From IMG/VR virus record IMGVR_UViG_3300046323_000587, positions 162,481 through 226,480 of that record: DNA of 64,000 bases, one strand, 5' to 3'. A program made the position numbers and the translations under genes. How positions within the stretch are numbered: position 1 is the first letter of the stretch; each line of letters opens with the position of its first letter. The notes beneath the pieces are model-generated. The model did not search any database, was not told the origin of the DNA, and saw nothing but the letters and a program-made list of their open reading frames with translations. This document shows positions 1-64,000 of this stretch, in pieces. This DNA is from a virus.

Positions 1-1251
1 TGTTCCGTAAAAAGTTCTTACAGATTCGTTATCTAAATTTCCAAAACTTCCAGCTGGTTGATCTGGTCTCTCAATATTATTAGTAAAAGGGGTTTTAGTA
101 CTTACTAATAAAGGAGAAATATGTTTAGAATTTTTTACATATTTATCAGGTATATATTTATGAGCATTGACACCTTCGTAAATTGATAATGGGTCAAATC
201 TTTTAAGAGATTCTTCATATTGTTCTTTTAATTCATTATTTTTTCTATTTAAATGTAAATCTCTTATTATAGAACTTGCTTCTGGAGTATAAGTGTAAGC
301 ATATTTTTTATCTGGAGTAGCCCAAAATAGTTCTAAATTTTTACTATATTCTGGTTTTACACGTACTTCTCCTTTTTCGGCTCTTTCTGAATTTGATTTA
401 CTTCCACCTCTATAATAAATATCTTGTACTTTACTACCCTTTAATTCTTTTTGTGCTTGTTCTGATTTAGTAGAAAGATAAAGTGCATCTGCTATATCAT
501 CATCTTTTGTATTTAAATCTTTATAATACTCTCTAGCACCAGGAATTTCATCTTTTATTTGTCCATACAATTTACTACCTCTATCAACTTCAATACCTTG
601 TTCTTTTGCTTGTTTAAGAAAATCAGTAAACATTTCAGTATTACTTACATAATCTTTAATAACAGGTTTAAATGTCTTTGCAGCATCTCCAGCTAATCCA
701 AATAATGGTAATACTCCTGCTAATGTCAATGGTGAAATTTTACCTGTTGATTTATATTCTTTCCAAGCATCAGAAGCACCTTTAACATCTCCAATTACTG
801 GTAACATATCTGCAACAGTATTAACAATAGATTTACTTACAGCTTTGTTATCCATTGTTTTATCAAGTTTATCTTTTGTATTAGGAACATTCACATTACC
901 TAATGTAGCAGTAGTATTCTTTTGTCTAGGTAAAAGATTAGCTTCTTGTGATTGTCTTTGAGACATACCAAATCCACTAGCATTACCGCCACGTTCTTTT
1001 TCTATACGTCTCTGAATAGCTAATCTCGTACTCATATCATCACCTTGTTCTTCTGATAGTTTTTCAATCTCTTGTTGTTGTTCTCTTTTATCAGATAATA
1101 AACCTTTATTGATTTTAAATTCAAAATAGCTGATTGCTCTACTATTTTTATGCTTAATAGCATTAGCATACATATTTCTTTCAACTGGTGAAAGATGCTT
1201 ATTAGCACCAACTTGTAATGCTTGTTTATCTCCGTCTTGATATTTATTCAT
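1..1251 (-). CDS. Partial gene: tagged multidomain protein with pretoxin-like and ART-like regions
   Basis: The frame is open from ATG at 1251 to the window edge, giving at least 417 codons; the C-terminus lies outside. Residues 14-70 (GANKHLSPVERNMY, then FKINKGLLSDKREQQQEIEKLSE) match the N-terminus of the 6174-7172 protein, so the two share a domain. Residues 142-195 are Gly/hydrophobic helices (DMLPVIGDVKGASDAW, PLTLAGVLPLFGLAGDAAK) resembling pretoxin regions of polymorphic toxins. Residues 278-321 hold IYYRGG and, about 28 residues on, LFWATPDKKYAYTYT, which resembles the YRG and F-x-(T/S) signatures of ADP-ribosyltransferase-like polyvalent domains. The enzyme call is inference, because the region with the catalytic glutamate is off the window. 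The start is MNKYQDGDK, a short form of the tag seen in neighbouring genes. Last visible gene of the minus-strand cassette. Confidence 0.75.
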   Translation of the reverse strand, partial: MNKYQDGDKQALQVGANKHLSPVERNMYANAIKHKNSRAISYFEFKINKGLLSDKREQQQEIEKLSEEQGDDMSTRLAIQRRIEKERGGNASGFGMSQRQSQEANLLPRQKNTTATLGNVNVPNTKDKLDKTMDNKAVSKSIVNTVADMLPVIGDVKGASDAWKEYKSTGKISPLTLAGVLPLFGLAGDAAKTFKPVIKDYVSNTEMFTDFLKQAKEQGIEVDRGSKLYGQIKDEIPGAREYYKDLNTKDDDIADALYLSTKSEQAQKELKGSKVQDIYYRGGSKSNSERAEKGEVRVKPEYSKNLELFWATPDKKYAYTYTPEASSIIRDLHLNRKNNELKEQYEESLKRFDPLSIYEGVNAHKYIPDKYVKNSKHISPLLVSTKTPFTNNIERPDQPAGSFGNLDNESVRTFYGT

Positions 1252-1256
1252 TGTCG

Positions 1257-3404
1257 TTATTTATTTAATAATTTTATATTCTTTAAGAACTTCTGTTTAT
1301 CAATATTAATCTTATCTTTCTTTAAATCTTTTAATACATAATCAGAGATTTCTTTTCTATTAGACTTATTTTTCACTTTATTAAGAATTGTAGTAATTCC
1401 TGAAATCATTTCTTTAATGTCTGATGTATTCTTTCCTCCTTTACTATACTTTAAAGGTTTTTTAAGTAACAACTCTTTTGGTTTCTTTACTACTTTGCCT
1501 ACATAATCTATCAAATCAGGTTCAATAATAGAGTGAGCTTCGTGTTCAACTGTACCAGGAATTTTATATCTTAGATTGTTCCCAATTTTATCGTACAATA
1601 TTTGTTTTGGTAGAAAAGAAAAATCATTAGTATTTTGAATACCAGTAAAGTATTTTGTTAATTCTGGAATATTATCCATTATCCAATCAGCTGAATTTTG
1701 ATTTGCATTATGATAATTATCAATAATTTCTTTTGTATGGCTTGTTTGAGGTTCTCTATTTAATTCATTTCCAATATGAGTTGTTTTACTTACTTTTTGT
1801 AAAGCGTGAGGAATTTCACTAATTAAATCTTGATAAGAATTTGGATTAACTGTAATCTTGTGTTCTATAGGGGTATAAAAAGCTCTTGTATTATTTTTAT
1901 TTAATTCAATTTCTGGATTTCCTGATTCTTCTAACAGTTGTTTAATCCTAACTTTATGAGAAGGAAGTAAATTTGAGTTAGACAGCAATTTATTTAAATT
2001 ATCTTTTGTCATTTGTTTTATAGAACTTAACTCTATCTTACTTCCTTTTTGAAATTTCATTAAAAATTTAAGTTTGTTTCCTTTTTTATATATTTGATTT
2101 TGTTGTTCTGGTGAACTAGACTTATTTAAATAAGAATTTATTCCAACTGCTGGTAAAGCTACTGCTGGTAATTTATTCATTGCAGAAACAAATTTTTTCT
2201 TGTCTTTAAGGTAACTTAATAAATCTTTTTTATCTTGTGAGAAGTTATTAAAGTTATTGTCTATATCTTGTTCTGTAAGTAATTTATAAGGATCTTTAGG
2301 ATTTATTTGATGTCTAATTTCTTGCATTCTTGCGGATATCTCTGTAGGTTTTAAAAGATATTCAGCATTTCTATAGTTTTTATCTTTATCTAAAATTTCA
2401 TTAAATTCATATAAAGGTTTATCTGAATGTAATTTTTTATAATTATCTCGAATATTGTCTAAATCAGTATTTCCATTTTCTGAAAATCCGTCAAGCAATA
2501 ATTTTTCTTGTTTTGGGTATATTAAATTATTACTTTGAGTTCTATTATGATCTAATTCATGTATTCCAGTATTTTTTATATCTGGCATACTAGGATCTAA
2601 AAAAACATTTGTTTCTGCTTTAACTATTTTATCTGTTGTTTTATTTAAATTAGGTATAGCAGAATATATTTCTTTATTTTCTATTGGAGTATCTCCTAAT
2701 AAAGGATAGTGTACGCCCATATTACCTTGTAATATATCTTGATCCTTAGTAAGTTGTGGTGTAATTGCATTAGTTCTTTTTCTCATTTTAGCTATATCTT
2801 CATTTATATACCCTACTGCTAAGGCCCTTCTTTCAAATTCTGGACTATTAATTTGTTTTCTGTATGCTTCTGTACCAGCATTTAATTCTTTTTGTGCAGA
2901 AGATTTAGTTAAATTATTTTTTAACTCTAAAGCAGCTTCTTTTACTTCTTTACCAAATTGATTTAATTTCTTTTTAGTTACTGTAACAACTGGTTTTACT
3001 ACATTTTTAGCTAAATTGGTTATTTTTTGTACACCTTTTTGAGCTAATTTTTTAACTACTGCTTTACCTAATAAACTTGTACCTCCAGTTAAAGCAGTTT
3101 CAGCTATTTGTTCAAAAGTATCATCTGGATTAATTTTACCTGTTGCCATACCAGTTTTAGCATCAATTAAGCCTTTATTAATTTTATCTTGTCTAGAGCC
3201 TTCTACAACTCTATTTGAAGCTTCTTTAGCTTTTTGTATCAATTCCCTATTAAGAAATACTCCTACATCATTTTTACCTTTACTAGGATTGTTTTGAGAT
3301 TCCCATAAAGAACGTGGTTTGTTGTTTCCTGTACGTTTAATATATTGTTCATAAGTCTCTACTGTTTTAGCAGGAAACTGAAATTTCTTGTATGATTTAA
3401 TCAT
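1257..3404 (-). CDS. Large HExxH metalloprotease-type protein with internal KGGKL-like tag (cargo/effector candidate)
   Basis: 715 residues. HELDH at residues 282-286 is a zinc-protease HExxH motif; downstream NAEYLLKPTEISAR (346-359) supplies a conserved Glu in an E-x-x-AR context. The same arrangement occurs in the proteases at 7509-8303 and 9290-10740. Residues 95-145 are hydrophobic/basic, like a pretoxin segment, and follow a KINKGL patch (74-79) shared with two neighbours. Residues 440-457 (KKGNKLKFLMKFQKGSKI) contain the full form of the tag that other proteins carry at one end. A second catalytic-looking region follows, with SEIPHALQ (529-536) and VEHEAH (619-624), of unknown activity. 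The start is MIKSYKKFQ, also tag-like. The gene overlaps the upstream gene by 8 bp and lies 5 bp from the next. Protease chemistry is likely; substrate and location are unknown. Confidence 0.8.
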   Translation of the reverse strand: MIKSYKKFQFPAKTVETYEQYIKRTGNNKPRSLWESQNNPSKGKNDVGVFLNRELIQKAKEASNRVVEGSRQDKINKGLIDAKTGMATGKINPDDTFEQIAETALTGGTSLLGKAVVKKLAQKGVQKITNLAKNVVKPVVTVTKKKLNQFGKEVKEAALELKNNLTKSSAQKELNAGTEAYRKQINSPEFERRALAVGYINEDIAKMRKRTNAITPQLTKDQDILQGNMGVHYPLLGDTPIENKEIYSAIPNLNKTTDKIVKAETNVFLDPSMPDIKNTGIHELDHNRTQSNNLIYPKQEKLLLDGFSENGNTDLDNIRDNYKKLHSDKPLYEFNEILDKDKNYRNAEYLLKPTEISARMQEIRHQINPKDPYKLLTEQDIDNNFNNFSQDKKDLLSYLKDKKKFVSAMNKLPAVALPAVGINSYLNKSSSPEQQNQIYKKGNKLKFLMKFQKGSKIELSSIKQMTKDNLNKLLSNSNLLPSHKVRIKQLLEESGNPEIELNKNNTRAFYTPIEHKITVNPNSYQDLISEIPHALQKVSKTTHIGNELNREPQTSHTKEIIDNYHNANQNSADWIMDNIPELTKYFTGIQNTNDFSFLPKQILYDKIGNNLRYKIPGTVEHEAHSIIEPDLIDYVGKVVKKPKELLLKKPLKYSKGGKNTSDIKEMISGITTILNKVKNKSNRKEISDYVLKDLKKDKINIDKQKFLKNIKLLNK

Positions 3405-4188
3405 TGTTGTCTAATTTAAATTTATATAAAGAAAATAATTTTCCTCCTTTTGAGTAAGCAGGTATTACAAATGCAGCTCCAGAAAACCCTTTTGCATAAG
3501 TATTGTAATCTTTCCACTGAGCTGTAGACAATTGATTTTTACTATTTGCTTTTGGTTTTGCTGAATATCTTCCCATATCTTGATAAGTAAAATGCAGATC
3601 TTTTGGATTTAATTCATAATCTTTAATAATTTGTTCTCCTTGTTCTTTTAAAACTTCTGGAATTCCAGATACATCTATACCTATTTGTTTACCATTTTTA
3701 TCAGTAAAGAGATAAGTTACGCTTCCTCCACTAAATCTAGAAAAATTTTGATTTCCTGTACTAGATATACTTGTTTCTTGACCTTTTTTTGTTGGAATAT
3801 AATTAGATTTTTGTCCAATTTGCCAACCTGTAGACTTTCCTTTATTATTCCAGTCTATGTTTGCAAAAGAGTTAGATCTAACTGGTAATTTACTATCGTA
3901 ACCTTCTTCGTCTAAATATTTTTTGTTATTTAAATCAATTCCTTTTATATCTTTAAATTTTTTATACCTAACTAAATATTCTCCATTGAGTTGTTTTTTA
4001 TGTTGAGCTATATAAGTATCGGGAGTTTGTGGAATATCTGGTAAAAATATATCTTCGTACTTAGATTTTACTGGACCACTTTTCCAATCACTATGTTGTT
4101 TTGTATTTTTTTGATTTGGTGTAATGTCTCCGTCCATAATAAAATGAGATACACCTAATACATTATTTAATGTACTATCTTTAGACAT
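3397..4188 (-). CDS. Tagged hypothetical protein (C-terminal SKGGKLFSLYKFK)
   Basis: 263 residues with no fold that I recognise. The N-terminal half is hydrophilic and contains LPDIPQTPDTY, similar to APDIPTYDTP in the protease at 9757-10740. The centre (RFSGGSVTYLFTDKNGKQIGIDVSG) looks like beta strands. The C-terminus SKGGKLFSLYKFKLDNND is a clear copy of the cassette's basic Gly-Gly tag. The start ATG overlaps by 8 bp the end of the broken gene upstream, and its own end overlaps the next gene by 8 bp, so translation is probably coupled along the three genes. Function unknown; the tag and neighbours suggest a cargo protein. Confidence 0.75.
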   Translation of the reverse strand: MSKDSTLNNVLGVSHFIMDGDITPNQKNTKQHSDWKSGPVKSKYEDIFLPDIPQTPDTYIAQHKKQLNGEYLVRYKKFKDIKGIDLNNKKYLDEEGYDSKLPVRSNSFANIDWNNKGKSTGWQIGQKSNYIPTKKGQETSISSTGNQNFSRFSGGSVTYLFTDKNGKQIGIDVSGIPEVLKEQGEQIIKDYELNPKDLHFTYQDMGRYSAKPKANSKNQLSTAQWKDYNTYAKGFSGAAFVIPAYSKGGKLFSLYKFKLDNND

Positions 4189-4862
4189 TTCGTTTTAATT
4201 TAGGTAATACAATTGTTCTTCCTCCTGTAGAGTTATCAAAAGTTCTTTTAAAAGAGTGTAATTCTCCATTTTTATCTTTAGCAACTCTTAACAATTCATA
4301 AGATTCTCTATATTTCTCTTCAGGTGTTTTTGAATTTGATTTTGAGTTTAGTTTTGAATCTGATTTTGAATTGTTGTTAGAAGTAGATTTTTTAGGCTCT
4401 ACTTTAATTAATTTTGATCCTCATCTTTTGTAGTCAATTTATCTCACCCTCGTTTCAATCCTCCTACAACAACAGTAGCGTTATCAGGAGTAAATATCGA
4501 AGTAACTCTATTTACAAATGAAGGTTCTTGATCAGTTTTGCTTGAATTTTTATTCTCGTTTTGAGAGATAAAACTATTTTCTGTAGAACTTTGTTTAAAA
4601 TTGTTTTGAGTGTTTGGTAGTCTATTAAGAGTAATAGGAGTAGTTTTTTGTCTATTTAAAATAGATTTATTTAATTCTAATCTATTTTTATTTGTGTTTT
4701 CTAAATTATTTTGTTTTAGATAATCTTGGTAAGCTTTTTCTGTTTTTGGTCCCCAAGCTCCATTTATTTTTACACCTAAAACAGACTGTATTTTTTTATT
4801 TTTTCAACACCATTTTCATTTATTTTGCCATTATTTTGAAACTTTTCTATAAATTTTTTCAT
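4181..4862 (-). pseudogene. Broken gene: tagged peptidoglycan-binding-like protein with two frameshifts and one TGA
   Basis: Reading from ATG 4862 gives MKKFIEKFQNNGKINENGVE (an N-terminal tag) and then stops. A one-base frame change in the A-rich stretch near 4795 continues as IQSVLGVKINGAWGPKTEKA, a PG_binding_1-like repeat, followed by an Asn/Ser-rich linker and VVVGGLKRG up to an in-frame TGA at 4444-4446. A second one-base change near 4425 enters a frame ending STGGRTIVLPKLKRNV, with its stop at 4181 overlapping the next start by 8 bp. Each junction needs one added base, consistent with shortened A runs. It may be a decaying gene, a programmed-frameshift gene or a sequencing artefact. 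TGA is a normal stop elsewhere (for example 55519-55521), so recoding is unlikely. Confidence 0.65.
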
Positions 4863-5185
4863 TGATTTGTTTTAATTAAATTTTAACAAAGTAATACTGA
4901 TATGAGTTTTACATCATTTTTTTTACAATATTATAAATTATTTTATTTACTCTTCCTAATAGCTAGTAGCTTTATTTTGAACCTTAGTCAAATCCTTTTA
5001 TCTTTTCAGTTTCATTTCTATTAGTTTTGTAGTTAAGTTTTAGGTTTTAATTAAGATTTAAAAGTAAAGTTTAAAATTAAATTAGAGTTCAATATTTAAA
5101 AAGTAAAAGATAAAATAAATAGAGTTCTAAATGATAATATATGAGATTTTAATTACTTTATTGAATTAATAGAGTAACCTTATTC
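4863..5185. other. Gene-free AT-rich spacer
   Basis: 323 bases with no credible coding frame between the wHTH gene and the broken tagged gene. The sequence is mostly A/T with loose repeats of AAGTTTTAG and AAAGTTTAAAAT types, plus a short palindrome AGCTAGTAGCT near 4970 followed by a T-rich stretch. I see no promoter consensus. It could carry a weak terminator or a late-promoter site, but nothing here shows it. Confidence 0.5.
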
Positions 5186-6115
5186 TTAATATTTATAATA
5201 AGTTTTAATACTAATAAAAGAAGGAAGATTAATATAAAGACATTGATTACGACCAATGAAACCAGATAAACCAGCTTCTGACATATAATTAAATATGGAA
5301 GAGTCATAAACTTGATGTTTAGTATTAATATAGTTCCTTTTTTCATCAAATAATAAACCAAGTTTTTTTAACTTATTGAAGATATTTTTAGCTTGTTGAT
5401 AAGTAACAGATTTAAGTTTTGCTAAAACACTTCTACTTGAAAAAGCAACAGGATTAATTAAATCTTTAAAATTGAATTTAGATAAATTAGAGAAGAAGCG
5501 CGAACCATATTTTGTAATATAATTATCAAAATTCTCGTTTATATGTTTAGTAAGACGAGAAATGATATTTTTATTAGCTTGATTTAATTTTTGCTCACTA
5601 GCTATGAAAATGCCTTTTTCTTTTAATTCATTCTTAACAATTTTATCAATAATAACTTTTTCTTGTTGTTTTTTATTTTGGTCAAGTGCATCTGCAATTA
5701 GAATTTCTTCTAGCATATACAAATCACCACAAGGTACTTTTAATACTCTAGTTTTAGCTACAACGATTTCTGAGTTTTCTGACCAAAATTCGTGAGTACG
5801 AAACACTTTTTTAGTAGCTTGAATAGTAAGATTATTTCCATCTAAAGTAACCCAACCAAGAGCAAGAAGATTTTTAATATGTTTTTTGACCCATTGCTCA
5901 GATGGTGTACGTAAATCACAATCATTTACTACAAATTGATTTATATTTCTAATATCAAGATATTGTGATTTATAGTTTAATATAACACCTCCAACATATA
6001 AAGCTTTCAATTTAAAAAAGAAACAAGTATTACTCATCATAGTATTGTCTAATACCAGATATCTTGATAAACCAACAGGAATAGAAATTTGAGTAACTTG
6101 TTTAATTTGTTTCAT
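5186..6115 (-). CDS. Putative DNA-binding protein with two winged-helix-like segments
   Basis: 309 residues, unrecognised family. Two segments read like winged helices: about residues 70-105 (TPSEQWVKKHIKNLLALGW followed by a VTLDGNNL wing) and about 225-262 (SSRSVLAKLKSVTYQQAKNI, then KLGLLFDEKRNYI). The layout resembles plasmid or phage replication-initiator and MarR-like proteins, so a regulator or replication role is inferred only. It lies inside the cassette of tagged cargo genes but carries no tag itself, and is followed by a 323-base spacer, so it may be a separate transcription unit. Confidence 0.7.
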   Translation of the reverse strand: MKQIKQVTQISIPVGLSRYLVLDNTMMSNTCFFFKLKALYVGGVILNYKSQYLDIRNINQFVVNDCDLRTPSEQWVKKHIKNLLALGWVTLDGNNLTIQATKKVFRTHEFWSENSEIVVAKTRVLKVPCGDLYMLEEILIADALDQNKKQQEKVIIDKIVKNELKEKGIFIASEQKLNQANKNIISRLTKHINENFDNYITKYGSRFFSNLSKFNFKDLINPVAFSSRSVLAKLKSVTYQQAKNIFNKLKKLGLLFDEKRNYINTKHQVYDSSIFNYMSEAGLSGFIGRNQCLYINLPSFISIKTYYKY

Positions 6116-6173
6116 TTTTATTATTTGTTTAAATGTTAAGAGAGTGTTATGATGTAAATATAACTAAAATAAT

Positions 6174-7172
6174 TTATCTTCTTTTGTCGAAACCAAATTT
6201 TTTTTGTTCTAGTAACAAATATATATAAGGATTTTCGTCTTGTGTATACTGTTTTTGTAAGGAACTTAATTTATTTAAAATTTCTTCTTTAGAATTTTTA
6301 TCTATATTTCTTAACTTATCAAAATCTTTGCTTAAAATTTCTTGTAAATTAGTTTTAAATACAGCTGGAGATCTTTTTTCTAATTCTGGCAATAAATTGA
6401 GGTTATTGATATAATCATCTTTAAGTTTTATTACATTTTTTAAATTATTTTTATCAGATAAAATTTTTAAAAAATTGTCGCTATCTGTAGCAGATTTTGA
6501 CATTTCAGATAAACCTATATCTGAAATATTTTTTATTGGATTAAATTTAGAGCTGATTTGCGAAACTAGTTTATTTTTTAACTGTTTCCCTAAAATAGGT
6601 ATAGTTTTTGCCCCAACAGTTATTAGTGATCCTACATCTGTCACTGGTTCAACTAAATTACTTACACCAGATATAGTATTCTCTAATGTATGTTGTTTAT
6701 TAGCTTCATTTCTTTTTTTATTGTATTGGGTTTGTTGATAAAGCTTTAAATCAGGGTCTTTAGTTTTATTTATCTTACGTTGAGCAACATAGTCTTCCTC
6801 AGTCTTTTCTGGACGGCCTGACACAGCTTCTTTAATATCTGATACAGCTAAACTAATAGAATTTCCTGATAAAGTATTATATAAAGGAATATAAGCTTTC
6901 CAAGAATTTGCATTAGATTGTTTTTCTACTAAATTTGTACCGTCTCTTTGATCTCTTCCAGATAATTCAGAAAGACGTTCAATTTCAGATTGTTGTTCTT
7001 TATTATCTTTAACTAATCCTTTATTAATCTTATTTTCAAAGTAATTTATTAATTTACTATTCTTTTTAGCAACTGCTCCTCTATACATTGCTTGTTCAGT
7101 AGCTGATAAATGTTTTTGAGCACCTTTATTCAAACCACCTAATTGATGTTTTAATATTGATTTTAATTTCAT
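6174..7172 (-). CDS. Tagged protein sharing an N-terminal domain with the left-edge gene
   Basis: 332 residues. The N-terminus MKLKSILKHQLGGLNKGAQK carries the N-terminal form of the cassette tag and continues into KHLSATEQAMYRGAVAKKNS and FENKINKGLVKDNKEQQSEI, which align closely with residues 14-70 of the gene at 1-1251. A central hydrophobic stretch (TDVGSLITVGAKTIPILG) is reminiscent of pretoxin helices. The C-terminal 140 residues are helical and charged, with no catalytic motif that I recognise. Only four bases separate it from the 7177-7494 gene. It is probably a paralogue whose C-terminal domain has been swapped; function unknown. Confidence 0.75.
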   Translation of the reverse strand: MKLKSILKHQLGGLNKGAQKHLSATEQAMYRGAVAKKNSKLINYFENKINKGLVKDNKEQQSEIERLSELSGRDQRDGTNLVEKQSNANSWKAYIPLYNTLSGNSISLAVSDIKEAVSGRPEKTEEDYVAQRKINKTKDPDLKLYQQTQYNKKRNEANKQHTLENTISGVSNLVEPVTDVGSLITVGAKTIPILGKQLKNKLVSQISSKFNPIKNISDIGLSEMSKSATDSDNFLKILSDKNNLKNVIKLKDDYINNLNLLPELEKRSPAVFKTNLQEILSKDFDKLRNIDKNSKEEILNKLSSLQKQYTQDENPYIYLLLEQKKFGFDKRR

Positions 7173-7176
7173 TGTT

Positions 7177-7494
7177 TTATAATATAAATTTTAATAAAGA
7201 ATTTAACTTACCTCCTTGTTTCCAAGTTTTAAATCTTTTATGCCAATATAAAGGACTAAATGGGTCTTTTGCTTTTGAAGAATCTTTACCTCCCATTCTA
7301 TTCCAGAAGTTATTACGTCTATCTTTATTTTTATGTTGAGTAAAATCTTCCATTCCACGAAATCCTCCTGAAACTATTTTATATTTATCACCTTTCTTTG
7401 CTAATACCTGCCACTTTTTACTTGAATCAGCTGGAGCTGTTTTCTTAACTCCTACTTTATTAAATCCTTTCTTTATATATCTTTCTGGTATCAT
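7177..7494 (-). CDS. Small basic conserved phage protein with C-terminal KGGKL tag
   Basis: 105 residues, strongly basic. It begins MIPERYIKKGFNKVGVKK and contains KWQVLAKKGDKYKIVSGG, DFTQHKNKDRR, FWNRMGG and SSKAKDPFSPLYWHKRFKTW. I recall closely similar small basic proteins from other large Bacteroidota phages, where the function is not known; this is recollection, not a search. It ends KQGGKLNSLLKFIL, the C-terminal form of the tag, and the next gene begins four bases later with the N-terminal form. A nucleic-acid-binding or virion role would fit the charge but is unproven. Confidence 0.8.
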   Translation of the reverse strand: MIPERYIKKGFNKVGVKKTAPADSSKKWQVLAKKGDKYKIVSGGFRGMEDFTQHKNKDRRNNFWNRMGGKDSSKAKDPFSPLYWHKRFKTWKQGGKLNSLLKFIL

Positions 7495-7508
7495 TTTCTA
7501 TTGATAAT

Positions 7509-8303
7509 TTAATTTATTTTAAATTTACTTAAAGAAGAAAGTTTAGCTCCTTTCTTAGCATATAATACACTAGATTTTTGTTTGTTGCTTACTAAACCAT
7601 TCATCATCTCAATAAATTTATTATCCTCAAAAGATTTAATTAAATTTCCCAGTTTCAATCCTTTATGTTTTGATTTAATCAATTCTAAATCTTCTAATTT
7701 AAACTTATCTTCTGGTTTTTTGTTAAGAAACTTTCTCATTCCCATTAACTCAGGATATAATTCGTGTTCTTGTCCATTATTAAATTGATCTACTTCTCCA
7801 GACTTAGTATAACTTTTAATATAATTCTGTAATTCAGAACTTTCATCAAAATGTGTAGAATGAGTAAATTCGTGAACACTTGTACGAGGAATAGATACAA
7901 TACCATCACCTAAAAAATCATTATATTTCTTAATAGTTTTAGGGAAGACTACAACTTGATGTTTATCTTTTAGGTAAGCTCCTGATACACCTTTATAATG
8001 ACGTTTAACTTTTTCAATATCTTCTTTTGTATATGGTGTATCATTAACAGGAGATTTTAAAAACATTTCTCGTTCTATTTCATCTTCAGGTATAACTGAA
8101 ACTGTATTTAATTTGTTTTGAATATTAGATAAAGTTGTATTAGCTTTTTTCTTGTTACCATACAACTTTATCATTTTATCTCTTGTTGTAGGATTATTAA
8201 ACCAATCTTTTACATAATTAAGATGTTCTTTTAAATCTGTTTCAGAATTTACAGAAGTATTTTGGACAGATTTTGTAGGTTTATCTTTGTCAAATTTGTT
8301 CAT
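7509..8303 (-). CDS. HExxH zinc-metalloprotease-type protein with C-terminal tag
   Basis: 264 residues. HEFTH at 144-148 is preceded by strands (QVVVFPKT, IVSIPRTSV) and followed by ELYPELMGMRKFL (181-193), whose Glu sits where the E-x-x-AR motif lies in its two relatives, so it may be the third zinc ligand. The last 16 residues, AKKGAKLSSLSKFKIN, are the cassette tag. The N-terminal 70 residues are charged and helical. There is no signal peptide. It is the smallest of three related metalloprotease genes and the best example of catalytic domain plus tag. Substrate unknown; host cell entry or lysis are possibilities but inference. Confidence 0.8.
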   Translation of the reverse strand: MNKFDKDKPTKSVQNTSVNSETDLKEHLNYVKDWFNNPTTRDKMIKLYGNKKKANTTLSNIQNKLNTVSVIPEDEIEREMFLKSPVNDTPYTKEDIEKVKRHYKGVSGAYLKDKHQVVVFPKTIKKYNDFLGDGIVSIPRTSVHEFTHSTHFDESSELQNYIKSYTKSGEVDQFNNGQEHELYPELMGMRKFLNKKPEDKFKLEDLELIKSKHKGLKLGNLIKSFEDNKFIEMMNGLVSNKQKSSVLYAKKGAKLSSLSKFKIN

Positions 8304-8348
8304 AGCATAAATTTGTTTTATATTGATTTTATTTGATTTATACGATTT

Positions 8349-8606
8349 TTATAAAACATTTGATCCAGAGTTTAACTTATTAATATCTTTACTTAAATCA
8401 GCTAATATCGATTTAATTTCAAGTTTATCTTTTTCTGTAAATGGATTGATTTTTTGAATTTTGTCAAAATTAGGTGTAATCTCAGTTGGGTTGTTTAATT
8501 TGATTCCTGAAATTGATTTTTGGTAAGCTTTTTTTGTAATATTGTCCCAAATACCTGTTTGAGAAATGTTGAGATATTTTTGTAATAATTTTATACGCTC
8601 TTTCAT
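8349..8606 (-). CDS. Small protein with a peptidoglycan-binding-like N-terminus
   Basis: 85 residues. IKLLQKYLNISQTGIWDNIT followed by KKAYQKSI fits the PG_binding_1 pattern (LQ, then L, then G-x-W, then TxxAxxxxQ). The rest (PTEITPNFDKIQKINPF and a charged helix) is unrecognised. It lacks a clear basic Gly-Gly tag. The broken gene at 4181-4862 carries a similar repeat, so two peptidoglycan-binding-like proteins lie among metalloproteases, which points toward cell-wall contact. The match is short, so the call is moderate. Confidence 0.6.
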   Translation of the reverse strand: MKERIKLLQKYLNISQTGIWDNITKKAYQKSISGIKLNNPTEITPNFDKIQKINPFTEKDKLEIKSILADLSKDINKLNSGSNVL

Positions 8607-8626
8607 AATTATTAAATTATTATTAA

Positions 8627-9286
8627 TTAAGCACTAACTTGTGTATTAGGTCTTGGATGTAATCTCCAATACATTTGAGTGTATTTATTCACCATTCTTC
8701 CTATAATATCAGAAACCATCCAATTAGGTATTCCAGAAGGTGTCTCTCCATCTATTTTACAACAACCAAATTCTTCTAAATCTTTTGGATTAGCAGGAAT
8801 AAAATCTACACTAATATATTTAATGTTTTCAGTTGGAGGGTTAAATAAAAACCCATCTTTAAGATTTGGGTGAAACCAGACAAAAGGTTTTGTACGAGTA
8901 AATTTACCATAATCTTGTTGTTTCCAAGTTGGGCCTTTAACTATATTGAATACATATTCTCTATCAACAGTTCCTACAAACTTAATTGGATTTAGAACAT
9001 ATTGAGAAGGTTTAGGTAATTTAAAATGTAGTGTATTATTGAAGGAAGATACATTGCAACATAAACTTAAATCTTGACAATCTAATTCTAAACAATTAAT
9101 AGATTGTATTAATTCATTTTCTTGTAAAGTACCAGATAAAGATAATTGTTTAATTATTGCATCTCTTTCTACTAATATCTCATCTTGTAATTGTTCGTGA
9201 GAATAAGGTTCTTGTAAAGTTGCTCCTTTTAACCCAGCTAAAATATGATTATTAATTGCAGAAGCTATTTGTTCTAGAGTATTCAT
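8627..9286 (-). CDS. Conserved phage protein, possible virion structural component
   Basis: 219 residues with a helical N-terminus (MNTLEQIASAINNHILAGL) and a beta-rich body with paired cysteines (LELDCQDLSLCC, EFGCCKIDGE). The C-terminus NKYTQMYWRLHPRPNTQVSA is aromatic and ordered. It is untagged, unlike its neighbours, and looks like a head-tail or tail component rather than an enzyme, but I cannot assign a family. The start ATG lies 3 bases from the stop of the preceding gene fragment, consistent with one operon. Confidence 0.65.
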   Translation of the reverse strand: MNTLEQIASAINNHILAGLKGATLQEPYSHEQLQDEILVERDAIIKQLSLSGTLQENELIQSINCLELDCQDLSLCCNVSSFNNTLHFKLPKPSQYVLNPIKFVGTVDREYVFNIVKGPTWKQQDYGKFTRTKPFVWFHPNLKDGFLFNPPTENIKYISVDFIPANPKDLEEFGCCKIDGETPSGIPNWMVSDIIGRMVNKYTQMYWRLHPRPNTQVSA

Positions 9287-9289
9287 TGA

Positions 9290-9607
9290 TTAAAATTTAA
9301 TTTTATTAAATGAAGATAGTATACCTCCTAATTTAAAAGTCTTATTCATAATTTTTTTAATATTTCTTTTGTTTGTCATTTCGTCAGGTTTAATTTCTCT
9401 ATTAAACAAAGTATTTGCTATTTTAGCAAAGAATTTAGGTTGTTTTTTTGTACTATGATATAATTCATAAGTATCTGTATCTATATCTTCAGAGTTATTT
9501 TCTGCTAAATTTTTCAACTCTTTCCAATTTTTGTTTTTAAATTTTTTTTGTGAATTGTATTTACCTAAATCCTCTAAATTAAACATTGTAGTATATTTTC
9601 TAGCCAA
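9290..9607 (-). CDS. C-terminal part of frameshifted metalloprotease, with terminal tag
   Basis: The frame is open from 9775 down to 9290, but the only start upstream of 9590 is a TTG at 9607, so this is unlikely to be an independent gene. Read back across the AT repeat it continues the 9757-10740 protein. The restored stretch includes DYLSIPDERLARKYTT, which matches YLLKPTEISARMQE of the 715-residue metalloprotease, that is, the Glu motif expected downstream of HExxH. The last 15 residues, KLGGILSSFNKIKF and flank, are the cassette tag. Removing one AT unit (or adding two) at 9760-9773 fuses the two parts. Treat 9290-10740 as one gene of about 480 codons in another phase. Confidence 0.7.
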   Translation of the reverse strand: MARKYTTMFNLEDLGKYNSQKKFKNKNWKELKNLAENNSEDIDTDTYELYHSTKKQPKFFAKIANTLFNREIKPDEMTNKRNIKKIMNKTFKLGGILSSFNKIKF

Positions 9608-9756
9608 CCTTTCATCAGGAATAGATAAATAATCTTTATAAGGTTTTGTTGGTTCTCCATTTAACTGTTCACTTATTTTTTGTTCGATAGCTAAATTTTT
9701 ATGTAAATTTTTAATATAAGCATTTTCATCAGATTCTTTTTTTCCATAGGTAGATT

Positions 9757-10740
9757 CTAATATATATATATATTTTTATCTGAAAGATTGTTTCCTCCTC
9801 CTGTAGCTGCGTGTGAAAATTCGTGAGTACCTAAATATTTATATATATCTTTATAAGTTCTTTCTACATCTTTAGATTTATTGTAGGGACCTACTTCCAT
9901 AGGAAAAACAAATTCTTTTTTTGAAGGTAAGTTAATTTTTTTTGTATTATTAGAAAAAATTTGTACGTTAGGAGATGTTAAATTGTCTTTTGGGTAATCT
10001 AGCCCTGTATCTTCTAAATTTTTTAATCTTGTACCTATTTGTTTATCATTATATCCAGCAACTTTATTTAATTTTTGACCTCTTTTCGAAGTATAAAAAT
10101 CTATCAATCTTTTTTTATCGGGTTCGTAAGAATCTTTAAAAGATTTTTTATCGGTATAATTTTTTAAATTATAGCCCTCTAATTTTGTAGGTAAAGGTTG
10201 TTGAGATTTACCAGTTAATCTAATAATTTCAGAATCTACATTTTCTTTATGCCAACCAACAAGTTTTTGTTTATATTCTTCAGCATTATTTTTTGCCTCT
10301 TTTAAATTTTGAGTTATTTTTTCTATTTGTTGTTTATCTATAGGATCTAAAGAGTAGTTTTTTGGATCTTCCAATTTTTTAAAAGATTCTTTCCTATTAT
10401 AAAAATCTAAATCTTTTTCTAAGTCTTTTACATGATTTGTATACAATGTATTAACATCTGTTGGAGTTTTTTGTTCGGCTTTTAAATTTTCTAATTCATT
10501 AAGCAAATTTTCTCTATTCATTTTATTCCAAGGGTCTACATTTTCTTGAAATTCTTCTTCAGGTGTATCATAAGTAGGAATATCTGGAGCGTAATAATTA
10601 TTATATTTATCTTTTGAGTCTTTTTTAATATTTCTTTTTCCTTTAATATCTACATTTTTTAGTACAATAGTTGAATTTTGTAAAGTTCCATCAGGTTCTT
10701 GGTATTTTTTAATTTTTTTAAAACTATTTAGTTTTTTCAT
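9757..10740 (-). CDS. N-terminal part of frameshifted HExxH metalloprotease
   Basis: 327 residues before a TAG created inside or just after an AT repeat. The start MKKLNSFKKIKKYQEPDG is the N-terminal form of the tag. A long charged helical region follows, then FVFPMEVGPY and THEFSH (HEFSH at 306-310), the zinc-protease motif. The predicted third-ligand motif is only present in the next fragment (9290-9607 frame). The protein ends in an artificial NIYIY translated from the repeat. It sits just downstream of the strong terminator at 10751-10795, so it probably starts a separate unit or is expressed by read-through. Confidence 0.75.
   Translation of the reverse strand: MKKLNSFKKIKKYQEPDGTLQNSTIVLKNVDIKGKRNIKKDSKDKYNNYYAPDIPTYDTPEEEFQENVDPWNKMNRENLLNELENLKAEQKTPTDVNTLYTNHVKDLEKDLDFYNRKESFKKLEDPKNYSLDPIDKQQIEKITQNLKEAKNNAEEYKQKLVGWHKENVDSEIIRLTGKSQQPLPTKLEGYNLKNYTDKKSFKDSYEPDKKRLIDFYTSKRGQKLNKVAGYNDKQIGTRLKNLEDTGLDYPKDNLTSPNVQIFSNNTKKINLPSKKEFVFPMEVGPYNKSKDVERTYKDIYKYLGTHEFSHAATGGGNNLSDKNIYIY
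9760..9773. repeat. AT dinucleotide microsatellite, seven units, at the protease frameshift
   Basis: Seven AT units followed by five T bases. It lies exactly where the upstream protease frame ends and the downstream frame must begin. Loss of one unit or gain of two restores a continuous reading frame. Slipped-strand changes at such tracts are a known route to phase variation, but a sequencing or assembly indel would look identical. Confidence 0.8.
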
Positions 10741-10750
10741 ATCGAATTTA

Positions 10751-10795
10751 ATTTTAAATAAAAAGCCTCAACCCAATGATTGAGTTAAGGCTTTG
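10751..10795 (-). terminator. Strong rho-independent terminator after the capsid block
   Basis: A 15-pair stem with G-U pairs (10762-10776 with 10780-10794) and a three-base loop, followed on the minus strand by TTTTATTT. It follows the 340-residue gene and separates the head genes from the tagged cassette. Confidence 0.85.
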
Positions 10796-10840
10796 AATTG
10801 ATTTGTTTTAATTGTTTGTAATAAAGAACTTTAACTAAAA

Positions 10841-11863
10841 TTAAACTTTAAATGCAGCAGCAGCAATAAGAGCAGGAGCAAGTGGAGTTTTATCAAAGAA
10901 TCTCGGAGCAACAAATTTAGTAGCATCAACTGTGGAAAGAACTGTCGCACGATTCAAGAAATCAACTACTGGATTTTGATAAGTTACCAAGCAAGAATCA
11001 TTAACAAAAATTTCAAAGTTACCACTTGTTTCAGCAATACCGTTAACAACACCATTACCACCATTTTGATTGATTCCATTATCATAACTTGACCAAGCTA
11101 AACTTGAATACAAATCGCCTTTAATAGGAGTAGTAAAACGATCAATTGAGTATGGCATACGATCTGCTGTATCAATAAACATTGATTTCAAGTTATAATA
11201 CTCATTTCTACCTGCAAAACCAATTACTTGAGAAGGAACTGTTTGAGTATAAGTAATATATGGAGATACTACATTGTCATCACCAAGAAATTCAATTTTA
11301 ACTAATTTAGCTTGATCAATTGCAGTCAAATCTAAAGCAGTCATTGTAATTGTTTTATTAGCTACAACTGTTGCAGAATAAGGAGCAGCAAGAATAGCTG
11401 TTAAAGAAGGTACAGTTATTAAGTTATTTCCATAAGAAAAAGATTGGAAAATCATTGCATTGTAAAGTTTTGCAAGAACAGTATTAGCTGTATCAGCAGT
11501 ATTTACAACCAATTGAACTACCAATTCTCTAGCTGGATCTCCCATTCTAGTAAAATCAGATTCATTTGAAAAAGAATGAAGAGTAGCTTTCATTTTAACA
11601 ATAGTTCCATTTGGAGTAGACGCACTATAAAAAAAGTTACCTCCAGCAATCAACCGATCTACTTGTTTAGTTCCAGCAACACCTCTATTACCAACTACTT
11701 TGTGTAATTTGTTAATATCAAATCTACCAAAACCTTCAACATCCATATAAGTTCCTAAAAGAGCTGTGGAAGGAGCATAATTTGTATCCCAAAATTTTAA
11801 GGGGAATAATGTAGCATTGTTAATTAATACTTGTTTTGTACCTGTACTAATAAATTGTGACAT
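10841..11863 (-). CDS. Virion structural protein, last gene of the capsid block
   Basis: 340 residues, beta-rich, Ala/Thr/Asn-rich, without cysteine clusters, signal peptide or enzyme motifs. It starts MSQFISTGTKQVLINNATLF and ends APALIAAAAFKV. The composition (TNYAPSTALLGTYMDVEGFG, VVNTADTANTVLAKLYNAM) is that of an abundant shell, tail-tube or decoration protein. It follows the capsid gene and two other structural genes and is closed by the strongest terminator in this arm, which suggests high-level late expression. A specific role (decoration, tail or second shell protein) cannot be chosen from sequence alone. Confidence 0.7.
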   Translation of the reverse strand: MSQFISTGTKQVLINNATLFPLKFWDTNYAPSTALLGTYMDVEGFGRFDINKLHKVVGNRGVAGTKQVDRLIAGGNFFYSASTPNGTIVKMKATLHSFSNESDFTRMGDPARELVVQLVVNTADTANTVLAKLYNAMIFQSFSYGNNLITVPSLTAILAAPYSATVVANKTITMTALDLTAIDQAKLVKIEFLGDDNVVSPYITYTQTVPSQVIGFAGRNEYYNLKSMFIDTADRMPYSIDRFTTPIKGDLYSSLAWSSYDNGINQNGGNGVVNGIAETSGNFEIFVNDSCLVTYQNPVVDFLNRATVLSTVDATKFVAPRFFDKTPLAPALIAAAAFKV

Positions 11864-11910
11864 AATTTTATTATTATTATTTGTAAATAAATAAATCTAT
11901 TGATATTAGC

Positions 11911-12771
11911 TTAACCAACTTGTGGAGGAGCAATACTCATAGATACATTAGGTTGAGATCCTTGTCTAGGATCACTTGCATTCTCAAAAATTAGTATCAT
12001 CATTTCATTAAGAATTTCTTGACAAATATAATTTGGAAATTCTAGTGTTGCAGAAGTGTCTGTTGATGAACCTGCTAAAGTTTGATCGTTATATTCTGTG
12101 TATGTAAGTTGAATTACTTTTGGAACTCTGATATAACTAATCTCTATTTTTTCAATAGAAAATTTAGGGTGGTTTCCTGTTAATATTTCTATTTCAGCAT
12201 TATTTGCACCCGAAATAAGGTTAGTTCTTACAGTAGTTAAATAAACAGATTGTGCAATATCAGGATTATCAGAAATCAAATATAATACATTAGTATAGCT
12301 GGGTCTTTGATAAAAATCTGTTAATACATACTGATATTGTGAATCTGTAATTCTTCTTGTTTTAATAGCAGGAAATATATCTCCCGGCTGGTAACAATTT
12401 TTTTGTTGTATTGCTTTAAAATATACATTAACTCTTGTAATATGATAATAATCAAGAGGAAGGAGGAATTTAATACCTTGATTAACTGGTGTAATAGTTA
12501 CAGCATTAGATTGGTAATGATCTAAAATATTACCTGTTACCATAGAAGCTATTGCACTTGTAGAAGATTGAATATTTATTGAGATAGTGGTTTTTAATCT
12601 AGATAAATCATCAGTTGCTTGTTGATTTATTTCAAAACCATTATATTTTTTATTAATGTATTGATTTAAAGCTTTGTTTGCAAAATAATTCCATTCTTCA
12701 AGATTAAGAGAAGGAGCATTGACCTTCTTTTGTTCAATTAAAGAATATTCAAATAACTCCTTTGTTGTCAT
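11911..12771 (-). CDS. Probable head-tail connector or tail-adaptor protein
   Basis: 286 residues. The N-terminus MTTKELFEYSLIEQKKVNAP followed by LNLEEWNYFANKALNQYINK is a helical pattern typical of connector or ring proteins of tailed phages. The middle is beta-rich (IKFLLPLDYYHITRVNVYF). The C-terminus has ICQEILNEMMILIFENASDP, another connector-like helix, and ends SIAPPQVG. It lies between two terminators, two genes after the capsid gene. The role is inferred from position and pattern. Confidence 0.65.
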   Translation of the reverse strand: MTTKELFEYSLIEQKKVNAPSLNLEEWNYFANKALNQYINKKYNGFEINQQATDDLSRLKTTISINIQSSTSAIASMVTGNILDHYQSNAVTITPVNQGIKFLLPLDYYHITRVNVYFKAIQQKNCYQPGDIFPAIKTRRITDSQYQYVLTDFYQRPSYTNVLYLISDNPDIAQSVYLTTVRTNLISGANNAEIEILTGNHPKFSIEKIEISYIRVPKVIQLTYTEYNDQTLAGSSTDTSATLEFPNYICQEILNEMMILIFENASDPRQGSQPNVSMSIAPPQVG

Positions 12772-12784
12772 TGTATAAGTTGTA

Positions 12785-12840
12785 TAAAAAAATAGTTATA
12801 AAATTAATCTACTCATTCAAATTAAGCTTATAACTATTTG
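12785..12840 (-). terminator. Terminator after the 318-residue capsid-block gene
   Basis: A perfect 12-pair stem (12790-12801 with 12828-12839) with a 26-base loop, followed on the minus strand by TTTTTTTATA. It separates the genes at 12880 and 11911. Confidence 0.8.
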
Positions 12841-12879
12841 TAATTTATGTTTTTTACTTCAATTAAAATGTATCAATAA

Positions 12880-13794
12880 TTATTTTTTACCTTTTTTAGT
12901 TTCTTCTTTTGTGAAATCTGTTGAAAGTTGATCTTCAAAATGAGAGGAATCATTATGTACTTTAGCTGGATCAATAAATTGTCCGTTTACATACAATTCA
13001 GGATACAAAGTTTTTCTCATTTCTGACAATACTTTTGCATTTTCTGGATATTTCATATAAGCAACAACTTGATGTAAACCAACTCCTAAAGTAATTTCTT
13101 TGAAAGAATATACTTCACCAACAATTTTAACAATACTTTTATCAACTAATTGATAAATCATTAATTTATTAGCAGCATCTCTATCATTTTTAATACCTAA
13201 AATTCTTTTTACAGTAGTAAGGTCTTTACTAAATGCCATTTCAGACAAATAATTTCTTATATATCTAGGATGCGTATTATCTAATTTATCTCCTAATAAT
13301 CTCACTTTTTCAGACAATTCGTTATCAGATAAAGATTTTACATAATTAATAGCGTCGGCTCTTGCGTCATTTAATTCTTCTCCTTGACGTTGTTCTTTTT
13401 CTTCATCAAATACAAAGAAATCAGCAGTAGGATCATTTAACATATCTTCATAGCTTAAAGCTATACCTTTACTATGTTGAATCCATTCCCAGTCAATACG
13501 GTCTACAATATCAGATAAATCTAAATAAAAACCTGGACCAATTGTTCTGCTTGTTACATCTTGATCTTTATCTGTTCCATCTTGAACAACATAAGATACT
13601 CTTAATTTTTCTTCTGGAGATAAAGTTTTAACTCCCATCATTTTTCTAGTTCTAGTATCTAATCTAGGATTAATAGTAATTTGAGGGATTCCAAAAACAG
13701 ATTTAAATTGAATAATTCTATTTTCTCTTCGTACTCCATAAATTTTTTCATCTTCTGACAATGTATTATCACTTATTTCAAATTTCATATTCAT
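12880..13794 (-). CDS. Capsid-block structural or assembly protein
   Basis: The reading frame is open to 13836, but MNMKFEISDNTLSEDEKIYG from ATG 13794 is the better start: the upstream codons would run into the hairpin at 13819-13844 that terminates the capsid gene. The product is about 304 residues, hydrophilic and mostly helical (RADAINYVKSLSDNELSEKV, then LGDKLDNTHPRYIRNYLSEM), with an acidic/basic C-terminus ending KEETKKGKK. Position immediately after the major capsid gene suggests a head-associated or assembly factor. Family not recognised. Confidence 0.7.
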   Translation of the reverse strand: MNMKFEISDNTLSEDEKIYGVRRENRIIQFKSVFGIPQITINPRLDTRTRKMMGVKTLSPEEKLRVSYVVQDGTDKDQDVTSRTIGPGFYLDLSDIVDRIDWEWIQHSKGIALSYEDMLNDPTADFFVFDEEKEQRQGEELNDARADAINYVKSLSDNELSEKVRLLGDKLDNTHPRYIRNYLSEMAFSKDLTTVKRILGIKNDRDAANKLMIYQLVDKSIVKIVGEVYSFKEITLGVGLHQVVAYMKYPENAKVLSEMRKTLYPELYVNGQFIDPAKVHNDSSHFEDQLSTDFTKEETKKGKK

Positions 13795-13812
13795 TTTAAT
13801 TTTTATTGGGTT

Positions 13813-13845
13813 AAAAAAGTAGGAATTGTATTTCAAATTCCTACA
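13813..13845 (-). terminator. Terminator after the major capsid gene
   Basis: A 9-pair stem GTAGGAATT (13819-13827) with AATTCCTAC (13836-13844) and an 8-base loop; the minus-strand continuation is TTTTTTAAC. It probably reduces read-through from the capsid gene into downstream genes. Confidence 0.8.
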
Positions 13846-13917
13846 ATAATTATTTTTTAAATAAATTATTCTTGTAATATATTTCTAAAAAGTAAATCAA
13901 ATTAAATAATTTAGTTT

Positions 13918-15306
13918 TTAGATATTTTCTTGCATAATAAAACCAGCATAAGGGTTGAATACAGCTACACCAGAGTAACCAATGATAGATTTAGTTGTAC
14001 CGTCAAAAGTAGAACCCATTGTACCAGAAGTCATACCATCAACTCCACCTAAACCTGGCAAAGTACCTTCAATCATTTCACGTCCTTTAAGAGTAAACAT
14101 AGAAACATTTGCACGTCCTTCTACCATTGTAGTATCAATAAACAAAGCATAACCATATTTATCATAAATTTCAGAAAGAATTGTATCAACAGTAAAGTTG
14201 ATAGTATTTCCCATCCATTGATAAGCTTTAAATGAACCACCAACTGTAATGTCTCCACCATTTTTAGTCCAGTAATAACCTCCATCAATAGCAGTAGACC
14301 TTAATTTATCTTCAAGAGCTTTAGAAATTTGTTTATATCCAATCCAGTTACAAACTACTGTGATATTATTTCCTGTTGTTTTACCTGTTTTTTTAACAAT
14401 ACTATCAATAGCATCTTCAAAAATAGAAGTAGTTAATTTTGTGTAGAAAAATTTATCGCAATAACGTTCAATTTGAGCTAATACCCCGTCACCTGAATCT
14501 AAAGCAGCTCCTGTAATACTATCGTGATCTAAGCAATTGCCGTTAATATCATGGTTATCTCTGCCTAACAACATTGAATTTTCTCTCATATAAAGGAATT
14601 GATCCAAGATTGCTTTTGCAGGTTGCTCCATTTTAAAATATTGTTTATTATCAGCTTGTCCAGCTTCAAAATAAATCATTTTAGCATCATTAGTCCAGCT
14701 ACCATCAACACGTACACGAGTAATATATCCACGGTGTTCTTCTAATTTCAACATACCTTTTTGATTACGTTGATCAACAGAACCATCAGATACGATATTT
14801 GAACGGAACATAGTTCTACGACCTCTTGTGGTGTATTGAGTATTCAGTCCTCTTGACATATCATTGTTTACTAAAACACAAGTATATCTCCAACGATTGT
14901 TATTCATTTTTTCTGGCGCTTGGATAACACGCAATTGAGTTACATTGTCTTCCAAAGAGAAAGTATCATTTGTTGCATAATAATTTTTCTCTAAAATCAA
15001 TGCAATAGGTTGTCTATTAGATCCACTTGAAGTACAATCTTCCATAATCGTTACTTTAGGAATCATATTAGTTTCAATTCTCCAAGTAAATTGCATTGCA
15101 TTAACAGATTCATAACTAGATTTACGATCTCTTACAATAACTCTACCTAAACCTTGTGTAATTGTAGAAATTGTCAAATCTTTTCTTGTTCTAGCCATTA
15201 AACCTAGTGCAGTTGTTCTTTTACCTAAAAGAGAGCTAATATTTTGTATGTTTTGTGTTGTATTCTGCAAATTTTGTGGTAAATCACTTAATTCAATTAC
15301 TCTCAT
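13918..15306 (-). CDS. Major capsid protein (HK97-fold candidate)
   Basis: 462 residues. The call rests on the size, its place after a scaffold-like gene and downstream of terminase and portal, and its sequence character. The N-terminus has coiled, processed-looking helices (LPQNLQNTTQNIQNISSLLG). The body is mixed alpha/beta (AILDQFLYMRENSMLLGRDN, then FEDAIDSIVKKTGK). The C-terminus VAVFNPYAGFIMQENI is typical of HK97-type capsid proteins ending in a surface strand. Codons are somewhat less extreme in A/T than those of its neighbours, as expected of a highly expressed gene. It is followed by its own terminator. No homology search was done. Confidence 0.75.
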   Translation of the reverse strand: MRVIELSDLPQNLQNTTQNIQNISSLLGKRTTALGLMARTRKDLTISTITQGLGRVIVRDRKSSYESVNAMQFTWRIETNMIPKVTIMEDCTSSGSNRQPIALILEKNYYATNDTFSLEDNVTQLRVIQAPEKMNNNRWRYTCVLVNNDMSRGLNTQYTTRGRRTMFRSNIVSDGSVDQRNQKGMLKLEEHRGYITRVRVDGSWTNDAKMIYFEAGQADNKQYFKMEQPAKAILDQFLYMRENSMLLGRDNHDINGNCLDHDSITGAALDSGDGVLAQIERYCDKFFYTKLTTSIFEDAIDSIVKKTGKTTGNNITVVCNWIGYKQISKALEDKLRSTAIDGGYYWTKNGGDITVGGSFKAYQWMGNTINFTVDTILSEIYDKYGYALFIDTTMVEGRANVSMFTLKGREMIEGTLPGLGGVDGMTSGTMGSTFDGTTKSIIGYSGVAVFNPYAGFIMQENI

Positions 15307-15342
15307 TGTATTATTTTTGTTTAATTAATTAATCAATTTATT

Positions 15343-16362
15343 TTAAATTGTAATATCATCAATACTTCTAAATCTTTTTTGTTCTGTTGTATTGTTATTT
15401 CTTGTATTATTATTTCTGTTATTATCTGGATTAATTATATTTTTTCCTTTAGATTGATATTTAGTTAAAGCTTCTTTTGCTCCTTCTATTCTAGCTAATT
15501 TAATTTGATTGTTTAAATCTCCAATAATTTTAGGACCAAATTCTAACCAATAAGCAGCTTTATATTGTTGTTCTGGACTTTCCATTAAATCGTTTATAAA
15601 AACTGTATATTCTGGGTCTTTTTCAGAAGGTTCTAATAATCTTGGTGCAAGATAATCTATAATTTGTTGATTGTTTTCATAACCGTCAATTTCATTTATA
15701 CTAAAAAAAGAATTGTAAATTTGTTGTTGTACTTGTTCAATTTCTTTTTCACTTTCAAGTTCTTGCTGATATCTAATATTTTCTTGTTGATCAAATTCTT
15801 GTTCTAATAAAGATTTTCTAATTCCATTTACTGTTTTGTCAAAAGAAGAACTGTCTTTCAGTCTAAAATACTGCTCTTCAATTTCAGATTCATCGCAATC
15901 AGGACATTTGTTAGCTAATTCTAGTTTTACCACATCTTCATCTGATAAGGTTGCAATATAACTATCAGAAAAATTATTTGTATTATCTAATACTCCTGCT
16001 TCTTTTAATAATTCTGCTACTGCTTCTAAATTACCTTCTTTGTAAGCTTGATTAAGTAATTCTAACACTTCATCTGAAGATCCTTCTTCTGGTTGATCAC
16101 CATTTAATTCTTTCTCTTGTTTTGAATATTCTGAAATTAATTTATCCATTTCATCATTTTGAGCAGAATCGTAAGTTTTAGTAGAATTATTTAATATACT
16201 AAATTCATCTAAACTATTTAAACCATCTAAAGAAAAAGACTCTTCTTCTAATTCTTTTCTAGAATCAATTTCATTTGTGGAATCATTTATGATGTTATCA
16301 TTTATTGTATTCAAATCTACATCATCTAAATTTATTGTTTCTATTCCATTGTTATTTTCCAT
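15343..16362 (-). CDS. Scaffold-like acidic coiled-coil protein
   Basis: 339 residues, very rich in Glu, Asp, Asn and Gln, mostly helical, with long heptad-like runs (QEFDQQENIRYQQELESEKE) and a low-complexity Asn/Arg tail. CPDCDESEIEEQY (about 152-164) is a lone CxxC. Composition and position immediately upstream of the capsid gene are those of a head scaffolding protein, which would line the procapsid and be lost on maturation. There is no protease motif. Inferred from context. Confidence 0.6.
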   Translation of the reverse strand: MENNNGIETINLDDVDLNTINDNIINDSTNEIDSRKELEEESFSLDGLNSLDEFSILNNSTKTYDSAQNDEMDKLISEYSKQEKELNGDQPEEGSSDEVLELLNQAYKEGNLEAVAELLKEAGVLDNTNNFSDSYIATLSDEDVVKLELANKCPDCDESEIEEQYFRLKDSSSFDKTVNGIRKSLLEQEFDQQENIRYQQELESEKEIEQVQQQIYNSFFSINEIDGYENNQQIIDYLAPRLLEPSEKDPEYTVFINDLMESPEQQYKAAYWLEFGPKIIGDLNNQIKLARIEGAKEALTKYQSKGKNIINPDNNRNNNTRNNNTTEQKRFRSIDDITI

Positions 16363-16437
16363 AGTATTGTATTTTAATTTTCATTGTTAATTATTATTAA
16401 AAATTTTAGTACAAGATACTAACTTTGTACTATAAAA

Positions 16438-16617
16438 TTATACACAACATTTAATAAATGTATCTGCTTGAATTCTATTTCCAAAAGCAATTATAGCTTG
16501 TGCATTATTTATTCCAGTTGTAGTTTGAATAATTGCTAAACTAGCACCAAAAGGAATAACATATTCAGTTTTGACTCCATTTACTTTTTTAATTATTTTT
16601 TTATACGTAATCAGCAT
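16438..16617 (-). CDS. Small hypothetical protein, 59 residues
   Basis: ATG at 16617 to TAA at 16438. It reads MLITYKKIIKKVNGVKTEYV, then IPFGASLAIIQTTTGINNAQ and a stretch ending FIKCCV. It fills the gap between the 551-residue virion gene and the scaffold-like gene and has the codon habits of its neighbours. The N-terminal basic helix and small beta-like core give no family. It may be a small virion protein expressed in the late operon. Confidence 0.6.
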   Translation of the reverse strand: MLITYKKIIKKVNGVKTEYVIPFGASLAIIQTTTGINNAQAIIAFGNRIQADTFIKCCV

Positions 16618-16669
16618 ATTTAAAATTGTTTATAAATATTAAACTAAAAATTCTATTAACAAGATTTTT

Positions 16670-18325
16670 TTAAATTAGAGTCAAAACTTTGGTTTTAGTA
16701 TCGTAAGTTAATGTTCCTACTGAGGTACCTAAATTTGTAGTTGCATCTCCATAACCTGGAGATACAGTAGTTGTAGATTTATTTATAGTTTGAGTATTTA
16801 CAAGAGTTCCTCCTCCAATAGAAGGAGTAAATGAATATACAGGAGTAAGAGTTAAACCTGAATATTGTAAAGCTTGTATTGTAATAGCTCCTGTACCAAC
16901 AGAAGTGTCCCACAAAGCTCTTATATCTAATTTAATTTGTGAAACTTTTGGATGTTTGGCAATCATAGTTTTAAAATCTATTACAAAAAATTCTTCTTTT
17001 GTTGTTGTAATATTAGGAGAACTTCCGCACCATACAGCATAAAATATATTATTTCCACTAATATTTTCTTTTAATTGAACATCTGTTGCAAATCCAGCAA
17101 TAAATCCACTATTAGGAATACGCTGTTCCATATAAGGAGTAAATTGAGAAAACATTAATCTAGTAAGTAAAACTGTTGTAGAACTAGCTGCTGTCCAAGT
17201 AAATTTTAAAATGACTAAATCTGTTGCAGGCCCAGGTATACATTTACCTTGAGTATTAGCAAGAGTTTGTTTATTTGCACTAAACCAAGTAGTTGCTTGA
17301 AGATCTGCGTCTGCTTGTGAAACTAAAGAAGTAAATTGACCTAATGTTGTAGAAATTGTTTCTGAACTTCCAACTAATGGAGCACTACAATTATTTTTTT
17401 GTACTAATTCTGTTATTACAACACTTCTATAAGTAACAATATCAATACAATTTAATCCAGCTTTTGCTTGTTGAGTAGCTAAATTTAAAGCTTGATTATC
17501 AGCATCAATTTGAGATATATAAGAATTAATTGTACCTGCTGATACAGTTGATGTATTACTACTAGGTTGTTTACCTGCTCCACAGTTTGCTGTAAAAGTT
17601 TGATCGGTATTAGTATATGTAATAGGTGTACAAACTCCTTGAATATTGGCTATAGATTGTCTAGTTCTATTTAATTCTGCAATAGCTTTATTATCTGCAT
17701 CAATTTGTGAAACGTAAGATTGAAAAGAATTTGCTGCAATATTAACTGTAACATTGCTAGGCGTTGTATTAATTGGACAAGTACTTCTTAGTAATGTAGA
17801 AGTTTGTAGTACATTATAAAATATTGGTAATGGAGTACAAGTACCTTGAGCATTTGCTAAATTTTGTTTATTGTTATTCAAGTAATTAATTGCTAAATTA
17901 TTTGCTTCAATCTGAGTTGCTGCTTTAAATGTATTTGCTGCAATTGTAATTGTTTCATTAGAACCTATATAACCAATAGCACAATTATTTCGTTGAATTG
18001 TTGTAGTTTGAATAACATTTCCAAAAGAAATTGAGCACACAGTTTCATCTTTTTTAGTTCTATTATCTAATAATATTTTAGCTTCTTCTATTGTTGAAGA
18101 TATTAAATTAGCTAAATTAGTAATAGAAATTGAATTTGGTATTATAGTTAAAATGCTTTTTTCTTTTGTTATTGTTTCTAAATCTGTATATGTAAAAAAT
18201 CCATCGTTGAGTCCACTACAAGTATAATTCTTCCAAGCAAATGATTTACGAGATTGCAAAGATTCAATTGTAATTGTAGTACAAGGATTAGATTTAATAC
18301 AAGAATAATTAATTTTAGTTATCAT
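16670..18325 (-). CDS. Virion surface protein with four DUF5977-like repeats
   Basis: 551 residues. Four tandem repeats of 60-70 residues (about 96-165, 166-235, 236-297 and 298-365) share the pattern Q-x-F/T, NNC, a small-residue core, (S/T)Q-x-(D/E)A(D/N), then LAN-x-QG-x-C-x-P. This is the pattern I associate with DUF5977 repeats of Bacteroidota surface proteins. The N-terminus ITIESLQSRKSFAWKNYTC and the C-terminal 180 residues are beta-rich. It is probably an extended fibre or adhesin-like part of the virion. The next four genes are of the same character. Confidence 0.7.
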   Translation of the reverse strand: MITKINYSCIKSNPCTTITIESLQSRKSFAWKNYTCSGLNDGFFTYTDLETITKEKSILTIIPNSISITNLANLISSTIEEAKILLDNRTKKDETVCSISFGNVIQTTTIQRNNCAIGYIGSNETITIAANTFKAATQIEANNLAINYLNNNKQNLANAQGTCTPLPIFYNVLQTSTLLRSTCPINTTPSNVTVNIAANSFQSYVSQIDADNKAIAELNRTRQSIANIQGVCTPITYTNTDQTFTANCGAGKQPSSNTSTVSAGTINSYISQIDADNQALNLATQQAKAGLNCIDIVTYRSVVITELVQKNNCSAPLVGSSETISTTLGQFTSLVSQADADLQATTWFSANKQTLANTQGKCIPGPATDLVILKFTWTAASSTTVLLTRLMFSQFTPYMEQRIPNSGFIAGFATDVQLKENISGNNIFYAVWCGSSPNITTTKEEFFVIDFKTMIAKHPKVSQIKLDIRALWDTSVGTGAITIQALQYSGLTLTPVYSFTPSIGGGTLVNTQTINKSTTTVSPGYGDATTNLGTSVGTLTYDTKTKVLTLI

Positions 18326-18330
18326 TGAAA

Positions 18331-19179
18331 TTAATATAAATCAATTAAATTAGGAGTTGCTTGATTACTGATAGTTGCATCAAATGTACCAGGAGTAACT
18401 AAATTTCTTAATACCAAACCTGTATAATTACCATCATCAAAACTATAATGAATAGTTCTAGCAGCCATTACTGTTGCAGGATAGTGTGTTGCATATAAAT
18501 TAATATCATTAGTTCCTCTATTAAACATCTGACGAACTTCATTAGGTGTAATTACATACCCTTCACAAATCATAAAATCTGCCATGTGAGAATTATTAAC
18601 TATAAAACTAGAAGTTGCAAAACCACCGTTAATAGGAGCTGCATCTCTTAAGGTTCTTAATAATCCTGCATCATATTGAACTTTTGTTAAATTAGATTGT
18701 GTATTTACTCCAACACTGTCAATATCAATCCCATTAAGATATACTTTAAGATTGTTTACATTATAACCATTCCCACCCTGATTAGTGACCACTATATGAT
18801 CCATTTTTGTATCGTTTTGTCTAGTTAGTGTCAGTGTAGTCGTTTTTAATATAGATGAATTAGTTGGTTCGTTACTCCAGAATATTCCGTCTGAATATAT
18901 AATTAGTTGCAATCTATCGGTAGCTAAAGTAGTTGATCTTCTAGAACTTATAGATTGAAGATTTTTTCCCCAAAATGAGATAGAAAAAGTTACATCAGGC
19001 CTTAATCTATCAATAGCTGTATATCCATTAATATTAAGATATTCTCCATTAGAATTAGTTGCATTTCCTCCTGAAGTAATTACTCCTCCTGTACTATTCA
19101 TTCTTAGACCTCTACGAAATACTCTAGCTTGGTCATTAGACTCCATTTTATGTTCTACGTATTTGTTTCCTGTTGCCAT
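18331..19179 (-). CDS. LamG/concanavalin-like virion protein
   Basis: 282 residues. The pattern GEYLNINGYTAI, FSISFWGKNL, DHIVVTNQGGNGYN, NLKVYLNGIDID is that of a LamG/concanavalin-type jelly roll, and the C-terminal VMAARTIHYSFDDGNYTG, then LVLRNLV follows the same style. Such domains bind glycans or form fibre tips. It lies between other adhesin-like genes in the late operon, 21 bases from the next gene and 5 from the previous. Receptor binding is plausible but unproven. Confidence 0.7.
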   Translation of the reverse strand: MATGNKYVEHKMESNDQARVFRRGLRMNSTGGVITSGGNATNSNGEYLNINGYTAIDRLRPDVTFSISFWGKNLQSISSRRSTTLATDRLQLIIYSDGIFWSNEPTNSSILKTTTLTLTRQNDTKMDHIVVTNQGGNGYNVNNLKVYLNGIDIDSVGVNTQSNLTKVQYDAGLLRTLRDAAPINGGFATSSFIVNNSHMADFMICEGYVITPNEVRQMFNRGTNDINLYATHYPATVMAARTIHYSFDDGNYTGLVLRNLVTPGTFDATISNQATPNLIDLY

Positions 19180-19200
19180 AATGTGATTGATTAAAAGTAA

Positions 19201-20355
19201 TTAAACATAATTGAAAGTAAATGTAATGTTTGTAGTTGCTATATTTTTAGCTACAATATGTAATGTATAGTATCCGCTATTAGAAATAAAGGCTGTATCA
19301 ATTGCAGTGTTAAGTGCTGTTAATGTTGTCAAAGTGTAAGTAGTAAAATTAGAAGAATAATTATATAAAACTTCAATACTAAAATTAACAAAATCAAAGG
19401 TTAGTACATCGATTTTAGTATTAAATCCAACTAATGTTTCTAAAGAAATTCCTGTATTTGCATTATAGACAAATACTCCACTATTTGTCACTATTTCTGG
19501 AAAATCATATTGAAATAATATACTTTCATCAAAAATTGAGTTAGAATAATTTTGTAAGTAACAAGTTAAATTAAATGCTCTTTGTCTTGTAGCTACAATA
19601 GTTTGTAATTGATTAAATGTTTGACTAAGATTAGTTTGAGGCAAAGTTCCTGTTTCAAGATAATCAAATAATACCTGAGAAGTATTAGATATATCTGTAC
19701 CCAATAAAGTATTATACAGTTTTAAATTTGCTATAGTATCTCTAGCTATATTAAGTGTTTCTTCGTTTGAATCCGCTCTAAAATGTATTGTATGGTTATA
19801 TTTATTAATAGATTGTAATTGAATAATATTTGTAGGTAATACAGAGCATAAATTTGATATAACCATACCAGTAGGTGGAACTAAATTAAATATAAATGTT
19901 TTGTCTGGATCAACTGTTAAAGAATAATTTATTGTTGTAGTAAATGAGAGTGTTGTTGTTAATATTCCAGAAGCAAAAGAAAAAGTCCCGCTAGGAAAAA
20001 ACCCGCCTGTAAAATCTGCTATAACCGCTGGATTTACTCCTCCAGAAGAAACATTCCAAGTACCAGAAAAAGACGAAGTAATATCTCCTGTTCTAGTTAT
20101 TGTAAAAGTATAAGTATCTCCTTCTGTTGTTCCAGATGTTTTAGTTGCACATAATACAGTTAAAGGACAAGTTCCTGTGTTACCAACCAAAATTCTACTT
20201 GCATTTAATGTTGTAGCTAAACTAATATCTATATTTAATGCTATTGCTAATTGAGCATTTGTTAAAGGATAAGCTAGTCCAGAAGTATTTAAAGAAATTC
20301 CATTAATTGTGTCTCTAACTTGTGTATAATAACTATCTCCATTATTAAAAGGCAT
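19201..20355 (-). CDS. Virion adhesin-like protein with Calx-beta-type domain
   Basis: 384 residues. TTEGDTYTFTITRTGDI, TWNVSSGGVNPAVIADF and DKTFIFNLVPP match the Calx-beta pattern (EG, then TITRTG, then DF, then DKTF-x-(V/L)-x-L). The N-terminal 90 residues (MPFNNGDSYYTQVRD, then GTCPLTVLCATK) are paralogous to those of the adjacent 20395-22146 protein (MPYSTGNMIYSSIK, then NKCPVSLFCLSS), which indicates tandem duplication. The C-terminal part is Asn/Thr-rich beta structure. Likely a surface-exposed tail or head fibre. Confidence 0.7.
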   Translation of the reverse strand: MPFNNGDSYYTQVRDTINGISLNTSGLAYPLTNAQLAIALNIDISLATTLNASRILVGNTGTCPLTVLCATKTSGTTEGDTYTFTITRTGDITSSFSGTWNVSSGGVNPAVIADFTGGFFPSGTFSFASGILTTTLSFTTTINYSLTVDPDKTFIFNLVPPTGMVISNLCSVLPTNIIQLQSINKYNHTIHFRADSNEETLNIARDTIANLKLYNTLLGTDISNTSQVLFDYLETGTLPQTNLSQTFNQLQTIVATRQRAFNLTCYLQNYSNSIFDESILFQYDFPEIVTNSGVFVYNANTGISLETLVGFNTKIDVLTFDFVNFSIEVLYNYSSNFTTYTLTTLTALNTAIDTAFISNSGYYTLHIVAKNIATTNITFTFNYV

Positions 20356-20394
20356 AACTATTTAATTTAAATTTTTAAAGTAATATTTTTAATA

Positions 20395-22146
20395 TTAATA
20401 ATATAATGTATAAAATTGAACAAACCAACCATCATTTCCACTTGCATTCAATTGTCCACTAATATTAAGTGTAACTTGTGAACCTATTGCAGCTGAATTG
20501 AATCCTGAAAGCAATAATAATTGTTGATAAGTTCCTCCTGATGGTATTGTATTATAAGTAGTTTTATTAAAATTTGCTACCGCATTAAGATTTGGAATTG
20601 TGTTGACAGGAGTCAAAGTATTGGAAATATAAGTTACATTAGAACCTGTTAAATTAGAAGAAACATTTGTGTTTCCTCCATAAAACATAAGGAATTCATT
20701 AGCTGCTGTTCCCGCAAATATTTCACATACTACCACTATATTATTATAGTATCTACCATCAGTAGGTTCTAATATAGTATATCTTTCTGGTGTATATGTA
20801 ACCATTGCATTAGATGTTCCACCTAAAACTTGATTGTTTTTATATACAATATTATCAGGAGAATACATTGATACAAATTCTGTAGTGACTGTTGAATTAA
20901 TTGTAATAGGTAAACTAATATTTCCACTAGCTCCATTTAGTCCTAGTTGTTTTACACTATTTAAATAAATAGCTTTTGTCCATTGAGTTGGATTAGGTAA
21001 ATAATTTAAAAAATAATTACTTCCAATATTAATATTAGTTACAACTCCGTTAGCAGGAGAAGTAGTACCTAAACCTGTATTTCTTTGAGTTACTGTATAA
21101 CTATATTTTACAAATACTATACTAAATGTTGTATTGGTTAATATTGATGAGCTTACAAAATTAGTTGGAAACGGAACTCCTCCATAATAATTATCAGTAG
21201 TTGCTACTCCATTTATTGTAGAAAATGGTAAATCTCCTTGTGTTTGATAAGCAACTTTATATCCTGCATTTGGTGTTACAGTTGTAGTAAAAGTTGTTCC
21301 TTTATCCCAAGTATAAGATCCAATACTTTGATTAGCTACCGTACCATTAGCAGTTGTTTCAAGTTTCACTATAATAGTTTCTTTAACAAAAACTACATCA
21401 ATAGTAATATCAGAAATTACTGTAAAAGAAATATTTTCATTAATAGAGTTTGTAGTTACAAATGTACTTCCAATATAATAACCAAGTATTTTTTGATATG
21501 GATTTGTAATATTAGCTGTAATAGAAAATAAAAATCCAGATTGAATTGTAGTTGCTCCTAACATTGTTACAGTACCTGAACCAGCAGCGTTACCCGATTT
21601 AGTTACTGTTACAGTATAAAATTGTATTTGTTGTATAACTCCTGAAATATTTCCACAAGTATTCATTTGTGCAGTTGGAGGAGTAATAGATATTGAAAAA
21701 GTTTTATCTAATAAAGTTCCAGTTAAAGTTGTATTTGTAACTATTGAAATAGTTTTTATTAACTCATTAGCATTAAATACAACACTTCCAGTTATAGCAG
21801 AGGCAAAATCAGAAGCAATTGCTGGATTTACTCCTGTGCCTATAATAGTCCAAGTAACTGGAACTTGATCTCCTAGACTACCTGTTCTAGAGATATCAAA
21901 ATTTAATGTATTTCCTTCTAATATAGTTGGGGCATTTGAAGATAAACAAAATAAACTTACTGGACATTTATTAGAATCAAATTTAACTACACTGTCTTTA
22001 ATTTGTTGTGCAACAGTTAAACTAACTCCAAGCATAAAAGAGATACTCTCTGCTGTTGAACTTGGAGTTATAGGATAACTTGTTTTTATTCCATTACTTA
22101 CTGTCTTAATAGACGAGTAAATCATATTTCCTGTACTATAAGGCAT
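20395..22146 (-). CDS. Virion adhesin-like protein with Calx-beta-type and InlB-like repeat domains
   Basis: 583 residues. A paralogous N-terminus (see the 19201-20355 gene) is followed by a Calx-beta-type segment (ILEGNTLNFDISRTGSLGD, TWTIIGTGVNPAIASDF, DKTFSISITPP). Two or three bacterial-repeat modules come next, with TVTPNAGYKV and VTVTKSGNAAGSGTVTMLG patterns like InlB B-repeats. The C-terminus is beta-rich. No transmembrane or signal sequence is seen, so it is a virion protein rather than a secreted one. Host-surface attachment is inferred from domain types. Confidence 0.7.
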   Translation of the reverse strand: MPYSTGNMIYSSIKTVSNGIKTSYPITPSSTAESISFMLGVSLTVAQQIKDSVVKFDSNKCPVSLFCLSSNAPTILEGNTLNFDISRTGSLGDQVPVTWTIIGTGVNPAIASDFASAITGSVVFNANELIKTISIVTNTTLTGTLLDKTFSISITPPTAQMNTCGNISGVIQQIQFYTVTVTKSGNAAGSGTVTMLGATTIQSGFLFSITANITNPYQKILGYYIGSTFVTTNSINENISFTVISDITIDVVFVKETIIVKLETTANGTVANQSIGSYTWDKGTTFTTTVTPNAGYKVAYQTQGDLPFSTINGVATTDNYYGGVPFPTNFVSSSILTNTTFSIVFVKYSYTVTQRNTGLGTTSPANGVVTNINIGSNYFLNYLPNPTQWTKAIYLNSVKQLGLNGASGNISLPITINSTVTTEFVSMYSPDNIVYKNNQVLGGTSNAMVTYTPERYTILEPTDGRYYNNIVVVCEIFAGTAANEFLMFYGGNTNVSSNLTGSNVTYISNTLTPVNTIPNLNAVANFNKTTYNTIPSGGTYQQLLLLSGFNSAAIGSQVTLNISGQLNASGNDGWFVQFYTLYY

Positions 22147-22193
22147 TTTATAATAGATTCAAATTAATTTATTTATTTGTTGAGTGTTTTTTC

Positions 22194-23144
22194 TTAAGGC
22201 AATGTAATACAAGATTGACTTCCTGACCAAGCTAATGTAAAAGGAGTAAAAATTATATCAATTACTTGTGATGTAGTAACATTAGTAAATGTATAAGTAC
22301 CTGATTTCATTTTAGCAGAAGCTCCTGTTAAGTATGTAGATAATATATTTACTTCAGGTGCAGCAATACTTTGTATTGTATTTACTAAAATAGAAGTAAC
22401 CACTAAATTTGGAGCATTAGAATCAAAATCTATAACAAAAGTGTTAGGAAAAGCGTTAATTATATGAACATTAATAGGAGTAAATTTAGAACTTGTTCCT
22501 CCTCCTATAAGATTCACTGTAATAGTTAATGGACTTGTTGAAGCTAATACTAAATTAGATATAACACAATCAACTGTACTACTAACAACTATCTTATATT
22601 CTGTACCTGCGACTAACCCAGTAATATTAAACTGAACATCAGTAGTAAAATTAGTTGAAATTAGTGTATTGGTAGAATTATTGTAAGTTTCTATTTTATA
22701 TGTATTAATACCAATGTTATTCCAACCAATTAATATACTAGAAGAAGTTTGATCTAATATTTTTATGTTAAGAATTGACGTTAAATCTTTTGGTAAAAAA
22801 GTATTGATTATTTCTTCACGATATTTAGCAAAAAGATTTGTATCACAATTAGAAGAGCAATTTAACTTATAACAGTCATTATAAATTTTAGTTAATATTT
22901 CATCTGTTAAACAACAACCATTATCTAAATAATCTGAAATTATTTTTTTTATCATTGCTGATAAATTTATTAAATAATGTAATTTATTTATTTCATTGTA
23001 ATATTGTTTAACAGGTTTACCAATATATTCTAATTTTTGTGCGTCTATAATATATTGATAAGCATCTGAAAATATCTTGTTGTAAAGTGTATAAGTAGAT
23101 TGTTCTAGTTGTTCTATTAAATAATATTTACAAAATGTTGTCAT
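22194..23144 (-). CDS. Virion protein with fibronectin-III-like domain
   Basis: 316 residues. The N-terminal 110 residues are helical with paired cysteines (CCLTDEILTKIYNDCYKLNC). About 118-205 fits an Fn3 domain: SSSILIGWNNIG, YKIETYNNSTN and ITGLVAGTEYKIVV. The rest is beta-rich. ATG overlaps the stop of the 804-residue gene in a TAATG junction, so translation is coupled. It is part of the adhesin-like run between portal and scaffold genes. Confidence 0.7.
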   Translation of the reverse strand: MTTFCKYYLIEQLEQSTYTLYNKIFSDAYQYIIDAQKLEYIGKPVKQYYNEINKLHYLINLSAMIKKIISDYLDNGCCLTDEILTKIYNDCYKLNCSSNCDTNLFAKYREEIINTFLPKDLTSILNIKILDQTSSSILIGWNNIGINTYKIETYNNSTNTLISTNFTTDVQFNITGLVAGTEYKIVVSSTVDCVISNLVLASTSPLTITVNLIGGGTSSKFTPINVHIINAFPNTFVIDFDSNAPNLVVTSILVNTIQSIAAPEVNILSTYLTGASAKMKSGTYTFTNVTTSQVIDIIFTPFTLAWSGSQSCITLP

Positions 23145-25558
23145 TATTTACAACCACAGTTAGAAGTTAAATTAGAGTTACTAGAATTATTAGAAAAAGA
23201 ACTATTAGAAAAAGTTGTATTACCTGATTCAACACATTCTTTTGTTTTACAAGGAATACAAAGCTCTTCAAGTTTTTTTCTTAAATCATCTAACTTAGTT
23301 ATAGTAGTCAATTTATTTGTAATATCAATTTCTGTATACACTTGATTCAATTTTTGTTCTTCTTGTACTAACATCATATACATTTGATACAGTGCCATAA
23401 TTTTATTAGTTTTATACTTTGTATCTTCACAAATTTTATCGTTACACGTATCATTAGAACAACAAATAGCTTTACTTAAAAAATCAGTATAACATTTATC
23501 AATAGCACAAAATACATATTCTAATTCAACCCAATTATCAGTAGCAATAGTAGTATTTAAATAATTTATTTTATACACACCATCTTGAAATGTATAATCC
23601 TTTGTCAAAGAAGAATTGAGTGTAAATTGGTCTATTTGAGTAAATACGCCATTAATAGATTTATTAATAGTAATTGTATAGTTATTTGTAGGGCTATTAT
23701 TTACAAATTTATATTTAGTACAATCACAAAGAGTTGTAGTATTATAACAATCTTTTAATAATTCAACTGATTTACACGTATTGATTAACAATTCTTTTAC
23801 AGTTTTAGTGCAACAATTTGTATGAGTTGCAATAACTTTACCTGCGCCTAATTTATCTAATGTGAGACTATAATTGAAATTAGCTAATACAATAGGTGTA
23901 ATTAAAGGATCAGGAACTACATAAGTTAATTTTTTTGCAACATTTTCTAACCAAGTTGAAGTTTTATAATTCCAAGAATAATATTGATAAATTAATGTAG
24001 AAGTTTGACCAACAACACAAGTTACAGCAGGAGTTGTAATTAAATCAATTAAAGTATCTGGATGAGCTACTTGAGTAACTAAATCATCACAATAACCTTC
24101 TGACCAATACCATTCTTCTATCGAATCTTGTTTATCGTTATTTGGATCAAGAGAAGTTGGAATTATGTTTAGTACACTGTTTACAGGATAACAACAATTT
24201 AATACAGGTAGTTCTATAATAGGTTTATAGTCTAATATATTAAATGTATATTCATACCAATCTGTTTCAAATTCAGTTTTTGGTGTAGGAGTTGAATCAC
24301 AACCACAACTATCTGTTTTAACGTAAGAAACATATTTTAATTTAGTTCTTAGTGTTTGAATACCAGTTGAACAAGCATCTGTTGTATAGCAACTTCCAGG
24401 TTTAGAATTAAAACAACTATTCCATACATTTGAAGTCTTCTTTTCAATATAAAAATCTATTTTATCAATTAAACAAGGGTTTGTTATCTTACTATCATCA
24501 CAAACAGTATACAATAAATTACAATTTTGTTGTGTATTAAAATTTAAAGTAGGTTTTATAGACTCTAAATAAAATGAAATACTTTCTTGATAAGGTGTAA
24601 CACCAGTAACAAGTATACCATTAATAAATGTTGTAGCAGTGCCTGTAAATTGGTTTTTATGTTGCTGTAAAGGCCAAGCATTAGTAAATCTTCCTGTTAA
24701 TTTAAAATCAGCTGTAAAATAAGTTAAATTAGGAATAAAATTAGGAGTAGGAATAGTGCATATACTAGAACTGCCATAAGTATAAGTGTATCCGATATTG
24801 CTAGATTTAAAATAAATGGTAAAAATATTGTTTGCTTCTGTTGTAATGTAATATTTATTGTTTTGATAACACGAAAATATTTTAGTACCAGAAGTAGATT
24901 CAACTTTTGTAATATTTGGTGAAGGTGTTTCATATAAATAAGCGGATAAATTAAATGATTGTCCGATAGCTTCAAAAATTAATGGGCTAGTCCCTCCACA
25001 ATTTGCAATTAATCTATATTCAAATCTAGTACGATAAATACAAGTTGTTTCAGTTAAACCTTTTACAATTTTTTGAGAATTTAATGGAACATAATCTACA
25101 ATTTCCCAAAGTGAAGTAGTAGTATTAAATTTTTCTATTGCAATTCTTCCTCTTGTTATATTTGGATTTTGCATCCAAGTTGTATTTGATACAGGTATAG
25201 AATGTGTGTGAGAATTTGTACTTTTAGTTGTTACGTCAATAAAATTAATTGAAGTAGTACCTGCAATTCTTTCATAAATAACTTTAGGTTCAATTACTTC
25301 ATAATTTATAGTTAAATTTTGTAAATCACACGGAGTAGTAGCTGAAAATAGAGTTGAAATTGCATTAAAAGTTGTTGAAGAATTTATACTTATTGGATTT
25401 GAAGGAACCCAAACAATAGGTGAAGGAAAGGGTCCAGGACACACTGTATTCACATTAGAAGTTAACGAAATTAAATGAGCACCTGAACCTCTTGCTACTG
25501 TAATCCAATTATTTGTAATAAATACGTTGATATTATTAATTGGTGTTATTGTAATCAT
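23144..25558 (-). CDS. Large cysteine-rich virion protein
   Basis: 804 residues, Thr/Asn/Cys-rich and beta-rich, with dozens of cysteines, many paired (SCGCDSTPTP, NCCYPV, TLCDCTKYKF, NDTCNDKICEDTKY). The C-terminal 110 residues form a helical stretch (ALYQMYMMLVQEEQKLNQVY) before an Asn/Ser tail ending SNCGCK. It overlaps the 161-residue gene at an ATGA junction and the Fn3 gene at TAATG. The many cysteines could stabilise an extracellular fibre. No recognisable enzyme or family. Confidence 0.7.
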   Translation of the reverse strand: MITITPINNINVFITNNWITVARGSGAHLISLTSNVNTVCPGPFPSPIVWVPSNPISINSSTTFNAISTLFSATTPCDLQNLTINYEVIEPKVIYERIAGTTSINFIDVTTKSTNSHTHSIPVSNTTWMQNPNITRGRIAIEKFNTTTSLWEIVDYVPLNSQKIVKGLTETTCIYRTRFEYRLIANCGGTSPLIFEAIGQSFNLSAYLYETPSPNITKVESTSGTKIFSCYQNNKYYITTEANNIFTIYFKSSNIGYTYTYGSSSICTIPTPNFIPNLTYFTADFKLTGRFTNAWPLQQHKNQFTGTATTFINGILVTGVTPYQESISFYLESIKPTLNFNTQQNCNLLYTVCDDSKITNPCLIDKIDFYIEKKTSNVWNSCFNSKPGSCYTTDACSTGIQTLRTKLKYVSYVKTDSCGCDSTPTPKTEFETDWYEYTFNILDYKPIIELPVLNCCYPVNSVLNIIPTSLDPNNDKQDSIEEWYWSEGYCDDLVTQVAHPDTLIDLITTPAVTCVVGQTSTLIYQYYSWNYKTSTWLENVAKKLTYVVPDPLITPIVLANFNYSLTLDKLGAGKVIATHTNCCTKTVKELLINTCKSVELLKDCYNTTTLCDCTKYKFVNNSPTNNYTITINKSINGVFTQIDQFTLNSSLTKDYTFQDGVYKINYLNTTIATDNWVELEYVFCAIDKCYTDFLSKAICCSNDTCNDKICEDTKYKTNKIMALYQMYMMLVQEEQKLNQVYTEIDITNKLTTITKLDDLRKKLEELCIPCKTKECVESGNTTFSNSSFSNNSSNSNLTSNCGCK

Positions 25559-26040
25559 ACTTTAATTCCTTTACTTAATTTATAATTAAATATATATTTG
25601 TTTATATTAATTTCAGGCAAAATTTTCTCTATAGTATCTCTGTATTTTTCTATTCTGCTTTCTCTAATATATTTAATTTGTTTATTTGCTAATTGAAAAG
25701 GTATTTCTAACTCAGAAATTCTTTTATTAAAGTTATCTTGATTTCTATAATCAACATATTTAGATTTTCTAGAAATATTTTTATATACTATTCTAATAAC
25801 ACATTTTTTATCTTGAGGTCTTCTTTCTGATGTAGTAAATTTCCATAGAAAAGAATGTCTGACTTTATCTCTTGATAATAACCAATCTTTAGTTAAATTA
25901 TTAGAAGATAACAATTTTTTTTCCCATTGAACAGCTTTATCTAAACAACTAAATTTATCTTTTCCATTAAATGTTTTACTACAAAAAGTATTGTCTGGAA
26001 ATATGATAACAATATAAATACCATCTCTAAGTATTTTCAT
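25555..26040 (-). CDS. Hypothetical protein downstream of portal
   Basis: 161 residues, basic, with alternating strands and helices (GIYIVIIFPDNTFCSKTFNG, RPQDKKCVIRIVYKN). The C-terminus IEKILPEININKYIFNYKLS is helical. It ends in TGA within an ATGA overlap with the next gene, which shows that TGA is used as an ordinary stop here. It resembles small assembly or connector proteins by position only; family unknown. Confidence 0.65.
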   Translation of the reverse strand: MKILRDGIYIVIIFPDNTFCSKTFNGKDKFSCLDKAVQWEKKLLSSNNLTKDWLLSRDKVRHSFLWKFTTSERRPQDKKCVIRIVYKNISRKSKYVDYRNQDNFNKRISELEIPFQLANKQIKYIRESRIEKYRDTIEKILPEININKYIFNYKLSKGIKV

Positions 26041-26087
26041 TTATTTTATCTTTATAATTATTTATATTAATTTTTATCATTTAAAAT

Positions 26088-28412
26088 TTACCAAGAAACA
26101 TTTTTAACTTCTTTATCTTTTCCACCATTAACTGCTTGAATTTTTTCTATTTCATTACGTTGTTTCTCAGCATCAGTCTTAGCTTGTAAATTTTTTTCTT
26201 TTAATTCTTTATCGTGTGCTAATTTAGTTTCAGTTGTAATAACTTTTCTTTCTTGTAATGATAATTCTTTTGCTTTAGTGTCTAAATCTAATTTTTTCAA
26301 TTTCTCTAGTTCTTTATTAGTTTCTTCCATTTGTTTGTTAATTTGTTCAAGTTGTTGTTTCATTTGTTCTAATTCAGAATTTTCTTTAGCTTTTTTCTTA
26401 TTCAAAATAGTAGATTTCATTTTAGATACAGAATTAGTTGTAACTAATTCTAAAGCTAAATCCATATCAAGAGTTCCATTTTGTGCAAATGGTTGAATAA
26501 ATTGTTCTAGTTTTGCCAGCATAGTTTCTTCTTGACCTGAATCAGATACATAAACAGAATAAGAAGATAACTTAAATAAGTTATTTATTGAATAAATTTT
26601 TTGTTTGGTTCCTAAAAGATAAGCTCCTTTCTGACCTATTTCATAAGATATTCTTGATAATTCTAATAGATCTGTTAATAGACATTCAGTAACTCTATCA
26701 ATAGATGTGAACCAAGTTTTAGTAGAAAGACTTGTTTGCATTAAAGCTTGTTTAGTTACAGCAGCTCCATCACGTTCTTCCATTTGCCCCATCATTTGTC
26801 TATTTACACCTGTAATATCAGCAGCAAGAGCTTCTAATTGTTCTAGTATTTGATTACAAGCTTGAATAAAATTCAGGTCCACATTTGAAGGATAATCTTG
26901 AATGGAAGCATTTTGTCCTCCTTGAAGAATACCTTCTTGAGAAGAATCCATAAGATAAATATTAGCATTTTTACGATATTGAAGAACTTTTTCAAGACGT
27001 TCTTCCATTGTACCGCCTAAAAGTTTTGGTAAAGAAGCTACATCAATAGCTAAACCTCCTAACCTAAATTGAGATTCTGCTTGTTTTCTAAGATATAAAG
27101 TAATGTCGTAATCATCTTGAATTTGTTTTAATAATAAAACCATTGATTCAGGTTTAGTAGAATTTACATTTGCTTGTATAATTCCGTTATAAGAAAGAGT
27201 ACATTTATCAGGAAAATCAAGATCTCTTACAACATAAGGACTTTTTCTTAATTTAAGATATATACCAGCTTCTCCACCAATACGATAGCCTTCGTAACGA
27301 TCCATACGATACTTTGTTATAGTCTGACTATTTTTATCTGTAGTAATATATTCATTATTACTTAACCATTCAGAGTGATACACACAAATATATTCGTGAA
27401 AAGATTTATCTTGATACTTATATTGTTGATATTGATTTATGTTAGAATTTTCTTCATTTAATAGATTGACTGTACCTTGTTGGTATAAACCTAAATCCCA
27501 ATAGTTGTCTGTATCATAAGAAAATAAAGATAGTCGATTAGATAATTCTTTCTTTTCTTCTAATGTCATTTCAGCTCCAAATTTATTTAAAATTTCAGTT
27601 TTAGTCATATACATTTTATAAAAACATTGATTAGATTGAGAAACTTCTTTTTTATAATCGTGTTTTTTATAATAAAAATGTCTTGGATTACAAATATCTA
27701 ATTGAGGAGTTTCACCTAAATTATCAATAAAAGTTCTATAATAGCATTGACCATAAATTAAAAGATGTTCAAATAAATCTGCTGAAAGATTTTTAATATT
27801 AAGTTTAGATACCAAATCATTAAGAACATCTTGAGAGAGGATTTCAATTTCTGAAATAAATTCTGCGTCATAATCAAGAATTAATTTATCTATTTTCTTT
27901 TGATACAATTCATCTTGAATCTTTAATTGCTTAGATTGTTCGTCAGGCTTAGCAAAATGAGTTAATAATTTTAATCTAGCTTGTATGTCTTCAACTATTT
28001 CATTATAAATCTTATTCAATAATCCAGTTTTCTTTTCTTCTTCTATTAAAGTTAAAGCATCATTACCTCTACAACTAATAAAGTAATTAAATCTATGTTG
28101 AAGATGAACTCCAACCAATACTTTTATTCTAGGTAAAATCAATGAAACAAAAGGTAATTCACCTGGATTTGCTAACCCTTCAGATTCCCATAAATAACAA
28201 AATTCATTATTATCTCTTGTTCTATTGTAATACATAGCAGCTTTCTTTAAATCTAATTTATCATAGTTTAAATCTCTAATTACTTTATCAACCATATAAA
28301 TTAAATAATTAGAAGAATTTTTTTCTTCTTCAGAAATTAACTCATTTTCGTAATAATAGTTAGAAAATGAATCTTCGTAATTATCTTGTTTAATTAACTT
28401 TTCTTTTGTCAT
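26088..28412 (-). CDS. Portal protein
   Basis: 774 residues, the usual size for portals of large Bacteroidota phages. It follows terminase in transcription order. Features include a long N-terminal region with helices and wing (RFNYFISCRGNDALTLIEEE), a central LDICNPRHFYYK, and a portal-like stretch ADITGVNRQMMGQMEERDGA followed by TKQALMQTSLSTKTWFTS. The C-terminus is a long charged coiled coil (ELEQMKQQLEQINKQMEETN) ending NGGKDKEVKNVSW. It would form the dodecameric gate through which DNA enters the head. The start overlaps the upstream stop in a TAATG junction. Confidence 0.8.
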   Translation of the reverse strand: MTKEKLIKQDNYEDSFSNYYYENELISEEEKNSSNYLIYMVDKVIRDLNYDKLDLKKAAMYYNRTRDNNEFCYLWESEGLANPGELPFVSLILPRIKVLVGVHLQHRFNYFISCRGNDALTLIEEEKKTGLLNKIYNEIVEDIQARLKLLTHFAKPDEQSKQLKIQDELYQKKIDKLILDYDAEFISEIEILSQDVLNDLVSKLNIKNLSADLFEHLLIYGQCYYRTFIDNLGETPQLDICNPRHFYYKKHDYKKEVSQSNQCFYKMYMTKTEILNKFGAEMTLEEKKELSNRLSLFSYDTDNYWDLGLYQQGTVNLLNEENSNINQYQQYKYQDKSFHEYICVYHSEWLSNNEYITTDKNSQTITKYRMDRYEGYRIGGEAGIYLKLRKSPYVVRDLDFPDKCTLSYNGIIQANVNSTKPESMVLLLKQIQDDYDITLYLRKQAESQFRLGGLAIDVASLPKLLGGTMEERLEKVLQYRKNANIYLMDSSQEGILQGGQNASIQDYPSNVDLNFIQACNQILEQLEALAADITGVNRQMMGQMEERDGAAVTKQALMQTSLSTKTWFTSIDRVTECLLTDLLELSRISYEIGQKGAYLLGTKQKIYSINNLFKLSSYSVYVSDSGQEETMLAKLEQFIQPFAQNGTLDMDLALELVTTNSVSKMKSTILNKKKAKENSELEQMKQQLEQINKQMEETNKELEKLKKLDLDTKAKELSLQERKVITTETKLAHDKELKEKNLQAKTDAEKQRNEIEKIQAVNGGKDKEVKNVSW

Positions 28413-28744
28413 TAGTCTAATTCAAATTTAATTACATAATTAGATAAATCTTCAATAGTTTTTGGATATTTTAAAATTGGTGAAGGTTTATATTCTCTTA
28501 AGACTGAATCAAAAACTAATAAAGACTTATCTTTTAAAAATTTTATATTATTAGTAATGACTTGATAACTTATTTTTAATTTTTGTGAAGCAGATCTCCT
28601 ATTTGTTTTATTTATATTAGCTGTTTTACAAATATATTCTAATAGTTTATATTGAATATTAGTAAGTTTAATTCCCATTCTAATACTAACTAAAATTTTT
28701 AACCAAATCAAAATATAATTCTTTTGATTGACTTTTATTCTCAT
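28412..28744 (-). CDS. Small winged-helix-like protein between terminase block and portal
   Basis: 110 residues. A basic N-terminus (MRIKVNQKNYILIWLKILVS) is followed by a likely HTH: IQYKLLEYICKTANINKTNR, then ASQKLKISYQVITNNIKFLK and a short wing (SVLREYKPSPIL). It could be a small terminase-like DNA-recognition subunit or a regulator of late genes; position next to terminase and portal fits either. The TAATG overlap couples it to the portal gene. Confidence 0.6.
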   Translation of the reverse strand: MRIKVNQKNYILIWLKILVSIRMGIKLTNIQYKLLEYICKTANINKTNRRSASQKLKISYQVITNNIKFLKDKSLLVFDSVLREYKPSPILKYPKTIEDLSNYVIKFELD

Positions 28745-28750
28745 AATAAT

Positions 28751-29386
28751 TTACAATAAAATTTTCAATTCTTTTAAATAATCTTCTGATAAACTTCCAT
28801 TATTTAATAATTGTGCTAAACCTGTTTCAAGTAAATCAAATATTCGAGATAGTTGAACTCCTTCAATATTATCAAATAAGTGAATATAAGCAATGTGTAT
28901 ATGTTTATATAAATAATGAGCTATAAACATTGCTAAAATTTGATTGTAAGTAAGTTCTATTTTATTAGACGAAATTTTATTCTCTCTTACAAATTGTATA
29001 ACACTTTTTATTTGGTCTAATAACCTCCATTTATTAAGAGGGCAGTTATTTTCTTGACTTCTTGATTTTGCTGATAAATGACAACCACAACCTAATAAAT
29101 AACCTTCTTGTTGTAGAGACAGATATGTACCTGTTGATAAAGTTTCATAAGAAATACCTTCTTCTTTAATATAAGTAAAAAAATTAGCTATTAATTCTTC
29201 ATCAGGTATTATTTTTGATAATTTTTTATTATTACAATGCTCAGGCAAAATTCCATTTCCTTTATTATATAAAGGGCAAGTATGACAAATTGCTATTCTT
29301 TCTTTATAGAGCACTTCATCTGCTCCAAATAAACTTTTTATGTGCCCTTTTACTATTGCTGTAAGGTTTTTATAATTATTAATCAT
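28751..29386 (-). CDS. Cysteine-rich conserved phage protein between terminase and portal
   Basis: 211 residues. The metal-binding-type cysteines lie in two groups: ICHTCPLYNKGNGILPEHCN and LLGCGCHLSAKSRSQENNCP. The pattern (CxxCP, then CN, then GCGC, then CP-x-x-KW) recalls a family that I associate with the terminase-portal region of crAss-like and related phages. A role in packaging or head assembly is inferred from location. The gene overlaps terminase by 8 bp. The C-terminal 80 residues are helical. Confidence 0.7.
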   Translation of the reverse strand: MINNYKNLTAIVKGHIKSLFGADEVLYKERIAICHTCPLYNKGNGILPEHCNNKKLSKIIPDEELIANFFTYIKEEGISYETLSTGTYLSLQQEGYLLGCGCHLSAKSRSQENNCPLNKWRLLDQIKSVIQFVRENKISSNKIELTYNQILAMFIAHYLYKHIHIAYIHLFDNIEGVQLSRIFDLLETGLAQLLNNGSLSEDYLKELKILL

Positions 29387-31475
29387 ATTTTATTGTTCCA
29401 TTTTTATTTTTAGACCTATCTAAATAAGATATTTGTTTTTGTTTTTCATATTTAATTTTTACTTTAGGATCATAACCATATCTTTTATATCCATTTTCAT
29501 CTACATAAAAAGATTTTAGTTGAACAATTTTTTCATTATTTTCTTTAGGAACTAATCTCAACATTTCTAATTCTTTATCTGCTAGTTCACACAATCCTAA
29601 AGCTACAATAATATCATAATTTCCTCTTTTATCTGGATTATAGTTTGAAGCATCTACTAAAAATCTTTCAAATTTAATTTTATCACAATTATCTTCTATA
29701 TAGTTTTTTAAATGATTATCCATTAAATTATTAGTTTCACTTGTAGCTTTTGTACCAAAATCTCTTGTATTATTTGTAATTCTAAATTTATTGCTAAGAG
29801 CATTAGAAGGTGCCATAAATTTATGTGAAAAATCTCCTAGTTTGTGTTCTCTAAAATATTGATATACCATAATACGAGTTTTTTCAAGATTGATTTGACA
29901 ATTGTACCAAATAGATAATTTTAAAGCATTATCAAAACATTCTCTTTCGTCACGAGGTCTGTCACAATAATAAGCAACATAAGTATTATTGTAATCATCA
30001 TACATTGAATTAGTACGTTTTTTAATAATCATTGCAAATTCTGAATTATTTTTTGTTACAGTTAAATCTTCTCCCATATCAATACCATCAATACCAGCTA
30101 TATAAAGATTTGCAGGAGGTTCGCTATTATCTTCTCCTCTATGAGGCGGTTGTAGGATATGTATTTTACCATTTTTGTCTGAAATAAATTCACAACCTGC
30201 AATTTTTCCTTGTTTATCAAATAAAAATTCTAATCGACCTATTTTAATATTAGGTTTATTTGTAGGTTGTTCTAACCAAATTCTTTGATTAACTAATTTA
30301 TCAAGATTAAATATACAAGCTCTAATCTCTCTAAAAGCTTCATCTGGATTTAAACAATGTTCAGCAACATACTTTTGATAATCATCAGGAGATTTTAATA
30401 ATTTTTGTTCTTCTCTTATTTTTAATACATTAGATAAAGATTCTTCTTGATCAATGTTTCCAAACTTATCCATACATTTTATATTAATTTGAGTGTATGG
30501 AAAGAAAAATCCAGATTCTTTATATAAATCTCCATAAATAGAATTATCGAAAGTTTTAAAACCAAATCCTTTAGGATTACGGAATATTTCTTTTAATCCT
30601 TCAATTCCTGCTCCTATTTCACCTCCTGTACCCCAAGCTATAATTTGACCAATAAATGCACCTCCTTCTTCTACAACAGGTCGAATAACTTCAATTGCTT
30701 CTTTTGCTTTTTTAAAAGAACCAAATTCTTCAAGATGTATCTTATAAGCAGACTTACCTCTAAATTTATGTGGATTACTTGCTAACAAACCTAATATTTC
30801 TCCACCTGTTTGAGTTTCTATGTTAGATTTTTCTAGTTTTCCTGAAGCTTTTTTATGTGTAGCTGTATTTGCTCCCATTCTAGCGTGAAACATAGCCATC
30901 TCTGTTTCTTTATCAAGATAGTTTATATTAGCCCAAACAAAAGCTAAAATATTAGTTAAATATTCTTCATCAGTAGCTGCATATATTACTTTGCGATACT
31001 CTCCTTTCATATTAGGTGTTCTTATAGCATAATCTCTTGCTCCCATTGCAGCTTGTTTATAAGACCAACCAGCTCTTCTAGGTTTTAATACTATAAGATG
31101 TTTTTCTTCTTGTTCAGCTTCTTCTACAACATTAAACCAATCATAATCTAATTTCCAAAAATTAGGATTTTTGGTTATTTTTTTAGTTAGTTTTTTACCG
31201 TTTAATATATAATCTTCTTGAAGTTCTATTTGAACATAATTTAAATAGAAATAATGGTATCCAGTAATTCTAACTTCACCTATTGTATAACCATTCATAC
31301 ATTTATCAAACTCACTCAACCAAAATTCTTTATATTGTTGAGTACCTTTTTTATATAAAGAATAATACCCAGTTTTAAGTTTTTTATTTATGGCATCTTG
31401 AAATCGATGTGTATTCATTAAATAATCACCTTTAAAATAAGGTAATTCATCATTTATGGTAGTTATTATATTCAT
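29379..31475 (-). CDS. terL: Terminase large subunit
   Basis: 698 residues, full length for the family. Residues 130-138 (LKPRRAGWS) form the Walker A variant of large terminases and IHLEEFG (246-252) is Walker B. ITGYHYFYLNYVQIEL (70-85) is the N-terminal motif often found in terminases of large Bacteroidota phages. The nuclease domain begins at YIAGIDGIDMGED (458-470), with acidic residues D463 and D466 and a later acidic site in GNYDIIVALGL. It powers DNA packaging through the portal and cuts concatemers. The neighbours (Cys-rich protein, portal, nuclease) agree. Best supported phage hallmark in the window. Confidence 0.93.
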   Translation of the reverse strand: MNIITTINDELPYFKGDYLMNTHRFQDAINKKLKTGYYSLYKKGTQQYKEFWLSEFDKCMNGYTIGEVRITGYHYFYLNYVQIELQEDYILNGKKLTKKITKNPNFWKLDYDWFNVVEEAEQEEKHLIVLKPRRAGWSYKQAAMGARDYAIRTPNMKGEYRKVIYAATDEEYLTNILAFVWANINYLDKETEMAMFHARMGANTATHKKASGKLEKSNIETQTGGEILGLLASNPHKFRGKSAYKIHLEEFGSFKKAKEAIEVIRPVVEEGGAFIGQIIAWGTGGEIGAGIEGLKEIFRNPKGFGFKTFDNSIYGDLYKESGFFFPYTQINIKCMDKFGNIDQEESLSNVLKIREEQKLLKSPDDYQKYVAEHCLNPDEAFREIRACIFNLDKLVNQRIWLEQPTNKPNIKIGRLEFLFDKQGKIAGCEFISDKNGKIHILQPPHRGEDNSEPPANLYIAGIDGIDMGEDLTVTKNNSEFAMIIKKRTNSMYDDYNNTYVAYYCDRPRDERECFDNALKLSIWYNCQINLEKTRIMVYQYFREHKLGDFSHKFMAPSNALSNKFRITNNTRDFGTKATSETNNLMDNHLKNYIEDNCDKIKFERFLVDASNYNPDKRGNYDIIVALGLCELADKELEMLRLVPKENNEKIVQLKSFYVDENGYKRYGYDPKVKIKYEKQKQISYLDRSKNKNGTIKYD

Positions 31476-31554
31476 TGTTTATATTTATTACTTATTTTCA
31501 TTTTTTATTTTACAACAAAAGAAAGTTATTTAAAAATAAATTAATTAAAGTTGA

Positions 31555-32118
31555 CTACCATTCTATAAAACCTCCTTCTGCTCCACCTTTATTCAATTTT
31601 TTATCTTGTTTTAATTCTTTTTCTGCAACTTTTCTAAGATTTTGTAACTCGTCCATAATAGTATTACTTTCTTTTAACATCTTCACTGCATCATAAGGTT
31701 GATCGATTCTTTGTCCTCTATGTGGACCTTCTTCAATATATTTATCAAAAGATACTGTTCTATAATGTTCACATAAAGTATCTACTAATTCCATTGAAGC
31801 AGAAATCATATTAAGAACTCTATTAGAATTAATTAATGAGTCAAATTTCTTTTCTGCTGCAAGATATTCAGGTTTTAATACATCTTCAGTAGTTAATTCA
31901 GAAGCAATTAAAGCTGATTCAAATCTTTTCTTTTTGGTTTCCTCTACGTGAGGAGACATTGGATCTTTATTAAGAAAAAGAAATGTAAAATATCTATTAG
32001 TTAAATCTTTATTTTTTGACTTATCTAATGCAACTAATTTTTTAAATTCTGGAATGAGTAATATACCTTCAATATTTAAAGTTGGTACAAAATTTTCATA
32101 TTCAAATAGTCTTAACAT
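31555..32118 (-). CDS. Conserved protein upstream of terminase, small-terminase candidate
   Basis: 187 residues. LIPEFKKLVALDKSKNKDLT, then FLFLNKDPMSPHVEE and a long helix (LINSNRVLNMISASMELVDT) match a type of protein that I recall beside terminase genes in large Bacteroidota phages. The tail LNKGGAEGGFIEW is acidic/aromatic. The gene precedes terL by 79 bases in transcription order, where small terminase subunits often lie, but no DNA-binding motif is visible, so that role is a guess. Confidence 0.6.
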   Translation of the reverse strand: MLRLFEYENFVPTLNIEGILLIPEFKKLVALDKSKNKDLTNRYFTFLFLNKDPMSPHVEETKKKRFESALIASELTTEDVLKPEYLAAEKKFDSLINSNRVLNMISASMELVDTLCEHYRTVSFDKYIEEGPHRGQRIDQPYDAVKMLKESNTIMDELQNLRKVAEKELKQDKKLNKGGAEGGFIEW

Positions 32119-32193
32119 TTTATTATCATTTACATTAAATTATTAATTAAAATTTTAAAACTAAACACCAACTAAATATTAACTTAACCTTAA

Positions 32194-32547
32194 TTAAACC
32201 TTTTCAATTTTTTGTTTGTATTTATCTAATAATACATTGCAATAGTAAGTGAATTTTTCTAATGATTCAAAATCATTTTTTCCGTCCCAATCAGAAGCTC
32301 TTGGATTAATATAATCTTCTTCTTTTATTGCATTCATTGGAATAACAGAATCTACAATAGTTAAATTATATTTTAAAAGTGTAAGTAAAGTAACTTGATT
32401 TGGATTATAATATAAATAAACTTCAATTTCATTTATTTTTCCAGCTGCTCTTGACATTGTATTAAACGCAATTCCTGATATATCACATTCTACATCAGAC
32501 ATAAAAGAAAATTCTAAGTTGTACCTGTTTGTTGTATCTGTTTGCAT
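32194..32547 (-). CDS. Small hypothetical protein of the packaging region
   Basis: 117 residues. FSMSDVECDISGIAFNTMSR, IEVYLYYNPNQVTLLTLLKY and RASDWDGKNDFESLEKFTYY give an alpha/beta pattern without a family assignment. No signal peptide, membrane segment or metal motif. It lies among terminase-proximal genes in the late operon. Confidence 0.6.
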   Translation of the reverse strand: MQTDTTNRYNLEFSFMSDVECDISGIAFNTMSRAAGKINEIEVYLYYNPNQVTLLTLLKYNLTIVDSVIPMNAIKEEDYINPRASDWDGKNDFESLEKFTYYCNVLLDKYKQKIEKV

Positions 32548-32569
32548 AATTTAAACATTTTATATATTA

Positions 32570-32800
32570 CTACATATATTTAGAAGCTACAACTGAAAAA
32601 GCTAAACCAAATACAATAGCTACTCCAATTAAACCTAGAATTACTTTTTGATATAGAGTATTTTGTGTTTCTAATTTTTCTACTTTTTTACTTGCTTCTA
32701 ATAATTGTTCATAATATTTTAAAGATATTGTAGCTTTATCTGTGGATTTTGCTGATTCTTTTGATTCTATTTTATCTATATTTTCATTATTCATTGACAT
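32570..32800 (-). CDS. Small coiled-coil protein with C-terminal membrane anchor
   Basis: 76 residues. A Ser/Lys/Asp-rich start is followed by a coiled coil (SLKYYEQLLEASKKVEKLET) and a single membrane helix (KVILGLIGVAIVFGLAFSVV) ending ASKYM. It overlaps the nuclease gene by 14 bp. The topology suits an inner-membrane protein such as a holin- or spanin-like lysis component, and the amidase lies two genes upstream in transcription order, but single-helix tail-anchored proteins have many roles. Confidence 0.6.
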   Translation of the reverse strand: MSMNNENIDKIESKESAKSTDKATISLKYYEQLLEASKKVEKLETQNTLYQKVILGLIGVAIVFGLAFSVVASKYM

Positions 32801-33683
32801 AGTGATTTAATAATTTAGTTATAATTTCTTGATTTATCTTTAATTCAATTTCTTTACAACAAGGTTGATTATCTACAAATCTTAAATGATGAACAACTAA
32901 TTTTGTAACAGGTTTTTTGTATATCTGTTCAGCAAATAAAGCATAAATATTTAATTGTAATTCGTATTTTCCTAAATCTCCAGAAGGTTGTTCTTTTATA
33001 GGAGATTTCATCATTTGATTATTGTAGCCTTCGTATTTTAATTCTTTGTCATTAGTTTTATAATCGTGTATTTCAATAAAATCTTTTCCTTCAATAACTA
33101 AATCAGCTTGTCCTGCAATTTGATGTTTATGTGAATAGAGTATCTCTTCTGCGTGAATTTTGCACTCTTTGTATCTATCAAATATTTTAGACATATATTC
33201 AAGATAATAGATTATTTCGTCATCAATAGCGTAATTCTTTACAATACTTTCAATAATTTCATTATTATTTAGCATCTTATCTAAACTATAATGTATTGCT
33301 GAACCTCTGTTTGTAGATTGATCTCTAATATTATCCCAATATTTTAATACTTCTTCATAAGTCATACCAAACTTATCCATTGTAGATTTAGCTTTAAATT
33401 TATCAGATTCAAATTTATGTGCATATTTTCCTATTAAAGTAGTTACAGAAGTGTATCTTTTTTTTAATAGTGTGTGAGTGTAAGTATGGTGTTTGTCATC
33501 GTATTCAATATACTCATTAAATTTAAACCTGTCTTGTTTAAATAAATCTAGATTATATTTACAAGTGGTATCTCTTAATAAATGTTTGTTCTTATTTTTA
33601 GCATCTTCTATTTGTTCTTCATAACTTTTAACTACTTTCTTTTGCTTTACTGGAGACGATTTTCTATTATTTGTTAAAGCCAT
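32787..33683 (-). CDS. PD-(D/E)XK-family nuclease (RecB/Cas4-like)
   Basis: 298 residues. HKHQIAGQADLVIEGKDFIE (about 181-200) followed by IHDYKTN is the core (G-x-x-D ... (E/D)-x-K) of PD-(D/E)XK nucleases; AEEILYSHKH upstream and the later YELQLNIYALFAEQIYKK add the family's conserved Glu and QL-x-x-YA helix. Similar nucleases lie near terminase genes in crAss-like phages. Possible roles are recombination, host DNA breakdown or packaging. It overlaps the membrane-anchored small gene. Confidence 0.82.
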   Translation of the reverse strand: MALTNNRKSSPVKQKKVVKSYEEQIEDAKNKNKHLLRDTTCKYNLDLFKQDRFKFNEYIEYDDKHHTYTHTLLKKRYTSVTTLIGKYAHKFESDKFKAKSTMDKFGMTYEEVLKYWDNIRDQSTNRGSAIHYSLDKMLNNNEIIESIVKNYAIDDEIIYYLEYMSKIFDRYKECKIHAEEILYSHKHQIAGQADLVIEGKDFIEIHDYKTNDKELKYEGYNNQMMKSPIKEQPSGDLGKYELQLNIYALFAEQIYKKPVTKLVVHHLRFVDNQPCCKEIELKINQEIITKLLNHYVNE

Positions 33684-33727
33684 TTGTCTAATTTTTATAA
33701 TTTATTTTGTTATGAAACAAATATAGA

Positions 33728-34321
33728 TTAATATTTCATTCTTTCCAATACTGTAAAATTATCAGTAAAATATATATTTTTATCAGAAATTCCAATACTT
33801 TTTAAATATCTAGGGACAGAGAAATTAGGACAAGTTTTAAATGTAGGTCTCATAACTTCATTGACTGCAACTTGATTATGTCCTAATATTTTAATATCTG
33901 GATAAGTAGATACATACCATTTTATAATAGATTCCATCATTTTTAATTGATACTCCGTACGATTATCGACAGGAATAAAATTATTTTTACGATCTCTAAG
34001 AATTTTTTTGTTTTCTTGTTTTAAACCTCCTGTATAACAAATATTTACAGAATTACTATTTGATATTTTTATATCTATATTATTGTTATATACAGCTACT
34101 CCATTACTAATTAAATCATCAGAAATAAGTCTTACAACTCCTGAATTTTCTATTTCTGGACTACGAGCTTCTTTTTCAATTACTACGTGATAACCACTCC
34201 TTTTCCAACCTAATGTAAATTTTTCATATCTAGCTATGTCTTCTGCTTTATCAAACTGATTTCCTGCATGACAATGAACAACTAAATATTGTATATTTCT
34301 TATACTTGATAATTGTTTCAT
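33728..34321 (-). CDS. N-acetylmuramoyl-L-alanine amidase (Amidase_2 type endolysin)
   Basis: 197 residues. LVVHCHAG (13-20) supplies the first zinc His at 16, GYHVVIE (43-49) a His at 45, and LGHNQ (146-150) with KTCPNFSVPRYL (162-173) the final His148 and Cys164. NSVNICYTGG corresponds to the family's NxxSI-x-I-x-(F/Y) strand. There is no signal peptide, so release would need a holin, or the enzyme is carried in the virion. It lies between fibre genes and the packaging block. Confidence 0.88.
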   Translation of the reverse strand: MKQLSSIRNIQYLVVHCHAGNQFDKAEDIARYEKFTLGWKRSGYHVVIEKEARSPEIENSGVVRLISDDLISNGVAVYNNNIDIKISNSNSVNICYTGGLKQENKKILRDRKNNFIPVDNRTEYQLKMMESIIKWYVSTYPDIKILGHNQVAVNEVMRPTFKTCPNFSVPRYLKSIGISDKNIYFTDNFTVLERMKY

Positions 34322-34363
34322 ATATTATTTTATTTTACTTTATTATTTTACTTATTATCTCGA

Positions 34364-34771
34364 CTATTTTTGTTGAAAATTAGGGTACAAATCTAAATCT
34401 AATCTAAGAATTTGTTTTATACCTTGACCTACTGCACTTGTTTCTAATTGTGTAAATTTTAAATTAGCTGGACGATCTACAACTGTCTTAATTTCAAATG
34501 TAGCAGCAGTCACTAAAGTATTATTCTCATCGTATACAGAAGGAGTTACTTCTATTGCTATATCTTTGTAAGTTTCTAATCTATCAAATCTAGTAAAAGA
34601 ATTTTCAGATTCTGTTTTCATTATAATTTTTGTAGGAGACAATAAATTTATTTGATAATAAATTGTTATTGTATTTATAGACCCATCAATATCTACACGA
34701 TATATTTGAATATATCTATCTAAACCTGTAATTGAATCGGCTTCTATTTTCTTTTCTTGTAAAATTCTCAT
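34364..34771 (-). CDS. Hypothetical virion-associated protein
   Basis: 135 residues, all-beta pattern (NTITIYYQINLLSPTKIIMK, DIAIEVTPSVYDENN), with no cysteines and no enzyme motifs. It lies between the amidase and a fibre-type gene, 15 bases from the latter's stop. Probably a tail accessory protein. Family not recognised. Confidence 0.6.
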   Translation of the reverse strand: MRILQEKKIEADSITGLDRYIQIYRVDIDGSINTITIYYQINLLSPTKIIMKTESENSFTRFDRLETYKDIAIEVTPSVYDENNTLVTAATFEIKTVVDRPANLKFTQLETSAVGQGIKQILRLDLDLYPNFQQK

Positions 34772-34786
34772 ATTGTTTAATATTGT

Positions 34787-35998
34787 TTAGTACTCTTGAA
34801 AATTAATTATTCCATTTAATGTTATAGTAGCTGTTATAGGTTGCACACATAAAACTAATGTATTCATTGTATTATTTAAAGTAGAACCTAAATAAGATAG
34901 GTAATCTTTTTCAAAAAGGTTTGTTGGAATTACACTGTTTTGACCTAAAATTCCAGAAGCTAAAACTCTGCCTGGAGTAGTTACTGTAATAGCTATTGCA
35001 GCAGCAGCACTACCATTAGCTTCTTCTATTGCACTATTTGTAACACCAATCCAAGTTAAAGGTGCTGATAACACAGGATTAAGTTGTAAAGACCAAATAA
35101 CAATATCAGCAGCACTAGATACAAATACACCTAAACCAGAAATTCTTATTGCATTATCTCTATTAGTTGTTTTTTTTCTGATTGCTTTTAAAGGATAAAC
35201 TGTACCAATACTAGCAATTGTATTAGAAGAAATTGCAACTGTAGACAAAGATTTAACAGAATTATTATATCCAGACTCACTAATAGAACCTTCTGTGGCA
35301 ACTTGAGAACAGATATATCTTAAACTTCCTGTTCCAGTTGTACTTCTTATTTCATATCTTACAGGTTGATTTGGAGAAGCAATAAAAGTATCTGTTGAAT
35401 TTCCTGAATAATTCATTGTATGAGCTAATATAAACCCTAAATCAGTTTTTAAATATATTCTTAATACAGCTCCACCTAACCAAAGAAAATCAAATGCAAG
35501 TACTGTAAAATTACTCCAATTATAGCTAGAGATTAAATTATAATTATCCCAAGATGTCCAGGGTATATTTATAGTAGTTATACCAAGTCGTTCAGCTTTC
35601 AATCTAAATGTTGTTCCATCATTCTCTAAATAAAATCCATCATAATTAGTTGCAAATGGGGCTACAGTATTAGAAGAAAAATACCCAACTCTTTTAACAG
35701 TATTTGCTTCTATTTGAAAGTTATCAAAAGTGCATTCAACAAATTGAGATTTTCCAGAAAAATAAGGAAAAAATTGAGTTGTTTGACGAACTACATATTG
35801 ACCAGAATTAACAGACAAATTAAATTTATTATTTGCATAAGCTGTAGCTCCTGTTCCTTGATTATCAAATAAATAAACATTATCACTATTTAAAATCTTT
35901 CCATCAAATAAAGTAGTAAAATTAGAAGTTCTAACACGACCTCCTGCATCTATACTAATTTGACTAGGATTAAAATTTATATTTTTGAATCCACTCAT
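34787..35998 (-). CDS. Tail fibre or receptor-binding-type structural protein
   Basis: 403 residues. QISIDAGGRVRTSNFTTLFD near the N-terminus and GKSQFVECTFDNFQIEANTV followed by KRVGYF are a combination that I recall from a widespread phage structural family (motif GRxRxSNxxTLFD). The rest is beta-rich. The gene sits in the fibre block, just upstream of the amidase in transcription order. Role in adsorption is inferred. Confidence 0.65.
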   Translation of the reverse strand: MSGFKNINFNPSQISIDAGGRVRTSNFTTLFDGKILNSDNVYLFDNQGTGATAYANNKFNLSVNSGQYVVRQTTQFFPYFSGKSQFVECTFDNFQIEANTVKRVGYFSSNTVAPFATNYDGFYLENDGTTFRLKAERLGITTINIPWTSWDNYNLISSYNWSNFTVLAFDFLWLGGAVLRIYLKTDLGFILAHTMNYSGNSTDTFIASPNQPVRYEIRSTTGTGSLRYICSQVATEGSISESGYNNSVKSLSTVAISSNTIASIGTVYPLKAIRKKTTNRDNAIRISGLGVFVSSAADIVIWSLQLNPVLSAPLTWIGVTNSAIEEANGSAAAAIAITVTTPGRVLASGILGQNSVIPTNLFEKDYLSYLGSTLNNTMNTLVLCVQPITATITLNGIINFQEY

Positions 35999-36025
35999 AA
36001 ATCATAATTATTTTAAATATTTAAT

Positions 36026-36409
36026 TTATATAATTCTCCAATTACTATTATTACTTATTACATCTAACCATTCTTCAGATTGTAAGTCAATATAAAAAGG
36101 ATTTGTTATAATATTATTTCCTATTGTTTGAGAAGAGATTGTGTGGATTCTAATAATCCCATTACTACAATTTATAATTCTAAAACACTTTCCTGCCATA
36201 CCAATAGCTGAAGGTAAAGTTTGTATAGTATTAGCTGTAATTACTTCTATATTTTTGTCATTTATTGTTGCAGTATAAGAAGTATTTTTTATTGTATAAG
36301 GTTCATAATCTACATATTTTTTAGTTGCAGCTGACTGTAATAGAATAGGGTTTAATAAATTGATTACACCTTCTTGATTTTCAAAATCTAATATTAATTT
36401 ATTTTTCAT
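36026..36409 (-). CDS. Small fibre-block protein
   Basis: 127 residues. It starts MKNKLILDFENQEGVINLLN and has ATKKYVDYEPYTIKNTSYTA, the (K)xYVD motif of phage fibre heads. The remainder (GKCFRIINCSNGIIRIHT, then EEWLDVISNNSNWRII) matches the small beta-domain found at phage tail-fibre C-termini. It is separated from the next fibre gene by a terminator-like hairpin. Confidence 0.65.
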   Translation of the reverse strand: MKNKLILDFENQEGVINLLNPILLQSAATKKYVDYEPYTIKNTSYTATINDKNIEVITANTIQTLPSAIGMAGKCFRIINCSNGIIRIHTISSQTIGNNIITNPFYIDLQSEEWLDVISNNSNWRII

Positions 36410-36421
36410 ACATATTAAAAT

Positions 36422-36466
36422 AAAAAAACCTATAAATAACTAAAATAATTAAATATAGGTTTTTAG
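36422..36466 (-). terminator. Terminator-like hairpin in the fibre block
   Basis: AAACCTATA-type stem of about nine pairs with a loop of roughly 24 bases, followed on the minus strand by TTTTTTTATT. It lies after the 36497-37165 fibre gene. Confidence 0.7.
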
Positions 36467-36496
36467 TTTTAAACTATTTTTTAATTAAATTTTAAA

Positions 36497-37165
36497 TTAA
36501 GAAATTATTACATTTCCAGAAAAAGCAGATAAAGAAGTTAATGTTACTTGTGTAGTTGAAGTACAAACAACTTCTACTTTAACTAATACATCTGTTGCAT
36601 CATAAACTTCTACGACTACAAATTTTCTACTAAGGTTGTGAGTGATTACTAAACCAACTGAAGCTACAAAAGTTACAGCTTGTGTATATCTAGATATACC
36701 AGTAGTATTAGTAACATATTGAGACAATAAGTTAGGAGTAATAATATCAGTTGTATTTAACAATGCAGCAGTTGGAGTAGCTACATCACCAACAGAAGCT
36801 AATCTAGCTATTCCTGCAACTGTTGTAGTAGCTTGGTCTACATTAGATTGAACCACAAAGAAGTCAGCTGCTAATGTTGCACCAGAGATTTTAGCAAACA
36901 AAACATCTCCTATTTTTACTTGTGTAATAGGAGTTAAGCCTGTAATATTTCCAGCAACTGAAACTAACCAATAATCTCCTTTATCAATTGCAGATGCAAT
37001 ACCTGTACCAGTTGTTGGTAATAATCCAGCAGAAGCATCGTGAGAACCTGCAAAAGCTCCAACTCCTGTAATTAAAGTGTCTACATATTGTTTATCAACT
37101 AAAGTTCTGTTTGTAAATGAACCACTATAATCTGCGCCGTATTCTTGTAATGTGTAATTTTTCAT
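36497..37165 (-). CDS. Tail fibre protein, YVD-type head domain
   Basis: 222 residues. NRTLVDKQYVDTLITGVGAF, then GDYWLVSVAGNITGL and VKIGDVLFAKISG form a module also present in the 512-residue fibre (NKRYVDLVAAGALVPKG, VGNFYVVSVAGTTTL, WNVGDMLFFANGVW). The C-terminus LVITHNLSRKFVVVEVYDAT is a common fibre-tip strand pattern, shared with the neighbouring 271-residue protein (IPYLITHNLNSLNIIITY). A paralogous fibre set is implied. Confidence 0.72.
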   Translation of the reverse strand: MKNYTLQEYGADYSGSFTNRTLVDKQYVDTLITGVGAFAGSHDASAGLLPTTGTGIASAIDKGDYWLVSVAGNITGLTPITQVKIGDVLFAKISGATLAADFFVVQSNVDQATTTVAGIARLASVGDVATPTAALLNTTDIITPNLLSQYVTNTTGISRYTQAVTFVASVGLVITHNLSRKFVVVEVYDATDVLVKVEVVCTSTTQVTLTSLSAFSGNVIIS

Positions 37166-37202
37166 ATTTTAAATTGTTATAAAAGGTAAAAAATTATTGT
37201 TT

Positions 37203-38018
37203 TTATTTAAGGATAACTAATAAATTATTTAATGAAGTAAAACTTGTAATGGTAACAGTATTTAATGTTACAGCACTTGTTCCTAATTCTATTATTTCAG
37301 TATTATATATATAAGTAATAATAATATTAAGACTATTTAAATTATGTGTTATAAGATAAGGTATGTTAGAAACAATATTTATAGTTTGTGTGTAACTTGA
37401 ACTTGATAATAAATCTGATAATAAAGCTATTGTACCAGATTTATTTGGTAATAGAATAGTGTTGTTTGAAGTATTATTTGTGAGAGCAGAAAGATTTGTA
37501 GAAAATATAGTTCCATTATTAAATTCTATTTTATTTGAATGAAGTTTTGTATATACACTAGAAATATTGTTTATGATATTAATAGAATTTCCTGTAACAA
37601 TTGTATGATAATTTATATTAGTCAATAAATCTACTTCTTGAAATATTAAAGTAGCTAAATTATTCATTAAATCGCCATTTTTGTCTACAAACACAGAACC
37701 ACCAGAACTATCATAAATAGTTACCCAACCTGTTGTAGAATTATGTTGAAAAGCTTGTGTATCTGTATTATATATTAAAAGAGATTCAATATTTGGCAAT
37801 AAATTTCTTTGAGCTGTTGTAAGTCTTGGTAGTAATACTCCATTATTAATTCCTCCAATATCTAAAGTAGCTTGTGGAGTGTTATTATTTATCCCTAATC
37901 TTTTATTAATTTCATCATATACAAAAAGTGTATCAAAAGTTTGAGTTTGAGTATTACTGCCAAAAGGTATTGTTTGTTGTGGCTGTTCTATTTGTTTACC
38001 CCTAAAAAAATTTGCCAT
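37203..38018 (-). CDS. Tail fibre protein with GKQIxQ head and PRxTTAQRN motif
   Basis: 271 residues. The N-terminus ANFFRGKQIEQPQQTIPFG is paralogous to IKGKQINQTSKTVAFG in the 512-residue protein. NNTPQATLDIGGINNG and VLLPRLTTAQRNLLPNIESL are typical of Bacteroidota phage fibres and of host surface proteins. The C-terminal ITHNL strand module matches the neighbouring gene. Probably forms a trimeric side fibre or its anchor. Confidence 0.72.
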   Translation of the reverse strand: MANFFRGKQIEQPQQTIPFGSNTQTQTFDTLFVYDEINKRLGINNNTPQATLDIGGINNGVLLPRLTTAQRNLLPNIESLLIYNTDTQAFQHNSTTGWVTIYDSSGGSVFVDKNGDLMNNLATLIFQEVDLLTNINYHTIVTGNSINIINNISSVYTKLHSNKIEFNNGTIFSTNLSALTNNTSNNTILLPNKSGTIALLSDLLSSSSYTQTINIVSNIPYLITHNLNSLNIIITYIYNTEIIELGTSAVTLNTVTITSFTSLNNLLVILK

Positions 38019-38043
38019 TAGAGTAAATTAAATTAAATTATTG

Positions 38044-38619
38044 TTATTCTATTAAATGATCTTCTGGTTTTGGTTGAGTATTGATTATTTCAAGATATTG
38101 TGCAACAGAAATTACTTTATAGTCTTCATCAAAAAATAAAGCTTTTGTTTCATTTTTATCATACATTACACCAAAAGGATTAGAATGAATATAATATAAA
38201 TCAGTGAGAATATCTTTAAAAATAGTATTGTTATTTCTTTCGTAATATTCTTTCCAAGTTAGTTGTTTAAAAGCAATAGGAGTTTGTGTACCATCTTCAT
38301 TAGTTATCCAATCAGTTTCAATAGTATTATTTTTTAAATACTCTGGAACTGTTGAATTTAATTGAAAATCTTTTAGTTCAATAAAGAAAGGATATTCTTC
38401 AATCCAACCACCATCCAACATAACTTGTTTAAGAAAAGGTATTGTAATCTCATTTGCATCTGAACGATTATCAGACCATAAATATCTTTTACCATCAACA
38501 AATACAGAACCTGTATTAAATGATTCAGAAGATTGATTTAAAAAAGATACTAACATTAATGAGTTGTGATATTTAGATAAAGCTACATCAGTAGCAATAT
38601 AAATTTTAAATTTTGACAT
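38044..38619 (-). CDS. Hypothetical fibre-block protein
   Basis: 191 residues, aromatic and acidic. KFKIYIATDVALSKYHNSLM, KRYLWSDNRSDANEITIPFL and LTWKEYYERNNNTIF show no known motif. Adjacent fibres on both sides suggest an assembly chaperone or accessory component; this is position-based only. Confidence 0.6.
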   Translation of the reverse strand: MSKFKIYIATDVALSKYHNSLMLVSFLNQSSESFNTGSVFVDGKRYLWSDNRSDANEITIPFLKQVMLDGGWIEEYPFFIELKDFQLNSTVPEYLKNNTIETDWITNEDGTQTPIAFKQLTWKEYYERNNNTIFKDILTDLYYIHSNPFGVMYDKNETKALFFDEDYKVISVAQYLEIINTQPKPEDHLIE

Positions 38620-38658
38620 AATTTGTAATTAAAATATTTTAAATAATTATTAAATAAT

Positions 38659-41600
38659 TTATTTTTTAAGTTTAAATGTAGCTTTTCTTCTATTTGAAAT
38701 ATCTTGACTTGTATTAGCTTTGATTTTACTAGAACGATTAGATAATATTGTAGAATATGGTAAGTTGTTACTAGCTCCTCCTCCTGTAAACATATAATTT
38801 GCAGAATCTCTTGTTATGACTTCTGGTGCTTGATATTGCCTAAATAAAGTTTCTGCTTCATTGTGCCAAGTTTGATTATAGTTTGATTGAGTTTGTGGAT
38901 TTGTAGCCGTGATCGGTTTGTAAACTTGCAAAGTAGTCCCATTGTTTGTAATTGTTTTTGGATTTGTATTCCTATCATTCAACCCTCTCAAAAACAAAAC
39001 CCTATTTGCTATTTCTGCACTATAATCTGCTTCAGTTGTTGGCAAAGCGTAGCCTCCTGTTGTCCATAAAGCACGACCAACAAACATTCTAAAGTTAGAT
39101 ATATAGCCGTTCCAAAGAGTATTGGTCGCAAAATAACCACCCACTACAAGATTTGTATATGTAAAATTTGTAGAGCTTGTTTCAGTGCTTATTTGAACAT
39201 TGTTGAGATAAACTCTTAAAGTAGTCCCACTTCTTACAACTGCAAAATGTATCCATTGGTTTATTGGCGGAGTGTTGGTAATTATAGTCAAACCATTTCT
39301 ATACAAACCAACAACGGTACCCGCAAATCCTAAAGCTATTGATGGTTGTCCTGCGGTACTATCTAAACCACCAGCAACACTGCTCAATTGAAATATACCT
39401 CTATTACTAGTATCTTTTATATATACCCAACCATCAATAGTAAAATCATCTGTTCCTATATTAAAACTTGCATCAGACAAGGAAAGATTTTGAGTAGTTC
39501 CTCCATTGAAAAAAACACTTGCATCAAAACCTTGTATCAAATTACTATGCACTACATCTTGTCTATTTGCCCAAGCGGCAGGGAATGCAAAGTTGTTAAG
39601 TGTTCCTATATGCCCGCCTGCACGGCTAAATATTCTATCGCCTGCACCTTCTTGTAAAGGAAAGTCAAAAATAGTAGTACCATTTATAGACATAAAATGA
39701 GAAGCATAACGACCATTTAAGTATAAAGGGTCATTTGATTGCCCAATATTATTAAATCCACCCGTAAAAGCATTTGCATAAGCAACCGTAAGCATTGCAA
39801 TACCATTTATAGAATAAGTGATATCCCCTGCTTGTCTTTGTATTCTATATCTATACCAAACATTATCTTGTGGTGCAAAAATATTAGGTGTTCCAGTCAA
39901 TCCATTTACTCCATAAAGAAATCCTGTACCGTTGTTGTAGTATATTTTTATATCTCTGTATGATATTATGTTTTGAAATTGTGCAATAGTTGCAAGCATA
40001 AAATTTCCTTCAATAATGAAGTTGTCTGATGCTGCTATATCTACAGAAGGTAAAGTCACAAAATCATTAGTTCCATCAAAAGTCAAACAATTTGATTGTC
40101 TTAATTGTGCATTATACTTTGCACGGTTGCGATAAAATAATGGTCTTCCTAAAGCATCATCTATAGGATTATTTTCATTACGAGGTATTAAAAGACTTGT
40201 AATATCTACAAAAGTTATAGGTAAATTCAATGGATTATTTACAATGTTTTGAGTATAGATAGCAAGTTTACTAGGGTTTGTAGCTTCTAAATTCTGATAA
40301 TCTGCCCAAGTTGTAGGTGGCGTAAATACATTTGTTCCTATTGTTGTTGATCCTCCCTCTGTCCATACCGCCGAAGGAACAAAACAGATATTTTGCATAC
40401 GCCCATCAAAAGTGAACCCTACAGCATTAAGAATGTCAGTGCCTATATACATTACACTTGTAGGAATTACAGTATTTGCATAAGTAAAACGACCCCTAAA
40501 ATTACCGTTTACATACATTTTGCAACCGTCTGTTCCTGTGTTTTCTCTTACCCAAGCAATATGAAACCAAGTATTAGCTACGATATTATCAGCACCATTG
40601 TAAACATAACCTATATTTGGAATAAATAAAGTAATATTAGTTCCAGCTGTACCAAATTGAAATTGTGTTCCATTTCCTACATTGAAATAATTTGAAAGAA
40701 TTGCTTTCCCTGTGGCACTTGGTATATTGATCCAAGTATGAAAAGTAAAAGCCTGATGCTGTACTATTTGAGCATTTGCACCGTTCCCTAGATTGATACC
40801 ACTCGCATTTGTAAGACCATTAAATCTGACGATAGGAGTAAATCCAAATTGATTTTGCCAGTCAGCCCCAAAACCATCTGTTCTTTGTTGATGAAAAGTA
40901 GCTGGTACTATATTATTCAAAGTTAAGTTGGTATTGCCACCAAGTCCAAGTGTATTTATTCCAAGAGTTCCATCTCCCTCATCACATTTATAACCAAACA
41001 TTAGATTTGCAATATTTGGCAACTGTAAAATAGGTTTTGTACGATCTGACAAACGAATACAATCAGAAACAGACAAAGCAGTATTCCAAGCAAAAAGATT
41101 AGCAAGACTGCCTGAAAGATAAGGAGCTCCAAGTGCACCAAGTTCATTCATATTTACTCCTATACACAAAGGAGCTGTTGTAAGATACGATATATTGAAC
41201 CCTGAATTAAATCCCCCACTAGATGTACCAATCGTGACAGATACTTCTGTGCCATTTACCCAAGCCCTACAATCTGATGCTGTCGCAGTTATATTCGACC
41301 ATCTAGCAACAATTCTGTTTAGTTCAGTAGCTAAATTTGCAACGGGTAAATTAAAACCTACCCAATTTACTCCGTTATCAAAATACAGCTGCATTGTATC
41401 AACAGAAACATAACGAAAAAAATAGCTTTTATATCCACCAAAAGCGCTAGCTTTATTGAAAACAATGCCACCTGCTCCTATAAGTTGCAAATCACAAATC
41501 ATTGAAAATTGATTTGTAGCTGTTTCAAAAGTTGTGCTTGTTCCTGATACTGCATAATCAGTCGATCCATTGAAAAGATAAGACCTTCCTTGTTGTACTG

Positions 41601-41736
41601 GACGTTGTTCTTGCCCCATTCTATCTACTACTTCAGGAATACCTAAGTTATTTGCAAATCCTGAACTACCTTCAAATATGTTCTGAATTGTATTAAGACT
41701 TGTATCTGTATTTTTATTTCTTTTTCTTAATATCAT
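38659..41736 (-). CDS. Giant adhesin-like tail fibre with four LamG/concanavalin-like domains
   Basis: 1025 residues. Four jelly-roll domains are visible at roughly 50-240 (RSYLFNGSTDYAVSG), 300-480 (PIVRFNGLTNASG, FTFHTWINIPSATG), 545-710 (NCLTFDGTNDFVTLP) and 735-930 (FTIDGWVYIKDTSNRG, WIHFAVVRSGTTLRVYLN). The N-terminus SSGFANNLGIPEVVDRMGQE and the Lys/Arg-rich C-terminus flank them. Glycan-binding receptor recognition is the likely role. The DNA is less AT-rich than the adjoining fibre genes and its antisense frames stay open unusually long, which suggests a separate history (horizontal acquisition of the domain array). Confidence 0.78.
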   Translation of the reverse strand: MILRKRNKNTDTSLNTIQNIFEGSSGFANNLGIPEVVDRMGQEQRPVQQGRSYLFNGSTDYAVSGTSTTFETATNQFSMICDLQLIGAGGIVFNKASAFGGYKSYFFRYVSVDTMQLYFDNGVNWVGFNLPVANLATELNRIVARWSNITATASDCRAWVNGTEVSVTIGTSSGGFNSGFNISYLTTAPLCIGVNMNELGALGAPYLSGSLANLFAWNTALSVSDCIRLSDRTKPILQLPNIANLMFGYKCDEGDGTLGINTLGLGGNTNLTLNNIVPATFHQQRTDGFGADWQNQFGFTPIVRFNGLTNASGINLGNGANAQIVQHQAFTFHTWINIPSATGKAILSNYFNVGNGTQFQFGTAGTNITLFIPNIGYVYNGADNIVANTWFHIAWVRENTGTDGCKMYVNGNFRGRFTYANTVIPTSVMYIGTDILNAVGFTFDGRMQNICFVPSAVWTEGGSTTIGTNVFTPPTTWADYQNLEATNPSKLAIYTQNIVNNPLNLPITFVDITSLLIPRNENNPIDDALGRPLFYRNRAKYNAQLRQSNCLTFDGTNDFVTLPSVDIAASDNFIIEGNFMLATIAQFQNIISYRDIKIYYNNGTGFLYGVNGLTGTPNIFAPQDNVWYRYRIQRQAGDITYSINGIAMLTVAYANAFTGGFNNIGQSNDPLYLNGRYASHFMSINGTTIFDFPLQEGAGDRIFSRAGGHIGTLNNFAFPAAWANRQDVVHSNLIQGFDASVFFNGGTTQNLSLSDASFNIGTDDFTIDGWVYIKDTSNRGIFQLSSVAGGLDSTAGQPSIALGFAGTVVGLYRNGLTIITNTPPINQWIHFAVVRSGTTLRVYLNNVQISTETSSTNFTYTNLVVGGYFATNTLWNGYISNFRMFVGRALWTTGGYALPTTEADYSAEIANRVLFLRGLNDRNTNPKTITNNGTTLQVYKPITATNPQTQSNYNQTWHNEAETLFRQYQAPEVITRDSANYMFTGGGASNNLPYSTILSNRSSKIKANTSQDISNRRKATFKLKK

Positions 41737-41797
41737 AATTTACATTTATAATTCGATTATTGACTACTTAATTACTAATAAAATATTAAAATCATAA

Positions 41798-43336
41798 TTA
41801 AGCATAATTAGGTATTGGTATAAATTGATAGTAAGCTCCTCTAATAGGATCAGCTGTTTTATAATCTACTTCAAGTGTAAATCTAGTATTAGGTAAAGAA
41901 GCTGTAAAAGTATTACCTCCTGCGTCAGGTGATATTGAACCTGGTGGGAATGTAATTGTTCTAGCTGTTGTTGCGTGATCTATAACCATAATTTGATAGC
42001 TTCCAGGAGCTGTTGGATTGTTCAGTGTAAGTGTAACATTACCTGTTGAAGTTCTAAGATCAAGAATAACATAATCACCAAGAGTCCAATCAATAGTAGC
42101 GGTAGTACCTCCAACAGTAAGGATTTGTTGAGCACCAGAAGAGTTCATTAAATTAAAGATACTTGTTTTAGCGTGAGTTAATGCAGAAGCATCCCAAAAT
42201 TCAATTTGATCTAAAGATCTATCAATAGTATTTTGTGTAGGTCTATTGTTGATATTAGATGTACTAGGATTGAGTAATTTTTCTGTAAGAGTACCTGCAT
42301 TAGATTCAGCTTGAGTTGCATAGTTAATAGCATTATCTATTTTATTCCAAACTCCATTAGCAAAAAATAACATGTCTCCTACATTCCAAGCAGCTATACC
42401 ATCTAAAGTAGTTGTACCTGCAACACTTACAACATAAAAATTTCCAACTGTACCTGTACTTGATACTAATGCGGTATTAGCAGGAAAAGTTAAATTTGTA
42501 GTAGCATTCCAAGTACCTTTGGGAACTAAAGCTCCAGCTGCAACTAAGTCTACATATCTTTTATTAGGAATAGCATTATTATTTGTAATAAGTACTTCAT
42601 AATTAGTTGTATTACTTGATAATGTACCATCATTTTCAATAGTAAATCTGTTGAGTCCGTTTGTAGTAAAATCTATTTGATTTGGTATTACATCAATAGC
42701 TGAACCATTGACCAAAATTCGATCTCCTGAATTTAATTGAGCTTGACCTGAAGTAATAAGTAATTGAGAACCTGTTGTTGCAGGTATAGGAAATGTAGTT
42801 ACATTTTGACTATCTATTGTATAACTTGAATTATCAAGAATTGTAGTTACTGAAGTTGAAACTGGTCCAACAGTATTAATAAATTGATTTGTTATTTGTC
42901 CTGTTGTACCTTGCACAATTAAATCAAATGTTGTTTGATCGATAGTAGTATTTTGAACTAATGGGCCACCTAATTGAGTTACACCAGCAGTTGTAGTCAA
43001 AGCATTATTAAATATTCCTGAACCTATTGCAGTCCAAGTAAGACCGTTCCAAAATTCAAATTGAGGAGTTGTAGCATCTGTATTAAAAATTAACATAGAA
43101 ATCACTCTATCCCCTAATAATATTGCATTTCTTTGAGCAGTGCTCATTCTTGGTATTAACATACCTCTTGTTGTAGATGTAATATCAACTGCTCCTTGTG
43201 GAGTATTAATGCCTACACCTAAAAATTTATTTGTTAAATCAAATGTAAATAAAGTATCTTCAGATAAACTATTACTAGAATCTCCAAAAGCTACTGTTTT
43301 ACTTGTTTGATTTATTTGCTTACCTTTTATGTCCAT
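41798..43336 (-). CDS. Tail fibre protein with Bacteroidota-type head motifs
   Basis: 512 residues. MDIKGKQINQTSKTVAFG, DLTNKFLGVGINTPQGAVDI and GMLIPRMSTAQRNAILLGDR define the head shared with the 271-residue fibre. A middle YVD module (NKRYVDLVAAGALVPKG, VGDMLFFANGVWNKID) is shared with the 222-residue fibre. The C-terminal 100 residues (GSYQIMVIDHATTARTITFP) are a typical fibre beta-domain. It appears to be the composite ancestor or longest form of the paralogous fibres. Confidence 0.75.
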   Translation of the reverse strand: MDIKGKQINQTSKTVAFGDSSNSLSEDTLFTFDLTNKFLGVGINTPQGAVDITSTTRGMLIPRMSTAQRNAILLGDRVISMLIFNTDATTPQFEFWNGLTWTAIGSGIFNNALTTTAGVTQLGGPLVQNTTIDQTTFDLIVQGTTGQITNQFINTVGPVSTSVTTILDNSSYTIDSQNVTTFPIPATTGSQLLITSGQAQLNSGDRILVNGSAIDVIPNQIDFTTNGLNRFTIENDGTLSSNTTNYEVLITNNNAIPNKRYVDLVAAGALVPKGTWNATTNLTFPANTALVSSTGTVGNFYVVSVAGTTTLDGIAAWNVGDMLFFANGVWNKIDNAINYATQAESNAGTLTEKLLNPSTSNINNRPTQNTIDRSLDQIEFWDASALTHAKTSIFNLMNSSGAQQILTVGGTTATIDWTLGDYVILDLRTSTGNVTLTLNNPTAPGSYQIMVIDHATTARTITFPPGSISPDAGGNTFTASLPNTRFTLEVDYKTADPIRGAYYQFIPIPNYA

Positions 43337-43394
43337 TTATTTTTTAATTTTTGCATTAAAATACTTAGTTAAATTCAAACTTTTTAAATAAGAT

Positions 43395-43427
43395 AGGTTT
43401 ATACAAATATTAAAATGTATAAACCTT
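43395..43427 (-). terminator. Hairpin between fibre genes
   Basis: A perfect 11-pair stem (43395-43405 with 43416-43426) and a ten-base loop. The following minus-strand stretch is A/T-rich without a clean T run, so it may be a processing hairpin or a weak terminator. Confidence 0.55.
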
Positions 43428-43446
43428 CAATAAATAATTAAAAAGA

Positions 43447-44190
43447 TTAAGCAAAAGAATAATAAGTTACTTTAACATCATCAGTAGCAGCAATATTAAA
43501 AGCTAAGGCAATTGGGTCTACTGTTGCAACACCACCAGAAGTAGTAATAATACCTGTTGGATTTACACCTAATACAACAGAGGAGTTAGCTGGACTTCCT
43601 GCAAATACAGATTGACCGTTGATAACATAAATTACTGGAGAAGACGTTATTACAGGTCTAGTGATTGTAGATAAAGTATTGACACCAGGAGTGACTACTT
43701 CCCAATATTGTTTACCATTACCGCCATTTGGATCTTGATTGATATTAGTAGCAGTTGTAGCAAGTAAACTATCTGTTGGATAAGTCCACAAACTAAAACG
43801 ATATGGGAATTCAATATCAATGTTTGTAGTAGCAGCAAAAGTGTAAGCAGTATCTACACCAGCTATTTGAGAGAAATAATTGATTGTATAAGTGCCAGCT
43901 AATTGAGTTAATCTACCAAATATTTCATTACCAGTTGCATCAATTAATTTTTTTCTTGTAACTGCATCAAAAATTTCACAATGATTATTACCAGATGTAA
44001 TAAAACCTACTACATTGTCAGCAGTAGATTCTACAAGTGTAGCAAATACACCAGCATAACCTGTAATACCAATTGCAGTAGAAATAGCAGCTGTTACGTT
44101 AGCTGTTGCAGCAGCAGTTGAAGGAAAATTATTTGTTCTTACTTTACCAGCAAGAATACGATCAATTTGTTTGGATTGAAAACGGTTCAT
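43447..44190 (-). CDS. Fibre-block structural protein
   Basis: 247 residues. It starts MNRFQSKQIDRILAGKVRTN, a variant of the (F)xxKQI head motif of the neighbouring fibres, and continues Ala/Thr/Ile-rich beta structure (TAAISTAIGITGYAGVFATL) to a C-terminal DDVKVTYYSFA. Tail fibre or tail-tip component by context. Confidence 0.65.
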   Translation of the reverse strand: MNRFQSKQIDRILAGKVRTNNFPSTAAATANVTAAISTAIGITGYAGVFATLVESTADNVVGFITSGNNHCEIFDAVTRKKLIDATGNEIFGRLTQLAGTYTINYFSQIAGVDTAYTFAATTNIDIEFPYRFSLWTYPTDSLLATTATNINQDPNGGNGKQYWEVVTPGVNTLSTITRPVITSSPVIYVINGQSVFAGSPANSSVVLGVNPTGIITTSGGVATVDPIALAFNIAATDDVKVTYYSFA

Positions 44191-44250
44191 ATTTTAAATT
44201 GTTTTATTGGATTATTTATTGGTTAAATATTTTAATTGTTGAAAAGACTA

Positions 44251-44769
44251 TTAATAGTAATAAATTTCTATTGTATCAAGTCCGTCTAAAGGAGCTCCTA
44301 AATACAAATCATTGTATAATACACTTGTAGGTGTCATTGAATATCCAGTTCCTTGTGCTATTTTTTGTCCATTTATAAATAACTTACTTACACTAAAAAA
44401 TAAAGGATTTGCATTTACAGTTAAAGGAAATGTTATTACATTAGCTATAGGTGCAACATAAGGTAGAGTTTGAAATAATTCTATTGAAGCAGCTGTTACA
44501 TTTATCCATTGTGCTCCATCATAAATAAGAGTTTCTCCAATAGAAGGTATAGTAATTGTAACATCTGTTAAATCATCTAAACCAATAGGAGCTGGAATCG
44601 CAGCAATAGCAGCTGATAATTGTGCTACTGTGGCTTTAAATTGCATTTCAGCTCCATTGATATGATTGACACTGAAAACAAGTTGATGTTCTGGTAAAAT
44701 TACAAAACTATTTGAAACGTCTTGTAAATCATTAATTAATGAAAAAAGGGATTGTCTAACGTCTGACAT
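44251..44769 (-). CDS. Tail structural protein with a fibre-type DLTDV motif
   Basis: 172 residues. GLDDLTDVTITIPSIGETLI followed by YDGAQWINV matches a common phage fibre motif (LxDVxI, then GExLxYDG-x-W-x-N). It ends LDGLDTIEIYYY. A helical N-terminus (SDVRQSLFSLINDLQDVSNS) may be a trimerisation or attachment segment. First of the fibre genes to be transcribed. Confidence 0.65.
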   Translation of the reverse strand: MSDVRQSLFSLINDLQDVSNSFVILPEHQLVFSVNHINGAEMQFKATVAQLSAAIAAIPAPIGLDDLTDVTITIPSIGETLIYDGAQWINVTAASIELFQTLPYVAPIANVITFPLTVNANPLFFSVSKLFINGQKIAQGTGYSMTPTSVLYNDLYLGAPLDGLDTIEIYYY

Positions 44770-44820
44770 TATTTTATTTATTATTTTCTAATTTTTATAT
44801 TAGATAAACTTGATAATTCA

Positions 44821-45627
44821 TTACAACTTACATATAATATCAAGTTCTCTAACTATTTTATAATTCTTTGCATCAATATCAATTTCAGCACCAGCAAAGT
44901 ATCCAATATAAACAATATCTCCTAGATTATATTGCATTGGAATTAAAGTACCTGATTCAATTCCATACATACCTTGACCAATAGAAACAATTTGGCCTTT
45001 TTCGTATTTAACTTCATCTTGAATCAATCGTTCTCCTAAACGACCTGTTTTAATATGAGAATTTTGATAAATTACTCCTGATGTAGTTGTAGTGTAATCA
45101 ACACGATCTTCAATGATTCTTATTGCTACTTTATCATGACGACAAATTGGTAGTTTAGCATATTCTTGATATGATTTAGTAATGTAATTCCAACAACTAA
45201 AACTTTTACATATAAGTTCATTTATTGGGATATAAATTGTTTTTGTATTAGCATTGATTTTATAGACAATTTTAATATTTTCTGTTGTATCTTCATATAT
45301 AATAACTACAAAAGAATTTACACAAGAATATATATTACCAATAAAAGGAATAGTTGATTTAGGAAATAAATCTTTTTGCCAATCTAATAACTCTTCAAAA
45401 GACACTTGTTTTTTATTCTCAATCAACTCTTCATAAGTCAAAAATTCTACTTCTAATTTATCATCAAATCTATTTTTAACAATATCTTTTGAATCATTTA
45501 TTACAACATTATTAAATACATCATTAAGAGGTGCACGACTTTCAAATTTTACAATATCAGGATTATTTGCTAATTTAATATTTGCTAAAGAAGAATTTAA
45601 TATTTGCTTATTTTCTTTCATATTCAT
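44821..45627 (-). CDS. GroES-like co-chaperonin with long N-terminal extension
   Basis: 268 residues. The C-terminal 105 match the GroES/Cpn10 barrel: HDKVAIRIIEDRVDYTTTTS (mobile-loop region near 176-206), KGQIVSIGQGMYG, TLIPMQYNLGDIVYIGYFAG and AEIDIDAKNYKIVRELDIIC, corresponding to the family's GxVxxVG, GDxV, Y-x-G-x-E and EDI motifs. Ordinary GroES is about 95 residues; here about 160 extra residues of unknown function precede it. Phage GroES analogues (T4 gp31, RB49 CocO) adapt host GroEL for capsid folding, so a late structural-arm position makes sense. I infer capsid or fibre folding as its job. Confidence 0.8.
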   Translation of the reverse strand: MNMKENKQILNSSLANIKLANNPDIVKFESRAPLNDVFNNVVINDSKDIVKNRFDDKLEVEFLTYEELIENKKQVSFEELLDWQKDLFPKSTIPFIGNIYSCVNSFVVIIYEDTTENIKIVYKINANTKTIYIPINELICKSFSCWNYITKSYQEYAKLPICRHDKVAIRIIEDRVDYTTTTSGVIYQNSHIKTGRLGERLIQDEVKYEKGQIVSIGQGMYGIESGTLIPMQYNLGDIVYIGYFAGAEIDIDAKNYKIVRELDIICKL

Positions 45628-45715
45628 TGTTATTTAATATTTAATATTTGTTATTCATTATCTATTATTTGTTAATCACTCATTAACTTATTGTTTATTT
45701 CTGAGTGTGATTGTA

Positions 45716-46120
45716 TTAAGATTTCTTTTGAAATAAGTGAGATTTATTAGATTTTCTTGGATCATTTTTAGCTTTATCTAATGGACTGATATACCTAGAT
45801 GCAGCTATTCCAACAGTTTTTAATGTAATTACTTCACTTTCTTGAGAATCTGTGGTATTTTTAGTAGCAGACTTATTTGTATTACTTGTATTACTTGTTG
45901 AAACATTTTCTAATGTGTAAAAATTGAATGTGACCAAATCAATTGAATATAGATCATAATGAAATATAGATTCAATTTGATCAATATTTTCTGCTACAAT
46001 ATAGACAATTTTATTACAATCTGAAACAATTTCTCCTTTAAAATCAAGATATTTTTCAGCTGGAATAAGACATCTAAATAACTTCTTTTCAGATGGAGTG
46101 ACATTTAATTGAAATTTCAT
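45716..46120 (-). CDS. Hypothetical protein with Ser/Thr/Asn linker
   Basis: 134 residues. The N-terminal 75 residues (VTPSEKKLFRCLIPAEKYLD, IVYIVAENIDQIESIFHYDL) look folded. They are followed by a low-complexity STSNTSNTNKSATKNTTDSQ linker and a basic tail (PLDKAKNDPRKSNKSHLFQK). Late-arm gene, five bases from the previous one. Function unknown. Confidence 0.6.
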   Translation of the reverse strand: MKFQLNVTPSEKKLFRCLIPAEKYLDFKGEIVSDCNKIVYIVAENIDQIESIFHYDLYSIDLVTFNFYTLENVSTSNTSNTNKSATKNTTDSQESEVITLKTVGIAASRYISPLDKAKNDPRKSNKSHLFQKKS

Positions 46121-46125
46121 TTTGA

Positions 46126-46416
46126 TTAAAGAGTAATAAGAATTAAATCTTTTGTATTGAATATTTTCTTCTGATACTTATTATCATTAGTAAACCAATA
46201 ACATTCAACACCAAGAAGAATTTTTTGATTAAGATGATCTTTAATAAGATTGCCTTGAGAGTCTACTTTAAATTTAATATCATTCACAAGCATTTTAGGA
46301 GAAGGTATATTTTTAACTGCAACTACGTCTCCTTTATGATAATATTGAACTATATTAGAAAGTATTTCTACTTTTCCAGTTGTAGAAATTGTAATTTCAT
46401 TATATGAATTTTCCAT
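46126..46416 (-). CDS. Small DUF2158-like protein, first gene of the late arm
   Basis: 96 residues. YHKGDVVAVKNIPSPKMLVN, then LLGVECYWFTNDNKYQKK and IFNTKDLILI resemble the DUF2158/YodC pattern (GDVV-x-LKSGGP-x-M-x-V, C-x-WF, F-x-x-x-L), although the GG is replaced. It lies next to the divergent gene-free region, so it is transcribed first. No function is established for this small beta-barrel type. Confidence 0.6.
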   Translation of the reverse strand: MENSYNEITISTTGKVEILSNIVQYYHKGDVVAVKNIPSPKMLVNDIKFKVDSQGNLIKDHLNQKILLGVECYWFTNDNKYQKKIFNTKDLILITL

Positions 46417-46700
46417 TTTTGATTTTTTATAAATTTTATTTTAATTATTGATTACAAATATTTCAAATATTGTTTCAATTTTTTTAATAAAATTTTTTAA
46501 AAGTTTCGAAAAATTTAAGATCTTTAAAAAATTGTTAAAATTCTTTTTATTCTTGAACAGTTTAATTAGTCTAGTTAGTCTAGTGAATTAGTAGAGTATT
46601 ACTATAATACTAGACTGTACTTACAATAGAACTATATAGAACTAGACAAAATACTAAAAGACTAGATAAAGAGAAATTTAATTAATATTGATATTAGAAT

Positions 46701-46767
46701 AATACCCCTGGCAGTGAATTTAATAGGAAATTTATACCCCCACTATTGAAGAATTTTATAGGAAATC
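46701..46767. repeat. Tandem imperfect repeat with ATACCCC and ATAGGAAAT boxes
   Basis: Two units (46701-46731 and 46732-46767) each begin ATACCCC and end ATAGGAAAT with GAATTT between. They are placed centrally in the divergent region, as expected for operators or origin iterons. Confidence 0.6.
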
Positions 46768-47271
46768 AAAAAGCTATTAAAAGAGAATTACTTAAAAAAG
46801 AATTAGTTATAAGTTTAAACTATATAATCAATTTAAAATCAATTTAAAATCAATTTAAATTATTTGAGAAGTATCAATAATTGAATTATTAAAGAAAAAC
46901 TATATAAATAATAATATAGTATTTAGTTATTAAGATTTATTTTTATTATTTTTATTATTTTTATTGAATTTTATTGATGATAAATTTAATGTTGAAACTT
47001 AAAAGTTAAACTTTACATTGAAATATTAAATGAATTTTAAAATAAATTAAAAAACAATTAGTAAATAACAAGTAATAATTGAGAGGTTTTAATTTAGATA
47101 GTTGATTAAGAGATTAAAGGGACAGTTTTGATTATTAAAGTTAATTATTAAAGTTAGTTATTAAAGCTAGTTGATGGATTTAATTTAGTTAATTTAAAAA
47201 TTTAGAAACTTTAAAGAGGACTTTTATTGAGAAATTTTATTGAGAACTTTTAAGAATTAATTTTGAAGAAC

Positions 47272-47322
47272 TTTTAGACTAATTTTAGATTAGTTTTAGA
47301 TTAGTTTTTAGACTAATTTTAG
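47272..47322. repeat. Tandem TTTTAGAYTARTT repeats
   Basis: Four near-identical 11-13-base units alternate TTAGACTAA and TTAGATTAG, so each is itself nearly palindromic. They are about 230-280 bases upstream of the first plus-strand gene. Confidence 0.6.
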
Positions 47323-47554
47323 GACTTACTTTTACGATTTACTTTAGAAGATTTGAGAAGATTTTAGAAATCTAGTTTAAACTGTAATAAATGGAATATG
47401 CTTTTAAATTTAAAATTTTATTGAATTAGTTTGATAGGATGTGGATTGATTTGTAAAAGGTATAGTGTAAAGTACCCCTACCGTAGTTGGGCGCGGGAAA
47501 GGACAGAGGTATCAACGTAGATATTCTGTTATTCTTTCTTGCCAACTTTCAAAA

Positions 47555-48910
47555 ATGCCACAAGAAACAAGAGTTCCATCAGTATTCGCAACAGCAAATG
47601 TATCATTTACTTCTGCATTAACAGAAGAACAATTGCAAACAGAATTTTCAGGTATGGCGGTTACTCGTTCAAAACCAACAGCATCTTCTGATGATGTTCA
47701 AGCGGGTCTTTTCAATTTAATGATGAAATTTGCAAACTTAACTTATGCTACTTCACAAGGCGTAGGTGCGTTAGCTATGAATTTCAATCATAGAGGTACG
47801 ACAGACACAGGTTTAGTTGCAAGAGATACGGCGACTTTGAAATGGTTTAAAGATCAAGGTCTTTACATTGGTGCGGAAGACGCAACCAAAACTACTTTCA
47901 AAGGCAAAAAATTTGTTGCAGTTTTGTCCAAATTGGCAGGTGATGACCGAAAAATCAAAACTATTACGGAAGACGAATTTAGCCCTAAAAGCAATATTCT
48001 TTGCCCGATAGGTAGTTTTGCTACACCTGAGGCAGTCATAGCCCATTTTTCGGATATTATGACTTCAAATGTCAAAAAATTGCAATTAGCAAAACTAGTG
48101 AAAGATACATTGGAAATTGTTGAACCTAATCCTAAAACTCACGTAAAAGTGACGATAGAGAAAATTTTAAGCAACGACCCAACAAAACCAACGACAGACG
48201 AAGCCAAAGAACTTGTCAAATTTATTGGCAAACAATTTGCAGGACTAGCTTTTCCTTTGGGAACAATTGATGGCGTTACTTTAACTGCACCTATTGGTCA
48301 GCCAAAAGAAGTGCAAGTAGCTTATAACGGAAAACCAGTATACGCCCCACAAGTTGAATTGTACAAAGCAAGAGTATTTGACTTTGTTACAGGTGAATTG
48401 GTCGCAGAAGGAGTTTTAGACAGCAAAGATTTGTTTAATACAATGGCTTTACCTGTTTCATACAAATCAATCTCTTCGGAGTATTTGGAGAAAAATGAGG
48501 CTTTGTTGGCACAAGCAAAAACAAGCAATTTGCCAATTTTTGGTGTTCATAAAGCAGATTTTGAACACATCTTGCAATTTGATATCAAGAAATCTTTTGA
48601 GACAATAGGCGAAAATTTGATTATGCAAATCAATTTAGATGCTGTTTGTCTAAAAGGAAAAGGTTATGACGAAGCTAGTGCAGATCAAAAATTGACAAGA
48701 TGTTTGTTTAATTTCAGAGGAGAAGTAGTAAAATTGGATACTTTGTCAGACGCGACTAAGAAAGCTGTTGGACATTTTTCAGATCCTGAAAAACTAGAAG
48801 CAATTAAAAGCAAAATAGCTGCTGATGATCTTGCTACTTTAAAAGGGGCTCTTTTAGATAAAGAATATTTCAGAATTACGAAATTATTCCCTGCTTTGGC
48901 AATTAAATAA
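47555..48910 (+). CDS. Large unknown protein of atypically high GC, first gene of the plus arm
   Basis: 451 residues, cytosolic, well-ordered alpha/beta, no family recognised. It starts MPQETRVPSVFATANVSFTS; the middle has QGVGALAMNFNHRGTTDTGL and KGKKFVAVLSKLAGDDRKIK; the end is LLDKEYFRITKLFPALAIK. The DNA is visibly richer in G/C than its neighbours (24 of 60 bases in 47821-47880, against 16 of 60 in a capsid-arm sample at 15721-15780) and uses GCG, ACG and GAC codons rare elsewhere. It is monocistronic: its own structured leader lies before it and a strong terminator after it. This suggests an abundant early protein or a recent import. Function unknown. Confidence 0.85.
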   Translation: MPQETRVPSVFATANVSFTSALTEEQLQTEFSGMAVTRSKPTASSDDVQAGLFNLMMKFANLTYATSQGVGALAMNFNHRGTTDTGLVARDTATLKWFKDQGLYIGAEDATKTTFKGKKFVAVLSKLAGDDRKIKTITEDEFSPKSNILCPIGSFATPEAVIAHFSDIMTSNVKKLQLAKLVKDTLEIVEPNPKTHVKVTIEKILSNDPTKPTTDEAKELVKFIGKQFAGLAFPLGTIDGVTLTAPIGQPKEVQVAYNGKPVYAPQVELYKARVFDFVTGELVAEGVLDSKDLFNTMALPVSYKSISSEYLEKNEALLAQAKTSNLPIFGVHKADFEHILQFDIKKSFETIGENLIMQINLDAVCLKGKGYDEASADQKLTRCLFNFRGEVVKLDTLSDATKKAVGHFSDPEKLEAIKSKIAADDLATLKGALLDKEYFRITKLFPALAIK

Positions 48911-48916
48911 TTCTAT

Positions 48917-48952
48917 AACCCTATGATTAATTTCATAGGGGTATTTTTTTTA
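48917..48952 (+). terminator. Strong terminator after the 451-residue gene
   Basis: A perfect 8-pair stem CCCTATGA (48919-48926) with TCATAGGG (48933-48940), loop TTAATT, followed after GTA by an eight-base T run. Confidence 0.88.
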
Positions 48953-49352
48953 ATCAAAAATTCGCTTCCCAAAGATAGTGCTTTGATTTTTTATTATTAA
49001 ATTTTGTTTTAGCTTAGTTCTTTGATACATTTTTTCTGCGTGTACCAAATAACTTATACTTAAAATACTTGAATACTTTGATACCCAGAAACCTTATATG
49101 GTTAGCTGATATTGCATAGAATACTTGGTAGAGCGGTAGAAATTTTTAGGTTTACGCTCTTTAATATAAACCTATCACTAATAATTATTTATATACGTAA
49201 TGAAATTGTTTAATAACGTTTCATTACGTATTTTTTCTTAACATAGTTCTAGCCTTTGCTATGTTATTATAATTGCCTGATGAGAGCTAGACGAAACAGT
49301 ATTAGAAGTAGTTACTCTAATAGATTATGGTCGCAAACTAAATTTTATTTTT
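48953..49352 (+). other. 400-base structured noncoding stretch
   Basis: No gene is visible. It contains an 8-pair hairpin TAGGTTTA/TAAACCTA (about 49147-49174), the strong terminator at 49193-49237, and a folded leader at 49246-49336 directly before the small gene at 49353. An RNA ending at the 49193 terminator with no coding frame could be a phage small RNA of about 200-250 nt, but no promoter of host type is visible. Confidence 0.5.
49193..49237 (+). terminator. Perfect 13-pair terminator
   Basis: ATACGTAATGAAA (49193-49205) pairs with TTTCATTACGTAT (49219-49231), loop of 13, followed by TTTTTC. It closes a noncoding stretch rather than a gene. Confidence 0.85.
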
Positions 49353-49514
49353 ATGTCAGCATTACAAACAAAAGTAATAGAAAAAGTGTTACAAACATTA
49401 ATTTCTAATGGAACTCTTACAGGAGCTAATTTGCTTTCTGTTTTAATTCAAGGAGAACTAAATCAAGAAAAATTAGAAGATATTCTAAACAGATTTATTG
49501 ATTTAGAAAAATAA
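49353..49514 (+). CDS. Small hypothetical protein, 53 residues
   Basis: ATG 49353 to TAA 49514, preceded by the A/T-rich leader AAATTTTATTTTT. It reads MSALQTKVIEKVLQTLISNG, then TLTGANLLSVLIQGELNQEK and a final acidic helix ending DLEK. All-helical, amphipathic. It has its own structured leader and terminator, as larger genes here do, which supports it being real. Function unknown. Confidence 0.65.
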   Translation: MSALQTKVIEKVLQTLISNGTLTGANLLSVLIQGELNQEKLEDILNRFIDLEK

Positions 49515-49556
49515 TTTTCACATCTTCAAGACAAAGCTTAATGTCTATAAATAAGT

Positions 49557-49589
49557 AGCCTAGTACATCGTGTATTAGGCTTTTTTTTC
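49557..49589 (+). terminator. Terminator after the 53-residue gene
   Basis: GCCTAGTAC (49558-49566) pairs with GTATTAGGC (49572-49580) with one G-U pair, followed by eight T. Confidence 0.85.
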
Positions 49590-49611
49590 AAACTTTTTAT
49601 TTATCAAATTT

Positions 49612-50100
49612 ATGAAATCTCATATCTTAGAAACAAATTTTACGTCTGTATTAGGTGTTGTAGTAGAATCTGTCCAATTTTCAATCGAAGTTAGACAATT
49701 TGTTGCGCATATAGCAAAAGCACTGTTAAGTGAATTGAATTACGGTGATTATAAAGCTCGTGAAGCTGAATTAGGACGAGTTTATGCTAAAATTCAAGAT
49801 GTGTTTTATTTTTTTAATGTAAACACACATATTAATTCAATGCAAATACGTAACGCCATTCGTGTGTTAGATATGCGTATCAATCATTGTGAAAACTCTT
49901 TGAAAATAGGAGATTGGACAAAAGCAGACTCGCATCCACAACATTTTGAAGGTATTACAGAGAAGACTAGAGATAGTTATATTCGTAAAGACTTTGGTAT
50001 ATTTGCAACTCTCTATAATGGAAAAACTATGGAAGTAATGTTAGCTACAAGACAAATCCTTGTAGATTCATTAATTACAATAACACCAGAATTTGAGTAA
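49612..50100 (+). CDS. Hypothetical early protein
   Basis: 162 residues, largely helical (VESVQFSIEVRQFVAHIAKA, LLSELNYGDYKAREAELGRV), with a middle segment rich in His/Asn and a C-terminal MLATRQILVDSLITITPEFE. No catalytic motif or membrane segment. It follows a terminator, so it has its own promoter, probably recognised by a phage factor. Function unknown. Confidence 0.7.
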   Translation: MKSHILETNFTSVLGVVVESVQFSIEVRQFVAHIAKALLSELNYGDYKAREAELGRVYAKIQDVFYFFNVNTHINSMQIRNAIRVLDMRINHCENSLKIGDWTKADSHPQHFEGITEKTRDSYIRKDFGIFATLYNGKTMEVMLATRQILVDSLITITPEFE

Positions 50101-50159
50101 TTTTCACCAAACCTATACAGTCTTTTATTAATGGATAATGTAGGTTTAAATTTGAATCA

Positions 50160-50393
50160 ATGAAACACCTCTTAATACTTCCAGTTCTTTTATTCTTATC
50201 ATTATTAGGAATAAATAAGTTCTCTATTTCCAATCCGCCATTATGGTTAATTAGTATTTTAACTAAGAATGTTGAAGGAGTGGGAAAGAGTGTATATTCT
50301 ATTGGTTTCTCAAAAGAACTGATGGAAATGTATGAAGTAGATGAGTATCAATTAGGTAATTGGTATGTGAGAATATTCTCAGAAATTGTTTAA
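50160..50393 (+). CDS. Small protein with N-terminal membrane or signal segment
   Basis: 77 residues. MKHLLILPVLLFLSLLGINK is a membrane segment or uncleaved signal; the remaining 55 residues (GVGKSVYSIGFSKELMEMYE) are soluble. A leader hairpin AAACCTA/TAGGTTT (50108-50150) precedes it. Likely a small inner-membrane or periplasmic early protein; function unknown. Confidence 0.65.
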   Translation: MKHLLILPVLLFLSLLGINKFSISNPPLWLISILTKNVEGVGKSVYSIGFSKELMEMYEVDEYQLGNWYVRIFSEIV

Positions 50394-50405
50394 ACAACTT
50401 TCACC

Positions 50406-50462
50406 ACTCAATTGAAGTTCTAGGTATCTTGTATTATAAAGATTCTAGTTTATAGATTGAGT
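50406..50462 (+). other. Structured leader closed by ACTCAAT/ATTGAGT
   Basis: ACTCAAT (50406-50412) pairs with ATTGAGT (50456-50462) and encloses a second hairpin (CTAG..ATCTT 50420-50430 with AAGAT..CTAG 50439-50448). The next start codon is 15 bases downstream. One of several such folded leaders in this arm. Confidence 0.6.
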
Positions 50463-50477
50463 ATAATTTTAAATCAA

Positions 50478-50795
50478 ATGGCACAATCAGTTATTGAAGT
50501 TGTAACAAAAGTAGTAAGTCCAATTGAGCAAATTCTCTTGGCAATAATAAATTATAATTATCATTGCGACAGAAAAGTTCTATTGAAAGTAGTTCCAGAA
50601 TGTTGTTATCTATACGACAAAAAATCTGGTACAACTCAATTCGTAGAAGAGGTGATGAAAGCTGTTGAAACATTGGGAACACTAGATATTTCACAACAAC
50701 CAGAAGAAATTGGAGCAGTTGGTCAAGCTTACTTGATTGATATCAATGTTCTTTTAGGTCATTTTGGTTTTGCACAAGATGAACCAAATGATTAG
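50478..50795 (+). CDS. Hypothetical early protein
   Basis: 105 residues from ATG 50478. A longer frame from a TTG at 50457 would begin inside the leader hairpin, so the ATG after AATTTTAAATCAA is preferred; the identical leader precedes the 50847 gene. Sequence: VIEVVTKVVSPIEQILLAII helix, CDRKVLLKVVPECCYLYDKK, and an acidic C-terminus ending FAQDEPND. No family recognised. Confidence 0.7.
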   Translation: MAQSVIEVVTKVVSPIEQILLAIINYNYHCDRKVLLKVVPECCYLYDKKSGTTQFVEEVMKAVETLGTLDISQQPEEIGAVGQAYLIDINVLLGHFGFAQDEPND

Positions 50796-50800
50796 TAATA

Positions 50801-50827
50801 AAGAGGTGTAACAGCCTCTATTTTTTC
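50801..50827 (+). terminator. Terminator
   Basis: AGAGG (50802-50806) with CCTCT (50815-50819), loop of eight, then ATTTTTTC. Confidence 0.75.
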
Positions 50828-50846
50828 ACAATTAATTTTAAATCAA

Positions 50847-51227
50847 ATGTCAAAATCGCCAATAAGACTACTTCCAAAAGTAGAACTAGGTACAATAAAC
50901 TTTTGTTTTACTGCTCTTAATCACCTAAGAAGTCAAATTAAAGGACAACACCTTTGTATGACTAAATCAGGTAAACTTGAAAACCCGTTAGAAAATGAGT
51001 TGAATGGTAATCCTTGGTTATGTGAGCTTTCTTTAATTGAAGATGAGGATTTATTTAATTTTCTCTCTCAATTTAAACCGTTGATAGCTTCTCAAAAGAG
51101 GTCTGGTCAAAAGAATTATCCACCAATGAGATGGTCATTACGTAATGGTTTAGCCGTGTATTCTTGGTTACCACTGAATAAAGAGCAAGAAGAGTGGTGT
51201 TTGAATGAAACTTTAAAAGGGGTGTAA
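50847..51227 (+). CDS. Hypothetical early protein
   Basis: 126 residues with Trp-containing alpha/beta segments (ELNGNPWLCELSLIEDEDLF, PMRWSLRNGLAVYSWLP). The start ATG follows AATTTTAAATCAA, identical to the leader of the previous gene. The terminator stem overlaps its stop codon. Function unknown; no membrane or metal motif. Confidence 0.7.
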   Translation: MSKSPIRLLPKVELGTINFCFTALNHLRSQIKGQHLCMTKSGKLENPLENELNGNPWLCELSLIEDEDLFNFLSQFKPLIASQKRSGQKNYPPMRWSLRNGLAVYSWLPLNKEQEEWCLNETLKGV

Positions 51228-51246
51228 TAGCCTTTATTTTTTTATT
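51214..51246 (+). terminator. Terminator overlapping the stop codon
   Basis: AAAGG (51216-51220) with CCTTT (51231-51235), loop of ten, then ATTTTTTTAT. The stem includes the last codons of the gene before it. Confidence 0.7.
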
Positions 51247-51281
51247 TAGTGACACCACTTTAAATTAATTCTTAAAGCAAT

Positions 51282-51349
51282 GCTCTTATAGTTTAATGGA
51301 AAAATCTCTGATTATTCAGATGTTCTTGGTTCGATTCCAGGTGAGAGCA
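51282..51349 (+). tRNA. tRNA-like gene lacking anticodon bases (68 nt)
   Basis: Acceptor GCTCTTA (51282-51288) pairs with TGAGAGC (51342-51348), with one G-U pair, then discriminator A. D-arm GTTT-AATGGAA-AAAT (51291-51305) and T-arm CTTGG-TTCGATT-CCAGG (51325-51341) are canonical. The anticodon stem TCTGA/TCAGA (51307-51311, 51316-51320) encloses only TTAT, so exactly three bases are missing from the seven-base loop (positions 34-36 if TT is 32-33 and AT is 37-38). The body most resembles Bacteroidota glycine-type tRNAs. No CCA is encoded. Decoding seems impossible unless edited; it may be a decayed tRNA or a tRNA mimic. Confidence 0.65.
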
Positions 51350-51374
51350 ATAAACTTTTTAATACCCCAAAACT

Positions 51375-51683
51375 ATGAAAACTATTATCGCAAAAGTTCT
51401 GATTCCTTCATTTGAAGTTGCAGTCAATGAATATTTGAAACAGCCTGCTTTTGCTAATGATTTTGAGAGAGGTTTAGTTAGAGAAACTTTATCAGAAGTT
51501 TGGGAAGACAATTCTCATTCTTTTGCTAAATACGTTCCTAAACATTTATTACAACCTGAGACAACAGAAGTTGTTTTGGAAGATGTAACAAGAATCTGGC
51601 AAAATTATGTCAGAGTAATGTGGAAGGGTAAAGTAGAGAAAATTTGTGAAATCGATTCAATTGTGTCGTATATTCGCAAGTAG
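51375..51683 (+). CDS. Hypothetical early protein
   Basis: 102 residues, helical: MKTIIAKVLIPSFEVAVNEY, then FERGLVRETLSEVWEDNSHS and VTRIWQNYVRVMWKGKVEK. It follows the tRNA-like gene by 26 bases and ends before a clear terminator, so the two may share a transcript. No recognisable family. Confidence 0.7.
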   Translation: MKTIIAKVLIPSFEVAVNEYLKQPAFANDFERGLVRETLSEVWEDNSHSFAKYVPKHLLQPETTEVVLEDVTRIWQNYVRVMWKGKVEKICEIDSIVSYIRK

Positions 51684-51695
51684 TCTTGATTATTA

Positions 51696-51727
51696 AACTC
51701 TATCATTGATTTGGTAGGGTTTTTTAA
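51696..51727 (+). terminator. Terminator
   Basis: ACTCTATC (51697-51704) with GGTAGGGT (51713-51720), eight pairs with G-U, then six T. Confidence 0.8.
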
Positions 51728-51756
51728 TTTTAAATTAAAACTAAAAAATAATAAAT

Positions 51757-51945
51757 ATGAAACTATTCCCAATTTGTGAGTGTGATAATGAAGAAAAAGC
51801 AGTTAAAATAGCTTCTTTTTTTGTTAATAAAGGACTAATTTTCCATTATGTTTATACTGGAAATTCTAGTAAACCTTATTTGGTAATTTCAAATCAAGAA
51901 GGTTTAACTGCTTTTGAAAAATGGACTATGGAAAATACAAAATAA
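51757..51945 (+). CDS. Small hypothetical protein
   Basis: 62 residues: MKLFPICECDNEEKAVKIAS, then FFVNKGLIFHYVYTGNSSKP and LVISNQEGLTAFEKWTMENT. The strand-helix-strand order with a C-terminal helix recalls small ferredoxin-like domains (for example DUF2007), but the similarity is loose. Preceded by A-rich leader AAAAATAATAAAT, without Shine-Dalgarno. Confidence 0.6.
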   Translation: MKLFPICECDNEEKAVKIASFFVNKGLIFHYVYTGNSSKPYLVISNQEGLTAFEKWTMENTK

Positions 51946-52245
51946 GTCCTTTTCCTATTATTGAGTGCAAACTCTAATAGATTTTACTGGTTTTAGGAAA
52001 TCAGATAATAAAAAAATACGTAAAAAAAGATATTAAATACAATACTGTTTTATATAAGGCAATCGGTAAAAACATTTGGAAAAGATGTTCGATTTTCTCA
52101 AACAGAGATGTAGATAATTATATATACACGCGATTCTAAGCGTGTATATGTACTTATCGAAATACATTGAAATAAAGAAGTACATCTTTTTTTTGATAAA
52201 GATCTAAGGGCAAATGAAAAATAAAACTCACATAAATTTTTAACA
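51946..52245 (+). other. 300-base noncoding stretch with three hairpins
   Basis: Between convergent genes. TTTCCTA (51951-51957) pairs with TAGGAAA (51994-52000) around a GAGT-GCAA-ACTC hairpin (51963-51974) with a GNRA tetraloop. ATATACACGC/GCGTGTATAT (about 52122-52149) is a perfect ten-pair stem. GTACTT/AAGTAC (about 52150-52183) is followed by TTTTTTTT and looks like the terminator. No coding frame is seen. Confidence 0.6.
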
Positions 52246-53172
52246 TTATTGTTGTTTTATCATGGTGAACTTACCAGATTTGTATTTTATTAGGTTATTC
52301 TCTTTAAGGATATTCTCTAATAATTCTTTTCTGAAATAACTTTCACTCTTGTCTAGTCTTTTACAAAAAACATCAATAAAGTTTCCCATTGAAATAGGAA
52401 AAGTGATATCTATTAATATATCAAGATATTTTTGTTTCTTATTTTCCTCTGTTTCTTTGATATCAACTACTTTCTTAAACATAGTAGTCTGTTCATCAAA
52501 CTCTACAAAGAAATCAAAGCCTTTTCCCTCTCTTAATTTTGTAGACTTTATTTTATATTTATGTTTGTATTGTGCAATAGCTAATGAAGCAACACTTTTT
52601 TGTTCTAAGAATGAACCTAAGTGTCCTCTTGCTTTTGCATTAATGCCTGCGTCTTCGTTCTGATGAATTATTAATATTATAGAACAATTATAATCTTTTA
52701 TTATCTTATTTAATTCAGATAGTAGAGTGGTTGAGTTGCCTATATCATTAATATTTTCAATGAAATCTGCAAATTGGTCTATGATAATTAGATATGGTGG
52801 GAATTCTTTACAAGCACTATTCACTGAACCTAATTTATCAGGAGTATCCAAATCCCAAAACATTAATAAATCTTCTTTATCTTGACTTACTTGTTCTAAA
52901 ATCTTTAATAGTCTTTTTTGAAGATGATATTTAGACATTTCAGTAGAGAAATAAAGAATTTTTTTATCAGGAGGACAAGGTGTGTATGTTAATCCTAGAG
53001 TATCTTCACCATTAAGAAGACCTACTAACATATTCATTACTAGTCTAGATTTACCTGAACCTACTTCACCTTTTATTAAACAAAAAGAGTTAGAAGTCAA
53101 TATTTCAGATCCATCATTTTGAATTACAATAAGTGGTTGCATATAATTAGAATTTCTTGTTATGTGTTCCAT
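52246..53172 (-). CDS. RecA-superfamily ATPase (RepA/DnaB-like)
   Basis: 308 residues. GEVGSGKS (35-42) is Walker A; KKILYFSTEMSKYHLQKRLL is the segment after beta-2 typical of RecA/DnaB-like ATPases; YLIIIDQFADFIENI contains Walker B; SIILIIHQNEDAG is the sensor strand with a polar Q; and ARGHLGSFLEQKSVASLAIA is the RGH/SG-type loop found in RepA-like (AAA_25) ATPases of plasmids and mobile elements. The C-terminal 70 residues form a winged-helix-like domain (FRKELLENILKENNLI). It runs against the plus-strand arm and has its own promoter-like element. Role probably in replication or of a mobile gene; no helicase partner is visible. Confidence 0.8.
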   Translation of the reverse strand: MEHITRNSNYMQPLIVIQNDGSEILTSNSFCLIKGEVGSGKSRLVMNMLVGLLNGEDTLGLTYTPCPPDKKILYFSTEMSKYHLQKRLLKILEQVSQDKEDLLMFWDLDTPDKLGSVNSACKEFPPYLIIIDQFADFIENINDIGNSTTLLSELNKIIKDYNCSIILIIHQNEDAGINAKARGHLGSFLEQKSVASLAIAQYKHKYKIKSTKLREGKGFDFFVEFDEQTTMFKKVVDIKETEENKKQKYLDILIDITFPISMGNFIDVFCKRLDKSESYFRKELLENILKENNLIKYKSGKFTMIKQQ

Positions 53173-53217
53173 TGATTTGTTTTTAAATTAACACTGTTAC
53201 ATATATTTTATTAGGTA

Positions 53218-53251
53218 CAAATGTAACATATTTTTTTAAGATAAAATCAAA
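53218..53251 (-). promoter_or_regulatory. Candidate Bacteroidota-type promoter for the RecA-type ATPase
   Basis: On the minus strand TACATTTG (complement of 53218-53225) matches the -7 consensus TAnnTTTG, and TTTG (complement of 53248-53251) lies 22 bases upstream, close to the usual spacing of the -33 element. Confidence 0.55.
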
Positions 53252-53403
53252 ATAATTGAAAGAAAAAATGAAAACAACACAGTGTCCACAGCACTTTAAA
53301 ATAAATAGTCTCTGATGACTGTGGTGTTCCTGATGCTGGAACTTAATAGAAAAATAGCAAATAGACTTTTAGTAAATCCCAAACCTTTTTAAATCCCCTT
53401 AAA

Positions 53404-53844
53404 ATGGATATCACAAATATCAAATCTCAAGCAATCCTTAATCATTTCTTTGGAACTCTTACACCTGATACAAAGGAAGTAATTGCAGTTCAAAATACTT
53501 TGTATAACAAAGGAGAAGAATCAATTGCAATGAGTATTGAACACGCAATTCAGTTCATTGAAGAAGATCAGCCAGAAGAGTTAACCTTCTTTAAAACTGA
53601 ATTAAAGACTTCTGATGAATGGTTGTATTGGTCAATAGAAGAAAAAGAAAACATTGGAAATTGGAAGCTATTATTTACAGATTCTATTTCTAAGAATGGA
53701 TTCTATGAATTCATTGCTGTAAATTCTGATTACGGTGCGGTATTTGGACATTTGAATGGAGAAATCTATTCAACTTCAAATGAAGCTATGAAGAACTTCT
53801 TTGAGAGTTATGTTCCAGTTCAAGTGGATTGGGATAGAGATTAG
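53404..53844 (+). CDS. Hypothetical early protein
   Basis: 146 residues, acidic and aromatic. ILNHFFGTLTPDTKEVIAVQ, then MSIEHAIQFIEEDQPEELTF, and a C-terminal GHLNGEIYSTSNEAMKNFFE. The 231 bases before it hold a CCACAG/CTGTGG hairpin (about 53286-53325) and a GTTCC-TGATGCT-GGAAC hairpin (about 53327-53343), so it also has a folded leader. It ends before a bidirectional terminator. Function unknown. Confidence 0.68.
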   Translation: MDITNIKSQAILNHFFGTLTPDTKEVIAVQNTLYNKGEESIAMSIEHAIQFIEEDQPEELTFFKTELKTSDEWLYWSIEEKENIGNWKLLFTDSISKNGFYEFIAVNSDYGAVFGHLNGEIYSTSNEAMKNFFESYVPVQVDWDRD

Positions 53845-53859
53845 TTTTGATATATAAAA

Positions 53860-53901
53860 AGAATAACTTAGAAGAAGTATTGATCTAAGTTATTCTCTTT
53901 T
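53860..53901. terminator. Bidirectional terminator between convergent genes
   Basis: A perfect 13-pair stem, AGAATAACTTAGA (53860-53872) with TCTAAGTTATTCT (53884-53896), flanked by A-rich sequence on the left and CTTTT on the right, so it can serve both the 53404 and 53915 genes. Confidence 0.88.
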
Positions 53902-53914
53902 GACTTACTGTGCT

Positions 53915-54454
53915 TTAATTCTCTATAGAACCTTTATAAAAATATTTCGAATTAAGTTGAAATATATTTCTAGATTTAGATAGAAGTAATCCTTTCTTTA
54001 CAAGGTTAGATAAAGCATTATTAAGTGTTCCCAATTTAATGTTTAGTTTACTCGCTAATATTTGTTTAAATGTTTTAATTAAAGCAAATTCAGTATTAGT
54101 AGAATACATTAACAATAATTGGCAATATAGTTTTATCTCTGGCAAAGAAAGACTAGAAGAAAAGAGTTTTAGTAAATCAGATGTAAAGATATGTGAAGGA
54201 GATTCTATTTCAGTTAAGATATTCTCTACTGTTTCTTTTAAAGCCTCTGTTGCTTCAATATTAAACCATTCACCTCTAATTTTATTAGATTGAAAATGTT
54301 TATGAAGTATTGATTCTTCAATATAAGAACCTTCAATTGTAAATAATACTTCTAATTTCTCAGAAGAACCTGTTTGTAATTGTGATAGTCTTTTGGTAAT
54401 GTTCTCTGTTACACCTATTTTGATGTGATGAGAGTTGGAGATGAAGTATATCAT
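53915..54454 (-). CDS. GIY-YIG (T5orf172/MUG113-type) protein with C-terminal winged helix
   Basis: 179 residues from ATG 54454. A longer frame from TTG 54487 would start on top of the predicted -7 element, so the Met at 54454 is preferred. MIYFISNSHHIKIGVTENIT, then KRLSQLQTGSSEKLEVLFTI, a Glu in SYIEESILHKHF and RGEWFNIE follow the GIY-YIG-like MUG113/T5orf172 pattern (IYF, KIG-x-T, R, GEWF). The C-terminal 80 residues include LASKLNIKLGTLNNALSNLV followed by KKGLL, a winged helix. Such proteins occur in phages as free-standing nucleases or DNA-binding proteins. It is convergent with the preceding plus gene. Confidence 0.78.
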   Translation of the reverse strand: MIYFISNSHHIKIGVTENITKRLSQLQTGSSEKLEVLFTIEGSYIEESILHKHFQSNKIRGEWFNIEATEALKETVENILTEIESPSHIFTSDLLKLFSSSLSLPEIKLYCQLLLMYSTNTEFALIKTFKQILASKLNIKLGTLNNALSNLVKKGLLLSKSRNIFQLNSKYFYKGSIEN

Positions 54455-54484
54455 AGTAAATTTTATTATGTTAAACACTATATA

Positions 54485-54492
54485 CAAATATA
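54485..54492 (-). promoter_or_regulatory. Candidate -7 element (TATATTTG) for the GIY-YIG gene
   Basis: The complement of CAAATATA is TATATTTG, a TAnnTTTG match about 30 bases upstream of ATG 54454. A TTG lies 24 bases further upstream, beyond ideal spacing, so this is weaker than the other two. Confidence 0.45.
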
Positions 54493-54542
54493 TTAAATAT
54501 TTTTTAGTGTAACTAACAATTTAAAGTAATTCTTTGTTTTAA

Positions 54543-54593
54543 ACTACCATACTAAGTTTCAAAGGCTTAGATACATTATAAATGTATAGTAGT
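54543..54593 (+). other. Compact three-way-junction-like RNA element
   Basis: A closing stem ACTAC (54543-54547)/GTAGT (54589-54593) encloses two hairpins: CTAAG/CTTAG (54552-54556, 54566-54570) and ATACAT/ATGTAT (54571-54576, 54582-54587). It lies in the divergent space between two nuclease-type genes, upstream of the 54627 promoter, so it may belong to an antisense or separate transcript, or be a DNA operator. Confidence 0.5.
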
Positions 54594-54626
54594 GAGGAGA
54601 ACAAACACGTGTAAAATCAACTACAC

Positions 54627-54657
54627 TTGGAATACAGACAAAAATCTGCTATCTTTG
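54627..54657 (+). promoter_or_regulatory. Bacteroidota-type promoter (TTGG-N19-TATCTTTG) for the endonuclease gene
   Basis: TTGG (54627-54630) and TATCTTTG (54650-54657), spaced 19 bases, fit the TTTG / TAnnTTTG consensus of Bacteroidota sigma factor. The start codon follows at 54682. Best host-type promoter in the window. Confidence 0.7.
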
Positions 54658-54681
54658 TTTATAATTTAAAAAAAAATAAAA

Positions 54682-55521
54682 ATGAATATAAGTAAATTAA
54701 AGCCAGGAATGGTAATCAAGAATTACAAAGAATTATGTGAATTGTTAGAAGAGAAAGTGAAAAATGGTGCAGCTAAAGTGTATCAAATGAAATTATTTGA
54801 TACATTAGTAAAATATAAGAAAGTAAAATATAGTTTTCATATTGAAGAAATCTATAAAACACCCACCAAATTGCTGAATAAAAGAAACATATCTACAAAA
54901 AGATTTACAATTAAATCAAGATTTTCTAACTATAAATTATTTCTTTGTAACGAGTCCAACAAAGATTTATCTTGTAGATCAATAGAGAAAATCAAATTTA
55001 GATGTCAAAACTGTTTCGCTTTAATTAATAAAAAAATTTGTAATGTTTTAAGAAAAAGTGAACCTATTTGTAATAATTGTAAAGCAGAACTAAACTTAGC
55101 AAAATTGTCTATGTATGAAAGAAAAATATTTAACGAATTAAAATTATTTAATTTGTGTTTTGATAGAGAAGTTTTAATTGATGATCTTAAAACTTCTAAT
55201 GGAGCATATAGGTTCGATTTTGTAATATATAAAAACAAGATTCCTTATGTAATAGAATATGACGGAGAGTTTCACGATATAACAGAATCTATAAAAATAA
55301 ATGATTTAATAAAAACTAAATATTGTCAAGAAAAAGGAATAGAGTTATTAAGAATAAACTACAAAGAAAAACTTAATTGGAAATCAATATTATACGAATT
55401 TTTAGCTAAACATAACATTTGTAATATTGATAGTTTAGTAATCTCTTTGTCAGAAGAAAAAGAAAAATTATTAGAAAGAATAAAAGAAATTGAGTTTGTT
55501 TTAATAAAGTATAAAATGTGA
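54682..55521 (+). CDS. Vsr/EDxHD-like homing-type endonuclease with zinc knuckles
   Basis: 279 residues. Cys108/Cys111 (FRCQNC) and Cys130/Cys133 (ICNNCK) form a zinc ribbon. The catalytic region is AYRFDFVIYKNKIPYVIEYD (Asp179, Glu192) followed by GEFHDI (His198), NDLIKTKYC (Asp208) and GIELLRINY (Arg224), which is the PD-(D/E)XK Vsr-like pattern (E-Y-D-G-x-x-H, DxxK-x-x-YC, LLRI) of phage free-standing homing endonucleases. The N-terminal 75 residues may read DNA. It ends in TGA and has its own host-type promoter, features of a selfish gene. Target site unknown. Confidence 0.8.
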   Translation: MNISKLKPGMVIKNYKELCELLEEKVKNGAAKVYQMKLFDTLVKYKKVKYSFHIEEIYKTPTKLLNKRNISTKRFTIKSRFSNYKLFLCNESNKDLSCRSIEKIKFRCQNCFALINKKICNVLRKSEPICNNCKAELNLAKLSMYERKIFNELKLFNLCFDREVLIDDLKTSNGAYRFDFVIYKNKIPYVIEYDGEFHDITESIKINDLIKTKYCQEKGIELLRINYKEKLNWKSILYEFLAKHNICNIDSLVISLSEEKEKLLERIKEIEFVLIKYKM

Positions 55522-55546
55522 AATAGCTGTAAAAAGTTGTTTCACA
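55517..55546 (-). terminator. Hairpin at the end of the small minus-strand membrane-protein gene
   Basis: TGTGAAA (55517-55523) pairs with TTTCACA (55540-55546). On the minus strand it is followed by TTTTATACTTT, so it works better as terminator for 55542-55790 than for the endonuclease. Confidence 0.55.
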
Positions 55547-55790
55547 AAAAATTTATTGAAATCAAAAATACCCACACAAACAACACAATTCCAATAATTA
55601 TTCCATTCAAATGCACCCTAAATAAAGGAATTTTACTGAGAGATATCAAGAGAATGGTAAGAATATTAATTCCATAAAAATTAATTTTCAATTCTCTCTT
55701 CTCATCTACTTTTTGTAGAAAATGGATAGATATATTTATGACAAGTTCACCTAATAAAAACATTTCCCATTTTTTCCTCAATTCCACCAA
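55542..55790 (-). CDS. Possible small membrane protein
   Basis: 82 residues with two to three hydrophobic segments: MFLLGELVINISIHFL, FYGINILTILLISL and LNGIIIGIVLFVWVFLISIN. It is isolated on the minus strand, convergent with the endonuclease, and a hairpin with a T-rich tail follows its stop. No start context can be judged. AT-rich DNA easily gives hydrophobic frames by chance, so this is tentative. Confidence 0.42.
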   Translation of the reverse strand: MVELRKKWEMFLLGELVINISIHFLQKVDEKRELKINFYGINILTILLISLSKIPLFRVHLNGIIIGIVLFVWVFLISINFL

Positions 55791-56454
55791 ATTTCTTCAA
55801 TTTTTCATAAGAAGGAGTAAGAAGTCTTAAAAAAGAATTAAGTAGTTTTAAGAAGAATTAAAAAAGAATTAAAAAAGGATTAAGTAAAAGAGTGTTAAGG
55901 ATTAAGAAGTATTAAGGAATATCGAAATAATATCGAAATAATATTGAAAAATTAGTTAAGAATTAAGAAGGATTAAGAAAAAGTAATTGAGATTGATGAT
56001 TAAATTAATTAATTTCTCTCTCTTAATATCTTATTTTATTCTATTCTAAAACAACTCTTTTCTGGAACAACTGGAAAAGCACTGAAAAGAAAAAAAGGGG
56101 AATTCATTTGATTTAGTTATTCATTTAACTCTTTATATTTTATTTAATCTAAGAAACCTCGATTCCAGACAAGAGGGTTCAAAAATCACGGCTCTTTTGG
56201 CTGGGATTTGATTTTTGAACCCGTTCAACAAATTAGGCGACAATCCAGATAAATTTCAAGATTTTTAATTCACAAGAATATTATTAGTGAAGAAAAAGTG
56301 AAAGAAAAAGAAATCCAAGAGAAATTTTTAAGAAGTATTTTTTAAGAAGTTCTCTTCTCTTATATACAGGTTGTATTTAATCCTCGTATGTAACTACCAA
56401 TAGATGTATTGGTGTAGCTTGTAAATGTTTTTTAAGGTCTAACAAGTGAAATAA
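55791..56454. other. 664-base gene-free region with iterated repeats and a long GC-rich hairpin
   Basis: The left part (55812-55985) is purine-rich with many AAGAATTAA, AAGGATTAAG and AAGTATTAAGG units and three ATATCGAAATA-type repeats (55919-55950). The right part holds a 14-pair inverted repeat (56175-56188 with 56209-56222) and a six-pair ACCAAT/ATTGGT hairpin (about 56397-56414). No gene is visible. Iterons next to a strong hairpin resemble replication origins, but nothing proves it. Confidence 0.55.
56175..56222. repeat. 14-pair inverted repeat with GC-rich loop
   Basis: GGGTTCAAAAATCA (56175-56188) pairs perfectly with TGATTTTTGAACCC (56209-56222) around a 20-base loop rich in G/C. 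There is no T run on either side, so it is not a terminator. Confidence 0.8.
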
Positions 56455-56922
56455 ATGGATAGTGGTGCAAAGATGCTCAAACCAAAAATATGTAAAATTA
56501 TGTTACGACATAGAATAAATCTTTATGGTAGAAAAATTTCTGCTGTAAATGTTTTTGATAGATATTTTGTTCAAGGTAAACATTCTCAATGGTTCAAAGA
56601 CAACAATGAATGTGGATTTTTTGCTTCAGATGGGTTTAAAAATAAATATTTTGTTACACCTTACTCATCTATTAAAAAAGATGGAGATGTTTTAAATTAT
56701 TATTTATTTTTTGGATCTACATCAAGAAATGAAGAAGGAAGATTGATGTTTGCAAATTCCTCAAAAGAACTTTTAGCGTTAATTAAATTAGAAGCTTGGA
56801 AAGAGATAAAACAATTGATAGATGAAAAGAAAGCTATTGTAATGTTTTCTATTTATAATCATTGTGGAGAAACTACTAAAAAACATTTAAGAAAACATTT
56901 AAAAAAATATCTGACAAAATAG
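56455..56922 (+). CDS. Hypothetical early protein
   Basis: 155 residues, basic with aromatic clusters: KICKIMLRHRINLYGRKISA, FVQGKHSQWFKDNNECGFFA, LNYYLFFGSTSRNEEGRLMF, and a Lys/His-rich C-terminus (TTKKHLRKHLKKYLTK). A second Met at residue 5 (MLKPKIC) could be the true start. No family recognised. Confidence 0.66.
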   Translation: MDSGAKMLKPKICKIMLRHRINLYGRKISAVNVFDRYFVQGKHSQWFKDNNECGFFASDGFKNKYFVTPYSSIKKDGDVLNYYLFFGSTSRNEEGRLMFANSSKELLALIKLEAWKEIKQLIDEKKAIVMFSIYNHCGETTKKHLRKHLKKYLTK

Positions 56923-56952
56923 TTAGATATTTCTTTATATCTAGAATAGTTT

Positions 56953-56988
56953 AAACCTTGTACTATATTATAAACAAGGGCTTTTTGT
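56953..56988 (+). terminator. Terminator
   Basis: CCTTGT (56956-56961) with ACAAGG (56974-56979), 12-base loop, then GCTTTTTG. Confidence 0.75.
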
Positions 56989-56999
56989 TTAATGACAAA

Positions 57000-57401
57000 A
57001 TGAAAAAGTTGACAATTTTAAATCCTAAATTTATGCTAGTCACACCTGAAGTATTCAATGCTGCTGTAAAAGCTGCTTCACTATTAAATAGTTGCAATGG
57101 TGATTTTAATGTGTATTGTAATAACTTTTTAGTCAATCTTCCAACTAATCATAATTTAGACAGCAATACAAAAGCATCTTTAAGAGTTTCTTTCAATGAA
57201 GCTTTGTGGTATATCAAAACATTTCCTTTGTCAAAGATAACTCTTGGCGAATCTGGTTCTGTGAAAATTGATTTACAATCTCTTGAAGAGGTAAAACAAT
57301 ATTTAATGGAATTGCACGAAAGCCCAGATAGATATATCGATCAAAAGGAGTGTGAACAACATATTAGTTGCCTGGAAAAAGAAATCTCTAAACTTTCTTA
57401 G
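57000..57401 (+). CDS. Hypothetical early protein
   Basis: 133 residues from ATG 57000. An upstream in-frame TTG at 56958 lies inside the preceding terminator stem, so it is rejected. Sequence: MKKLTILNPKFMLVTPEVFN, AASLLNSCNGDFNVYCNNFL, VSFNEALWYIKTFPL, and a Glu/Cys-rich coiled C-terminus (QKECEQHISCLEKEISKLS). Function unknown. Confidence 0.68.
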   Translation: MKKLTILNPKFMLVTPEVFNAAVKAASLLNSCNGDFNVYCNNFLVNLPTNHNLDSNTKASLRVSFNEALWYIKTFPLSKITLGESGSVKIDLQSLEEVKQYLMELHESPDRYIDQKECEQHISCLEKEISKLS

Positions 57402-57404
57402 AAG

Positions 57405-57488
57405 ATGAACTCATACCAACAACTTTTAGCTGAAATGCTGGAAGACCTAAGAGAAATGAATCGCTTATTAAAACAATTAGTAAAATAG
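57405..57488 (+). CDS. Possible 27-residue peptide
   Basis: ATG 57405 to TAG 57488, MNSYQQLLAEMLEDLREMNR then LLKQLVK, an amphipathic acidic/basic helix. It follows the previous stop by three bases and precedes a terminator, so it would be translated from the same transcript. Too short to be certain. Confidence 0.4.
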   Translation: MNSYQQLLAEMLEDLREMNRLLKQLVK

Positions 57489-57512
57489 TTGTTGAAGTGA
57501 TTCAATTCTTTA

Positions 57513-57550
57513 CAACACCATTTGATTAATTTCATTTGGTGTTTTTTATT
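57513..57550 (+). terminator. Terminator
   Basis: ACACCA (57515-57520) with TGGTGT (57537-57542), extended by TGA/TCA past a TT/TT internal loop, then TTTTTTATT. Confidence 0.8.
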
Positions 57551-57576
57551 CCTTTTTAATATCTTTTCTTTATATA

Positions 57577-57667
57577 GTCTGCACCTATATAATTATACTC
57601 AATTACTACCTTCACAGGCGTTTATATTCCTTATTAGCTTTGGATATAAATCGGAATAGGTGCAGAC
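57577..57667 (+). ncRNA. Structured leader before the OmpA-domain gene
   Basis: GTCTGCACCTAT (57577-57588) pairs perfectly with ATAGGTGCAGAC (57656-57667), enclosing a second hairpin TTTATAT(T)CC (57621-57630)/GGATATAAA (57642-57650). It lies between a terminator and the start at 57728. Twelve GC-containing pairs in such AT-rich DNA make a selected RNA (or DNA) structure likely. Could be a regulatory leader or a separate RNA. Confidence 0.65.
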
Positions 57668-57727
57668 GAAATAATTTAGCTAATTATCAGTAAACCCATT
57701 TTAAAAAACTAAAAAACAAAACCCAAA

Positions 57728-58978
57728 ATGAAAAATCTTGTTTTAATTCTCGTATTTGTATTGTCTTTTGTAGCGAATTCTTTTGCTCAGACAGTTTCAA
57801 CAATTAATTTTTCTTCTAATTCTGCTGTATTGAAAAACACAGTAATGAATTTGGAATTGACTGCAACTTCTTCTATCACTGTAATCGGACATACTGATAG
57901 CAGAGGTTCAGAAGAATACAACTTAGCTTTGTCTTTAAGAAGAGCTGAGGAAGTGAAGTCGCATTTGGTATCATTAGGTTATTCTGCTGACTTAATCACT
58001 GTAATTGGAAAAGGAGAATCTCAACCTTTATCTGATAATTCAAGTGTCCAAGGTAGAGCAACTAATAGAAGAGTAGAAATCGTAGTTTCAAGTTCAACTT
58101 CAACTTCAACTATTGAAGATATTATTAATGGAAATAGCAACTCTGATCAAGTTACTTCTTCTATTGATAATGTTTCTAGTATTTCTAGTGTTGTAGTAGA
58201 CTCTTCTTCAATCACTTCTTTGAAAAACTCTTTTATTACAGTTGCAAATGTAATTTCAGATACAATTCATATCGAAGTAGTTGAATCAGAAACTACACCA
58301 GAAGACTATTATGCAATGTATGATTCTTTAATCAAATTGCATAGCGATTCAGTGAAAACTGTAATTGTTCACGAGACTTTTTATTCTTATGAACAAGAAA
58401 AAGTGGTTAAAAAAGCATTTAAAGACTCAGTTGCTAATGAGAAACGTACTCGTAAAGCAATTTATAAAGATTCTTTGAGTTCTTTGAAAGACCAATTGAA
58501 AGCATCAAAAGAGTCAGGAGATCTTGGTTTAGCATTTTGGACAAGAAGTCAAATAGCTATGTTAAAAGCTACTTACTTTAAAAATGATTATGATCCTAAA
58601 GGATTTTTTACTTACTATGAGTATATTCCTTGCTATCCTAATGTATCTACATTAGATTTGAATATTCATAGAATTTTGAATTATTCCCCTTTAGTATATC
58701 CAATTGAGTATGCAGCTCAAGGAATTAAAGCTTTGGCTCATTCTTCATTGAAATCTCGTGCTAGATATCTTGCAATGAAAGCGTTACAACACGGTAGCTA
58801 CCAAGCTTATATTAATATTCGTACAAACCATTATGGTGGGTCGAATATGATTAAATATGCTAAGAAGTATCGTAATCTTTGTAAAGCCAATAAAGGCAAA
58901 GCAGAGATTAAGGATGTGAAAGATGTAGCAACTTTTGAACAAAATGTAGAAGTCTCTTCATCAGATAATGAAAAATAG
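57728..58978 (+). CDS. Secreted OmpA-like-domain protein
   Basis: 416 residues. Residues 1-20 are a signal peptide (KNLVLILVFVLSFVANSFAQ, cleavage near A20/Q21; no lipobox Cys). Residues 22-120 contain the OmpA peptidoglycan-binding core: GHTDSRGSEEYNLALSLRRA (54-73), VIGKGESQP and QGRATNRRVEI. A Ser/Thr linker follows, then about 240 residues of unknown helical domain (YEQEKVVKKAFKDSVANEKR, FFTYYEYIPCYPN). In hosts such proteins tie the outer membrane to the wall; here the gene is in the early arm of a phage. Possible roles are superinfection exclusion or envelope remodelling, both inference. Confidence 0.82.
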   Translation: MKNLVLILVFVLSFVANSFAQTVSTINFSSNSAVLKNTVMNLELTATSSITVIGHTDSRGSEEYNLALSLRRAEEVKSHLVSLGYSADLITVIGKGESQPLSDNSSVQGRATNRRVEIVVSSSTSTSTIEDIINGNSNSDQVTSSIDNVSSISSVVVDSSSITSLKNSFITVANVISDTIHIEVVESETTPEDYYAMYDSLIKLHSDSVKTVIVHETFYSYEQEKVVKKAFKDSVANEKRTRKAIYKDSLSSLKDQLKASKESGDLGLAFWTRSQIAMLKATYFKNDYDPKGFFTYYEYIPCYPNVSTLDLNIHRILNYSPLVYPIEYAAQGIKALAHSSLKSRARYLAMKALQHGSYQAYINIRTNHYGGSNMIKYAKKYRNLCKANKGKAEIKDVKDVATFEQNVEVSSSDNEK

Positions 58979-59036
58979 TTGTTGACAAATAATTCTTGAA
59001 AAAGAGTTTTTGAAAAAGAGCTTCTCATTATCTGAT
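58960..59036 (+). other. Long-range 12-pair stem at the end of the OmpA-domain gene
   Basis: ATCAGATAATGA (58960-58971), inside the last codons, pairs perfectly with TCATTATCTGAT (59025-59036). The loop contains two TTGAAAAAGAG repeats. No T run follows, so mRNA 3' protection is likelier than termination. Confidence 0.6.
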
Positions 59037-59454
59037 TGTCCATTAAAACCAGTACAAAGTATCTTACAAAATATCTAATACCAATAACTAATTCATTCAA
59101 TCAAATCCTTTTTATTTCTCTTTAATTCTCTTTATTTCTCTTCTCTTAATATTACTATCATCTATTGAATGAAATCTTGAAATCCTGCCCTTGTTGTGAA
59201 ACATTAGTAAAAGATTTCAAGATTGGTTATTCTATCCTTCTACTATTAGAAGTTGATTAAAGAATAATTAGAGTTTAATTATTGGTAATGATATTGAGAT
59301 TGATAAGAATGGAAGATTGAATGGTAAAATTGAATGGTAAAATGGTTTGGTTTGATTGAGTTGGTTATGAAGTATTTGATATATTTGATATATTGTGTTG
59401 GTTTTAGTGAAGAAGCAAAGTTTAAATTATTATTCATTTTTAATTCAATTGTTT
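58979..59454 (+). other. 476-base gene-free stretch
   Basis: After the OmpA-gene hairpin comes a polypyrimidine tract of TTTATTTCTC units (59107-59155). A 12-pair stem AATCTTGAAATC (59173-59184)/GATTTCAAGATT (59213-59224) follows, then TTGAATGGTAAAA tandem repeats (about 59315-59345) and TATTTGATA repeats (about 59372-59392) just before the next gene. No coding frame is seen. Confidence 0.55.
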
Positions 59455-59748
59455 ATGTTTAATTTAGTTTATTTAGAGGCATTTAAAATGCTAAAAGAAC
59501 ACGGAATCAACCTTAAAACTATTTCTGAACAAGAATTAGAAAATAGATTGAGCCTGCATCCAGATTTGAGTAAAGCTGTTGATATTGTAAGATACTACCA
59601 TTCCTTTGTAGACTTACTTATTGTATATAGAAGAGCTTTATCATCTGGAAATTCCACAATTGCAAATAAATCAGAAAAAATTTTGAAGGAAGAATATCCT
59701 AATGAGTTTGATGAGTATTGCAATAGTTTGAATCAAAAATTCGAGTAA
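59455..59748 (+). CDS. Hypothetical early protein
   Basis: 97 residues from ATG 59455 (a GTG at 59395 would add 20 hydrophobic residues translated from repeats and is less likely; MLKEHG at 59488 is an alternative). FKMLKEHGINLKTISEQELE, then SLHPDLSKAVDIVRYYHSFV and LKEEYPNEFDEYCNSLNQK; all-helical, soluble. Family unknown. Confidence 0.6.
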   Translation: MFNLVYLEAFKMLKEHGINLKTISEQELENRLSLHPDLSKAVDIVRYYHSFVDLLIVYRRALSSGNSTIANKSEKILKEEYPNEFDEYCNSLNQKFE

Positions 59749-60175
59749 GAAATAAGAGTTAATCTTCTCTTTAAAAAGATACCTTATATAATATAATTAA
59801 TATTTAATAATGATTTGATTCAACTTCTTTCGTGTTGAATTGCAAGTCTATTTCTTATTAATTCACTGTTATTTAAGAAGAAGTTATACCAATAATCCAC
59901 TTTAAAAGGATTTCTTAGGTTGTAGTTCAACCGTTTATAGATTTTAATTGTAGTCTCTTTTAAAAATATTTAAAGAAACTCTTAAAATTGAAAGAAAACA
60001 AAACTCTTCTATTACAAGTAGAAGTAAATACTAATCTTGTAGGTGTGATGATTTATACCTTAAAAACAATCCGAAATTTGAATACACAATCTTATCTTAG
60101 AGTAGCTAGTAACTACTATTCCGAAAAGGATAAACTTCTATAAGACTGTTGAAGTATTCAGTACAAAAATATATA

Positions 60176-60244
60176 AGAATAGATTGGTTATATTAATGTT
60201 TAATACACATTGATATAAGTGGGTCCGATTCCCATACTATTCTC
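60176..60244 (+). tRNA. Degenerate tRNA-like element
   Basis: AGAATAG (60176-60182) pairs perfectly with CTATTCT (60237-60243). T-arm-like GTGGG-TCCGATT-CCCAT (60219-60235) has C in place of the second T of the TTCGA consensus and a one-base gap to the acceptor. AATGT-TTAATAC-ACATT forms a seven-base-loop arm (anticodon would read AAT). The D-arm is not recognisable. Probably a decayed tRNA or mimic; a functional tRNA is doubtful. Confidence 0.4.
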
Positions 60245-60262
60245 TAAAATGCGCTGAATACT

Positions 60263-60318
60263 AGAAATAGTTTTGATTTTTACTACAAAATTTTAACAAT
60301 CAAAACTATTTCGATATT
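60263..60318 (+). terminator. 13-pair terminator-like hairpin before the RepL-like gene
   Basis: AAATAGTTTTGAT (60265-60277) with ATCAAAACTATTT (60299-60311), followed by CGATATTTTTATG. It ends the noncoding RNA region and lies only about 50 bases before the next gene. Confidence 0.65.
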
Positions 60319-60360
60319 TTTATGTAAAAAAATTATAATTTAATTCAAACCAAATAGTTT

Positions 60361-60861
60361 ATGAAAATAGATGCAAAACAAAAAATAAGTTTACTTGGAA
60401 TTAGTCCTTTAACTACAAAAGAATTTTTTAAAATTCCAGTTTCTAATATAGAAACAAAAGAATATACGAAAGAATATTTTGATGAAGAAATTATTTTTAT
60501 TCCTAAGTATATTTATGTAGAAAGAAATGAGTCTGTCAGATATCACAAATCTACATTTAGTAAAAAAGTAATTAGTAGTTTGTCTCCAATTAGTTGTAAA
60601 ATGTTTTTATATTTAATGAGTAATATTAAAAGAAATGCGGATTTTGTAGATATTGATATTAAACATTGTATGAAATGGATGCAAATAACTTCTATAAACA
60701 CATATAAAAAAGCATTAAAAGAAATAATATCTAATATAATAATTGTTCCTACAAAAGAAACAAATGTTTATTGGATTAATCCCGATGTGTTTTATAATGG
60801 TAATAGAATCAAACATTTTCCTGATAATGTTGATATTATTCAAGATATGTCAAGAGGATAA
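60361..60861 (+). CDS. RepL-like winged-helix protein
   Basis: 166 residues. LSPISCKMFLYLMSNIKRNA, then MKWMQITSINTYKKALKEII and VYWINPDVFYNGNRIKHFP match the RepL-type plasmid replication pattern (helix, HTH, then Y-x-(I/V)NP-x-x-F-x-(G/N)(G/N)-x-R). The N-terminal 60 residues (YTKEYFDEEIIFIPKYIYVE) are distinct. It may bind the nearby origin-like repeats or act as a repressor. The noncoding structured region lies directly upstream. Confidence 0.65.
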   Translation: MKIDAKQKISLLGISPLTTKEFFKIPVSNIETKEYTKEYFDEEIIFIPKYIYVERNESVRYHKSTFSKKVISSLSPISCKMFLYLMSNIKRNADFVDIDIKHCMKWMQITSINTYKKALKEIISNIIIVPTKETNVYWINPDVFYNGNRIKHFPDNVDIIQDMSRG

Positions 60862-60887
60862 ATAATTGAATATAATTAATCAAAACA

Positions 60888-61331
60888 ATGGGAAAATTAA
60901 TTACCTTCGCTTCTTTTTGTCAGAGTACAAAAGGAGTCTTTAAAATTACCTCTTTGATACCAAGAAGAACGCCTGATTATACATCAAAATCTGGATCTCT
61001 TTATTGGTTTGGAGGCAGTCTCTCAGATTCTGTATTAGCTTCTCTTAAATTGGCTAAAACAGATTCTGATTGGTTAAAGATATATCAAACATTACGTAAA
61101 GAAGAGAAACGTTCTCTATATGTAATAAGATTATCTAATCATTGGAGTTCAAAAGAAGATACTCAAATATCATCAAGACACCATTCAGACAATAATAAAA
61201 TTAATACTTGTAAATGGTTCTTGAAGATACCTAATAATAATCAAAATGATTTAGAGTCGACTGATACTCTTTGTGGTATTGCTAAATTATCTGATTTTGT
61301 TGGTAGAGTGCCTTCTTTTAAAAGAAAATAA
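60888..61331 (+). CDS. Hypothetical early protein
   Basis: 147 residues, Ser/Lys-rich. ITFASFCQSTKGVFKITSLI, GSLYWFGGSLSDSVLASLKL, SLYVIRLSNHWSSKEDTQIS and a basic end VGRVPSFKRK. No recognised domain. It follows the RepL-like gene by 26 bases and may form an operon with it. Confidence 0.65.
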   Translation: MGKLITFASFCQSTKGVFKITSLIPRRTPDYTSKSGSLYWFGGSLSDSVLASLKLAKTDSDWLKIYQTLRKEEKRSLYVIRLSNHWSSKEDTQISSRHHSDNNKINTCKWFLKIPNNNQNDLESTDTLCGIAKLSDFVGRVPSFKRK

Positions 61332-61723
61332 AAGAAAAAAAAATTAATTCATCAGAGTTAGACTCTGGAATGTAGTTGTAGTGCTTTAATGTTATTTCGA
61401 TAACCTCTTACTGACAAAAATCAACTATTCATTGACTATAAGACTCTTAGTAATGTAATAGTGTAATATTGCACGAATAGAGATTAAGTAGTGATTACTC
61501 TTTTAAGAAAGAGATTCATAACAAGAATTAAAAATGTTTAGTCATACTATTAGACAATAAAAAATAGTTAATGATGTAATTTCATCTGCTGATAAGAAAT
61601 CAAGAAGAGACTCAGGGATTAAGGTTAATTAGATTCTATTAAGGATTTAATTAAAGTGGTTGAACTCCATTAATCTTCATTTTTATTTTAATGTTTTGAT
61701 ACAAGATTTTAATCCAAATATTT
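61332..61723 (+). other. 392-base noncoding stretch with several hairpins
   Basis: Contains CAGAGT-TAG-ACTCTG (61353-61367), GTTAT-TTCG-ATAAC (61391-61404, a UUCG-type tetraloop) and a closing stem GATTAAGG (61617-61624)/CC(A)TTAATC (61667-61675) before the next gene. No coding frame, no clear terminator. Confidence 0.5.
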
Positions 61724-62257
61724 ATGGAACTATCAGACAGATTAATCGATCAGTTCTATCGTCTTCTTTTCAAAGGTTATTTAAAAATCTTTATTGAAGA
61801 AATAGAACTCGCACCAAAAGGTTGGGAAGCCTTAGGTTGGGATAATAAACCTATAAGAGGCTACAATCCACCTACAGAGATAGAACTTTCTTATAGAGAG
61901 TTTCGTGAAAGATTTTCATATCATTGTTTATTTCATCTTTCTTGTCGTACATACAAACCTCTTCCTGAAAAATCATTAGATAATAAAGGAATGGAGAAGT
62001 CTGTAGTACAATTTAATAAAGACTTGAATGAAAAATATAAAGATACATACTTCATTGAAATCTCTGATATGAGAGGAGAGCAAAAGCATTTATTATTCAC
62101 CAAATCATTAGAAAAAGTCAATGAAATCATCGAAGCCTTTAAAGCTATTAAAAATAGTTGGGCTTCTGAGTTTCTTTTTCTAGTGGAATACTTTGAAATG
62201 GAAACTACTTTTGAAATGTATCGGTCTTCAACAGTATTTGAAGATTCTTATACGTAA
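61724..62257 (+). CDS. Hypothetical early protein
   Basis: 177 residues. LIDQFYRLLFKGYLKIFIEE, LAPKGWEALGWDNKPIRGYN, then FSYHCLFHLSCRTYKPLPEK and a C-terminal helix-strand (SLEKVNEIIEAFKAIKNSWA). No family recognised; a soluble alpha/beta protein. Confidence 0.66.
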   Translation: MELSDRLIDQFYRLLFKGYLKIFIEEIELAPKGWEALGWDNKPIRGYNPPTEIELSYREFRERFSYHCLFHLSCRTYKPLPEKSLDNKGMEKSVVQFNKDLNEKYKDTYFIEISDMRGEQKHLLFTKSLEKVNEIIEAFKAIKNSWASEFLFLVEYFEMETTFEMYRSSTVFEDSYT

Positions 62258-62292
62258 GTTTAATCAATTTAACTCAAAAAATCACAAAAAAT

Positions 62293-63096
62293 ATGAAAAC
62301 CATCACAATCCCTCAAGAAATAGTTGATACTTTATTGTGTCAAACTATTCAGTTTCATAAGTTGAGTAACGAAGATTTTACTTTATTGCAAGAATTTATT
62401 TCTTCAATTCAAGGTAAAGAATTAATCGTAACTCCTATGAACGGTTCTATTGTAGCTAGATTGTTAAACACAATTTACTATAATATGGAAAAAATTTCTG
62501 GTAAGATTGACAGAGAAAACTTCTTAATTCGAGATGCACAAGGTTTGAAAAGAGAATTTATTTCTGAACAAGACTTGGATTCTGTTTTTGTACAAAAAGA
62601 TTTGAAAGGAGTTTACACGGTAAACTTGGATTTCTTAGGTCTTGATGACTATAATAGAAGACGAGCTGAAAAAGATGTGTATCTTTCTGGTGATGTAGTA
62701 TACTCTATTTATTGGAGTATTCTAAGTAAACTTAAAGATGTAATGGCTTTCTTTAATGGTTATTTAACTAGAAAAGAGCTATTATCTTTTCCTTCTTTGC
62801 CTTTCGAAGATTTCTTTTACGGAAAAAGTATTTCAAAGGAAATGTTGAAAGTATTACAAGAAAATGTAGATAATCTAAACTATAATTCTAAATATTTTCA
62901 AGATTCTTCTATGGAAGTTTCCTCAGATAATTATCTTCAAGACGGTATTAGATCAGAAAAAGACTTTAAAGAAATGTTAGAAAATCTTTATTGGGCTTAT
63001 TTTGGTGTAGAGAACCGAGAAGAAAATGGATTGATGTGGGCCAGATGGGACGAATTGGAAGTCGCAGAAAATCAAATTGATTTGTTCGCTTTATAA
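62293..63096 (+). CDS. Hypothetical early protein
   Basis: 267 residues. The start follows the leader CTCAAAAAATCACAAAAAAT. TIPQEIVDTLLCQTIQFHKL, NFLIRDAQGLKREFISEQDL, VYSIYWSILSKLKDVMAFFN, and a C-terminus NREENGLMWARWDELEVAEN. Mostly helical, acidic, with no catalytic motif. It precedes the 88-residue gene by 11 bases, so these are co-transcribed. Confidence 0.68.
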   Translation: MKTITIPQEIVDTLLCQTIQFHKLSNEDFTLLQEFISSIQGKELIVTPMNGSIVARLLNTIYYNMEKISGKIDRENFLIRDAQGLKREFISEQDLDSVFVQKDLKGVYTVNLDFLGLDDYNRRRAEKDVYLSGDVVYSIYWSILSKLKDVMAFFNGYLTRKELLSFPSLPFEDFFYGKSISKEMLKVLQENVDNLNYNSKYFQDSSMEVSSDNYLQDGIRSEKDFKEMLENLYWAYFGVENREENGLMWARWDELEVAENQIDLFAL

Positions 63097-63107
63097 ACTA
63101 ATCCGAT

Positions 63108-63374
63108 ATGATTTTTAATTATCACAACCCTGTCACAGATAAAATAGAAGAAGTAAATACTGATTCTATAAAATCAATGCCTGAATATTATCTGAAAGGA
63201 GAAGATGTAGTTCTTGCATTTGACGCACTCTTTAATCGCCATAAAGATACTTTGAGTATTGTAATCTTAGATGTATTGAATAATATTCGATATAAAGCTA
63301 CAAGATTATCTATACTTGGTATGATTTATAGAGATGAGTTTAAAAGATTTAGTTTTGCTTATTCTAAAATCTAA
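63108..63374 (+). CDS. Small hypothetical protein
   Basis: 88 residues: MIFNYHNPVTDKIEEVNTDS, then YLKGEDVVLAFDALFNRHKD and a helical C-terminus (TRLSILGMIYRDEFKRFSFA). No known domain. Operon member with its neighbours. Confidence 0.62.
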   Translation: MIFNYHNPVTDKIEEVNTDSIKSMPEYYLKGEDVVLAFDALFNRHKDTLSIVILDVLNNIRYKATRLSILGMIYRDEFKRFSFAYSKI

Positions 63375-63385
63375 ATCATAAAATT

Positions 63386-63475
63386 ATGATTACAATCATC
63401 ATTGCAGTAACATTATTCAGTATATTCTTCTATTTCAAAGAAAAAAGAGATAGAGATCTACTTGATAAAGAATAA
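63386..63475 (+). CDS. Possible 29-residue single-pass membrane peptide
   Basis: ATG 63386 to TAA 63475: MITIIIAVTLFSIFFYFKEK then RDRDLLDKE, one membrane helix and a charged tail. It lies 11 bases after the previous stop and 27 before the next start. Such small membrane peptides are common in phage early operons; evidence is limited to topology and spacing. Confidence 0.5.
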   Translation: MITIIIAVTLFSIFFYFKEKRDRDLLDKE

Positions 63476-63502
63476 TCCGTTCACTTTTAAACATCAAATC
63501 AG

Positions 63503-63913
63503 ATGAAATATTTAAAAGAATTACAAGAATTTTACAATGAAGTAGTGGATATCAATCACGCTGTAAGAATGCTTGAAGAAAGATATCTACCTGAATTACC
63601 TGTACCACCAGCTTTAGTTGCATTGTACAACAAAAATCCCACTAAAGAAGAATTTGAGGAATACATCTCTCTTTCTAAACAATTTAATATAGATTGGGAA
63701 ACTTATGAAAAGAGTTGTAATGGATATAGACAATCAAAAGCTACAATTGAAGAAACTATTCAAAAATTTCTTTCAGATAAAGCCGGATTGAGTAATATAG
63801 CTGAAAAATCTCGTGAAAAGGTTTGGTGTTTGGCTTATTCAAGAGGTAAATTATTTGGTTGGCAACAAGTCTATGAAGAACTTGTAGAATTAATTGATTT
63901 ATTCTTAGATTAA
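63503..63913 (+). CDS. Hypothetical early protein
   Basis: 136 residues, helical: MKYLKELQEFYNEVVDINHA, then YLPELPVPPALVALYNKNPT, FEEYISLSKQFNIDWETYEK and a C-terminal GWQQVYEELVELIDLFLD. No family recognised. The last 87 bases of the window after it are AT-rich with no visible gene. Confidence 0.66.
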   Translation: MKYLKELQEFYNEVVDINHAVRMLEERYLPELPVPPALVALYNKNPTKEEFEEYISLSKQFNIDWETYEKSCNGYRQSKATIEETIQKFLSDKAGLSNIAEKSREKVWCLAYSRGKLFGWQQVYEELVELIDLFLD

Positions 63914-64000
63914 TTAATTCTATTTTCTTTTTCATCAATTTTCCTTTAATTTAAGCTCTTAGTTTTTTTCTTGATGATTATCATTAATAAAGAAAGATGT

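What the first reader, a model, noticed from the sequence alone, without database searches (positions are those of the whole stretch)
1..10740. Shared basic Gly-Gly tag on a run of unrelated cassette proteins
At least seven neighbouring minus-strand products, otherwise unlike each other, carry one short motif. C-terminal forms: SKGGKLFSLYKFK (3397-4188), KQGGKLNSLLKFIL (7177-7494), KKGAKLSSLSKFKIN (7509-8303), KLGGILSSFNKIKF (9290-9607). N-terminal forms: MKLKSILKHQLGG (6174-7172), MKKLNSFKKIKKYQ (9757-10740), MKKFIEKFQNNGKI (4181-4862). The 715-residue protein holds an internal full form, KKGNKLKFLMKFQKGSKI, which joins both halves into a core KxGGKLxSLxKFQxGG. The same peptide attached to proteases, peptidoglycan-binding-like proteins and a pretoxin-like protein is what a sorting, packaging or ejection tag would look like. 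I infer virion cargo loading, comparable in concept to the capsid-targeting sequences of T4 internal proteins. I know of no described function for this motif.
Basis: partly seen in the sequence, partly recalled or inferred. Interest (0 to 1): 0.85.

Follow-up and report, generated by a model that had tools for sequence, protein, structure and literature searches.

The report
Shared tag on crassvirus cargo proteins
A large crAss-like gut phage puts the same short lysine/phenylalanine/glutamine-Gly-Gly peptide on the start, end or middle of many unrelated late proteins, and its relatives put it on the proteins encoded where crAss phages keep their injected cargo, so it is probably an address or joint for proteins that ride in the virus particle, though nobody has yet shown that it works this way.

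Summary
The window is part of a 226-kb crassvirus. A profile of the peptide, trained only on relatives, was scored on all 256 ORFs of this genome; the six best N-terminal and six best C-terminal scores all fall at 138.6-173.2 kb, where the cassette lies. In about 30 relatives the same peptide ([IV]xKFQxGG at N-termini, [KR]xGG[KR]L at C-termini, both fused internally) marks the gene block between the tail muzzle and the virion RNA polymerase. Capsid, ring, muzzle and polymerase proteins lack it (3 hits in 629 structural-block ORFs). Nine contigs fetched without using the tag give 29 tags against 1.5 expected. Unrelated genes inserted into these blocks, including a lysozyme-like one, often carry it. 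A small 'tag-linker-tag' protein has it at both ends in nearly all relatives. In phiCrAss001 this block encodes the proven virion cargo protein gp45, whose family has similar but statistically weaker termini. Best reading: a virion cargo address that doubles as a joint between cargo modules, comparable in concept to the T4 capsid-targeting sequence. Virion presence, receptor and cleavage are untested, and packaged polymerases lack the tag.

The parts
1228..1251 (-). N-terminal tag MNKYQDGD of the 709-aa protein (its window part is 1-1251)
   Evidence: sequence; shuffle p=0.0275 with relatives' profile
3366..3404 (-). N-terminal tag MIKSYKKFQFPAK of the 715-aa protein (1257-3404)
   Evidence: p=0.0255
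2034..2087 (-). internal full form KKGNKLKFLMKFQKGSKI in the 715-aa protein
3415..3453 (-). C-terminal tag SKGGKLFSLYKFK of the 263-aa protein (3397-4188)
   Evidence: p=0.011
4821..4862 (-). N-terminal tag MKKFIEKFQNNGKI of a frame-broken gene (4181-4862)
   Evidence: frame broken in two places, same in contig L017
7134..7172 (-). N-terminal tag MKLKSILKHQLGG of the 332-aa protein (6174-7172)
   Evidence: p=0.0005
7180..7221 (-). C-terminal tag KQGGKLNSLLKFIL of the 105-aa DUF5754 protein (7177-7494)
   Evidence: p=0.0065
7512..7556 (-). C-terminal tag KKGAKLSSLSKFKIN of the 264-aa HEFTH protein (7509-8303)
   Evidence: p=0.002
9293..9334 (-). C-terminal tag KLGGILSSFNKIKF of the 105-aa protein (9290-9607)
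   Evidence: p=0.09, weak on its own
10687..10740 (-). N-terminal tag MKKLNSFKKIKKYQEPDG of the 327-aa HEFSH protein (9757-10740)
   Evidence: p=0.003
8627..9286 (-). untagged core gene inside the cassette: tail ring protein 2
   Evidence: PF25702 E=2.9e-11; no tag
13918..15306 (-). untagged core gene: crassvirus major capsid protein
   Evidence: PF23898 E=2.2e-22; no tag

Best explanation
The peptide is a short linear motif that marks late 'cargo' proteins of crassviruses. It has an N-terminal form, M-x(0-8)-[IV]-x-K-[FYLH]-Q-x-G-G, and a C-terminal form, [KR]-x-G-[GA]-[KR]-[LIV]-x-x-[LRF]. Where two cargo modules are fused in one polypeptide, the two forms meet as an internal joint. The likely mechanism is that the motif binds a common partner at the portal or tail-barrel end of the head during assembly. 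Candidate partners are the portal or tail lumen, or the small tag-linker-tag protein acting as a hub. Any module that carries the motif would thus be co-packaged in the cargo zone and ejected with the DNA. In this phage an accessory cassette of about 12 kb (zincin-like, topoisomerase IB and other modules), inserted between ring genes, has been given the same address. SHOWN here: motif reality, cargo-block restriction, N, C and internal placement, presence on unrelated inserted genes, conservation at both ends of one small protein. INFERRED: packaging, receptor, ejection.
For: Out-of-sample profile test on G000: the top 6 N and top 6 C scores of 256 ORFs all lie at 138.6-173.2 kb. Inserted genes 8/11 tagged against core structural 0/9. 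Relatives: tags in muzzle-to-RNAP blocks and 3 chance-like hits in 629 structural-block ORFs. Contigs fetched through the linker's middle, not the tag: 29 tags in 79 ORFs against 1.48 expected. Small linker protein tagged at both ends in 19/19 and 8/8 contigs and homologous in G000. Unrelated inserted genes are tagged, including a lysozyme-like one with C-terminal YYNGGKLLKKVGK. The same block in phiCrAss001 holds gp45 (C1), shown by cryo-EM and mass spectrometry to be in capsid and tail; its ordered portal-bound part starts at AFGGWL and the tail segment lies just after AYGGPLEF (PMC10172136). gp45 relatives have KSKGGKLKKKK-like tails; two of nine have significant N-ends and one a significant C-end. 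Precedent for short packaging tags: T4 IPIII and P1 DarB.
Against: No virion proteomics exists for this clade. The virion RNA polymerases, also cargo, carry no tag, nor does the DUF192 protein in relatives. Terminal tags are absent from cargo proteins of phi14:2 (detected by MS) and of the Suoliviridae looked at. Homology of this clade's C1-like protein to gp45 could not be shown by profile, sequence or fold comparison. phiCrAss001 gp45's own C-terminal tail scores only p=0.097.
Confidence: 0.58

Rival explanations
1. The motif is a recognition site for a phage maturation protease: cleavage near GG trims targeting tails from N- and C-termini and separates modules of long polyproteins, as T4 gp21 removes capsid-targeting propeptides.
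For: Placement at N-ends, C-ends and internal module junctions of long proteins is what a processing site would show. T4 targeting and cleavage share one propeptide. Phage P1 DdrB is cleaved before packaging (PMC5512222). Zincin-like HExxH proteins lie in the same cassette.
Against: The conserved part covers both sides of GG and includes hydrophobic and basic positions beyond a usual scissile core. The published model treats gp45 as continuous across such sites (residues 214-245 and 425-552 bridged). No dedicated prohead protease was identified in the block.
Confidence: 0.2
2. The motif is only a flexible, basic linker or tail that helps unfolded cargo thread through the tail or stick to DNA or membrane, with no specific receptor.
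For: Gly-Gly flanked by Lys/Arg and hydrophobics; the tails in gp45 relatives are strongly basic. Cargo is thought to be extruded partly unfolded (PMC10172136).
Against: Sequence-specific: K 96%, F 70%, Q 87%, GG 93-100% in 46 N-tags. Generic linkers would not conserve Gln and Phe, or be restricted to cargo-block genes.
Confidence: 0.17
3. Chance or compositional artefact of Lys-rich, AT-rich coding.
For: The window is 23-34% GC, and the individual match at 9290-9607 is weak (p=0.09).
Against: 29 observed against 1.48 expected in contigs fetched without the tag; 8/27 against 3/229 in G000.
Confidence: 0.02
4. The tag marks recently recombined or common-ancestry ends (a recombination hot spot or shared gene fragment) without function.
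For: The 709-aa and 332-aa proteins share a 70-residue N-module, 56% identical. The 263- and 264-aa C-tags share 8 of 9 codons at identical residues.
Against: Conserved at both ends of an orthologous small protein across about 27 phages, standard-code and TAG-recoded alike, which needs selection.
Confidence: 0.03

Closest known systems
Phage T4 capsid-targeting sequence (CTS) of internal proteins IPI-III
   Same: Short peptide on otherwise unlike small late proteins; proposed to let various effectors be packaged and injected (PMC9026906).
   Different: T4 CTS is N-terminal only, about 10 residues, removed by gp21, different sequence. This motif occurs at N, C and internal positions, and cleavage is unknown.
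Phage P1 DarB capsid-targeting sequence
   Same: Targeting part of an injected anti-restriction protein that directs a reporter to the head (PMC9024508).
   Different: Known from one large protein; no shared short motif across a gene block.
Crassvirus cargo protein C1 (phiCrAss001 gp45) and C2 (gp46)
   Same: Same genomic place (between muzzle and RNAP); gp45 relatives have basic [KR]xGG-type ends and internal F-x(1,2)-GG joints.
   Different: No significant sequence, profile or fold match to this clade's C1-like protein; the tag was not noted in the passages of Bayfield et al. 2023 that were searched and read.
Polyvalent proteins of phages and conjugative elements (Iyer et al. 2017)
   Same: Multi-module effectors with zincin, ART and nuclease-type modules, encoded near virion genes and thought to be injected (PMC5512222).
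   Different: Here modules are mostly separate genes that share a peptide; no PolyVal Pfam domain was hit.

Membership tests
Crassvirales phage | Crassvirus major capsid protein, ring and muzzle genes in order | tested here: met
   PF23898, PF25702, PF25731 hits; synteny with MT835470 and others
T4-type capsid-targeting sequence | Short peptide shared by unlike late proteins | tested here: met
T4-type capsid-targeting sequence | N-terminal propeptide position only | tested here: not met
   many copies are C-terminal or internal
T4-type capsid-targeting sequence | Removal by prohead protease at a defined site | not testable with these tools
   needs N-terminomics of virions
T4-type capsid-targeting sequence | Sufficient to package a reporter | not testable with these tools
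   experiment
Crassvirus cargo protein C1 (PF25725) | Match to the portal-bound C1 domain | tested here: not met
   no Pfam match for the C1-like proteins; hhalign prob <1%; no significant PDB fold hit from a low-confidence model (pLDDT 55)
Crassvirus cargo block | Gene position between muzzle and giant RNAP | tested here: met
   G000 138.6-153.8 kb and relatives. The cassette at window 1-10740 itself lies on the other side of the muzzle, among ring genes
Polyvalent proteins | Two or more disparate known effector domains in one polypeptide | tested here: inconclusive
   no Pfam or NCBIfam domain assigned in the 709- and 715-aa proteins
Double-glycine (C39) leader peptides | N-terminal leader ending in GG on secreted small peptides | tested here: not met
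   C-terminal and internal copies; carriers up to 1711 aa

The most novel reading that the evidence does not exclude
Crassviruses use a position-independent packaging motif (N, C or internal) as a plug-in address and joint. Any enzyme module that gains it is loaded in the virion and injected, so the injected effector set of these very abundant gut viruses can be read from sequence alone.
Probability: 0.45. Interest if true: 0.85.

Novelty: new variant of a known kind. Interest (0 to 1): 0.7.

Why it matters
How crassviruses select and load the megadaltons of cargo protein in head and tail is unknown. A short sequence signature that separates cargo from structural proteins would predict which of their many unannotated late proteins are injected into Bacteroidota. 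It would name a receptor-binding peptide to look for in existing cryo-EM maps, and could serve to load chosen proteins into phages of gut bacteria. It also gives a direct test between address, protease site and linker.

Tried and rejected
Single-protein scans of viral contigs found only a second contig of the same phage; alignments were needed. tblastn of the 32-residue tag alone found nothing. Homology of this clade's C1-like protein to gp45, and of the ~620-aa family to gp46, was not supported; the ~620-aa family does match the G000 711-aa protein (hhalign E=9e-6). Structure prediction of the C1-like protein was poor (pLDDT 33 and 55). Fold search against PDB gave nothing significant; against BFVD the only good hit was a relative from crAss-like virus ctYsL76 (E=1.1e-3). 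Pfam, PHROGs and NCBIfam did not assign the cassette proteins apart from DUF5754. Paper searches found no description of the motif. Chance, C39 leaders and a T4-identical CTS were rejected. Records NC_024711 and JQ995537 (p-crAssphage) were not held.

Full report
Setting. The window is G000:162481-226480 of a 226,480-bp virus record. It carries a crassvirus major capsid protein (PF23898, E=2.2e-22) and tail ring protein 2 (PF25702, E=2.9e-11). A muzzle gene (PF25731, E=7e-36) lies just outside it. The nearest named records are crassviruses at 34% capsid identity or less. No cultured member of this clade was found.

The observation. Every quoted peptide is present. The ORF at 1-1251 belongs to a 709-aa gene with an N-tag and a second full form, YKSGGTLKSLKKFN. 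The 715-aa protein also has an N-terminal form. The 4181-4862 product is frame-broken in two places, identically in a second contig of the same phage. Outside the window the same peptide sits on the late genes at 138.6-153 kb next to the giant polymerase genes (MKSLYKSLKSIKKPLSKYQSGG, MRTFIRKFQEGG...RFGGKTKFKIRPRV, and others). It also sits on a topoisomerase IB (PF01028, E=1.4e-16) with the C-terminus KDGGKLPIYILKY.

Is it more than chance? In G000, the simple form [KR](K/R)[FYHI][QKNL]x(1,2)GG occurs 9 times in late genes against 1.4 expected from shuffles, and 0 times in 178 early genes. The nine include two overlapping counts of the same sites. I then built profiles from relatives only (46 N-tags, 30 C-tags, no G000 sequence) and scored G000. 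The six best N and six best C scores of 256 ORFs all lie at 138.6-173.2 kb. Terminal-shuffle p<=0.01 is met by 8 of 27 ORFs there and 3 of 229 elsewhere. Among genes inserted between core structural genes, 8 of 11 are tagged at p<=0.03 against 0 of 9 core genes (Fisher p=0.0014; at stricter cut-offs, 0.014 and 0.094, because few genes are compared).

Relatives. I fetched cargo regions of MT835470, MT835492 and about 29 IMG/VR contigs. Gene order is muzzle, C1-like protein, optional extra genes, DUF192 protein, a ~100-aa protein, a 770-1950-aa protein, a ~620-aa protein, virion RNA polymerase. Tags by family: the ~100-aa protein carries both tags in 19/19 and 8/8 contigs. The ~620-aa protein has the N-tag in 7/8 of the contigs fetched without the tag. 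The long protein and the C1-like protein often carry N-terminal or internal copies. The muzzle, polymerase and DUF192 proteins carry no terminal tags. In capsid-centred loci only 3 of 629 ORFs score above the cut-off, all chance-like. Eleven further contigs were found by matching the middle of the ~100-aa protein, not its tags. Nine of them, the standard-code or TAG-recoded ones, gave 29 tags in 79 ORFs against 1.48 expected. Profile positions: K 96%, F 70%, Q 87%, GG 93-100% in N-tags; [KR]xGG, K/R 74%, L 77% in C-tags. The training tags were picked by a pattern, so the counts in the training blocks (49 of 117 ORFs) are inflated; the G000, structural-block and nine-contig tests are not.

Unrelated carriers. 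Genes inserted into relatives' cargo blocks often carry the tag: a 230-aa lysozyme-like protein ending YYNGGKLLKKVGK (PF00959, E=0.0015, below the curated cut-off), a 258-aa IAKFQYGG, a 467-aa MKLIKKYQFGG, a 489-aa ...KKNGGVL, a 316-aa ...YARKGGLIKKSKK, and an 866-aa LIPKYQVG. Others are untagged. This is independent support for a tag that travels with cargo position rather than with a fold. In G000 the inserted cassette lies among ring genes, a place that is compact and untagged in relatives.

Link to known cargo. In phiCrAss001 the same genomic block encodes gp45 (C1) and gp46 (C2), found in virions by mass spectrometry. Ordered parts of gp45 were seen at the portal (425-552) and in the tail barrel (214-245) (PMC10172136). 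The portal-bound part begins at AFGGWL and the tail part starts next to AYGGPLEF. Across Steigviridae, gp45 C-termini read KSKGGKLKKKKGFTYG, KYSKGGKLKKRRGGLTY, KKSKGGKLKLKL, and some N-termini read RRNRKFAEGGG or NRYDDGGS. Scored with the profile, two of nine N-ends (L081, L084) and one C-end (L084) reach p<=0.01, and phiCrAss001 itself reaches only p=0.097 at its C-end. A G000 126-aa protein resembles a gp45 module by eye (GKFTxYC...KSSNxTxxKRAxFA), which would be a module split into its own gene; I did not test this statistically. Homology between this clade's C1-like protein and gp45 was not supported by any test. phi14:2 and the Suoliviridae cargo proteins examined lack the terminal form.

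Mechanism. The most likely reading is an address for loading into the cargo zone that also serves as a joint when modules are fused. It would act through a common partner at the portal or tail-barrel side; the doubly tagged small protein is an obvious hub candidate. Shown: the motif, its conservation, its restriction to the cargo block plus the inserted cassette, and its N/C/internal use. Inferred: packaging, partner, ejection. The main rival is a maturation-protease site, which fits the junction placement equally well. Packaged polymerases lacking the tag show that it cannot be the only packaging route.

Comparison and novelty. T4 CTS (10-residue N-terminal propeptide on unlike internal proteins) and P1 DarB are the closest in concept. 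The present motif differs in sequence, in position-independence, and in marking a whole gene block. Polyvalent proteins are the closest in content. Five paper searches in the held open-access library found no description of this motif; subscription papers and preprints were not covered.

Noticed in passing
G000 compared with L018, L022-L024, L027-L080 and most of L093-L112: This phage uses the standard code while nearly all its relatives read TAG as glutamine (coverage 0.1-0.7 with table 11, 0.8-1.0 with table 15).
   Followed up: partly
L104, L105 (IMGVR_UViG_3300006879_000111, 3300003155_000005): Crassvirus contigs that look TGA-recoded (table 4 coverage 0.97-0.99 against 0.75-0.79 with tables 11 or 15).
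   Followed up: no
window 4181-4862: A gene with a peptidoglycan-binding-like stretch is frame-broken in two places in two contigs of the same phage: a pseudogene, or unusual expression.
   Followed up: partly
window 1-1251 and 6174-7172: Two tagged proteins share a 70-residue N-terminal module (56% identity) and then diverge, like a common delivery module with different payloads.
   Followed up: partly
G000 160790-161602 (just outside the window): Eukaryotic-type topoisomerase IB core (PF01028, E=1.4e-16) carrying the C-terminal tag.
   Followed up: partly
G000 152916-153818: Patatin-like phospholipase (PF01734, E=2e-24) in the cargo block, untagged.
   Followed up: no
DUF192 genes in L014, L018, L022-L024, L066-L080, L093-L113: An untagged DUF192 protein almost always lies directly before the doubly tagged small protein (one or two genes intervene in a few contigs); it could be a tag reader. 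Speculative.
   Followed up: no
window 16670-18325: Four DUF5977 repeats (PF19404, E=2e-57) in a 551-aa late protein.
   Followed up: no
window 5186-6115: 309-aa untagged late-strand gene inside the tagged cassette, no family search made; possibly a regulator or replication-type protein.
   Followed up: no

Follow-up and report, generated by a model that had tools for sequence, protein, structure and literature searches.

Repeat-driven ON/OFF switching of genes is a standard strategy of bacteria; to our knowledge it has hardly been described for genes carried by phages. In SSR contingency loci, such as those of Campylobacter (PMC6321876), a dinucleotide tract, six units long or more, lies inside an open reading frame (ORF), changes in unit number shift the frame, and both halves of the gene are open. 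The locus described here shares these features, and differs in that the known loci are bacterial, mostly concern surface-structure genes and have observed length variation, whereas here the tract lies in a late gene of a phage and has the same length in two contigs of one clone. Zincin metalloproteases resemble its product through HEFSH and a downstream P-x-E-x-x-A-R, which are spaced as in a sister ORF (1257-3404) to within three residues, although the likeness is by motif only and the two motifs here lie in different frames. The late-gene neighbourhood of terminase, portal, major head protein and tail ring protein 2 is that of crAss-like phages (phi-crAss001, PMC10172136; MT835470); in crAss-like relatives, unlike here, nothing lies between an auxiliary-type gene and ring protein 2 where gene order is readable. 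Like recent frameshift pseudogenes of phages, the locus has one frame break, and further genes of its record are broken as well; unlike most such breaks, it falls in a microsatellite and so is easier to reverse.

A single coding sequence split between two frames

The window analysed (the whole 64,000-nucleotide stretch) covers the final 64 kb of a virus record that is 226,480 bases long. The split gene lies on its minus strand, directly upstream of tail ring protein 2 (8627-9286, minus strand; PF25702, Pfam E 2.9e-11), which is the next gene downstream and was used as the synteny anchor. The first half of the gene (9757-10740, minus strand), recognised by its codon score, encodes 327 residues in frame 0, ending in HEFSHAATGGGNNLSDKNIYIY and a TAG. 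The second half (9290-9775, minus strand) is open for 161 codons in the -1 frame, with no ATG before 9586 and no GTG or TTG before 9607. The frames change at an (AT)7 microsatellite (9760-9773): the TAG that closes frame 0 (9757-9759) stands right at the tract, and the -1 frame is shut upstream by a TAA just before it. These two stops flank the switch and confine it to about 21 nt, consisting of A5 and (AT)7.

Codon usage was scored with a model trained on the other genes of the window, on which scale true genes reach 0.88 ± 0.17, with wrong frames at about -1.4 to -1.8. Along the split gene the coding signal lies in frame 0 (+0.6 to +1.0) as far as the tract and in the -1 frame (+0.4 to +0.9) from there on, and the roughly 60 codons of the second half that come ahead of its first possible start are themselves codon-like (0.66). 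The longest wrong-frame open run among 2,548 spans 84 codons, against 161 for the second half. A decoder that penalises frameshifts needed just one shift, at 9775, to read 10740-9290 as one gene, and no further lesion is present in either half. In both assemblies the locus is a single coding sequence whose frame changes at the tract.

The motifs are divided between the halves. The first half holds HEFSH (9811-9825, minus strand), an HExxH motif and putative zinc-binding and catalytic site, and begins with an N-terminal MKKLNSFKKIKKYQEPDG that resembles the N-termini of neighbouring genes; the second holds PDERLAR (9599-9619, minus strand), whose Glu (9611-9613) is the putative third zinc ligand and which lies upstream of every start codon in the -1 frame, and a C-terminal tag, KLGGILSSFNKIKF (9293-9334, minus strand), that is common to genes of the cluster. 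Two sister ORFs carry comparable motifs, namely the zincin-like ORF 1257-3404 (minus strand; HELDH ... YLLKPTEISAR, with the tag internal) and ORF 7509-8303 (minus strand; HEFTH, with the tag C-terminal). The joined halves align with ORF 1257-3404 from HExxH via the Glu motif to the tag (z 2.7, p 0.011), interrupted by a single gap of three residues ahead of the Glu motif; neither half alone gave such an alignment with that ORF. HExxH was found in three of the seven cluster proteins (at most two such proteins in any of 5000 shuffles), P.E..[AG]R in two ORFs only, the split gene and ORF 1257-3404 (224 kb, ORFs of at least 60 codons), and the tag, loosely defined as GG[KI]L.SL.KF, in five ORFs, all within 1257-10740 and internal in one (shuffle mean 0.05), these tests being somewhat optimistic because the patterns were picked after the sequences had been seen.

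A preliminary description of this DNA had proposed one original gene split at an AT repeat. Its coordinates and frames, the (AT)7 tract at 9760-9773, the motifs on the HExxH and Glu sides and the tag were all found as it gave them, and the frame-switching codon score, the joined alignment with the sister ORF and the tag make a strong case from sequence that the two halves were one gene. The same description had called the product a metalloprotease, a name that has behind it the zincin-like motif pair, with a third ligand that is putative and in the other frame: no significant match to a known metalloprotease family was obtained in Pfam, PHROG or PDB chains (weak Pfam and PHROG matches, with E above 0.001, were counted as noise), and single-sequence structure models were of low confidence (mean pLDDT 40 and 42), too poor for use. 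The protein is accordingly named only as putatively zincin-like, after its motifs. That it may be a phage cargo protein can reasonably be guessed from where the gene lies in the genome and from the shared tags; the structure paper on phi-crAss001 describes cargo proteins and does not mention a protease (PMC10172136), and a search of one literature library for proteases among crAss-like cargo returned no paper.

Terminal motifs recur in many of the late accessory proteins (window 1257-10740, and L048), as GGKL.SL.KFK at the C-terminus and K[FYH]Q..G at the N-terminus. In ORF 1257-3404 the two meet internally, as if two such genes had fused. The recurrent motifs are possibly a sorting or packaging tag. 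Two further genes, 6174-7172 and 1-1260 (minus strand), are paralogous, with a shared N-terminal domain of about 52% identity over 75 residues.

The AT tract and a second assembly

Exact (AT)7 occurs once in the whole 226,480-base record and is its longest AT repeat; AT runs of at least 14 bp are expected 0.05-0.11 times in 224 kb under Markov models of order 1-4. A tract of 14 bp nevertheless arises in about 9% of synonymous codon shuffles of the first half, since the encoded IYIY peptide favours such a tract, so that its length by itself is just mildly unusual; the idea that the length is strongly non-random was weakened by these shuffles. The cut-off used for phase-variable dinucleotide repeats is six or more units, with the caveat that sequences at cut-offs may be too stable, or too low in mutability, for true switching (PMC6321876); the seven units at 9760-9773 exceed that cut-off.

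The same (AT)7 is present in a second contig, IMGVR_UViG_3300046328_000499 (141 kb), which shows zero substitutions relative to the record over about 140 kb (all but about 1.3 kb of the contig entered the comparison). The contigs differ solely by a 9-bp indel, located at window position 5113 in intergenic DNA rich in repeats. A search of IMG/VR with a gapped pattern permitting other repeat numbers returned nothing beyond these two contigs. Because both represent one clonal population, they hardly test whether the tract varies.

Phage lineage, relatives and other broken genes

The phage carrying the split gene is crAss-like and is known from metagenomes alone. Crassvirales hallmarks are present in the form of terminase, portal and head protein (phrog_6681, phrog_6547, phrog_11589) and tail ring genes (PF25702; tblastn), and the best identity of the head protein to GenBank records, about 34% (tblastn), places the phage far from any named crAss-like phage. 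The genetic code of the record is standard, with TAG as the ordinary terminal codon of 6 of 54 genes. Stop-codon recoding, in which TAG would be read as an amino acid, was considered as the cause of the break and rejected, as TAG is a normal terminator here and frame 0 beyond the TAG is non-coding. In several of the relatives (L013-L047) head-protein genes look fragmented under table 11, a pattern that suggests stop-codon recoding in those phages.

Thirty-six head-protein loci were fetched, 35 of them from relatives, whose head proteins mostly show 28-37% identity. No homologue of either half was detectable in the head-protein loci of the 35 relatives. Searches of viral contigs and GenBank phages with the protease halves, ORF 7509-8303 and the paralogue pair 6174/1260 found no homologues beyond the same clone, and GTDB genome contigs, queried with the ring protein only, yielded none. 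Among relatives with readable gene order, the auxiliary-type gene adjoins ring protein 2 (L010, 5933/5953; L019, 15623/15620; L031, 5522/5529; L040, 14260/14277). Because these relatives leave no room between the two genes, the split gene is a lineage-specific insertion, and the cluster of about 8 kb on the far side of ring protein 2 seems to be one too, the next conserved gene lying in L048 near 18329. Two separate genes at this site in relatives, which the preliminary description had named as evidence that would count against it, were not encountered; the relatives have no gene there.

Frame-broken genes are common in the record, as read by the frameshift decoder. A late gene of the same cluster (4184-4862, minus strand) has two frameshifts and an in-frame TGA, identical in both contigs; its N-terminus is MKKFIEKFQNNGKINENG, and one stretch of it loosely resembles ORF 8349-8606. 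Just one more AT tract reaches 13 bp, (TA)6T at L054 10619-10631; it too lies at a frame switch, and the gene that contains it (L054 10567-11341; G000, about 33.1 kb) holds an in-frame TAG as well; this stretch is absent from the second contig. At L053 6266-7609 and in its neighbourhood (G000, about 43-58 kb) several genes contain numerous in-frame stops or frameshifts, which is more gene breakage than is usual in a phage; one of these genes resembles alanyl-tRNA synthetase by eye.

Explanations of the frame break

Recent inactivation by slippage is the most economical reading of the locus. The intact ancestor would have been one late accessory gene with a zincin-like product about 480 residues long, and replication slippage would have altered the number of AT units between HExxH and the downstream Glu motif and so put the gene out of frame. 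In the assembled population the current product would be 327 residues long and, because it is without the Glu motif and the tag, is probably inactive. The break appears to be recent, because both halves remain open and codon-like. Reversal by the same slippage could in principle restore the frame, because (AT)7 exceeds the six-unit cut-off (PMC6321876). We infer slippage as the cause, and consider it probable on balance that an accessory late zincin-like gene recently lost its frame through a change in AT units, reversibly in principle. Further broken genes in the record, including 4184-4862 and the (TA)6T gene of L054, count in favour of inactivation. Counting against it are the lesion-free state of both halves, whereas an unselected gene gathers lesions with time, a tract long enough for reversible switching by the published cut-off (PMC6321876), and the intact ancestor, which was seen in no homologue, none having been found.

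The preliminary description had favoured ON/OFF switching. A reversible switch at the AT tract is possible; that the tract is a selected contingency locus, at which phase variation turns the protein ON or OFF among phages of one population, is a reading that we regard as rather unlikely. It would fit the unit number above the six-unit cut-off (PMC6321876), the uniqueness of (AT)7 in the record, the intact state of both halves and the fact that the one further AT tract to reach 13 bp coincides with a frame switch as well. Set against these are the absence of length variation (seven units in both contigs, a weak test in one clonal population), the frequency of broken genes in the record and the in-frame TAG of the second AT-tract gene, the 9% of synonymous shuffles in which the encoded peptide alone yields such a tract, and a unit number near the lower limit, at which mutability may be too low (PMC6321876). 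A more specific form, in which a dinucleotide switch governs a virion-associated protease, ON and OFF particles coexist in one population and the (TA)6T gene follows the same strategy, we hold to be slightly more doubtful again. Because other genes of the record are also frame-broken, plain inactivation is at least as likely as switching.

Programmed expression of some full-length protein across the break, whether the ribosome shifts frame or the transcript slips at the tract, could draw on two frames that stay open and codon-like as far as the tract, and is very improbable nonetheless: reading the sequence by eye, there is no in-frame X XXY YYZ slippery heptamer at the switch, the downstream RNA is without stable structure (fold z-score 0.14), and A5 is a short run for transcript slippage. 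An assembly or sequencing error in the tract, with the real gene in frame, has a marginally smaller chance of being correct; repeats are typical sites of error and both records come from metagenome assemblies, but a one-off assembly error is unlikely because a second assembly, different by 9 bp at window 5113 and otherwise identical over about 140 kb, carries the same tract, and common read lengths far exceed 14 bp. Least probable of all is that the halves are two separate genes, each open and the second started at an internal ATG (9586) or TTG (9607) to give a short tagged protein, as the codon-like stretch of about 60 codons and the Glu motif lie upstream of any such start, the sister ORF alignment was obtained with the joined sequence only, and relatives carry no gene at the site.

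If the break is a simple inactivation by slippage, a large crAss-like phage would be in the course of losing accessory late genes, with AT tracts as the places at which they break.
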